Positions 1 to 29,470 of a DNA stretch of 29,470 nucleotides are shown one piece after another. How positions within the stretch are numbered: position 1 is the stretch's first letter; each line of letters opens with the position of its first letter. This DNA is from a virus. The notes under the pieces were generated by a model. The model searched no databases and was not told where the DNA came from. It was given only the letters and a program-made list of their open reading frames with translations. Made by a program: the position numbers and the translations under genes. The stretch spans positions 1 through 29,470 of the IMG/VR virus record IMGVR_UViG_3300044675_001527, one strand, 5' to 3'.

Positions 1-714
1 CTCGCCATCAATGCCTAAGTCGATCTCGTCTTCTTTGGCTGTCGCCCATACCCTGTTGGCATCCTTGGTATTGGCGGCAGGGTAGTAGTCGATGTCGCCA
101 GTTTCCTCAAAGGTTGTCAGTCGGTTGGCAAAGTCTGTTGTTTTGCTTTCAATCTGCTCTTTGGTTTCGCCATGGGGTTTGAACAGGAAGATGCGCAATT
201 CCACACCTGAGTACAGGCAACCGATTGCTGCCCAACTCAGACCAGTACACATCAACACGCCCTGCACTTGGATTGGCCCACGGTATAGGGGAAGTTGATC
301 CTCTGGATGACCACGAGTCAGCTTGGATTCCAATACACCATTGCCAATCAGCGCAATGCTGTCAGCGCCAACCACATAGATACCTTTGCTGGGATCATGC
401 TGGATGACCACATTTTCTTCTGGTGTACCGATGGCATCAGCACTAGCGGCAAGTGGCAGGTGCGGGTGGGTGAAGGCAGTGTCGGGCATGACGTAGCTCT
501 TCAGCCCAAGGCGCTTTGCCATCTCAGCAATGATGGCTGGCTCCAAGGCATTGCCCCAGTCTGCCGCTTCACCTGCTTGGGTACGAGGATCTTCACCCCG
601 CATGGCTTTCATGCAAAAGGTAAGGACATCGTTGGGTGTGCTGTAAGGGCTGACACCAAAAAGGCTGGGTAATTGTGAGCAAGACAGCATGGTGTCCGAG
701 GTAAGCTTAGGCAT
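1..714 (-). CDS. YqaJ/lambda-exonuclease-like phage recombinase (C-terminus cut by window edge)
   Basis: This minus-strand frame stays open from its ATG at 714 to the window edge, giving 238 residues with the C-terminus missing. The order of motifs fits the YqaJ viral-recombinase (PD-(D/E)XK) fold: G54-N-A-L-E58, the aspartate D93 in LAASADAIG, the E129-S-K131 pair, and then GPIQVQGVLMCTG with Q149/Q151, the usual helix after the active site. Such enzymes resect double-stranded DNA ends 5' to 3' for annealing-type recombination or replication of phage DNA. The start overlaps the stop of the upstream winged-helix gene by 8 bases, so the two are probably translationally coupled in a leftward operon. 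The family call is by motif reading only. Another PD-(D/E)XK nuclease is possible, but the combination is typical. Confidence 0.82.
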   Translation of the reverse strand, partial: MPKLTSDTMLSCSQLPSLFGVSPYSTPNDVLTFCMKAMRGEDPRTQAGEAADWGNALEPAIIAEMAKRLGLKSYVMPDTAFTHPHLPLAASADAIGTPEENVVIQHDPSKGIYVVGADSIALIGNGVLESKLTRGHPEDQLPLYRGPIQVQGVLMCTGLSWAAIGCLYSGVELRIFLFKPHGETKEQIESKTTDFANRLTTFEETGDIDYYPAANTKDANRVWATAKEDEIDLGIDGE

Positions 715-1015
715 TGTGAAACTCCTTGATGATGAGAACCCGCTGTTTTCTTCCTGATCGACCAGGGCGGGTGAACCCAGTGTCAATGATGTAACCCTTG
801 TCCAGCAAAGATCTGAATCGGGCTGTCACTGTAGAGTAGGGGTAGCTCGTTAGATGAGCTAGTACCTCGTCTTGAATGCATCCCTGTGGATAACCTGCGA
901 TCACCTCGTAAACAATCTGCTCCATGTTTGTCGTGTTGACAGACTTGGCGGCTTCCTGACTGGTGTGGGGGTCGTTGCGGCGTACAAGTTTTTTCCAAAT
1001 TGTGCCGAATTCCAT
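707..1015 (-). CDS. Small winged-helix DNA-binding protein
   Basis: The protein has 102 residues from the ATG at 1015. That start is preferred over an in-frame upstream ATG at 1060 because a good AAGGAG ribosome site lies just upstream of it (rightward strand 1022-1027). The middle reads as a winged helix: a first helix MEQIVYEVIAGYP, then QDEVLAHL and YSTVTARFRSLLDKGYI as the turn and recognition helices, and a basic wing TRPGRSGRKQRVLI. It is the first gene of the leftward operon ahead of the recombinase, with an 8-base overlap. A regulatory or replication-accessory role is inferred from the fold and position. The exact family is not recognised. Confidence 0.7.
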   Translation of the reverse strand: MEFGTIWKKLVRRNDPHTSQEAAKSVNTTNMEQIVYEVIAGYPQGCIQDEVLAHLTSYPYSTVTARFRSLLDKGYIIDTGFTRPGRSGRKQRVLIIKEFHNA

Positions 1016-1046
1016 TGAACTCTCCTTAATAGGTAGGTTGTTTGCC

Positions 1047-1071
1047 TTGCATGATTGCAAAGTGATAGCAT
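1047..1071. promoter_or_regulatory. Palindrome plus TGATAGCAT motif upstream of the leftward operon
   Basis: TTGCA and TGCAA (1047-1051 and 1056-1060) form a perfect inverted repeat with a 4-base spacer, followed at once by TGATAGCAT (1063-1071). The 17-mer TTGCA-N3-TGATAGCAT at 1055-1071 recurs with only three mismatches at 6731-6747, upstream of another operon. The site lies 32-56 bases before the ATG at 1015, where an operator for the leftward operon would be expected. Confidence 0.45.
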
Positions 1072-1115
1072 CTTACAACACCAATGGATGCTGATTTTCT
1101 AGGTACTTTCCCTAG

Positions 1116-1142
1116 TTGCATAAAATCAATGTGATATAGAAT
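1116..1142 (+). promoter_or_regulatory. Candidate promoter for the RHH gene, giving a near-leaderless mRNA
   Basis: TTGCAT (1116-1121) and TAGAAT (1137-1142) are separated by 15 bases. Transcription would begin within a few bases of the ATG at 1150, and no ribosome binding site precedes that ATG. The spacer is shorter than ideal. A very similar arrangement (TTGCTT, 16 bases, TAGAATTGG, ATG) precedes the cupin gene at 9267. Confidence 0.4.
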
Positions 1143-1149
1143 TGATAGC

Positions 1150-1359
1150 ATGAAACATACATTCAACAAACCAAAGATCGAAACCCAACAATTGCTTGTT
1201 CGGGTACGTCCACAGGCTAAGGTGCTGTTGCAAAAAGCATCCATTGACCAGCGTAAAAGCCAGTCTGCCATTGTTGAGACTCTGATAATTGATGGCTTGT
1301 CTGCCGTCTATTCATCTTCCGACGACAGGATTCAAGCTTTTTTAAAGGGATCAGTATGA
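1150..1359 (+). CDS. Ribbon-helix-helix (CopG/Arc-like) transcriptional regulator
   Basis: This 69-residue protein has the ribbon-helix-helix layout. A basic N-terminus leads to a beta-strand (QLLVRVRPQAK), then helix A (AKVLLQKASIDQ) and helix B (SQSAIVETLIIDGLSAVY). Such proteins dimerise, insert the paired strand into the major groove and usually repress their own promoter. No Shine-Dalgarno sequence is seen before the ATG. Instead a TGATAGCAT motif (1143-1151) overlaps the start codon, and a TAGAAT box lies 7 bases upstream, so the mRNA may be leaderless and autoregulated. It opens the rightward early gene run and overlaps the next gene by ATGA. Fold is seen in the sequence; target sites are inference. 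Confidence 0.72.
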   Translation: MKHTFNKPKIETQQLLVRVRPQAKVLLQKASIDQRKSQSAIVETLIIDGLSAVYSSSDDRIQAFLKGSV

Positions 1360-1565
1360 CCAAATGGATGCCACCTGAAGGAACCAAAATCACTTTGCCA
1401 AGTGTGCGTTTGACTTCTGAAAATTTTAAGTACCAGCGTGGTGCTGATGTGCAGGCTACATGGCGCAAGGCTGGGTGGACACCACCATCAATTACTTTGC
1501 CCCCACCACCTCCCGAAAAGGAAGTGAACCTGCCATTTATCAAGCCATTGAGGGCTGTCAAATGA
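1356..1565 (+). CDS. Small hypothetical protein with a proline-rich C-terminal half
   Basis: The protein has 69 residues. Its ATG overlaps the RHH stop by ATGA, with AAAGGG about 7 bases upstream. It begins MTKWMPPEGTKITLPSVRLT and carries a run of prolines in SITLPPPPPEKEV before a basic end. No known domain, signal peptide or membrane segment is recognised. Its place in an overlapping operon between the RHH regulator and the RusA module supports it as a real gene, but its function is unknown. Confidence 0.6.
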   Translation: MTKWMPPEGTKITLPSVRLTSENFKYQRGADVQATWRKAGWTPPSITLPPPPPEKEVNLPFIKPLRAVK

Positions 1566-1822
1566 CGTTTGAGGATGCCAAGCGCATCTTAGACAGCGTG
1601 AAAGAGGGTAGACCAGTACCAGACAGCGTGGTCAACCGAGCCATGCAAATAACAGGGGATCTTGATGACTTTGATGGTGAATTTTGTCGTTTGTGGAGAG
1701 CCTGTGGGGAAAGGCAGACCGAGATTCGCTCGTCAAGGGGGATTTGTGAAGACGTATACGCCCAAGAAGACAGCGGATTGGGAGCAGGAGATAGCTCAAG
1801 CAGCCAAGCATGCCATGGGTAG
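1562..1822 (+). CDS. Hypothetical protein overlapping the start of rusA
   Basis: The ATG at 1562 overlaps the preceding stop and has GAGGG (1550-1554) seven bases upstream. The first 34 residues (MTFEDAKRILDSVKEGRPVP onward) read like a genuine helical protein with good codon use. The frame then continues about 158 bases into the rusA gene in another frame and stops at 1820-1822, giving 86 residues. The C-terminal half is Ser/Gly/Arg-rich and looks like a shadow of rusA. Either this is a true overlapping pair or the protein's natural end has been lost. No family is recognised. Confidence 0.45.
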   Translation: MTFEDAKRILDSVKEGRPVPDSVVNRAMQITGDLDDFDGEFCRLWRACGERQTEIRSSRGICEDVYAQEDSGLGAGDSSSSQACHG

Positions 1823-2090
1823 CCAAGATCCTTTGGACACGCCTATAGCCCTGTCTGTGCGGGTCTACAAGACTATCCCTGTCAGTTGGTCAAAGGCCAA
1901 GCGCCAGCAAGCTGAGTCTGGAGAGCAAAGACCAGTGGGCAAGCCTGATCTGGACAACTACATCAAGGCAATCATGGATGCTGGCAACGGCATCTTGTGG
2001 GTGGATGACAGCCAGGTGTGCGAGTTGCACAGCAGTAAGGCATATGGTTCTCCTCGGATTGAGGTAACAGTATTGGAGTTATTGCCATGA
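1665..2090 (+). CDS. rusA: RusA-like Holliday junction resolvase
   Basis: The product has 141 residues. The ATG at 1665 is chosen over a TTG at 1662 because AGGGG (1654-1658) lies six bases before it. The RusA signature is present: the N-terminal loop CGEPVGKGRPRF (residues 10-21), then KPDLDNYIKAIMDA with D95 and D97, and WVDDSQV with D114/D115. These are the acidic metal-binding residues of the family. RusA dimers cut four-way junctions symmetrically. Phages use them to resolve recombination intermediates or debranch DNA before packaging, which fits with the YqaJ-type nuclease on the opposite strand. Length is close to the 120-residue E. coli protein. The gene overlaps the next one by ATGA. 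Confidence 0.9.
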   Translation: MTLMVNFVVCGEPVGKGRPRFARQGGFVKTYTPKKTADWEQEIAQAAKHAMGSQDPLDTPIALSVRVYKTIPVSWSKAKRQQAESGEQRPVGKPDLDNYIKAIMDAGNGILWVDDSQVCELHSSKAYGSPRIEVTVLELLP

Positions 2091-2251
2091 TTGAAGAAAC
2101 ATTGGAGCAGCGCATCTCTTATCTTGAACAGCAGTTTGAGCAATTAGCTGAGGCTTTTAATGCCAATAGTCAATTGATGGTGATGATGGCAAGGGAACTC
2201 AAGCGCATTAAGGATCTAATGATTGATGAAGATCCTATGGGGCTGCAGTAA
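2087..2251 (+). CDS. Small helical hypothetical protein
   Basis: This 54-residue frame starts at an ATG overlapping the rusA stop (ATGA) and ends TAATG into the next gene. It is almost wholly helical with a coiled-coil-like heptad pattern (LEQRISYLEQQFEQLAEAF), then a Met-rich stretch and an acidic end. Tight overlaps on both sides support translation. No family is recognised. Confidence 0.55.
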   Translation: MIEETLEQRISYLEQQFEQLAEAFNANSQLMVMMARELKRIKDLMIDEDPMGLQ

Positions 2252-2448
2252 TGGGTGGAGCCAGGAAAGGTGCGGGTCGCAAGCCGATCCAAATTGACGA
2301 GCGCAGAGCATTTAGCCTGCATGACCAAGGGTTCAGCAAGAAAGAGATTGCCATCAGGTTCGGCGTTAACTACAACAGTCTGAGAACAATCTTTCGCAAG
2401 GCTGGTAGGTTCACAGTGTCAGCCAAGAGGAAAACAAATGGAACTTAA
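2251..2448 (+). CDS. Small helix-turn-helix protein
   Basis: The protein has 65 residues. It opens with the basic GGARKGAGRKP tract common to small phage and terminase-associated DNA-binding proteins. A homeodomain/resolvase-like helix-turn-helix follows (residues about 22-50: AFSLHDQGFSKKEIAIRFGV then NYNSLRTIFRKAG). It starts at the overlapping TAATG with the previous gene and runs 11 bases into the next. DNA binding is a reasonable inference, but the target and role are unknown. It could be a middle-gene regulator. Confidence 0.6.
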   Translation: MGGARKGAGRKPIQIDERRAFSLHDQGFSKKEIAIRFGVNYNSLRTIFRKAGRFTVSAKRKTNGT

Positions 2449-2725
2449 CGATTGGGAAACAGGCAGTGTGTCTCGCAGGTTGGCTGTTGAGCATTCGCTT
2501 AACCGCAAGCGACAGATAGATGTACTGATTAACTTGGAGACAAGAATGGCAGAGTTAAAGCAGCGTGTTGAGCAGGAGATCAAGCCAGTAACAGCACAAG
2601 AGTTCTACGAGGTGTTGCGCAACACAGTCATTGAAGAAGTGGCGGCAGAGATAGAGAAGATGACTGGCTTTGGTGCTGACACCATTGACAGCTTGACGAT
2701 ATATGTAAGGGCAATGAAGAAATGA
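2438..2725 (+). CDS. Hypothetical protein, 95 residues
   Basis: The ATG at 2438 lies inside the end of the previous gene, with AGAGGA about 8 bases upstream. The protein is hydrophilic and largely helical, with a possible coiled coil (RKRQIDVLINLETRMAELKQ) and a C-terminal segment EEVAAEIEKMTGFGADTIDS. No catalytic motif or known domain is recognised. Its stop is coupled to the next gene by ATGA. Confidence 0.55.
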   Translation: MELNDWETGSVSRRLAVEHSLNRKRQIDVLINLETRMAELKQRVEQEIKPVTAQEFYEVLRNTVIEEVAAEIEKMTGFGADTIDSLTIYVRAMKK

Positions 2726-2895
2726 AAACGAAGAATGCATTTGAATGGCGTAATGAGCCAAGCATATGGACAAGGGACAAAGAGCTGAGGCAGGTAGCTG
2801 CTGGGCATGTGCTTGGCAAAGCTTCAAGGGAGCGCATTAGCCTGACAGAGAAGAAGCAGGTCAATATATATTCAAGGGCAAGGCAAAGCAAATAA
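2722..2895 (+). CDS. Small basic hypothetical protein
   Basis: This is a 57-residue frame from an ATG that overlaps the previous stop (AAATGA). It is rich in Trp, Arg and Lys (FEWRNEPSIWTRDKELRQVA), as seen in short phage nucleic-acid-associated proteins, but no fold is recognised. It ends TAAAGGAG, the last bases of which are the ribosome site of the next gene, so the layout is compact and operon-like. Confidence 0.5.
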   Translation: MKTKNAFEWRNEPSIWTRDKELRQVAAGHVLGKASRERISLTEKKQVNIYSRARQSK

Positions 2896-2906
2896 AGGAG
2901 ACAGGC

Positions 2907-3014
2907 ATGGTTTCAGTTATTCTTATGTTTCTTGGTGGTGTCATTACAGTTGGTTCTTTATTTTTAATGGCACAAGTACTGTTGTTCTTACAAGATGTTG
3001 ATGAAGAACGCTGA
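2907..3014 (+). CDS. Single-span membrane peptide
   Basis: The product has 35 residues, behind a strong AAAGGAG site. Residues 2-28 are one hydrophobic span (starting VSVILMFLGGVITVGSLFLM), followed by an acidic tail QDVDEERS-like end (LQDVDEER). The N-terminus carries no positive charge, so topology is unclear. Phage peptides of this type include lysis regulators and superinfection-exclusion peptides, but nothing here points to one of these roles. Confidence 0.5.
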   Translation: MVSVILMFLGGVITVGSLFLMAQVLLFLQDVDEER

Positions 3015-3195
3015 TCCTGAGCATTACGAAGCTTTGCTGGCGCACTTGGTATGGATGGCAAGAATGCCTGCTGCCAAGGCGCATGCTTGGTTCCGTGTGC
3101 AAGAGCTGGAAAAAGAGCCGTATGGCTTTTATGTGGGCATACAAGATGAGTTCTTGTCAATCATGCGCAAAGACAAGCCAGCAGAAAATGCTTGA
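3001..3195 (+). CDS. Hypothetical protein, about 64 residues
   Basis: The frame overlaps the end of the membrane peptide gene, so translation is probably coupled. ATG codons at 2995 and 3001 are both possible. 3001 (MKNADPEHYEALLAHLVW) is preferred because residues from here look conserved, but neither has a clear ribosome site. The protein is a compact, mixed-charge helical protein ending EFLSIMRKDKPAENA. No domain is recognised. It is the last gene before a 397-base gene-free stretch. Confidence 0.55.
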   Translation: MKNADPEHYEALLAHLVWMARMPAAKAHAWFRVQELEKEPYGFYVGIQDEFLSIMRKDKPAENA

Positions 3196-3592
3196 AATTG
3201 CCAGACAAAATTGCCAAATCGTTGGCGCAGAAATCTAGGAAATAATTTCATGGCCCCAACATGGGTGGTATCTTTTGACCCCCATCGGCATGCTAGTAGG
3301 TAATTTCTCTCACTGTGCATGCATACAGGCATTGTCAAAAATCACCCAAAATCAGCGAGTTGAAAACAGAATAGTTAATTTCGCTGTTAGGCATGGGAAA
3401 ACCTGCCAGCAGGGGCAGCAGATCAGCAGCCAGTCAGCGCAGGGCTGTTGCATTTTCGTAGACAGTCAATAAATAAATTCAAATATTAGGGTAAGCACCT
3501 ATTACATACAGCAGGTGGCTGCGTTATATTCTGTGCATCGGTTAGCAATTCAGCGCCGATACATTCTGAAACCACCTATTAAGGGGCTTGCA
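3196..3592. other. Gene-free control region before the plasmid-like operon
   Basis: No convincing gene was found. The 65-codon frame at 3275-3472 lacks a ribosome site and has unnatural composition. Base and word use shift here from the early-gene style to a GCAG/CAGG-rich style. The region holds the promoter at 3502-3530 and two copies of CACCTATTA (3496-3504 and 3573-3581), one abutting the promoter's -35 box and one just before the ribosome site of the next gene. These are possible binding sites. Confidence 0.5.
3502..3530 (+). promoter_or_regulatory. Sigma70-like promoter of the plasmid-like operon
   Basis: TTACAT (3502-3507) and TATATT (3525-3530) are separated by exactly 17 bases. Transcription would start near 3537, leaving a leader of about 56 bases before the ATG at 3593. 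Confidence 0.55.
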
Positions 3593-3754
3593 ATGAGAAA
3601 AGACTATTCATTCACTATGTATTTTGGGCTTAAAGCCTGCCTGTGTTTTATCGGATATGCATTCGGTACACAGGATTTTGCGTTTTTATGGGCTGCTGTC
3701 GGTTCGCTGCTGTTCATGCCTGCTGTTGCATATCTCGAAAACCAAGGGGCATAA
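3593..3754 (+). CDS. Small two-span membrane protein
   Basis: The 53-residue product starts at ATG 3593 behind AAGGGG (3581-3586), six bases upstream. In-frame upstream ATGs lie in or before the promoter and are not used. Two hydrophobic stretches (YFGLKACLCFIGYAFG and FAFLWAAVGSLLFMPAVAY) suggest a short hairpin membrane protein. The function is not recognised. It is the first gene of the operon that runs to the terminator at 5508. Confidence 0.55.
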   Translation: MRKDYSFTMYFGLKACLCFIGYAFGTQDFAFLWAAVGSLLFMPAVAYLENQGA

Positions 3755-3755
3755 C

Positions 3756-3947
3756 ATGAAAATTACTATACGTTTAGATAAAAATTATGGTAATTGGGTG
3801 GTTTACCCTGTGTGTCAACAGGCCCAGTTATTCGCAGCCATTGCAGGCACTAAAACCCTGAAAGAAACAACCTTAGATCAAATAATCCAATTGGGCTATG
3901 AAATACAGGTAGCACAGGATCAAATTAAATGGCAGGTGGCAGCATGA
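3756..3947 (+). CDS. Hypothetical protein, 63 residues
   Basis: The ATG lies one base after the previous stop, with AGGGGC upstream. The protein has a beta-rich start (MKITIRLDKNYGNWVVYPV) and a helical end, and finishes QVAA. The final bases GGTGGCAGCATGA serve both as its C-terminus and as the ribosome site and start of the next gene. The same junction recurs at 4939-4951. No family is recognised. Confidence 0.55.
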   Translation: MKITIRLDKNYGNWVVYPVCQQAQLFAAIAGTKTLKETTLDQIIQLGYEIQVAQDQIKWQVAA

Positions 3948-4099
3948 ATGACGATAAACAGCCCAACTACAGCAGCACGGATGCCGAAATAGTGCATTAT
4001 TTCGACACACACCTAAACCTTACCCTGCGTGAATTGTCAGATATGACTGGCAGGTCAATCAAAGATCTTAAGCGCTTAATTATGGGGGGTGCAGCATGA
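3944..4099 (+). CDS. Small HTH-like hypothetical protein
   Basis: The product has 51 residues, coupled at both ends by ATGA overlaps. The stretch LTLRELSDMTGRSIKDLKRL (residues 26-45) resembles a helix-turn-helix of the type found in small plasmid and phage proteins, although no other domain is present. A DNA-binding role is only inferred. Codon use (CTA, CAG, AGG) matches the other genes of this island. Confidence 0.5.
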   Translation: MNDDKQPNYSSTDAEIVHYFDTHLNLTLRELSDMTGRSIKDLKRLIMGGAA

Positions 4100-4290
4100 A
4101 TTATCTTGAAACACAGCAGGCCATGCTAGTTAATGCCCTAGCCCTAGCCATTACTGCGCCCAGCGACAGTAAAGCGCAGCAGGCCACGCAGATAGCCCTA
4201 CAGTTAACGCAGGGCTTAACAGAAAAGCAGGTAGATCTATGCAAAAAAGCAGCCCTAGTATTAATCGAGGTAAACCATGCGACACACTAA
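4096..4290 (+). CDS. Hypothetical helical protein, 64 residues
   Basis: The protein starts at an ATGA overlap behind GGGGGGTGCAGC. It is all-helical and Ala/Gln/Leu-rich (ETQQAMLVNALALAITAPSD), with every glutamine encoded by CAG and most leucines by CTA or TTA, unlike the virion genes. It overlaps the GP88 gene by 14 bases. Function is unknown. Confidence 0.5.
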   Translation: MNYLETQQAMLVNALALAITAPSDSKAQQATQIALQLTQGLTEKQVDLCKKAALVLIEVNHATH

Positions 4291-4951
4291 AACAGCAGCA
4301 GCAGTAAAGATTAGCATTACATCTAAGCTTGATGGGATCCGTTCATGGTCGCTGCAGGCCCTAGATACCTGCCCTGGCAGTATTGAAAGCCCTGGCGTTT
4401 TGGTAGACGCATGCAAGGGCTGCTATGCAACTACAGGGTTTTATGCCATGCAGACAGTTAAAGCCCCTAGGGAATTTAACCGTATTGACTGGCAGCGCAT
4501 GGCATGGGCTGACGATATGGTGCAGGCACTGGCAAAGGATAGCTATTTTCGGTGGTTTGATAGTGGCGACATGTACACCTTAGCACTGGCAGAAAAGATC
4601 CTAGAAGTAATGCAGCGTACACCATGGGTAAAGCACTGGCTACCTACACGCATGCATAAATTCCCTAAGTACAGGCAGGTGTTAACAGCCATGGCTGCAT
4701 TGTCTAATGTATCGGTTAGGTTTAGCAGTGACAGCATACAGGGGCAGTTTACTAAGGGGCTGCATGGTTCCGTCATAGTGGCAGACAGCGACAGCCTGCC
4801 CAAAGGGGTGACATTGTGCAGGGCTTACGAGAATGCAGGGCAGTGCAGCGGATGCCGTGCCTGCTGGGACAAAAAAGTAAAGGTTATCGCATATCCTGCC
4901 CATGGCAAGAAAATGCATAAAGTAATTCAATTAAAGCAGGTGGCAGCATGA
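4277..4951 (+). CDS. GP88-family (mycobacteriophage gene 88-like) cysteine protein
   Basis: This 224-residue protein begins at ATG 4277, with GAGG seven bases upstream. It has the layout of the phage GP88 family: CPGS near residue 33, then a CKGCYA motif, the segment YFRWFDSGDMY (family usually hydrophobic-x-SGD-F/Y), WLPTR, then NVSVRFSSD, and a C-terminal cluster C-x-GC-x-ACW. The clustered cysteines suggest bound metal or an Fe-S centre, and the barrel-like strand pattern has been compared to radical-SAM-type folds. I regard that as inference. The biochemical role of the family is not established. It is the largest gene of the plasmid-like operon and is coupled to a membrane peptide downstream. 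Confidence 0.68.
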   Translation: MRHTKTAAAVKISITSKLDGIRSWSLQALDTCPGSIESPGVLVDACKGCYATTGFYAMQTVKAPREFNRIDWQRMAWADDMVQALAKDSYFRWFDSGDMYTLALAEKILEVMQRTPWVKHWLPTRMHKFPKYRQVLTAMAALSNVSVRFSSDSIQGQFTKGLHGSVIVADSDSLPKGVTLCRAYENAGQCSGCRACWDKKVKVIAYPAHGKKMHKVIQLKQVAA

Positions 4952-5028
4952 AAGAAAAGATCCTAGACATTCTCGCAGCGATAGCCATGGGTTTGATGCT
5001 GTCGTTCTTTTTGTTTTACAGGGGTTGA
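4948..5028 (+). CDS. 26-residue single-span membrane peptide
   Basis: The ATG overlaps the GP88 stop (ATGA) after the ribosome-site-like GGTGGCAGC. The peptide is MKEKILDILA, then a hydrophobic span ending FFLFYRG. It ends as the AGGGG site of the next gene begins. The short length makes it uncertain, but the coupling at both ends and the positive-inside N-terminus argue for translation. Confidence 0.42.
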   Translation: MKEKILDILAAIAMGLMLSFFLFYRG

Positions 5029-5030
5029 CC

Positions 5031-5267
5031 ATGCAAAAAACCATGATAGCTAAATATCGGGGAACCTGCGCCATATCGGGAGCGCCGATAAGGCCAGGGG
5101 ATGAAATAACTTATGACACTGCCACCAAAAAAGCATGGTTCAGCGAGCCAGGCGATTGTCGGGTTGACACGATAACCCTAAACGAGCAGGGCAGATATCG
5201 CATGTTTACTCGTAATGCAGCAGGCAGGTGCATCGATGCCCCATGCTGCGGATGCTGCACTATTTAA
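5031..5267 (+). CDS. Hypothetical protein with Cys-rich C-terminus
   Basis: The protein has 78 residues. The ATG at 5031 sits six bases after AGGGG (5020-5024) and is preferred over a TTG at 5025. The N-terminal part MIAKYRGTCAISGAPIRPGD resembles the treble-clef or PARP-finger-like small domain (C-x2-SG-x-PI-x2-GDEI) that is common in short phage proteins. The C-terminus is APCCGCCTI, a tight cysteine cluster that could bind metal. Its role is unknown. The stop codon overlaps the AAGGGG ribosome site of the next gene. Confidence 0.55.
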   Translation: MQKTMIAKYRGTCAISGAPIRPGDEITYDTATKKAWFSEPGDCRVDTITLNEQGRYRMFTRNAAGRCIDAPCCGCCTI

Positions 5268-5276
5268 GGGGCTGCT

Positions 5277-5489
5277 ATGACATTCGATCAATTTGAAGCC
5301 CTGGCAGTACTGGCAAGATTAAAGCCTGGCAGTAAAGCCTGGCTATCAGCGAAGTTATGCATTGTCTTTAATCGTACCCAGCAAAATGCAGCAGCCCTAG
5401 TAGAGTGTAGACAGTCAACAGTCAGCGCAGCAGTCAGGAAAATCAGGGCAGCGCAGCGATTAGCTAACCATGGCGCAGACAGACATTAA
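5277..5489 (+). CDS. TrfB/KorA-like plasmid-type transcriptional repressor
   Basis: This 70-residue protein starts behind AAGGGG (5266-5271). Its pattern matches the HTH of the TrfB/KorA family of IncP plasmid global regulators: FDQFEALAVLARLKPGSKAW, then VFNRTQQNAAALVECRQSTV and SAAVRKIRAAQR, where KorA has GQ-x-LVDGKPQATFA-x-LG-x-TRGAVSQAVHRV. The longer dimerisation tail of KorA is absent. It is the last gene of its operon, directly before an intrinsic terminator, and would be expected to repress one or more island promoters. Family by pattern is fairly sure; the targets are inference. Confidence 0.65.
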   Translation: MTFDQFEALAVLARLKPGSKAWLSAKLCIVFNRTQQNAAALVECRQSTVSAAVRKIRAAQRLANHGADRH

Positions 5490-5507
5490 ACCCAGCTAAC
5501 CCTTAAC

Positions 5508-5530
5508 AGCCCCTTAATTGGGGCTTTTTT
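5508..5530 (+). terminator. Intrinsic terminator after the KorA-like gene
   Basis: AGCCCC (5508-5513) and GGGGCT (5520-5525) form a perfect six-base stem around a TTAATT loop, followed by a T run to 5530. Confidence 0.9.
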
Positions 5531-5545
5531 ATGCCTGCTTACAAT
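5518..5545 (+). promoter_or_regulatory. Possible promoter for the initiator-like gene
   Basis: TTGGGG (5518-5523) and TACAAT (5540-5545) are 16 bases apart, with the -35 box inside the terminator stem. The start of transcription would fall at about 5552, next to an in-frame ATG at 5553. The -35 match is weak, so this is tentative. Confidence 0.3.
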
Positions 5546-6191
5546 GCAGCGCATGCAGCCAGTATCAATAGCACTGCCCAAAAAGCCTAGGATCAAGCAA
5601 AAAGAAAAGCAGCCAGATCTACGTCATTTCGCAGTGGTTCCGTTTAGGGCCATTACTGACAGATCAATAACAGAGATGCAGCTGCGAGTACTGCTTATGC
5701 TTTGCGCATACAGCAACAGGGCAGGGCTGACATGGGTCGGGCTGCAAAGGATTGCAGATCATTTCGGAATAAGCCTAAACAGGGCAGCAGTGCTGACTAG
5801 GGCATTGATCAAGGCAGGGTATGTAAAAGTCATCTACTATGGGTTTAAGGGTGAACGAGCGCATACAAGGCAGGTCATATACAAGGCAGATCTTACACTG
5901 GCTGACATTGTGGCGATCAGCGGAGAATCAGCCCCATTCATGCAGGAAAATCAACAGCCTACAGGCGCAAAGGGAGAAACCATGGCTAAACGTAAAGCAG
6001 GCAAAGTGAATGATCAGGTGATTAGTAATCTAGATCTTAATGATAGTGATTCGCATCTAGGTTTAGATAGTCAATTAGAAGCAATAAGGAAAGCAGTAGG
6101 CAGCGAGATATTCGCAGCAGCGCAGCAGCAGGCAGGTGCAGCAGCGACACCTGCTGACATCGAGCAGATACTGGCTAAAATGCTAACTTAA
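5544..6191 (+). CDS. Winged-helix protein resembling plasmid/phage replication initiators
   Basis: The product has 215 residues from ATG 5544. ATG 5553 is equally possible, and neither has a ribosome site. A basic N-terminus leads to FAVVPFRAITDRSITEMQLR, then YSNRAGLTWVGLQRIADHFG and SLNRAAVLTRALIKAGYVKV, the helix-turn-helix plus wing typical of replication-initiator or DnaD/O-protein-like winged helices. A low-complexity linker and an acidic, Ala/Gln-rich C-terminus follow. It sits alone between a terminator and a gene-free, palindrome-rich stretch, an arrangement like a plasmid rep gene beside its origin. An HTH regulator is the main alternative. Codon use matches the island. Confidence 0.55.
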   Translation: MQRMQPVSIALPKKPRIKQKEKQPDLRHFAVVPFRAITDRSITEMQLRVLLMLCAYSNRAGLTWVGLQRIADHFGISLNRAAVLTRALIKAGYVKVIYYGFKGERAHTRQVIYKADLTLADIVAISGESAPFMQENQQPTGAKGETMAKRKAGKVNDQVISNLDLNDSDSHLGLDSQLEAIRKAVGSEIFAAAQQQAGAAATPADIEQILAKMLT

Positions 6192-6304
6192 GCAGTACGT
6201 TTAGGGGCTGTGGTTAACATAATGGACATTGTATAAAGCAGGTGTTACTACAGATCGATGCCTAATGTCGCTCATAAGTAGCACAGTCTGACAGCAGAGC
6301 GCAG

Positions 6305-6320
6305 TAATACGCCAGTATTA
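6305..6320. repeat. Perfect inverted repeat TAATAC-GCCA-GTATTA
   Basis: Six-base arms with a four-base centre, in the gene-free stretch after the initiator-like gene. It is palindromic enough to be an operator for a dimeric regulator. Its binding partner is unknown. Confidence 0.5.
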
Positions 6321-6427
6321 AAGACGACCCCTTGCCCCCCCACCCTGTCACCCTATCGAGGGGGGTCTCTCTGAATTTTTCCCTGATTTTTATAGCTGTA
6401 GGTTAATGCTGTTTGGCAGAAGCTTTG

Positions 6428-6472
6428 TTTATTGTCCTGGCGGACAAATGGCATTTATTGTCCTGTGGACAA
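6428..6472. repeat. Tandem pair of TTGTCC/GGACAA palindromes
   Basis: Two direct repeats starting TTTATTGTCCTG (6428 and 6454) are 26 bases apart. Each holds a perfect inverted repeat: TTGTCC-TGGC-GGACAA (6432-6447) and TTGTCC-TGT-GGACAA (6458-6472). The arms are identical and the spacers differ by one base. This is the signature of paired operators or iterons for a dimeric protein. The nearby KorA-like and initiator-like proteins are the obvious candidates. Confidence 0.6.
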
Positions 6473-6717
6473 AACCTAGTTGGTGGACGAACTATGGCAC
6501 TCACTAAAAAAAGTGATTAGATCTCGTTAGAGATGCAGCACCTTGTTTATCTAACCTGACCGACAATTGTTAGTTGTTGGCTCCACCTGTATGGCCCTGT
6601 TCGCTGTCTGGCTACTGGAAGTCCTGATGGATGCGGTACGTTTATCCCACTTGGTAAGCTGCCTGCCTTGTGGAGGGCTGAGTGATGGCCCCAACTGAAC
6701 TATGCCACAAATAATTG

Positions 6718-6747
6718 TTGTCTGCAATGCTTGCATCGTGATAGCAT
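6718..6747 (+). promoter_or_regulatory. TGATAGCAT motif in the control region of the packaging operon
   Basis: TTGCA-N3-TGATAGCAT (6731-6747) matches the site at 1055-1071. It could also serve as part of a promoter, with TTGTCT (6718-6723) and TAGCAT (6742-6747) 18 bases apart, leading to the gene at 6777. The promoter reading is weak, but the motif recurrence is clear. Confidence 0.42.
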
Positions 6748-6776
6748 ATGGTCGCACTTCAAAAAGGAGATAACAG

Positions 6777-7058
6777 ATGGAAGCTGCTAAAGCAGGTGGG
6801 AACCTGCGTAAGAATCCCCGCAAAGAAAAAGAGTCACATCCTGATCTAACAGGTAAGTGGACAGACCAATCTGGTCAACAGTTCTGGTTGTCGGCATGGC
6901 GCAATGTTGATGCCAAGACTGGCAACGTCTGGTTCAGCTTGAAGCTTGGCGCTCCTGTTGAACAACAATCTGGCGGTTATGAATCCAAGAAGCCTGCTCT
7001 TGTACAGAAACCTGTATCTAAGAGCTTTGCTGACATGGATGACGACATCCCTTTTTGA
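6777..7058 (+). CDS. Small phage protein with an SSB-like acidic C-terminal tip
   Basis: The product has 93 residues behind a strong AAGGAG site. A basic N-terminus (RKNPRKEKESH) precedes a compact beta-rich core (LTGKWTDQSGQQFWLSAWRN, then TGNVWFSLKLG), a Pro/Lys linker, and the final DMDDDIPF. That ending is nearly identical to the C-terminal tip of bacterial single-stranded DNA-binding protein, which recruits repair and replication enzymes. The core resembles a widespread family of small phage proteins of unknown function rather than a canonical OB-fold SSB. It may bind ssDNA or mimic host SSB. That function is inference. It opens the rightward packaging operon. Confidence 0.65.
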   Translation: MEAAKAGGNLRKNPRKEKESHPDLTGKWTDQSGQQFWLSAWRNVDAKTGNVWFSLKLGAPVEQQSGGYESKKPALVQKPVSKSFADMDDDIPF

Positions 7059-7075
7059 TCAACACGGAGACTTAC

Positions 7076-7225
7076 ATGAAAAAAGCTTTGATTGGCATTT
7101 GGTTAGCCGCCTCTACCCTCACCGTATGGGCATCTTGCGTGACCCATTCTGTGTATGCAAATGGTAAGTACGTCACTTGCACGACCTGTTGCTATGGCAA
7201 CAACTGCAATACCAACTGCTTTTGA
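7076..7225 (+). CDS. Exported Cys-rich mini-protein
   Basis: The 49-residue frame has an ACGGAGAC ribosome site and stops by TGATG into the terminase small subunit gene. It starts MKKALIGIWLAASTLTVWAS, a standard signal peptide (two lysines then a hydrophobic core), with possible cleavage after SVYA (residue 28). A lipoprotein-like cysteine at 21 is a weaker alternative. The mature part, about 21 residues, carries six cysteines in CTTCCYGNNCNTNCF. It would therefore be a periplasmic, disulfide-rich peptide. No family is recognised, and it is odd in a packaging operon. Confidence 0.55.
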   Translation: MKKALIGIWLAASTLTVWASCVTHSVYANGKYVTCTTCCYGNNCNTNCF

Positions 7226-7656
7226 TGGTTGAAAAAGTAGAAAAGAAGACAAACGGCACTTACCCCTCCGTAAAAGGATGGGGTGGTGTTCGTAATGTCG
7301 TCCAGCGTATTGAGAGATCGCAAACCATTGTTGCCAACCGTGAAGCTGTGGCTTATAGCCTGCTCACCATGGCAAACACCAAGATCACTGACATCATGGA
7401 ATGGGATGACTCTGGCAATGTGCGAGTCAAAGCCAGCTCTAAGATCCCTGAGCATGCTCTGCAATCCATAAAGAAGATCAGCCAACGAGTAGACAAAGAA
7501 GGCAACGCAGTCATTGACATTGAACTGTTTGACAAGGTTCAAGTGTTGCGCATACTGGCAAAAGCCTCTGGTCTGCTGGATACGCCAGATGATGGACAAA
7601 AGCCGTCTGTCATTGGCATCAATATGAAAGCACCCGATGTGCAGGACATTGAATGA
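7225..7656 (+). CDS. terS: Terminase small subunit
   Basis: The product is 143 residues from ATG 7225, which overlaps the stop of the Cys-rich peptide. An in-frame start at 7177 would lie inside that gene and is not used. It ends ATGA into the large subunit. The body (ITDIMEWDDSGNVRVKASSK, then HALQSIKKISQRV, then KVQVLRILAKASGLLD) is the pattern of phage TerS proteins of the kind that recognise packaging sites and load the large subunit on DNA. Coupling to TerL makes the call strong. Small-subunit families diverge widely, so no closer family is named. Confidence 0.8.
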   Translation: MVEKVEKKTNGTYPSVKGWGGVRNVVQRIERSQTIVANREAVAYSLLTMANTKITDIMEWDDSGNVRVKASSKIPEHALQSIKKISQRVDKEGNAVIDIELFDKVQVLRILAKASGLLDTPDDGQKPSVIGINMKAPDVQDIE

Positions 7657-9209
7657 CAAAACATAAAGAGCAGAGTTCAAAAGCAGTGCCAATGGCTGGC
7701 ATTGATTTGGACTTCAGCAAGTCGCCTGTAATCTACGATTTCATCCAAAACAACGACTTTGTCCAAGGGATCATGGGGCCAGTAGGCAGTGGCAAGTCCT
7801 ATGGCTGTGCTGCCAAGATCATGGTCAAGGCTGTCCAGCAAGCACCCAGTCCTGTTGACGGAATCAGGTACTCCCGCTGGGCTGTGGTCAGGAATAGCTA
7901 CCCCATGCTCAAGACCACCACCATCAAAACGTGGTTGGATCTGTTTCCTGAAGGCACATTTGGCCCGATGCTGTGGACACCACCCATTACCCACCACATT
8001 CGACGGCCTGCTCGTGGAGATGCCGCTGGTATTGACTGCGAAGTGATCTTCTTGGCTCTTGATCAACCCAAAGATGTGCGCAAACTGCTGTCGCTAGAGC
8101 TGACTGGCGCTTGGGTGAACGAAGCAAGGGAGTTGCCCAAGGCTGTGATCGATGGATTGACTCACCGTGTTGGACGATACCCAACTAAGCGGGATGGCGG
8201 TGCGTCTTGGTCAGGCATTTGGATGGATACCAACCCGATGGACGATGACCATTGGTGGCACAGGATGGCAGAGAAGGAAAAGCTGACTGGCAAGTTTGCG
8301 TGGAAGTTTTGGAGACAGCCAGGCGGCGTAATCGAGGTCAACACCGATGACTTGCCTGAGTTCCCTGAAGCCAATGATCACATTTTCAGTGCTGGCAAAT
8401 GGTGGAAGATCAACCCAAAAGCAGAAAACATCAACAATCTACCCGCTGGCTACTACTTGCAAATGCTGGGTGGCAAGAATCTAGACTGGATCAAGTGCTA
8501 TGCAGGTGGCGAGTACACCTACGTCCAAGAAGGTCGACCAGTATGGCCTGAGTACGAGGACAGTACCATGTCTGGCGACACAGAACTCGATATGACCGTG
8601 CCAATTCAGGTCGGATTGGACTTTGGTTTGACCCCAGCAGCCACCATTGGACAGCGTTTGCCCAACGGAAGATGGCTGATCCACCAAGAAATCGTCACTT
8701 TTGACATGGGACTGGAGCGTTTTGGCACTCAACTGCTGGCTGAACTGAACGCAAGATACCCCAATCACCAAGTAATGATCTGGGGTGACCCCGCTGGTAT
8801 GGCACGAGATGCCATCTATGAGGTAACAGCTTTTGATTTCCTGCGAACCCTTGGCCTAAAAGCACAGCCAACTGCCAGCAATGACTTCAAAGTGCGCCGA
8901 GAAGCATCTGCCGCACCCATGCAAAGGCTGATCAGCGGCAAGCCAGGTCTTATTGTCAACCGAGAATGCAAGCTTTTGCGCAAGGCGCTAGCAGGTGGAT
9001 ATCACTTTAAGCGCATTGCCGTTGGCGCAGGACACGAGCGGTTCCGAGATGCCCCAAACAAAAACGAACACTCGCACATTGGCGATTCCTTTGGCTATTT
9101 AATGCTTGGCGGTGGCGAATACAACCGCATGACCCGCAGTCCAACCTATGGCGCAAGACCCTTGGGACAGCAAATGAACGCAAGTACCGACTTTGATGTG
9201 TTCACATAA
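7653..9209 (+). CDS. terL: Terminase large subunit (packaging ATPase-nuclease)
   Basis: The protein has 518 residues. Walker A is GPVGSGKS (residues 42-49) and the Walker B/catalytic acid region is LTGAWVNEARE (150-160). Motif III-type residues follow in IWMDTNP (189-195). The C-terminal nuclease has VGLDFGLTPA with D323, IWGDPAG with D379 and HIGDSFGYLML with D478, the three acidic residues of the RNase H-like domain. The protein pumps DNA into the prohead through the portal and cuts the concatemer. Length is close to the usual 500-600. The gene is coupled to terS and followed by a short intergenic control region. Confidence 0.96.
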   Translation: MTKHKEQSSKAVPMAGIDLDFSKSPVIYDFIQNNDFVQGIMGPVGSGKSYGCAAKIMVKAVQQAPSPVDGIRYSRWAVVRNSYPMLKTTTIKTWLDLFPEGTFGPMLWTPPITHHIRRPARGDAAGIDCEVIFLALDQPKDVRKLLSLELTGAWVNEARELPKAVIDGLTHRVGRYPTKRDGGASWSGIWMDTNPMDDDHWWHRMAEKEKLTGKFAWKFWRQPGGVIEVNTDDLPEFPEANDHIFSAGKWWKINPKAENINNLPAGYYLQMLGGKNLDWIKCYAGGEYTYVQEGRPVWPEYEDSTMSGDTELDMTVPIQVGLDFGLTPAATIGQRLPNGRWLIHQEIVTFDMGLERFGTQLLAELNARYPNHQVMIWGDPAGMARDAIYEVTAFDFLRTLGLKAQPTASNDFKVRREASAAPMQRLISGKPGLIVNRECKLLRKALAGGYHFKRIAVGAGHERFRDAPNKNEHSHIGDSFGYLMLGGGEYNRMTRSPTYGARPLGQQMNASTDFDVFT

Positions 9210-9228
9210 GCTATCACACTGATAGCAT
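9210..9228. promoter_or_regulatory. Palindromic TGATAGC operator
   Basis: GCTATCA (9210-9216), CAC, TGATAGC (9220-9226) is a perfect seven-base inverted repeat, and the right arm extends to TGATAGCAT (9220-9228). It overlaps the terL stop region and ends just before the -35 box of the cupin promoter. It is the only palindromic copy of the TGATAGCAT motif, so it is the best candidate for a dimer-binding site. Confidence 0.55.
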
Positions 9229-9232
9229 AGTA

Positions 9233-9260
9233 TTGCTTTTGCTTTTAGAGCGCATAGAAT
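9233..9260 (+). promoter_or_regulatory. Promoter of the cupin/virion operon
   Basis: TTGCTT (9233-9238) and TAGAAT (9255-9260) are 16 bases apart. Transcription would start at about the ATG at 9267, which has no ribosome site upstream, suggesting a leaderless start. Confidence 0.5.
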
Positions 9261-9266
9261 TGGCGC

Positions 9267-9569
9267 ATGACTGAGTCTGTAGCACACTTTTTCTCTGATG
9301 GCTTGTATGCCAAGGAGATCCGTCTGCCACAAGACCACTTCATACTTCAACACAAACACGTTTATGACCACATAAGCATCCTTGCTGAGGGCTGGGTGGT
9401 TGTAAAAGTGGATGGCGTTGAGATTGAATACCATGCGCCAGCTTGCATCAACATTGCGGCTGGTAAGAATCATGAAGTGATTGCGGTAACCGACAGTGTG
9501 TGGTATTGCATCCATGCAACCGAAGAAACCAATGCCGAAAAAGTTGACCAAGTTTTAATAAGGAGTTAG
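9267..9569 (+). CDS. Small cupin-domain protein
   Basis: The product is 100 residues with a single cupin barrel. Motif 1 is H29-x-H31-x3-H35-x5-E41-G and motif 2 is HAPACINIAAGKNH ending in G66 and H69. These histidines could bind one metal ion. It precedes the virion protein genes and is not coupled to terL. Cupin proteins of this size occur in tailed phages but their role is unknown (sensor, small-molecule binder or enzyme). No ribosome site is seen. A TAGAAT promoter box lies 6 bases upstream of the ATG. Confidence 0.65.
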   Translation: MTESVAHFFSDGLYAKEIRLPQDHFILQHKHVYDHISILAEGWVVVKVDGVEIEYHAPACINIAAGKNHEVIAVTDSVWYCIHATEETNAEKVDQVLIRS

Positions 9570-9571
9570 TT

Positions 9572-10018
9572 ATGCCATTAATTGCACTTGCCATTGTTGG
9601 TGGAAGTATTTATCAAGCAAACGAAGCAAGACGAGCAAGAAAGGGTGCTGAAGAACAGCAAACACGAGCATTGATGCAACAGCAAAGAGATGCCGCAGCT
9701 ATGCGACAAGAACTTGCAAAGCAGACTCTTGAATACTCTAAGCAAGGTGCTTCACTTGAACAACAAGCCAAGCTTGCAAAGCAACAGTTTGAAACTGCTC
9801 AACTGCAATACGGTGAGAACAAAGCGGCAATGGAAGCTAAGGCTAAAGAAGTGCAAGCCGCCGCTGAGGAAGAGCGCCGTAAAGCCGCCGCATCAGAAGC
9901 ATCTGCACTGAAGGCTCGCACTCGTGGTGGTCGTAGATCTTTGTTGTCTCAAGAGCGCATGGATTCTGAGCTTGGCATTAGCTCAACAACCCTTGGCTCA
10001 GGAATGATGGTGCAGTAA
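9572..10018 (+). CDS. Virion-associated coiled-coil protein with N-terminal membrane span
   Basis: The product is 148 residues with an AAGGAG site 5 bases before the ATG. Residues 2-15 (PLIALAIVGGSIYQ) are a short hydrophobic span, and residues 16-112 are a long Ala/Gln/Glu/Lys coiled coil. The end, TRGGRRSLLSQER and ISSTTLGSG, resembles C-termini of internal or head-associated proteins of podoviruses. The protein is probably packed in or near the head-tail connector. No enzyme motif is present. It is coupled to the next gene by TAATG. Confidence 0.55.
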   Translation: MPLIALAIVGGSIYQANEARRARKGAEEQQTRALMQQQRDAAAMRQELAKQTLEYSKQGASLEQQAKLAKQQFETAQLQYGENKAAMEAKAKEVQAAAEEERRKAAASEASALKARTRGGRRSLLSQERMDSELGISSTTLGSGMMVQ

Positions 10019-10731
10019 TGGCAACAATGTATCAAAAAAAGATGGCTGCAAGACGCAGTACATCTGACATTAGTCGCCTTGCGCAACAGTATCAGCAAGA
10101 AATTGCTGCCGTTACTGGCGAACAAGAATCTGCCTATGGTCAATATCAAAAGGATGTCACTGCAAAAATGGCTCCGTATGAAAGCGCCGTTTCTGAATAC
10201 CAAAAAAAGTATTCTATTTATGAAAGTGAAGCATCGTCATATAGAAAACAACTTAGCGACTATCAAAAAAGGTTAGAAGATTTTCAAAAAGCTGGGCCAA
10301 CATATACAAAACTACCTATTGAAAAAGTAAAAATTGGCGAAACCATGGAAGATGTTGGAGTTAATATTCCAATTTATAAATTTAAAATTGAAGGAAAGTT
10401 TTACAACAGTATTTCAGAAATTGAAGAAAAATATGAACCTATCATGGGTTCAATGGATGTAGCAACCAGACAAGGAAGCAGAAAAATGCCAACTATTATT
10501 GGCGTAAAAAAACTCAATCCTGCTCCTACACCATTTACTGAAAGCTCACCTACAGCACCTACAGCACCAACAAAACCAGTTGTTGAAGAATTTAACCCAG
10601 AGCCATTTAAAGAAAAACAAGTAATGGCAGAGCAGACATTTAAACGTGAAGTTGGTGAGCGCCGTGCCGCTAGGCTTGGTGCTGTCTCACGCAAAGCAAC
10701 ACGACCACTACTTGGTGGAGCAACACCATGA
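10018..10731 (+). CDS. Hypothetical virion protein with long coiled coil
   Basis: The protein has 237 residues. Residues 10-95 are a Tyr/Gln-rich coiled coil (YQQEIAAVTGEQESAYGQYQ). A central globular stretch (residues 100-165) follows, then a Pro/Thr linker (TAPTAPTKPVV) and a basic tail ending TRPLLGGATP. The coiled coil and linker suggest a structural role. The Lys-rich centre is AT-rich and differs in composition from flanking genes, hinting at a recent exchange. The gene overlaps the next by ATGA. Function is unknown. Confidence 0.5.
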   Translation: MATMYQKKMAARRSTSDISRLAQQYQQEIAAVTGEQESAYGQYQKDVTAKMAPYESAVSEYQKKYSIYESEASSYRKQLSDYQKRLEDFQKAGPTYTKLPIEKVKIGETMEDVGVNIPIYKFKIEGKFYNSISEIEEKYEPIMGSMDVATRQGSRKMPTIIGVKKLNPAPTPFTESSPTAPTAPTKPVVEEFNPEPFKEKQVMAEQTFKREVGERRAARLGAVSRKATRPLLGGATP

Positions 10732-10886
10732 AAGAAGTTTGGGACAAGCCAAGACCAAAGGACTTAGGTAAGTCTAAGCCGCTTTCTGCAGTTGAGAAAC
10801 GCAACGCCATGCGCCGTGCAGCTAAAGCAGGTAGACCATATCCAAATTTGATAGACAACATGGCGGCGGCAAAGGACAAAAAGTGA
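10728..10886 (+). CDS. Small basic hypothetical phage protein
   Basis: This 52-residue frame overlaps the previous stop (ATGA) and ends GTGA into the next. It is very basic (MKEVWDKPRPKDLGKSKPLS), with AKAGRPYPNLIDNMAAAK at the end, a phrase seen in short proteins beside the portal genes of podoviruses. Function is unknown. DNA or capsid binding is plausible because of the charge. Confidence 0.6.
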   Translation: MKEVWDKPRPKDLGKSKPLSAVEKRNAMRRAAKAGRPYPNLIDNMAAAKDKK

Positions 10887-11209
10887 GCAAGTACGAAGAT
10901 CCTGAAGGTGGATTGACGGAAGCTGGAAGGCGCAAGTTTGAGCGTTCTGGTGAAAGCGGCAATCTGCAAGCTGGTGTCAAAGAGTCTTCACCAAGCGGTG
11001 ATAAAGCTAGACGCAAAGGATCTTTTCTGACTCGCTTCTACACCAACCCAAGTGGGCCACTGGTGGATGACAAGGGTAAGCCAACTAGATTGGCGCTGGC
11101 AGCAAACGCTTGGGGTGAACCAGTCCCACGCACCGCCGCATCTGCGGCAAGACTGGCAGCAAAGGGTCGGAGTTTGTTGAGCAAATACAAAATGGAAGAT
11201 AAGGATTGA
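10883..11209 (+). CDS. DUF6321-like phage protein
   Basis: The product has 108 residues and starts at GTG 10883 (GTGAGC overlapping the previous TGA). It opens SKYEDPEGGLTEAGRRKFER and continues KARRKGSFLTRFYTNPSGPL, a conserved sequence in marine and freshwater phages that corresponds to DUF6321 as I recall it. The core is highly basic with a conserved AANAWGEPVPRT segment. Its place between small basic proteins and the capsid-decoration gene suggests a head role. The function is unknown. Confidence 0.6.
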   Translation: MSKYEDPEGGLTEAGRRKFERSGESGNLQAGVKESSPSGDKARRKGSFLTRFYTNPSGPLVDDKGKPTRLALAANAWGEPVPRTAASAARLAAKGRSLLSKYKMEDKD

Positions 11210-11212
11210 ACC

Positions 11213-11374
11213 ATGAAAGACAGCAAGACAAAGATGCAAGAGAAGGTTGCCAAGGTCATGCGTGAGTACAAAGCTGGCAAGCTCAAAAGCTCCAGTGGCG
11301 ACAAGGTAACCAACCAAAAGCAAGCGGTGGCTATTGCCATGTCTGAATCTGGCATGAAACAAAAGAGCAAATAA
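11213..11374 (+). CDS. DUF6496-like small protein
   Basis: The product has 53 residues with no strong ribosome site (GGATTGAACC precedes the ATG). The sequence KVMREYKAGKLKSSSGDKVT followed by NQKQAVAIAMSESG is the signature of the DUF6496 family of short basic proteins, which includes many phage members. It ends TAATG into the next gene, so translation is coupled. Function is not known. Confidence 0.65.
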   Translation: MKDSKTKMQEKVAKVMREYKAGKLKSSSGDKVTNQKQAVAIAMSESGMKQKSK

Positions 11375-11967
11375 TGGCAACCCTGTTAGTTAGTCGTGAG
11401 TCACAAAATCAGAAGGCACAGTTTGTTGCACTGACCCACAAGAACAACGCTGGCGAGCAAGTAATTGCTGGCGCTGATGCGCCTGTGATCATGGTTGATG
11501 TCAATCACCAGCGTAACCATGATGGTCGTGGTTATTTTGCGTACAAGCTTGCACCTGACTCAGCACCATTGGCTTCTAATGCAAGCATTAACATTGTGTT
11601 GGCATCCCCATCTGGTGTATTTCCACATGTGACTGTTGATGCAATGTGTCTTGGTGACGCAGAGTTGTACATCTATGAAGGCGCATCTACCACTGGTGGC
11701 ACAGCATTTACGCCAATTAACCGTAATCGCAACTATGCCGTCAGCAATGTCAGCCAAGTTGCCATGGTAATCAACCCAACAGTCACATCAGTTGGTACTG
11801 AGATTGATGCACAGATTGTCCCTGGCGGTTCTGGCAAAAAGTCTAGTGGTGGTTCGGCTGGTTCACTTGAATATGTACTGAAGCCACTGACAAATTACTT
11901 ATTCAGATTAACAAACGTAAATGGCACAGCACACGCTGCATCTTTACAAATTGAATGGTACGAATAA
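11374..11967 (+). CDS. Probable head decoration or minor structural protein
   Basis: The protein has 197 residues, mostly beta-strand with few charged runs. It carries a Gly/Ser linker (PGGSGKKSSGGSAGSLEY) at residues about 150-168, then a short C-terminal domain ending RLTNVNGTAHAASLQIEWYE. Such single-copy beta-rich proteins next to the portal gene are usually head decoration or stabilisation proteins. The identity is inferred only from position and composition, and an unknown tail component is the alternative. Confidence 0.5.
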   Translation: MATLLVSRESQNQKAQFVALTHKNNAGEQVIAGADAPVIMVDVNHQRNHDGRGYFAYKLAPDSAPLASNASINIVLASPSGVFPHVTVDAMCLGDAELYIYEGASTTGGTAFTPINRNRNYAVSNVSQVAMVINPTVTSVGTEIDAQIVPGGSGKKSSGGSAGSLEYVLKPLTNYLFRLTNVNGTAHAASLQIEWYE

Positions 11968-11976
11968 AGGGAAATC

Positions 11977-13581
11977 ATGGAATACGATAAAAAAGCACCT
12001 GGCGGTATGCGCCTAAGTCCTGAGCAAATCTTGAAGCGCCAGCAAATAGCGCAGACAAAAAAGGACGAATTCCAGCAACTCTATCAAGACGCATATGAAT
12101 TTGCCCTGCCACAGCGCCAGTTATACGGTGTGTGGGAAGGTGGCTCTGTTGGCGCTAAGAAGATGCAACGAGTCTTTGACTCTACTGCCATCAACTCTAC
12201 CCAACGGTTTGCCAATCGCTTGCAGTCTGTCGTGTTTCCACCTCAGCGCAAGTGGGCAAAGCTGGAAGCTGGTAGTCAGATTCCATTTGACAAAAAAGCT
12301 CAGGCACAAGCCATTTTTGATCAGTACTCAGATGAGATGTTCACAGTCCTGAAGCAATCCAACTTTGACATTGCCATTGGTGAGTTCTTGCTTGACTTGG
12401 CTGTGGGTACGGCTTGCATGATGGTTCAGCCTGGCGATGATGTCAATCCAATTAACTTCATCCCTGTTCCACTCTTCTTGGTAAGCTACGAAGAAGGCGC
12501 AAATGGTCAGGTCGACAACGTCTACCGCCGCATGCGCATGAAGGGTGAAGCTATCCAGCGCCAATGGCCTGATGCCGAGATCCCAGAAGAGATGCAACGC
12601 CGCATTGAAAACAAGCCAACAGACGAGATTGAGCTTCTGGAAGCCACCATCTATGACGCAAACCGTGGTGACTATTGCTACCATGTGATTGACCGTGTCA
12701 GCAAGAACGAGATTGTCTACCGCCGCCGCAAGATGTCACCATGGGTGATCAGCCGATACATGAAGGTGGCTGGTGAGATCTATGGTCGTGGGCCTTTGAT
12801 AACTGCTTTGCCCGACATCAAGACGCTGAACAAGACCAAAGAGCTGTTACTCAAGAACGCATCCTTGGCGGTGGCTGGTGTATATACAGCGGCAGACGAT
12901 GGCGTGTTAAATCCAAATACTGTCAAGATCGTTCCTGGCGCAATCATTCCAGTTGCCCGAAATGGTGGGCCACAAGGCCCTGCTTTGCTGGCTTTACCCC
13001 GCTCAGGTGACTTCAACGTCAGCCAATTGATCATCAACGACATGGTGCAGAACATCAAGCGCATCTTGCTGGATGAATCGTTGCCACCAGACAACATGAG
13101 CGCCCGATCTGCCACTGAGATTGTTGAGCGCATGAAGGAGTTGGCTCAGAACTTGGGTTCAGCCTTTGGTCGTTTGATCAATGAAACCATGATCCCGCTG
13201 GTTGCCAAGATCCTTGAGGTCATGGACGAGCGTGGCTTGATCGATATGCCTTTGCGTGTCAATGGGCTGGAGGTCAAGGTTGTGCCAGTGGCTCCATTGG
13301 CTATGGCTCAGAACATGGAAGAGGTCAATGCCATCATGCAGTTTATGCAGATTGCACAAGGGCTTGGCACAGATGGTCAGTTGGCTATCAAGGGTGATGT
13401 GCTGGTGGACTACTTGGCTGACAAGCTGGGTGTACCCGCAGCGGTCAGGAATACCAAGGCTGAACGTGCTGTGCTGATGGAAGACATGCAGAACCAGCAG
13501 ATGCAACAAGCTATGGCACAGCAACAGCAGATGGCTATGCAGGCTCAGGGAGCCTTGCCAGCACCAGAAGGAGCAATGTAA
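11977..13581 (+). CDS. Podovirus portal (head-tail connector) protein
   Basis: The product is 534 residues, close to T7 gp8 (536), with a GGGAAATC site before the ATG. Characteristic stretches include FDSTAINSTQRFANRLQSVV near residues 67-86, the WVISRYMKVAGEIYGRGPL region, SARSATEIVERMKELAQNLG (wing and clip helices) and a Gln/Met-rich C-terminal barrel tail. The portal forms the dodecameric ring at one head vertex through which terminase pumps DNA and to which the tail tube attaches. It overlaps the next gene by TAATGG. Confidence 0.95.
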   Translation: MEYDKKAPGGMRLSPEQILKRQQIAQTKKDEFQQLYQDAYEFALPQRQLYGVWEGGSVGAKKMQRVFDSTAINSTQRFANRLQSVVFPPQRKWAKLEAGSQIPFDKKAQAQAIFDQYSDEMFTVLKQSNFDIAIGEFLLDLAVGTACMMVQPGDDVNPINFIPVPLFLVSYEEGANGQVDNVYRRMRMKGEAIQRQWPDAEIPEEMQRRIENKPTDEIELLEATIYDANRGDYCYHVIDRVSKNEIVYRRRKMSPWVISRYMKVAGEIYGRGPLITALPDIKTLNKTKELLLKNASLAVAGVYTAADDGVLNPNTVKIVPGAIIPVARNGGPQGPALLALPRSGDFNVSQLIINDMVQNIKRILLDESLPPDNMSARSATEIVERMKELAQNLGSAFGRLINETMIPLVAKILEVMDERGLIDMPLRVNGLEVKVVPVAPLAMAQNMEEVNAIMQFMQIAQGLGTDGQLAIKGDVLVDYLADKLGVPAAVRNTKAERAVLMEDMQNQQMQQAMAQQQQMAMQAQGALPAPEGAM

Positions 13582-13907
13582 TGGACTATGGAAATAGACC
13601 AGATGGAGCGCCAAAAGGCATGGGGTTCTTTGGTGAACTCAAACGCCCAGACGGTAATGTCTCAACAGAGATATCTGTTGGCGTTGGCATCAATGGAAAA
13701 GAGATGGAAATCCCATTGATTGTTCCATCTTTGAACAAAAAGGAACTGGATTACTTGCTTAAAACTGATGTGCAATCCAAGAATTTCTTCCAAAACATGC
13801 CGCCATCAATCATGGACAAAGCGTATGAACATGCCACAACAAGGTTGAAACTTGGCAAGTCTCCGTTTGCTGACGAGTCTGAGGTTGGCAAACCTCCTGC
13901 CAAATGA
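13581..13907 (+). CDS. Conserved small phage protein after the portal
   Basis: The protein has 108 residues, with the start overlapping the portal stop. It begins with the motif MDYGNRPDGAPKGMGFFGEL, followed by KRPDGNVSTEISVGV and EIPLIVPSLNKKELDYLL. That N-terminal motif recurs widely in podovirus proteins, sometimes as a separate gene and sometimes as the N-terminus of large internal proteins. No enzymatic motif is present. The function is unknown. The gene ends ATGA into the Bbp19-like gene. Confidence 0.6.
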   Translation: MDYGNRPDGAPKGMGFFGELKRPDGNVSTEISVGVGINGKEMEIPLIVPSLNKKELDYLLKTDVQSKNFFQNMPPSIMDKAYEHATTRLKLGKSPFADESEVGKPPAK

Positions 13908-14167
13908 GCTGGGAAGAACTAGAGGCTATAGGACAGCCTACGGACGTCAGGGAAGTCGAGCAAAAGAGGGAAGACCTTGCCAGACTTACCCTGCGGGTCT
14001 TTGGCACTGAGGACGGCTTGAAGCTACTCCAGTGGATGAAGGATATGTATGTGAATGTACCTGTCGCCGTGCCAGGCACAGACCCATCGCATGCCTACTT
14101 TGCTGAAGGGCAAAGGAACGTAGTGAGGGAAATTGAAGCACGGATTAACCAAGCGAGGAAAATTTGA
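13904..14167 (+). CDS. Bbp19-like structural protein
   Basis: The product has 87 residues. The sequence LTLRVFGTEDGLKLLQWMKD, then VPGTDPSHAYFAEGQRNVVR, matches the Bbp19 family named from Bordetella phage BPP-1, a small protein between portal and scaffold in many podoviruses. It is presumed to be involved in head assembly. The gene overlaps the scaffold start. Confidence 0.72.
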   Translation: MSWEELEAIGQPTDVREVEQKREDLARLTLRVFGTEDGLKLLQWMKDMYVNVPVAVPGTDPSHAYFAEGQRNVVREIEARINQARKI

Positions 14168-14958
14168 CCACTGAAGCAACAACTGACCAACCCGCATCCA
14201 GCGGCCTATTGGACAATGTGCAAGTGACTGATGAAAGCACTCCATCAAACCCACAAGCCGTAGAGATTGAACACCGATCTGATACCACTGCGGCTACCAG
14301 TACAGCGCCTACAGGAACAGATGATCCCTTAGAGCGTCCTGACTTCTGGCCTGAGAACTTCTGGAAGAAAGACTCCAACGAGCCTGATCTAGAAGGCATT
14401 GCCAAGTCTTGGTCAGATCTGCGTAAGCAAATCAGCCAAGGCAAGCATAAAGCGCCAGCAGACGGTAATTACGACATGAAGCTCTTTGGCGACAATGCTG
14501 AAGGCAACCCAATGGCTAGTACTCTAACCAACTGGGCAAAGGAAAACGGCTTATCCCAAGCGGCATTTGACGACTTGGTAGGCAACCTGCAAACCCAAGC
14601 GCAAGAGATCATGGGCGCTGACATGGTAGACCCAGCGGAAGAGCTGAAAGCCCTTGGCCCTAATGGAAAAGCCATGGTAGACGGCATGGTGAACTGGGCT
14701 AGGGGACTGGTCAACAAGGGTGTTTGGTCACCAGATGACTTTGAAGAGTTCAAGATCATGGGCGGTACTGCTCGTGGAATCAGGGCTTTGATGAAGGTCA
14801 GAGAGTCTTATGAGGGCAGGATTCCAATTGAGTCTGCACCTTTGCCAGGCACTTCCAGCAAGGATGAGTTGTACCAAATGGTGCAAGATCCTAAGTACAA
14901 GACTGACCCTGCCTACAGACAAAAGGTTGAAAAGATGTTCCAAGCGACATTTAAGTAG
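14164..14958 (+). CDS. Scaffolding protein
   Basis: The product has 264 residues and begins at a TTG codon (14164) coupled to the previous gene, with GAGG six bases upstream. No alternative ATG in this frame gives a sensible N-terminus. The N-terminal half is acidic and disordered (rich in Thr, Ser, Asp, Glu), followed by DFWPENFWKKDSNEPDLEG and YDMKLFGDNAEGNPM. The C-terminal part is helical with a basic end (KVEKMFQATFK), as in scaffolds that nucleate capsid assembly through a short basic C-terminal helix. Its position between portal and capsid genes is diagnostic. An intrinsic terminator follows. Confidence 0.8.
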   Translation: MTTEATTDQPASSGLLDNVQVTDESTPSNPQAVEIEHRSDTTAATSTAPTGTDDPLERPDFWPENFWKKDSNEPDLEGIAKSWSDLRKQISQGKHKAPADGNYDMKLFGDNAEGNPMASTLTNWAKENGLSQAAFDDLVGNLQTQAQEIMGADMVDPAEELKALGPNGKAMVDGMVNWARGLVNKGVWSPDDFEEFKIMGGTARGIRALMKVRESYEGRIPIESAPLPGTSSKDELYQMVQDPKYKTDPAYRQKVEKMFQATFK

Positions 14959-14983
14959 AATCTCCAAGGCAAGCAGTTGCCCT

Positions 14984-15012
14984 TTGCCCCTACTTGCGTG
15001 GGGGCTTTTTTT
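14984..15012 (+). terminator. Intrinsic terminator after the scaffold gene
   Basis: GCCCC (14986-14990) and GGGGC (15001-15005) form a stem around a nine-base loop, followed by seven T (15006-15012). It separates the portal/scaffold transcript from the capsid unit. Confidence 0.88.
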
Positions 15013-15022
15013 CGTCTATACT
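14994..15022 (+). promoter_or_regulatory. Promoter that fires through the terminator toward the cloverleaf RNA
   Basis: TTGCGT (14994-14999), exactly 17 bases, then TATACT (15017-15022). The -35 box is inside the terminator loop. Transcription would start at about 15029, a few bases before the 70-nt cloverleaf at 15036. Confidence 0.5.
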
Positions 15023-15035
15023 CTGATCCGTCAAG

Positions 15036-15105
15036 CATCGCAGCAAGACACCCTAAAGCCCTTTGGCTCTAGCTTTCTAGCCTCGAAAGAGGTCACGCTG
15101 CGATG
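15036..15105 (+). ncRNA. Predicted 70-nt cloverleaf-shaped structured RNA (novel, unidentified)
   Basis: A perfect nine-base outer stem CATCGCAGC (15036-15044) and GCTGCGATG (15097-15105) encloses 52 bases. Three hairpins lie within it in a row: AGCC-CTTT-GGCT (about 15057-15068), CTAG-CTTT-CTAG (about 15069-15080) and CCTC-GAAA-GAGG (about 15081-15092) with a GNRA-type tetraloop. Hand-folding gives a four-way junction. It is not a canonical tRNA: the outer stem is nine bases, the loops are four bases, and no T-loop TTCRA sequence or CCA end is present. The promoter upstream would start transcription at about 15029. No known RNA family is recognised. Confidence 0.5.
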
Positions 15106-15400
15106 TGGAAAGCTGGAACCAGAGGGTTTTTGCTTTTCTGACTCGCAGGCAATGCGGTACGTCAGTGGTTGCCTGTTAAATAACCCTGTTACACGGCAAG
15201 CCAAAGCGGGGATGGTGGGCTAAGAATAGAGCCAGGTGGTAGGTCAGCAATGACTGCAAGTCTGTTCAGTGTGATGCGATGGCATGGCTCCGTAGGGCAT
15301 ACATCGAAGCACAGGCGAACTTTGGTTTTGACCACGGTAAGGCTGTGCTTTGCTCAAACATTCACCATAGGGCATTTATAGAGATTAGATTAAATAAGTG
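15106..15400. other. Gene-free stretch between cloverleaf and capsid promoter
   Basis: No convincing gene was found. One 23-codon frame from about 15152 lacks a ribosome site. The stretch holds a weak hairpin AACC-AGAG-GGTT followed by a T-rich tract (about 15118-15139), which could end the upstream RNA, an inverted repeat CAGGCAA/TTGCCTG (about 15147-15175) and an eight-base inverted repeat AAGCACAG (15307-15314) with CTGTGCTT (15343-15350) around a 28-base loop. Confidence 0.4.
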
Positions 15401-15431
15401 TTGACAGGTGTTAAAAAGTGATATATATAAT
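15401..15431 (+). promoter_or_regulatory. Strong sigma70-type promoter of the capsid gene
   Basis: TTGACA (15401-15406) is the perfect consensus, followed after 17 bases by TATATA (15424-15429) and an overlapping TATAAT (15426-15431). Transcription would start near 15438, giving a leader of about 136 bases. It is the best promoter match in the window and fits a major-capsid gene that needs high expression. Confidence 0.8.
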
Positions 15432-15437
15432 GTAAGC

Positions 15438-15573
15438 ATAGGCATATCTGGCAACAGACCCTTAACCGCAGTGGATGCTGTAGATTGGCTGGCTTAACCA
15501 GCAAGCATATGGCCCTGACTCTCAGGCTTACCGTGGCGAGAACCCTGATCAATTAACTTAATGAGGTATTCAA
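15438..15573 (+). other. Capsid mRNA leader with small hairpins
   Basis: The leader holds hairpins GCTGG-CTTAA-CCAGC (15488-15502) and CCTGA-CTC-TCAGG (15514-15526), and the ribosome site GAGGT before the ATG at 15574. No open reading frame of note is seen. Hairpins in this position may stabilise the mRNA or modulate translation. Confidence 0.45.
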
Positions 15574-16416
15574 ATGAGCGTTTCTCTATCCAACGCCTTT
15601 GTTACTCTGTTCGATGCGGAAGTCAAGCAAGCCTACCAAGGTAAGGCAATGCTGGTTCCAGCGGTTCGCCAGCGTCGAGGAGTCGAAGGTTCTACTGTCA
15701 AGTTCCCCAAGGTCGGTCGTGGTGTTGCCACTGTCCGTCTTCCCCAAACTGATGTCACACCTTTAAACGTAGCATTCAGCACCGTCACTTGTACGTTGGC
15801 TGACTTCAATGCTGCTGAGTACAGCGACATCTTTTCCCAAGCTAAAGTCAACTTTGACGAGCGCCAAGAATTGGTGCAAGTTGTTGCTGGCGCTATGGGT
15901 CGCCGTCAAGACCAAATGATTCTGGATGCCTTGACTGGCTCTAGCACCAGCTTGACTGTTGCTAACAGCATTGGTGGCTCTAACACCAACATGAACGTAG
16001 CAAAACTGCGTGAAGCCAAGCGTTTGATGGACAAAGGTAATGTGCCACCTGATGGTCGCAATATCCTTATCCACGCAAATGGTTTGTCCAACTTGCTGTC
16101 TGAAACCAGCGTTACCAGCTCCGACTTCAACAGTGTGAAAGCATTGGTGCAAGGCGACATCAACACATTCTTGGGATTCACATTCCATGTGTTGGGTGAC
16201 CGCTCTGAAGGTGGCTTGGCAATTGACGGTTCTTTGGATCGTACTTGCTTTGCATTCCACAAGGATGCAGTTGGCTACGCCGAAGGTCTTGCCATGCGTA
16301 CTGAGATCAACTACATCGCTGAGAAGACTTCTTGGTTGGTGAATGAGGTTTTCAGTGCTGGCGCTATCGCCATTGACGATGAAGGTATCGTCAAGATCAC
16401 CTGCCGTGAAACTTAA
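15574..16416 (+). CDS. Major capsid protein
   Basis: The protein has 280 residues, behind the strongest promoter and a GAGGT ribosome site. It begins MSVSLSNAFVTLFDAEVKQA, and has the mixed helix-strand layout of HK97-like coat proteins of the podovirus 'phage capsid' group: an N-arm, KVNFDERQELVQVVAGAMGR (long spine helix), RNILIHANGLSNLLSET and FLGFTFHVLGDRSEGGLAID (A-domain), ending with a beta-sheet segment. The position directly after the scaffold supports the call. The small size is typical of this group (about 270-340). The copy number is high, consistent with the isolated promoter. Confidence 0.88.
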   Translation: MSVSLSNAFVTLFDAEVKQAYQGKAMLVPAVRQRRGVEGSTVKFPKVGRGVATVRLPQTDVTPLNVAFSTVTCTLADFNAAEYSDIFSQAKVNFDERQELVQVVAGAMGRRQDQMILDALTGSSTSLTVANSIGGSNTNMNVAKLREAKRLMDKGNVPPDGRNILIHANGLSNLLSETSVTSSDFNSVKALVQGDINTFLGFTFHVLGDRSEGGLAIDGSLDRTCFAFHKDAVGYAEGLAMRTEINYIAEKTSWLVNEVFSAGAIAIDDEGIVKITCRET

Positions 16417-16430
16417 TCTAGGAGAACAAC

Positions 16431-16712
16431 ATGGCATTTTCAGCTACAGGCTTTAACACAATCGGCGGTCAATCCAAGGCTGGCAACGCTCCTGCAATCT
16501 ATACCTACTCTAGTGCTGACGCTCAAAGCGTTATCCGTGCTTCTGGGTATTTCAATGCAGTGGCTTCCATCCTCAAGGTTGGCGACTTGATCTTCTGCTA
16601 CTCGGCAACTGGTGGCACTCCTGTAATGTCTACCGCTTATGTGAATTCAAACACAGGTACTGTGGTTGACATCACTGACGGTGTGACCGTTACTGCAACT
16701 GATACTGATTAA
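16431..16712 (+). CDS. Small capsid-associated protein
   Basis: The protein has 93 residues with a strong AGGAG site, co-transcribed with the capsid gene and before a terminator. It is Ala/Ser/Thr/Gly-rich and beta-like (FNAVASILKVGDLIFCYSAT, then TVVDITDGVTVTATDTD), of the kind of small decoration or cement proteins that share a transcript with the coat protein. No sequence family is recognised. Confidence 0.6.
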   Translation: MAFSATGFNTIGGQSKAGNAPAIYTYSSADAQSVIRASGYFNAVASILKVGDLIFCYSATGGTPVMSTAYVNSNTGTVVDITDGVTVTATDTD

Positions 16713-16730
16713 TCAGTAGTCAACTGAGTA

Positions 16731-16768
16731 GGCCATCTTCTGGGGATTCTCGGAGGATGGCCTTTTTT
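16731..16768 (+). terminator. Intrinsic terminator after the capsid unit
   Basis: GGCCATC (16731-16737) and GATGGCC (16756-16762) form a seven-base stem, with further partial pairing in the loop, followed by six T (16763-16768). Its 3' end is 16 bases before the ATG at 16785. Confidence 0.9.
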
Positions 16769-16784
16769 ACATTGAGAGGTTCAA

Positions 16785-17399
16785 ATGGCAGCAGGCGACA
16801 CAGGAATTTCAATTTGCTCAGATGCATTGATCATGCTGGGAGCCAAGGCTATTACGTCTTTCAATGATGGTACTGACGAGTCCAGCACTTGTGACCGTCT
16901 GTATAGCGACATCCGAGATTCCACGCTGGCTACCTATCCGTGGACATTCAGCACTAAAAAGATTCAACTGGCGCAGTTGTTGACAGCACCTACTTCCGTG
17001 TGGAAGTACCAGTACCAATTGCCTGGTGACAAGATCTCCAACCCTCGTGCTGTGTACAACTCAGCCACCCCTAGCAGTCCAGTGCAAAAGGACTGGGAGA
17101 TCCAAGGCGATGTCTTGTTGACCAACTTGACCAGCGTCTACATTGACTACCAGTACAGCGTTGGCGAGTTTGCCATGCCGCAGTACTTTGTCCAACTGCT
17201 CAAGTACATGATGTCTTGGCACTTGGCAATGCCCATTACCGAACAAACAGACAAAGCCCAGTACTGGCAACGTGTTGCCGTTGGCGATATTTCAGAGAAT
17301 GGTCGTGGCGGGTACTTCCGCACAGCCATGCAGATTGACGGACAGAACAACCCAGTGCGGGTGATCGAAGATTATTCTCTTATTGCTGTGAGGAACTGA
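16785..17399 (+). CDS. Tail tubular protein A (T7 gp11-like)
   Basis: The product has 204 residues with GAGAGG upstream. Its sequence begins MAAGDTGISICSDALIMLGA and includes CDRLYSDIRDSTLATYPWTF, the pattern of podovirus tail tubular A proteins (T7 gp11 has 196 residues). This protein forms the ring between the portal and the nozzle. It is coupled to the tubular B gene by TGATGG, as in T7-like operons. Confidence 0.92.
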   Translation: MAAGDTGISICSDALIMLGAKAITSFNDGTDESSTCDRLYSDIRDSTLATYPWTFSTKKIQLAQLLTAPTSVWKYQYQLPGDKISNPRAVYNSATPSSPVQKDWEIQGDVLLTNLTSVYIDYQYSVGEFAMPQYFVQLLKYMMSWHLAMPITEQTDKAQYWQRVAVGDISENGRGGYFRTAMQIDGQNNPVRVIEDYSLIAVRN

Positions 17400-19384
17400 T
17401 GGCACGTTTTGTTGACGTAACCACAAACTTCTCCACAGGAGAGCTTGATCCTTTGCTCCGTGCAAGGGTTGACCTTGCTACCTATGCCAATGCGCTTGCA
17501 AAGGCCACAAACGTCCTTATCCAACCCCAAGGTGGCCTGCGCCGTAGACCAGGCTTAAAACACATCCTAGAGCTTCCAAACAGCAGTACCCCATCTGCTG
17601 GCAATGGTGTGCGCTTGGTTCCGTTCCAGTTCTCTGTGGACGACAGCTACATGCTGTGCTTTACCCACCAGCGCATGTACGTCATCAAGGCTGGCGCTGT
17701 GATTGCCAACATCAATGGCACTGGCAACAACTACCTGACCACCACCGTCACATCCAGCATGGTTGATGACATGTGCTGGACTCAGTCTGCTGACACGCTG
17801 ATCGTTGTCCACCCAGACTTACAGCCAGTCAAGATTGTGCGTGGTGCTTCAGATTCTTTGTGGACAGCAACATCAATCACGTTTGACAGCATCCCAAAAT
17901 ATGCTTTCACGATAACCACCACCAACCCAGCAGCGACACTGACACCCAGCGCCGTGTCTGGCAATATTACTTTGACGGCATCTGCTAGCGTCTTTACCGC
18001 AGGCAGTGTCAACCAGTACGTCAACGTGTCGCCACAGGGTCGGGCAAGGATCATTGCCTACACCAGCGGAACCGTGGTTAGCGCCATTACAGAATACCCA
18101 TTCTTTAGCACCGCAGCAGTTGCAAGTGCTAGTTGGGAGTATGAGTCTGGCTATGAAGATGTGTGGTCGTCTGGCAAGGGCTGGCCTCGCACCGTTACTT
18201 TCCATGAAGGTCGCCTGTATTTTGGTGGCTCCAAGTCTCGTCCATCTACCATCTGGGGTAGCAAGATTGCGTTGTTCTTTGACTTTGCTCCAACAGAGTC
18301 ATTGGACGATGATGCGGTTGAAGCCACGCTGGACACCAATGATTTGAACGTCATTACTGACATCATCAGTTCTCGTGACTTCCAAGTGTTCACCACTGGC
18401 GGTGAGTTCTATGTGCCACAAGCTGGCACTGACCCGATCACACCACTGACATTCACATTCAAGAACGTCAGCAGAAACGGAATCAAACCTGGCACTCGTG
18501 TGCAATCTGTGGACTCTGGCTCTGTGTATATACAGCGCCAAGGTAAGTCGCTCAATGAGTTTGTGTTCTCTGACACCCAGTTGACGTACATCACCCAGCG
18601 CATCTCGCTGTTCTCAGGTCACTTACTGAAGAACCCAGAGCGTATTGCGTTGCGCCGTGCGTCCAGCACTGAGGACGCTGACTTGCTGTTGATGACCAAT
18701 ACGCAAGATGGCAGTATGGCGGCATTCAGTGTCATGCGCTCACAGCAAGTAACCAGCCCATCTGAGTTCACAACCGATGGCAGATTCTTAGATGTTGGCG
18801 TAGATATCACCAACATATACACAGTTACCAAGCGCACATTCAACTCGGTTGACAGGTATTTCGTTGAGTTGTTCACAGACACTCTGTTTACAGATTGTGC
18901 GTTCATTGGTGGTGCAGCGGCAAGCGCCAGCAGTTTGCCTCACATTGGCAAGGCGCTGAACGTGATCACTGATGGCGTGGTGCAGTTTAATGAGACTGTC
19001 AGCGGTGGCGGCTCCGTGACGTTTGACCGTGCTAGCACCACATCGTATGAGGTTGGATTGCCAATCACTGTGTACGTCAAGACAATGCCTGTTGAGGTCA
19101 AGTTGCAAACTGGCTCTCGTTTGTCGTTCAAGAAGCGCATTGTGGAGATCAGCCCAATCGTGAAAGACACACAGCACTTGATCATCAACAACCAGCCAGT
19201 GGCTTTTAGGTTGTTTGACAATCCATTGCTTGATGACCCTGAGCCAACCTTTACTGGAGTTAAGCGTGTGAACGGCGTACTTGGCTACAGTAGAGAACAA
19301 TCCATTGAAGTACAGCAAAATCTGCCCTTGAAAATGACCTTGCTTGGCTTGGACTACAGGGTTGCAGTACATCCAGGGACATAA
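17399..19384 (+). CDS. Tail tubular protein B (T7 gp12-like nozzle)
   Basis: The protein has 661 residues, beginning MARFVDVTTNFSTGELDPLL, then LIQPQGGLRRRPGLKHI, the hallmark of tubular protein B (T7 gp12 is 794 residues). It is beta-rich and includes the segment SGKGWPRTVTFHEGRLYFGG, common to this family. Six copies are expected to make the nozzle of the short tail. It overlaps tubular protein A by four bases. The shorter length than in T7 is common in related phages. Confidence 0.93.
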   Translation: MARFVDVTTNFSTGELDPLLRARVDLATYANALAKATNVLIQPQGGLRRRPGLKHILELPNSSTPSAGNGVRLVPFQFSVDDSYMLCFTHQRMYVIKAGAVIANINGTGNNYLTTTVTSSMVDDMCWTQSADTLIVVHPDLQPVKIVRGASDSLWTATSITFDSIPKYAFTITTTNPAATLTPSAVSGNITLTASASVFTAGSVNQYVNVSPQGRARIIAYTSGTVVSAITEYPFFSTAAVASASWEYESGYEDVWSSGKGWPRTVTFHEGRLYFGGSKSRPSTIWGSKIALFFDFAPTESLDDDAVEATLDTNDLNVITDIISSRDFQVFTTGGEFYVPQAGTDPITPLTFTFKNVSRNGIKPGTRVQSVDSGSVYIQRQGKSLNEFVFSDTQLTYITQRISLFSGHLLKNPERIALRRASSTEDADLLLMTNTQDGSMAAFSVMRSQQVTSPSEFTTDGRFLDVGVDITNIYTVTKRTFNSVDRYFVELFTDTLFTDCAFIGGAAASASSLPHIGKALNVITDGVVQFNETVSGGGSVTFDRASTTSYEVGLPITVYVKTMPVEVKLQTGSRLSFKKRIVEISPIVKDTQHLIINNQPVAFRLFDNPLLDDPEPTFTGVKRVNGVLGYSREQSIEVQQNLPLKMTLLGLDYRVAVHPGT

Positions 19385-19387
19385 AAA

Positions 19388-19999
19388 ATGGCAACAAGTT
19401 ACGACGCAGCAGCAGGATTTATCAGCGCCTATGGGCAATCAGAAGCCCAGAAAGCTGCCGCCATCAATCAGCAGACTGGCTACATGGTGCAGGCTAGGGA
19501 CAACCTTGCCATTGCCAGTGTCCGTGCAGACATGGACAACCAGTACGCAGAGATCCAAGCTGGTCGGATGCTCAAGAAGGCAGAGATTGAAGCTCAGAAC
19601 TACACCATTGCTGGTAACTCACTGCTCAAGAATCTGCGGTCAGCCAATGCTTCTATGAGAGCAAGAGCGGCGGCAAGCGGTGTTGTTGTCGGTGAAGGCT
19701 CCGTTGCGGCTGTTGCTCGTGAGAACGTAGCGGCAACCATGCGTGACGTTGGCATTGCCGACTTGAATGCGTTGACAGCCAAGGTGCTTGGCTTTGAAGA
19801 TGCCAGCGCATTGGTGCAGTCCACCCAGTACCAGACATTCTTGAACAACTTTACCGCACAGCGCCAAGCTGGTCAGTACGAGATGGCGGCTTCTGCTGCT
19901 CGTCAGCAAGGCAATCTGTTGTCTGGATATACATTGGCAAAAGGCGCAATGGACTTTGCTAAGACCTATACGCCATCAACACCTAAGAAAGTAAAGTGA
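19388..19999 (+). CDS. Internal virion protein (T7 gp14-like)
   Basis: The product is 203 residues starting MATSYDAAAGFISAYGQSEA, all-helical and Ala/Gln-rich, with LKNLRSANASMRARAAASGVV, then VVGEGSVAAVARENVAATMR. This is typical of small ejection proteins that lie in the head core and enter the host envelope ahead of the DNA. It is the first of three coupled internal-protein genes. Family is judged by composition and position. The stop overlaps the next start (TGATGG). Confidence 0.8.
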   Translation: MATSYDAAAGFISAYGQSEAQKAAAINQQTGYMVQARDNLAIASVRADMDNQYAEIQAGRMLKKAEIEAQNYTIAGNSLLKNLRSANASMRARAAASGVVVGEGSVAAVARENVAATMRDVGIADLNALTAKVLGFEDASALVQSTQYQTFLNNFTAQRQAGQYEMAASAARQQGNLLSGYTLAKGAMDFAKTYTPSTPKKVK

Positions 20000-21756
20000 T
20001 GGCTACAAGAATTGAATCAGGACAGATCCAACTGCGTAGTGCTGGTAATGTGCCAATGCAACAGATCCAGCCACAGGCTGTTGACCAGATTGGCTTTAGA
20101 GCGCAAGCACAAACGGCTGGAACATTAGGCCAGATTCTTGATCGCATGAGCGGCACGTTGTTTGAACAGGCTGGCAAGAAAGCCCAAGAGCAAGCACTGA
20201 CAGACTATTTTGAGAACTACCGTGTAACCGACAAGCAGATTGAAGATGCAAAGAATGGCATCCCTGTTGACTTCTCCTTGGGCAAAGGATTCAGCATCTA
20301 CGACATTGCTTTGCAAAAGGCTCGCAGCTATGAGTTGTCTGGTCGCTTTGAGGTAGAGGCAAAGAACGAACACAACAAGGTCTATGACCAGCTTGTGAAT
20401 AACGAGATCTCTGTCAAAGACGCTGCCACCAAAATGAAGAGTGTGACCGATGGTTTCACTCGTGCGCTTGGCAAAGAAGATGGTGAAGCTGCGCTGAAGT
20501 TTGTCAGCTCAATGGGCATGTATGCAAGCACCATCATGTCCAAAGGCTTTGAGCTTGAAGCCAAGCGTAAGCGTGAGCAAGACATGGTGATGTTGGAGCA
20601 AGCCTTGAACAATGAAATCAAGATGCTTCAGCCTATGTTGGAAGAGCCATTGGAAGTTGATGACAATGGTAAACCACGTTCGCCAAATGTAAAAATTCAA
20701 GCAAAAAGATTACAGCTTGGACAATTTGCCACAGCTATTGGAGGTCTTGAGCGTGGCAATGCTTTGCAAGCAGAATATGACAAAGCTGTTCGCCAGGCAA
20801 AAATTGATGTGGTGACAAAAATTGTCACATCAGATCAGTACTTGGCAAGCCCAACACAAACACTTGATGCAATCCGCAAAGGACAGCTTGGTAACAAGAC
20901 TCACATCTTGCAAGACTTGATCGCAACGGATCTGAAAGCTGTTGAAGAAGTTTCAAAGAACTACATGCAGGCATTGGCTGACCGCCGCACATTGAATGAC
21001 GATGTCCAGAAAGAAGATAAGCGCCGCAAAGAAGCAGATGCCAATACTCTGATGATTGAGTTTCATCAGAAGAATACGTCAATGAAGCGCAAGGAAGACA
21101 TTGCCCTGCAAGTGGCAAAGATGGGCATCTTCTCGTTAGAACAATTGGACAAGTACTTGAGTCCTGAGCAAAAGGATGGCGACCCATATGCGTATGCCAA
21201 CATTGAGACACGCATTGTGTTTGGCGACATCACAGATCCAGCAGAACTGAAGCGTGTTGCAATGCGGTCTGGCATGAGTGGTCAGCAATATACCCGACTG
21301 AACAGTAAGTTGCTGGAAGGATATAACAAAGACCAAGCAGATGCCGCTCGCTATTTGCGCCGTGTGTCTGGTGTGCCTGATGTTGTCAGTTTGTTTTCAA
21401 GCGAAGGAGACGAACACAAAATCAAAAAGAATGAACGTCTTAATGATATTTATGAGTCTGAAGTAAATGCATTTAGACAAACCAATCCTGGTGTGCCAAT
21501 CCCATACAAGCAAATTGCTCGTAGTGCAGAGGAAACATACAACACTACTGACCGTGCTGATGCTAACAAAACAAAAGCCCGCAATGAAATCAAAAATGTG
21601 ATTAACGATATGGTTAAGGAAAATAAATTGCCTGCTGTCATTGTCATTGACGAAAGCACAAACATTGACGACTTGGTTAAAAAATATAAGTTTACTGAAC
21701 CAAATGATAATATTTCTTCATTGCGTCAACAACAAAAAATATTGCGTGGTAAATGA
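19999..21756 (+). CDS. Internal virion protein (T7 gp15-like)
   Basis: The product has 585 residues from ATG 19999. The GTG at 19996 is less likely because neighbouring genes start ATG-GC. It begins MATRIESGQIQLRSAGNVPM and is largely helical with many Gln, Lys and Glu residues (for example YFENYRVTDKQIEDAKNGI, then DVQKEDKRRKEADANTLMI). These features and its place after the gp14-like gene fit the second ejection protein, which spans the periplasm with its neighbours. No enzyme domain is visible. Confidence 0.75.
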   Translation: MATRIESGQIQLRSAGNVPMQQIQPQAVDQIGFRAQAQTAGTLGQILDRMSGTLFEQAGKKAQEQALTDYFENYRVTDKQIEDAKNGIPVDFSLGKGFSIYDIALQKARSYELSGRFEVEAKNEHNKVYDQLVNNEISVKDAATKMKSVTDGFTRALGKEDGEAALKFVSSMGMYASTIMSKGFELEAKRKREQDMVMLEQALNNEIKMLQPMLEEPLEVDDNGKPRSPNVKIQAKRLQLGQFATAIGGLERGNALQAEYDKAVRQAKIDVVTKIVTSDQYLASPTQTLDAIRKGQLGNKTHILQDLIATDLKAVEEVSKNYMQALADRRTLNDDVQKEDKRRKEADANTLMIEFHQKNTSMKRKEDIALQVAKMGIFSLEQLDKYLSPEQKDGDPYAYANIETRIVFGDITDPAELKRVAMRSGMSGQQYTRLNSKLLEGYNKDQADAARYLRRVSGVPDVVSLFSSEGDEHKIKKNERLNDIYESEVNAFRQTNPGVPIPYKQIARSAEETYNTTDRADANKTKARNEIKNVINDMVKENKLPAVIVIDESTNIDDLVKKYKFTEPNDNISSLRQQQKILRGK

Positions 21757-22202
21757 TGGCAACAAAACTTGAACAATCATTGATCGACAACTACTTGAAC
21801 GCAACGTATCCACCGTTGCCTCAAAAGCTTGAGCAAGCGCCTGACTCTATGCAAGCCACACCTCGCAATAAATACCAAGATGCGCTTGGTGCTATTGGCA
21901 CAGCTATTCAAACTGGTGCAGATGCTGTTGATTTCAACATAATTGGATTTCCAAATGTTGGATATCTGACGTTGAAGGATTTGACTGTTGGCGATCTTGG
22001 TCGTGTGCTTGAGCAAATCAGCTATGGAGAATATCCAATTGAAGGTGCTGGCGGTATTGGCGGTACATCCAAGCTGAAGATGGAAGACACACTTGAGCTA
22101 TTGAATGCAGTTCCTGTTGTTGGCGCTGCTAGTAAGTTGGTAATTAAGGGTGGAAAAAAGGTTGTAGAAAAAGTTGGCGAAGCTGTCATGGGGAATAAAT
22201 AA
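21756..22202 (+). CDS. Internal virion-associated protein, 148 residues
   Basis: The ATG at 21756 (MATKLEQSLIDNYLNATYPP) is chosen by analogy with its neighbours; ATG 21753 is in the same frame and equally possible. The C-terminal half is Gly-rich and amphipathic (IEGAGGIGGTSKLKMEDTLE, then VVGAASKLVIKGGKKVVEKV), which could insert into membranes or bind core proteins. It lies between the two large ejection proteins and is coupled to the next gene. No family is recognised. Confidence 0.6.
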   Translation: MATKLEQSLIDNYLNATYPPLPQKLEQAPDSMQATPRNKYQDALGAIGTAIQTGADAVDFNIIGFPNVGYLTLKDLTVGDLGRVLEQISYGEYPIEGAGGIGGTSKLKMEDTLELLNAVPVVGAASKLVIKGGKKVVEKVGEAVMGNK

Positions 22203-25200
22203 TGGCAAACGAATCTCTTGATCAGCGTCTAAGTCAAATCATGCCTGCTGAGGCAGAGCAACAATTGCCTGCTGATCTGCCTCGTGCTGATGTAGAACTT
22301 GCTGATGCTGGTGACGACACCACAATCCAAGTCGCTGGTCTTGGCGACAAGATCATCAAAGGGTTGACCAAGGTTGTCACAGACTTTGGTAACCCAGCAG
22401 GTAGCAAAATTGAAAAGGCTGCGGCTGAAAAGAATCTGTTGCAAGAGAGCGAGAAGGTAATCACGCCATCGCCTACTCCAGCGGGGACTCCTGCGCCTAT
22501 CCCTGCTACACCAAAGCCACGCAAAGCTAAGGCGGCTCCAACACCAGCGGCAAAGCTTGAAGAGTTGCCAAAGCAATTAGAAGTCTTTGAGGCAAAGATT
22601 GAGACTGCACCTGTTACTGGCAAACCACCAGACACGCTGATCAATGTCGAGCGCATTGATGGCCCTGATGATTTCAAGCAGACTGTCAACGCATTGTCTG
22701 ACGCAACAGGCATCAAAGTTGACAAAATGACATGGGAAGAAACATTGGCTGCGGCTAAGGAAAAGGGCTTTGGCTCTGACATTCTTGCTGATCTACAGTC
22801 AATGAAAGAACAATACAACGAAATTCCTGTTGACTTACTCCGTCTGCGTCTTGCCACTTACCAAAGCATGACCGATTTTTATACTTTGGCACGACAGGCA
22901 TATCTGAACCCTGATGACACAGTATTGCAAGCCAAACTGTTGCGGCAGTTAAATTTGCAGGGCGCTGTTCAAGATGCTTATATTTTGTCTCGTACTCGAT
23001 CTGCACAAGGTACTGCTGTTGGTCGTATGCAGATCACTGAAGGCAAAGCTTCTGGCATCATGGATGAAGCTGGCAACGTCAAGATTCCATCTATTAATGA
23101 TGCTGAGATGAAAAAGATGTTGGCAGATCCAAATGTGACTGACAACTTGAAGTTGATGATTGAGAAGTTTGTGCAATTGACCGATGATGGCGCACGAGAA
23201 GGGTTGCTTAACAAGGTAAGCAAGGTTGGACTAATTGGCGACTTATGGGATCGTACTTGGAAAAATGGCTTGCTGTCTGCCACTGGCACTCACGTTGTCA
23301 ACTTTGCATCAAACACAACCATGCTGGCAAGCACCGTAGCAACACGAGCAATTGCTGGAGGCATCAGTACTACTAAACGTGCTTTTGGCGGTACTGGTGA
23401 AGTTGAGCTTGGTGAGGCTGGTGCATTGCTGTCTGGCATGATTCATGGCTTTAGAGATGGCATGAGCCTTAGTTGGCAGGCATTAAAGACTGGTACTACT
23501 CGTGAGCAAAGGGCTGGGCAAAGTCTTTTAGATGATGGCGGCATGAAGTTGGAAGGCCAGTACAACATCTTTGATGCACGAGACTATGGCTTTGAAAATG
23601 AAGCATTGATTAAAGGTGTTAATTTCCAAGCTAACTTTGTCACATTGCTTGGTGGTCGTCCAATCATGGCAATGGATGAGTTTTTTAAGACAATTGGATA
23701 TCGTGCTGAATTGACCGCACAGTCATATCGTGCTGGCGCAAAAGCACGGCGTGAGGCTATTGCCAATGGCAAGACAGCAGAAGAAGCCGCACAAATTGAG
23801 TTAAAAGTAATGGGCGACACATTGGCTAATCCACCAGCCAACATTGATGAAGCCGCCTCAGACTTTGCCCAAATGATCACATTCAGCCGTAAGCTGACTG
23901 GCGCTTCCAAGCAAATACAAGAGCTTGCACAAGATCATCTGATTGGCAGAATTACCATGCCGTTTGTTAAGACTCCGACATGGGTTTTAAGTGAGTCAAT
24001 GCAACACAGTGGAATGGCGTTCTTGTCCAGCCAGTGGCGCAAAGACATGGCTGCTGGTGGCGCACAGCGTGAACTTGCCATGGCTAAATTTGGCATGGGT
24101 TCAACATTAATGATTGGCGTTGGATCATATGTTGCAGATGGTCGCATTACAGGTGGTGGCCCTGGCGACGCTAATTTGCGAAAGATCTATTTAGACAGCG
24201 GTTGGAAGCCATACTCATTTGTGTTCCAGCCTGGTGAGTGGGATGCTGAGTTTGTTGAATACCTTAAAACCATGAAGATTGATCCATCCATTGGTAAGGA
24301 TCAACGGTTGTATGTTCCATTCCGTGGCATTGACCCGCTTGCTGGCCCAATGGCAATGATGGCTGATGCCGTGGAATATGCTCGGTATGAGGACGATGAA
24401 GACTTGGTCGCTCAGGCTATTCTTGGTGCAACATGGGGTTTGTATAGCTATGTCGGTCAACAGCCATTTTTGACTGGTATAAGTTCGATTGCTGGCGCTT
24501 TCAGCCAAACCATACCCAACCCCAAGCAGGCGTTCAAAGATGCCTTAAATCAGGTTGCAAGCACTGCGGCACAGTATGTCATTGAAGGCTCTCCTCCTGG
24601 CATGTTTAGCAGTGCCAGAGCGCAAATCGAGCGTATTGTTGATCCCAACAAGCGTGAGACTGGAGAATCTCCCAACTTGCCTACTGTAATAAAAGGTTGG
24701 TATGAAGGTATAAACAAGTCTGTTGCTAAGACTCCGTTCCTGAGCGACTCCTTAGGTAAACAATATGACTACCTTGGTGAAGAGATGATGGACATTGACC
24801 CAGCCAATCCATGGTTGGCATCGTCTAGTGGCATCAGATTCTCCACTAGCAAACAACGTCCAGCAGACAAAATCATGATTGAGCTTGGCATGTCTATCAA
24901 GAAGCCTAATCGGGCTGTTACTGTTGGCGGTGTCAGCGTCAAGCTGGAGCCAGACGAGTACGAATACATGATGCGTCAGTTTGGCAAGATCACTGACGGT
25001 CAGGGCTTGCGGGTGAAGGATGCCATCGTGGAGCGCACCAAAGCGCCAGGCTTTGAAGACATGGATAAGTATGTCAGACAGCAGAATATTGCTGAAGTCT
25101 ACAGTTCGTTCACGGAAGCGGCAAAGCAGGACTTGATAGCAAACAGCAAGTTTTCTACTGCCATCCAACGCCGCATAGAAACTGCTCAAAACAGGCTTCC

Positions 25201-25225
25201 AAGGGTAGGCAAATATGCCAAGTAA
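22202..25225 (+). CDS. Large internal core/ejection protein (T7 gp16-like position)
   Basis: The product has 1007 residues. Residues 1-130 are low-complexity, with a Pro/Ala/Thr/Lys linker (PSPTPAGTPAPIPATPKPRK) at about 97-121. The remainder is helical, with a hydrophobic, Gly/Ala-rich stretch around residue 360 (GTHVVNFASNTTMLASTVAT) that may be membrane-inserting. By size and place it corresponds to the largest core protein that builds the DNA conduit across the envelope. T7 gp16 carries a lytic transglycosylase domain. I do not see its catalytic Glu-Ser motif here, so no lytic activity is assigned. Confidence 0.72.
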   Translation: MANESLDQRLSQIMPAEAEQQLPADLPRADVELADAGDDTTIQVAGLGDKIIKGLTKVVTDFGNPAGSKIEKAAAEKNLLQESEKVITPSPTPAGTPAPIPATPKPRKAKAAPTPAAKLEELPKQLEVFEAKIETAPVTGKPPDTLINVERIDGPDDFKQTVNALSDATGIKVDKMTWEETLAAAKEKGFGSDILADLQSMKEQYNEIPVDLLRLRLATYQSMTDFYTLARQAYLNPDDTVLQAKLLRQLNLQGAVQDAYILSRTRSAQGTAVGRMQITEGKASGIMDEAGNVKIPSINDAEMKKMLADPNVTDNLKLMIEKFVQLTDDGAREGLLNKVSKVGLIGDLWDRTWKNGLLSATGTHVVNFASNTTMLASTVATRAIAGGISTTKRAFGGTGEVELGEAGALLSGMIHGFRDGMSLSWQALKTGTTREQRAGQSLLDDGGMKLEGQYNIFDARDYGFENEALIKGVNFQANFVTLLGGRPIMAMDEFFKTIGYRAELTAQSYRAGAKARREAIANGKTAEEAAQIELKVMGDTLANPPANIDEAASDFAQMITFSRKLTGASKQIQELAQDHLIGRITMPFVKTPTWVLSESMQHSGMAFLSSQWRKDMAAGGAQRELAMAKFGMGSTLMIGVGSYVADGRITGGGPGDANLRKIYLDSGWKPYSFVFQPGEWDAEFVEYLKTMKIDPSIGKDQRLYVPFRGIDPLAGPMAMMADAVEYARYEDDEDLVAQAILGATWGLYSYVGQQPFLTGISSIAGAFSQTIPNPKQAFKDALNQVASTAAQYVIEGSPPGMFSSARAQIERIVDPNKRETGESPNLPTVIKGWYEGINKSVAKTPFLSDSLGKQYDYLGEEMMDIDPANPWLASSSGIRFSTSKQRPADKIMIELGMSIKKPNRAVTVGGVSVKLEPDEYEYMMRQFGKITDGQGLRVKDAIVERTKAPGFEDMDKYVRQQNIAEVYSSFTEAAKQDLIANSKFSTAIQRRIETAQNRLPRVGKYAK

Positions 25226-25255
25226 TCGTACAATTTCTAAAAGGATGGACTGATC

Positions 25256-27832
25256 ATGGCGATCCCAATTTCCAACGTAACACGCCGAGTGGTATATACA
25301 GCCAGTGGTACTGGGCCGTACAACTTTACCTTTGAGATTCTGGCTAACACCGACATTGCCGTCTATCGTGACGACACTCTGTTGACGTTGACCACAAACT
25401 ACACAGTCACTATCAACAGCAATGGCACAGGTTCTATCACTCTGACAGCCGCACCCACTGGTGCTACTCAGATTGCCATTGTTGGTAACCGCACCATTCA
25501 GCGTACTACTGACTTTGTGACTGGTGGTGACTTCTTTGCCAACACTGTCAATGACGAGATGGATCAGCAGACCATCTTTGCCCAGCAGAATGCTGAAGCC
25601 CTGCAACGTGCTTTGATCGCACCACAGACAGATCCAACCACCATTGACATGACCCTGCCAAGGGCATCAGTACGAGCCAACAAGACGCTGGCTTTTGATG
25701 CCAATGGCGATCCAACAACTGGTGAAGTGATTGGCGATAACCGTGGTAACTGGGCGGCTGGTGTTGCGTACAACAAGCGTGACATCGTCAAAGACACATC
25801 AACTGGAAACGTCTACTACTGCAACACATCTCACACATCAAGCGGATCTCAGCCAATTACTACCAACGCTGATTCTGCCAAGTGGGATTTGTTTGTTGAT
25901 AACGAATCTTCACAAGATGCACAGACTGCCGCTGAAGCCGCACAAGCCGCTGCTGAAGCCGCTCAGTCAGCAGCAGAAACTGCCGAGACTAATGCTGAGA
26001 CAGCAGAAACAAACGCTGAGACTGCCGCTTCTGCCGCTTCTACCAGTGCTAGCAATGCATCGACCAGCGCAACTGCTGCGGCATCCAGCGCAAGTTCAGC
26101 ATCAAGCTCTGCTACTGCCGCAAGCGGATCTGCCAGCACAGCCTCGACTCAGGCCAGCAACGCATCGACCTCTGCGACAAACGCATCCAACAGCGCCAGC
26201 TCTGCAAGCACATCAGCCACCAATGCGGCGGCATCTGCAAGCACTGCAACAACCCAAGCCAGCAATGCCAGTACATCGGCAACCAACGCTGCCAGCTCTG
26301 CGTCTGCTGCCAGTACATCTGCCAGCAATGCCGCTACCAGCGAGACAAACGCTGCGGCATCAGCAAGCACAGCCAGCACTCAGGCGACCAATGCGTCAAA
26401 CAGCGCAACTGCCGCAAGTGGTAGTGCAACTGCTGCCGCCAGTTCTGCTGCGGCTGCGGCCTCTGCGCTTGACAGCTTTGATGACCGCTACCTTGGCACT
26501 AAGACAAGCGACCCAACGCTAGACAACGATGGCAATGCCTTGGTCGCTGGCGCTTTGTACTTCAGCACAACCCAGAACGTGATGAAGGTGTATGACGGCG
26601 CAAGCTGGATCACAGCCACATCTGCTGGCGCTACTTCACTGCTGCGCTTCCGCTATGTTGCGACAAGCGGTCAGACCACATTCAGTGGCGCTGATGCGGC
26701 AAGTGCCACGCTGACCTACACGGTCAACAACATTGCTGTGCATCGCAATGGCGTGACGTTGGACACATCTGAGTACACCGCAAGCAACGGCACAAGCATT
26801 GTGCTGACTGTAGCTGCTGGTACTGGCGATGTCATTGACATCATTGCGTTCAAGAGCTTCACAGTTGCTGATGCGCTGAGTGCTGTGAGTGGCGGTACTG
26901 TGAATGGTGCTGTCACCATTACTGGTGTGACAACTGTTCAAGCTGGTACTGTTTCTGCCCCTGCCATCACCACTACAGGCGACACCAACACAGGCATCTT
27001 CTTCCCTGCGGCTGACACTATTGCTTTCTCTGAGGGTGGTGCGGAGGCTATGCGTATCGACTCCTCTGGTAATGTGGGGATTGGTACGAGTTCGCCAACG
27101 GCATTACGGACAAAAAACCTTGAAGTTTCGTCCAGCGGAACAAATGATGGTGCGGCAATTATTGCAAACAAGCGTGGTACTGGTATTGCAACTATGCGAT
27201 TGGCTACTGTTGGGGCCGCTGATGGTTTTGATATTAACTATAACTTCCCAAGTACGGGGATGTTGGGTTTTTATGATTTAACTGCCGCCACTACCCGTGT
27301 AGCTATCGACTCCAGCGGTAACTTGCTGGTGGGGGCAACGGCTTCTGCAAACAGCACTTACTCTATTGCAACCTTTAGGGGGGCAAGCAAAGGAATTGCA
27401 ATTCAAGATTCTGGTTCTGCTGCGTATCGGGCCATATATATGGGTGGTGGCAATAATCTTTATTTTTATAACGGAACAAACGAAGGCTATTTAAGCAGTG
27501 CTGGCGCATGGACAAACGCATCAGATGCAAGATTAAAAACCAATGTGCGTAATATTGAATATGGACTTGCTACTGTTTTGGAGACACAGCCAAGACATTA
27601 TGAAAGGGTAGATGTTGAAGGAACTTACATTGGTTTTGTTGCTCAAGAGCTTCAAGAAGTTATTCCAGAAGTTGTGTCAGGCGACCCAGAAAAACAACTT
27701 GGTGTTGATTATGGTTCTTTAGTTGCCGTTGCTTTCAAAGCCATCCAAGAGATGAAGGCAATCATCGACACCCAAGCCAGCACCATCACCCAATTACAGG
27801 CAGACGTAGCCGCTTTGAAAGGAAACGCATAA
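25256..27832 (+). CDS. Tail fibre with gp17-like base, heptad shaft and S74 chaperone
   Basis: The protein has 858 residues. Residues 1-140 (MAIPISNVTRRVVYTASGTG onward, then TDFVTGGDFFANTVNDEMDQ) are the T7 gp17-type domain that anchors the fibre to the tail. Residues about 163-215 resemble a chitin-binding-like module (NWAAGVAYNKRDIVKD). Residues 220-405 are Ala/Ser/Thr/Asn heptad repeats forming the shaft. The C-terminus has the peptidase S74 intramolecular chaperone from Ser756 (SDARLKTNVRNIEYGL, then GFVAQELQEVIPEV), which trimerises the fibre and is cleaved off just before that serine. The receptor-binding region lies between the shaft and S74. An AAAAGGA site lies 13 bases before the ATG. 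Confidence 0.93.
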   Translation: MAIPISNVTRRVVYTASGTGPYNFTFEILANTDIAVYRDDTLLTLTTNYTVTINSNGTGSITLTAAPTGATQIAIVGNRTIQRTTDFVTGGDFFANTVNDEMDQQTIFAQQNAEALQRALIAPQTDPTTIDMTLPRASVRANKTLAFDANGDPTTGEVIGDNRGNWAAGVAYNKRDIVKDTSTGNVYYCNTSHTSSGSQPITTNADSAKWDLFVDNESSQDAQTAAEAAQAAAEAAQSAAETAETNAETAETNAETAASAASTSASNASTSATAAASSASSASSSATAASGSASTASTQASNASTSATNASNSASSASTSATNAAASASTATTQASNASTSATNAASSASAASTSASNAATSETNAAASASTASTQATNASNSATAASGSATAAASSAAAAASALDSFDDRYLGTKTSDPTLDNDGNALVAGALYFSTTQNVMKVYDGASWITATSAGATSLLRFRYVATSGQTTFSGADAASATLTYTVNNIAVHRNGVTLDTSEYTASNGTSIVLTVAAGTGDVIDIIAFKSFTVADALSAVSGGTVNGAVTITGVTTVQAGTVSAPAITTTGDTNTGIFFPAADTIAFSEGGAEAMRIDSSGNVGIGTSSPTALRTKNLEVSSSGTNDGAAIIANKRGTGIATMRLATVGAADGFDINYNFPSTGMLGFYDLTAATTRVAIDSSGNLLVGATASANSTYSIATFRGASKGIAIQDSGSAAYRAIYMGGGNNLYFYNGTNEGYLSSAGAWTNASDARLKTNVRNIEYGLATVLETQPRHYERVDVEGTYIGFVAQELQEVIPEVVSGDPEKQLGVDYGSLVAVAFKAIQEMKAIIDTQASTITQLQADVAALKGNA
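25917..26470 (+). repeat. Heptad (21-bp) repeats encoding the fibre shaft
   Basis: From residue about 267, 20 consecutive seven-residue units can be read without a break (for example SASNAST, SATAAAS, QASNAST, SATNASN). They are preceded by related Glu-containing heptads. The DNA is degenerate at third positions, so the period is a protein-level one. Such a tract forms a trimeric coiled-coil shaft whose length can change by slippage or recombination. Confidence 0.8.
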
Positions 27833-27891
27833 TGGGAAAAGCAGCATCACTTGCAAACATAGGCAGCATTGCTGATAGCTCGCTGGGCTAA
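27832..27891 (+). pseudogene. 19-codon remnant of a tail-gene start
   Basis: An ATG overlapping the fibre stop (TAATG) opens MGKAASLANIGSIADSSLG and stops at 27889-27891, two bases before the homing endonuclease start. Its sequence resembles the start of the next tail gene, MSRTAKLADLAAAYDSGGG, in length, charge and pattern. The simplest reading is the truncated 5' end of a tail gene whose body was replaced or displaced by the endonuclease insertion. A short translated coupler peptide is the alternative. Confidence 0.45.
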
Positions 27892-27892
27892 T

Positions 27893-28537
27893 ATGGACTT
27901 TGCACCCACCGCTCTTCTGGTAATGACGCACAACGTTACTGGCCTAAAGTATTTCTGCAAAACAACTCGGCTTGGGTTTTTGCACAAGTACAAGGGTAGC
28001 GGCGTGTACTGGAAGCGGCACATGAGGTTGCATGGTCGTGATGTGACTGTTGGTGTTCTTGGTGTTTATTTTGACAAAGACCGATGCATGTCTGCTGCGC
28101 TAAATTTCAGCAAAGAAAACGACATTGTGAAAGACTCTGGATGGGCAAACTGCATTCTTGAAAATGGTCTTGATGGCGCTGGCGCTGGAGAGGCAAACCA
28201 TCGGTATGGAAAGCCTCACCCAAATAAAGGTGGCACACGGCCTGAAATGATTGGTCGTCTGATTGGCCCATTGAACGGCATGTATGGCAAACCAAGTCCC
28301 CTACGAGGCGTACCAAAGCCGAAAGGCAAAGATAGTCCTTTGTATGGTAGGAAGCGTCCAGATGGCTGCGGAAAACCATCAAAGGCCGTTGTACGATTGG
28401 ATGATGGCGTGGTATTTGAGTCTGTATCTGATGCTGGTAGGGCTTGCAATGGCGCAACTTCTGGCATCTCAAAATGCTGCATGGGTAAGGCAAAATCTGC
28501 TCACGGTTTCCGTTGGGCTTATAAGGAGAATGTATGA
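27893..28537 (+). CDS. Freestanding homing endonuclease with NUMOD3 repeats
   Basis: The protein has 214 residues from ATG 27893. An in-frame TTG at 27869 lies inside the remnant frame. Residues 8-48 (ALLVMTHNVTGLKYFCKTTR, then YKGSGVYWKRHMRLHG) resemble the GIY-YIG-like, GSG-x-YW-x2-H phage endonucleases. Two or three NUMOD3 DNA-binding repeats follow: GKPHPNKGG (106-114), GMYGKPSPLRG (129-139) and KGKDSPLYGRKRP (144-156). The C-terminus (AVVRLDDGVVFESVSDAGRA, then HGFRWAYKEN) matches an IENR1/NUMOD-type helix-turn-helix. Such enzymes cut a related allele and spread by repair. It overlaps the next tail gene by ATGA. Confidence 0.82.
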   Translation: MDFAPTALLVMTHNVTGLKYFCKTTRLGFLHKYKGSGVYWKRHMRLHGRDVTVGVLGVYFDKDRCMSAALNFSKENDIVKDSGWANCILENGLDGAGAGEANHRYGKPHPNKGGTRPEMIGRLIGPLNGMYGKPSPLRGVPKPKGKDSPLYGRKRPDGCGKPSKAVVRLDDGVVFESVSDAGRACNGATSGISKCCMGKAKSAHGFRWAYKENV

Positions 28538-29470
28538 GTAGAACTGCAAAATTAGCTGATCTGGCTGCGGCCTATGACAGCGGTGGTGGATTTGGGTTCA
28601 AGAATCGCCTGATAAACGGCGCAATGACCATAGACCAGAGGAATGCGGGGGCGGCGGTGACCGTTCCAAACGACTCCAACTTTTACACAGTTGACCGCTG
28701 GCAAGTTGTTGAAAACTCAGGATGTGTTTTATCAGCAGAGCAAGTTGAAGATGCTCCTTCTGGTTTTTCGAACTCTTTGAAACTAAGCGTCACCACCGCA
28801 GCAGGCTCTATTGGCGCTTCTGAAGCTGGATTTCTTTTACAAAGGATTGAAGGATTTAACACCGCTGATTTGTCTTTTGGTACAGCAAGTGCTGCCACCG
28901 TTACTCTGTCTTATTGGGTCAAATCTAGTATCACAGGCACATTTGGCGGTTCACTTAAAAATGCAACGTCAAATAGATCATATCCATTCAGCTACACGAT
29001 CAACGCAGCAAATACATGGGAACAGAAATCTGTCACTATTGCTGGCGATACAAGTGGTACTTGGGTTGGCGCAACTAACGGTGTTGGTGTTGGCGTTACT
29101 TTTGATATTGGTTCAGGTTCAAGTCGCCGTGGCACAGCAGGTGCATGGGCAGCATCCAACTTTGATGGTGTGACTGGCGCAGTCTCAATCGTCACAACAC
29201 TCAGCGCAACCTTCTACATCACTGGCGTTCAGCTTGAGAAAGGCTCAACAGCAACGAGCTTTGACTACAGGCCGTATGGCACTGAGTTGGCTTTGTGCCA
29301 GCGTTACTGCCCTGTTTATCCAACAACAACAACGGTTACACCAAATGAGGAACTGCCTATAGCTGGGTCAGGTATCAACTCAACTACTGTGTATGGCCTT
29401 TTTGAATTTCCAGTGCCTACAAGAGTTCCTGTTACTGGAGTAACGGTTTCATCAGCTAGTCACTTTACAA
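28534..29470 (+). CDS. Second tail adhesin/carbohydrate-binding protein (C-terminus cut by window edge)
   Basis: The frame is open from the ATG at 28534 (after AAGGAG at 28523-28528) to the window end, 312 residues. It starts MSRTAKLADLAAAYDSGGGF, then FKNRLINGAMTIDQRNAGA, and a beta-rich carbohydrate-binding-like region follows. Residues about 237-261 carry the phrase YITGVQLEKGSTATSFDYRP then ALCQRY, very common in phage tail adhesins. The role is likely receptor binding or minor tail attachment, but the exact part cannot be set. The start is coupled to the homing endonuclease stop. Confidence 0.75.
   Translation, partial: MSRTAKLADLAAAYDSGGGFGFKNRLINGAMTIDQRNAGAAVTVPNDSNFYTVDRWQVVENSGCVLSAEQVEDAPSGFSNSLKLSVTTAAGSIGASEAGFLLQRIEGFNTADLSFGTASAATVTLSYWVKSSITGTFGGSLKNATSNRSYPFSYTINAANTWEQKSVTIAGDTSGTWVGATNGVGVGVTFDIGSGSSRRGTAGAWAASNFDGVTGAVSIVTTLSATFYITGVQLEKGSTATSFDYRPYGTELALCQRYCPVYPTTTTVTPNEELPIAGSGINSTTVYGLFEFPVPTRVPVTGVTVSSASHFT

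What the first reader, a model, noticed from the sequence alone, without database searches (positions are those of the whole stretch)
15036..15105. Undescribed 70-nt four-way-junction RNA between scaffold and capsid genes
A perfect nine-base outer stem (CATCGCAGC/GCTGCGATG) encloses three hairpins, AGCC-CTTT-GGCT, CTAG-CTTT-CTAG and CCTC-GAAA-GAGG, placed almost end to end. A TTGCGT-17-TATACT promoter lies directly upstream and would start transcription about seven bases before the structure. It is cloverleaf-like but not a tRNA. Perfect long-range pairing with three nested hairpins, in a stretch with no open gene, is unlikely to be chance (inference). It could be a phage small RNA, a tRNA-like decoy, or a processing/packaging element.
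Basis: partly seen in the sequence, partly recalled or inferred. Interest (0 to 1): 0.75.

Follow-up and report, generated by a model that had tools for sequence, protein, structure and literature searches.

The report
Modular pseudoknot RNA element in phages
The stretch is real, but it is only the first third of a larger (about 350-base) structured RNA with its own promoter-like signal, which turns up beside many different genes in viruses of freshwater bacteria and sometimes sits next to a DNA-cutting enzyme gene; its function is unknown, and the public library of RNA families holds only a fragment of some relatives.

Summary
The 9-bp outer stem, third hairpin and promoter are real; the four-way junction is not. 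Folding 15029-15135 gives a 24-bp helix B (15055-15079/15106-15130) that replaces hairpins 1 and 2. Each of those has a pair broken in 12 of 16 relatives; B is paired in 16 of 16. Outer stem A (15036-15044/15097-15105) is kept by compensatory changes; A and B cross, a pseudoknot. This is the 5' domain of a ~350-nt RNA (about 15029-15375) between scaffold terminator and capsid promoter, in 14 of 72 measured capsid relatives. Among 105 distinct parsed domains, 101 hold the exact complement of their own loop heptamer (24 heptamers); a -10 box ends 6-7 nt upstream in 94 of 121. The 3' domain covaries too. In 27 elements tested, a word in it (window TAGGGCAT) recurs at its 3' edge, varying between elements but agreeing within them. 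At least 15 elements have an HNH gene just downstream; most do not. Best reading: RNA of a mobile phage element; a guide role is inference. Against: the whole region (15015-15580) folds little better than shuffled (z -1.4), and there are no expression data. Rfam RF02932 matches part of four relatives, not the window.

The parts
14986..15012 (+). intrinsic terminator of the upstream (scaffold-like) gene; its loop carries the -35 of the next promoter
   Evidence: (8-bp stem, T run)
14994..15022 (+). sigma70-like promoter TTGCGT-17-TATACT of the RNA
   Evidence: in the family 94 of 121 distinct elements score >=8 of 12, all 94 with the -10 box ending 6 or 7 nt before P0; controls 166 of 2420 shuffles, 26 of 663 upstream stretches
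15030..15049 (+). small hairpin P0 (GUC 15030-15032 / GAC 15047-15049) whose loop holds strand A5'
   Evidence: never varies in the 16; in other phages GUUG/CAAC types with changes on both sides
15055..15130 (+). helix B, 15055-15066/15119-15130 and 15068-15079/15106-15117 (24 bp), followed by a T run (terminator-like)
   Evidence: all 24 pairs kept in 16 of 16; 7 vary on one side, none on both
   Evidence: 4 of 5 pairs with changes on both sides; innermost pair broken in 5 of 16
15131..15366 (+). 3' domain (A-type core) with covarying helices, ending in CACC, which is predicted to pair with an internal GGUG
   Evidence: 11 of 35 predicted pairs with changes on both sides, 17 sequences
15293..15300 (+). 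internal copy of the repeated word TAGGGCAT, after GGCTCC
15368..15375 (+). terminal copy of TAGGGCAT just after the closing CACC
15376..15400 (+). 25 nt before the capsid promoter; here relatives such as L091 and L105 carry an HNH ORF (102-113 aa), absent in the window

Best explanation
The 70 nt are the core of the 5' domain of a ~350-nt non-coding RNA of a mobile, phage-borne element. SHOWN by comparison: a promoter-like signal directly upstream; a pseudoknot in which the loop of a 5' hairpin pairs through a variable 7-9-bp helix with the apical loop of a long hairpin ending in a U-run; a separate covarying 3' domain; presence or absence at one site in related phages and occurrence beside other genes in other phages; different pairings of 5' and 3' domains; an HNH gene directly 3' of the RNA in a minority of copies. 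INFERRED: the RNA is transcribed; the 5' domain folds in cis and compacts the RNA; the element moves; the 3' domain displays a 5-9-nt word identical to the DNA at the element's own 3' edge, so the RNA could pair with that DNA and lead an HNH nuclease (own or from another copy) or another enzyme to it for spread or maintenance. The window copy has lost, or never had, the HNH gene.
For: RNA. Stem A: 101 of 105 distinct 5' domains hold an exact 7/7 complement of their own heptamer by an automatic rule (which presupposes a heptamer starting GT or AT), 24 heptamers; heptamers of other elements match 11 of 2418 times. Mobility: 53 short and 14 long intergenic regions of 72 measured, 5 misread; isolate MEP301 has 184 nt; different 3' cores at the same site in close relatives; A core with a B/C-type 5' domain in L131/L132; 52 upstream and 47 downstream neighbour clusters among 137 and 136 loci. 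HNH: 9 contigs by protein search, L101 and five more elements by motif; Pfam HNH E 5e-12. Repeated word: longest shared run 7.1 nt within an element against 3.5 between elements, 27 elements in 17 classes; no complement of it in the element (own 4.8, others 4.9 nt, 19 elements).
Against: Most elements have no HNH motif within 1.5 kb (10 of 156 by one regular expression, which misses some), so HNH cannot be the general mobility enzyme. No target-site duplication or exact junction was found; sequence beside the insert differs between filled and empty sites. The neighbour clusters rest on mechanically chosen ORFs, some probably spurious (52 of 273 on the opposite strand), so they overstate diversity, and different neighbours in different phages do not prove movement. 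The word is short, was tested only where the core has GGCTCC...CACC, is 4 nt in one class (L248), and often overlaps a ribosome-binding-like stretch before the next ORF. Eleven of the 27 are close relatives of the window. The whole region 15015-15580 folds at z -1.4, 8 of 100 shuffles as low. No expression data.
Confidence: 0.42

Rival explanations
1. Phage-serving ornate RNA of the GOLLD/ROOL kind: the RNA acts for the phage during lysis; stem A is an intermolecular kissing contact that builds homo-oligomers, and its variability keeps the RNAs of co-infecting phages from mixing.
For: Phage-borne, structured, two-part with a linker that takes inserts (ORFs in L253, L226, L243, a tRNA-like piece in L187, all by eye); GOLLD linkers can hold tRNAs and intermolecular contacts covary (passages of PMC12286853). 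Helix A nearly always exact Watson-Crick.
Against: No Rfam match to GOLLD or ROOL. The 5-nt P0-B linker of the window should let A form within one molecule (inference). HNH association and scattered sites fit a mobile element better.
Confidence: 0.22
2. Attenuator or leader: RNA polymerase starts at about 15029, helix B with its U-run ends most transcripts, and the A-B pseudoknot and 3' domain control read-through into the next gene.
For: Promoter-like signal at the start of the structure; a T-run follows B in the 5'-domain types I looked at (in the set it was required by the pattern); several elements lie just before an ORF.
Against: In the window the capsid gene has its own TTGACA promoter and its own conserved leader after the element, and relatives without the element keep both. 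Downstream genes are of many kinds. A highly variable helix is not expected of a ligand-sensing leader.
Confidence: 0.17
3. Small-RNA specificity or immunity system: the terminated ~100-nt 5' domain is the product, and heptamer alleles define groups that recognise each other in trans, as loop alleles do in plasmid incompatibility RNAs (comparison recalled).
For: 24 heptamers, few imperfect helices; very different 5' domains on nearly identical C-type cores.
Against: Each heptamer finds its complement in the same RNA; I looked for no separate target; the conserved 3' domain would be superfluous.
Confidence: 0.12
4. Chance fold without function.
For: Whole-region fold close to shuffled; no expression data.
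Against: Compensatory changes and promoter position.
Confidence: 0.02

Closest known systems
Rfam RF02932 Betaproteobacteria-1 RNA
   Same: Matches about the first 118 nt of the 3' domain in four relatives (L240, L248, L257, L260), starting 16-23 nt after the shared 5' domain.
   Different: No match in the window or in 14 A-type or A-like loci; a covariance model of the A-type core does not find those four; in these relatives the Rfam match covers neither the 5' domain nor the 3' end.
HEARO / OMEGA RNAs (IscB, IsrB)
   Same: Structured RNA directly upstream of an HNH-type ORF; the HNH segment of two proteins is nearest, in NCBIfam, to that of IscB.
   Different: No HEARO match in Rfam; the ORF is about 100-150 aa, with HNH the only domain found above cut-off; most copies have no such ORF.
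GOLLD and ROOL phage RNAs
   Same: Phage-borne, structured, loop contacts, linker with inserts (PMC12286853 passages).
   Different: Shorter; no Rfam match; highly variable exact helix; HNH association.
IS110 bridge RNA
   Same: A stretch inside the RNA matches the element's own DNA (PMC11208160 passages).
   Different: The window copy lies between a scaffold-like gene and the capsid gene, not beside a recombinase; only one short word at the 3' edge; no defined junction.

Membership tests
tRNA / tRNA-like | tRNA cloverleaf | tested here: not met
   ARAGORN 0 genes in the window; no Rfam tRNA match in the window
RF02932 Betaproteobacteria-1 | Rfam covariance model match | tested here: not met
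   window: none at gathering nor at E up to 10 on 14930-15600; four relatives do match
GOLLD / ROOL | Rfam covariance model match | tested here: not met
   window; relatives:
GOLLD / ROOL | RNA-only homo-oligomer | not testable with these tools
   needs mass photometry or cryo-EM
HEARO / OMEGA | Rfam HEARO match | tested here: not met
   window; relatives:
HEARO / OMEGA | adjacent IscB/IsrB protein with RuvC | tested here: not met
   window: scaffold-like gene and capsid gene on either side; relatives with an ORF: HNH only in the one protein given to Pfam, IscB model 25-37 bits against a cut-off of 175 for two proteins
HEARO / OMEGA | RNA directs DNA nicking or cleavage | not testable with these tools
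   needs purified protein and RNA
IS110 bridge RNA | encoded DEDD recombinase | tested here: inconclusive
   none among the 10 window proteins given to PHROGs; other window genes and the relatives' genes were not searched for it
IS110 bridge RNA | internal loop matching donor DNA | tested here: inconclusive
   internal word equals the 3'-edge word, 27 elements, 7.1 against 3.5 nt; pairing itself not shown
group I/II introns and ribozymes held in Rfam | Rfam covariance model match | tested here: not met
   window; relatives:

The most novel reading that the evidence does not exclude
A new class of RNA-directed mobile element of phages, in which a short word displayed by a structured RNA and identical to the element's own edge directs a minimal HNH nuclease, or a borrowed enzyme, to that edge; a highly variable, nearly always exact Watson-Crick pseudoknot at the 5' end gives each RNA an allele-specific identity.
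Probability: 0.22. Interest if true: 0.92.

Novelty: new variant of a known kind. Interest (0 to 1): 0.7.

Why it matters
It turns a 70-nt curiosity into a large, modular phage RNA family of which the RNA-family library shows only a fragment in some members. The variable but exact pseudoknot and the co-varying direct repeat are unusual, concrete signals that can be tested with one RNA and one small protein, and they bear on how phages carry and spread structured RNAs.

Tried and rejected
Four-way junction: rejected on energy and conservation. tRNA, GOLLD, ROOL, HEARO, group I/II and other Rfam families: no match for the window. Sub-threshold matches (for instance 'Betaproteobacteria toxic sRNA' and mir-3160, the former also in L220) fall on the upstream terminator or on helix B and look like hairpin resemblance. 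RF02932 as the family of the window core: covariance model R1, which is built from 17 cores including the window, finds only the window among 16 sources and not the four RF02932 carriers, although some motifs (GGCTCC, CACC) look alike by eye. Repeated word as an alternative RNA pairing: no complementary partner. Repeated word in B/C cores: there it is near-palindromic and may also pair, so it was not counted. BLAST against named phage records with the window region, pieces of four relatives and one composite: one family member, MW202484.1; one search gave seven further matches at E about 1, not followed. The 5'-domain pattern was in 1 of 399 sampled genomes of the Comamonadaceae MAG's family, the seed itself; that exact pattern covers only one 5'-domain type. 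My first two parses of the heptamer took wrong registers (93 of 105 and 68 of 105); the rule gives 101 of 105. By eye, three of its four misses (L147, L207, L230) are register errors and L258 is 6 of 7; L194 (truncated) and L224 (not parsed) were left out. Alignment A2 was drawn only from elements whose complement was found and its helix B columns were partly fixed by the search pattern, so its counts lean towards the structure; in it helix A is 88.3% paired and one P0 pair is unpaired in 16 of 38. A1 was chosen by 3'-core motif and loose end patterns that fix a few bases next to or at the start of stem A, not its complement; in it one stem A pair is G-U in 2 of 16, and one of five shuffle measures (further pair types) is not above chance. 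Dropped before counts: 29 duplicate loci of 76, elements too close to a contig end.

Full report
Context. The window is a phage record with terminase, head-tail adaptor, head-assembly, capsid and tail genes among the 10 proteins searched; its capsid is closest among named phages to Methylophilales phage MEP301 (76%). The intergenic region 14959-15573 lies between the scaffold-like gene and the capsid gene.

The observation. The outer stem and the third hairpin are exact, and 15036-15105 folds better than all of 200 shuffles (z -4.7). The region 15015-15580 as a whole folds only at z -1.4, 8 of 100 shuffles as low. On 16 window-type relatives (alignment A1) stem A is 100% paired with 4 of 9 pairs changed on both sides; B is 100% paired (7 of 24 pairs with one-sided changes, none on both sides); h has 4 of 5 pairs changed on both sides and its innermost pair broken in 5 of 16; slid controls fall to 36-53% paired; four of five measures exceed the shuffles, 'further pair types' does not. 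Hairpins 1 and 2 each have a pair broken in 12 of 16. A and B cross, so the fold is a pseudoknot.

Extent. Of 80 capsid relatives, 72 gave an intergenic length: 53 of 193-253 nt, 14 of 438-627 nt, and 5 misread by my ORF rule (9-21 nt); 8 had no upstream gene. The long ones carry some 340-380 nt more, between the scaffold gene's terminator and the capsid promoter. MEP301 has 184 nt there. Motif scans brought the elements to 76 loci including the window, 47 distinct, with three core types (A = window, B, C). C-type elements also occur without this capsid in the contig, behind their own TTGACA...TATGAT-like promoter.

Family. Of 105 distinct parsed 5' domains, 101 hold the exact complement of their loop heptamer by rule; there are 24 heptamers, and heptamers of other elements match in 11 of 2418 trials. 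In alignment A2 (39 rows, 38 distinct, drawn from those with a complement) 15 of 30 pairs change on both sides and 0 of 500 shuffles reach the observed covariation score; helix A is 88.3% paired there. A -35/-10 pair scoring at least 8 of 12 precedes 94 of 121 elements, in all 94 with the -10 box ending 6 or 7 nt before the first hairpin, against 166 of 2420 shuffles and 26 of 663 upstream stretches. The window's promoter scores 8.

3' domain. On 17 A-type cores including the window, 11 of 35 predicted pairs change on both sides; the model built from them matches the window by construction. Rfam has no match for the window, but RF02932 covers the start of the 3' domain in four relatives. In A-like and RF02932-like cores the word after GGCTCC recurs after the closing CACC: 27 distinct cases (the window's two words equal those of L100), mean longest shared run 7.1 nt, against 3.5 in 270 pairs taken from different elements; 16 of 17 classes share at least 5 nt, one (L248) only 4. 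Where an element had two CACC sites the better one was taken, in the control too. The word has no complement in the element (19 elements).

Mobility signs. Mechanically chosen neighbour ORFs fall into 52 upstream clusters (137 loci) and 47 downstream clusters (136 loci) among 156 distinct elements; the largest are the scaffold (32) and capsid (26) genes. HNH ORFs follow the RNA in at least 15 elements: L089, L091, L093, L094, L096, L099, L102, L104, L105 (same contigs), L101, and L147, L160, L162, L195, L219. L131/L132 join an A core to a B/C-type 5' domain. After the window's terminal word there are 25 nt to the capsid promoter, where L091 and L105 carry the HNH gene.

Interpretation. That this is a conserved, pseudoknotted RNA and one member of a modular family is well supported; that it is transcribed is likely from the promoter but not shown. 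That it belongs to a mobile element is likely. That it is a guide is an inference from one co-varying repeat. Homo-oligomerisation, attenuation and trans-acting specificity remain open.

Literature. I saw passages of PMC12286853 (GOLLD/ROOL), PMC9755519 (HEARO) and PMC11208160 (bridge RNA), and otherwise search listings only. Searches for 'Betaproteobacteria-1 RNA' and for homing endonuclease with HEARO and phage found no paper; in the listings for GOLLD with ROOL and phage and for structured phage RNA with hypervariable pseudoknot I saw no description of this element. The library holds open-licence papers only. The comparison with plasmid incompatibility RNAs is recalled.

Noticed in passing
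window 15431-15573: The capsid gene's 5' leader looks like a conserved structured RNA itself: 10 of 26 predicted pairs change on both sides in 13 relatives with and without the element; no Rfam match in the window.
   Followed up: partly
window 14986-15022: Terminator and promoter overlap: the -35 hexamer sits in the loop of the upstream terminator and the T-run lies in the spacer; in some relatives (L090, L094, L101) the loop reads TTGACA. A loose pattern of this kind precedes 32 of 122 elements.
   Followed up: partly
window 15324-15345 and 15523-15544: A 22-nt inverted repeat (82% complementary, 177 nt apart) links the element's 3' domain with the capsid leader.
   Followed up: no
L187, downstream of the 5' domain: A tRNA-like stretch with a GGTTCGATTCC T-loop-like motif lies after the 5' domain, before the 3' domain; ARAGORN does not call it.
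   Followed up: partly
L253, L226, L243, downstream of the 5' domain: Open reading frames, by eye, directly follow the 5' domain; in L253 and L226 a 3'-domain-like stretch comes after them.
   Followed up: no
window 27869-28534: A gene with weak HNH/homing-endonuclease PHROG matches, far from the element.
   Followed up: no
L082 2500-2870 (MW202484.1): A named circular podovirus genome carries a divergent element, with a 'hypothetical protein' annotated across it.
   Followed up: yes
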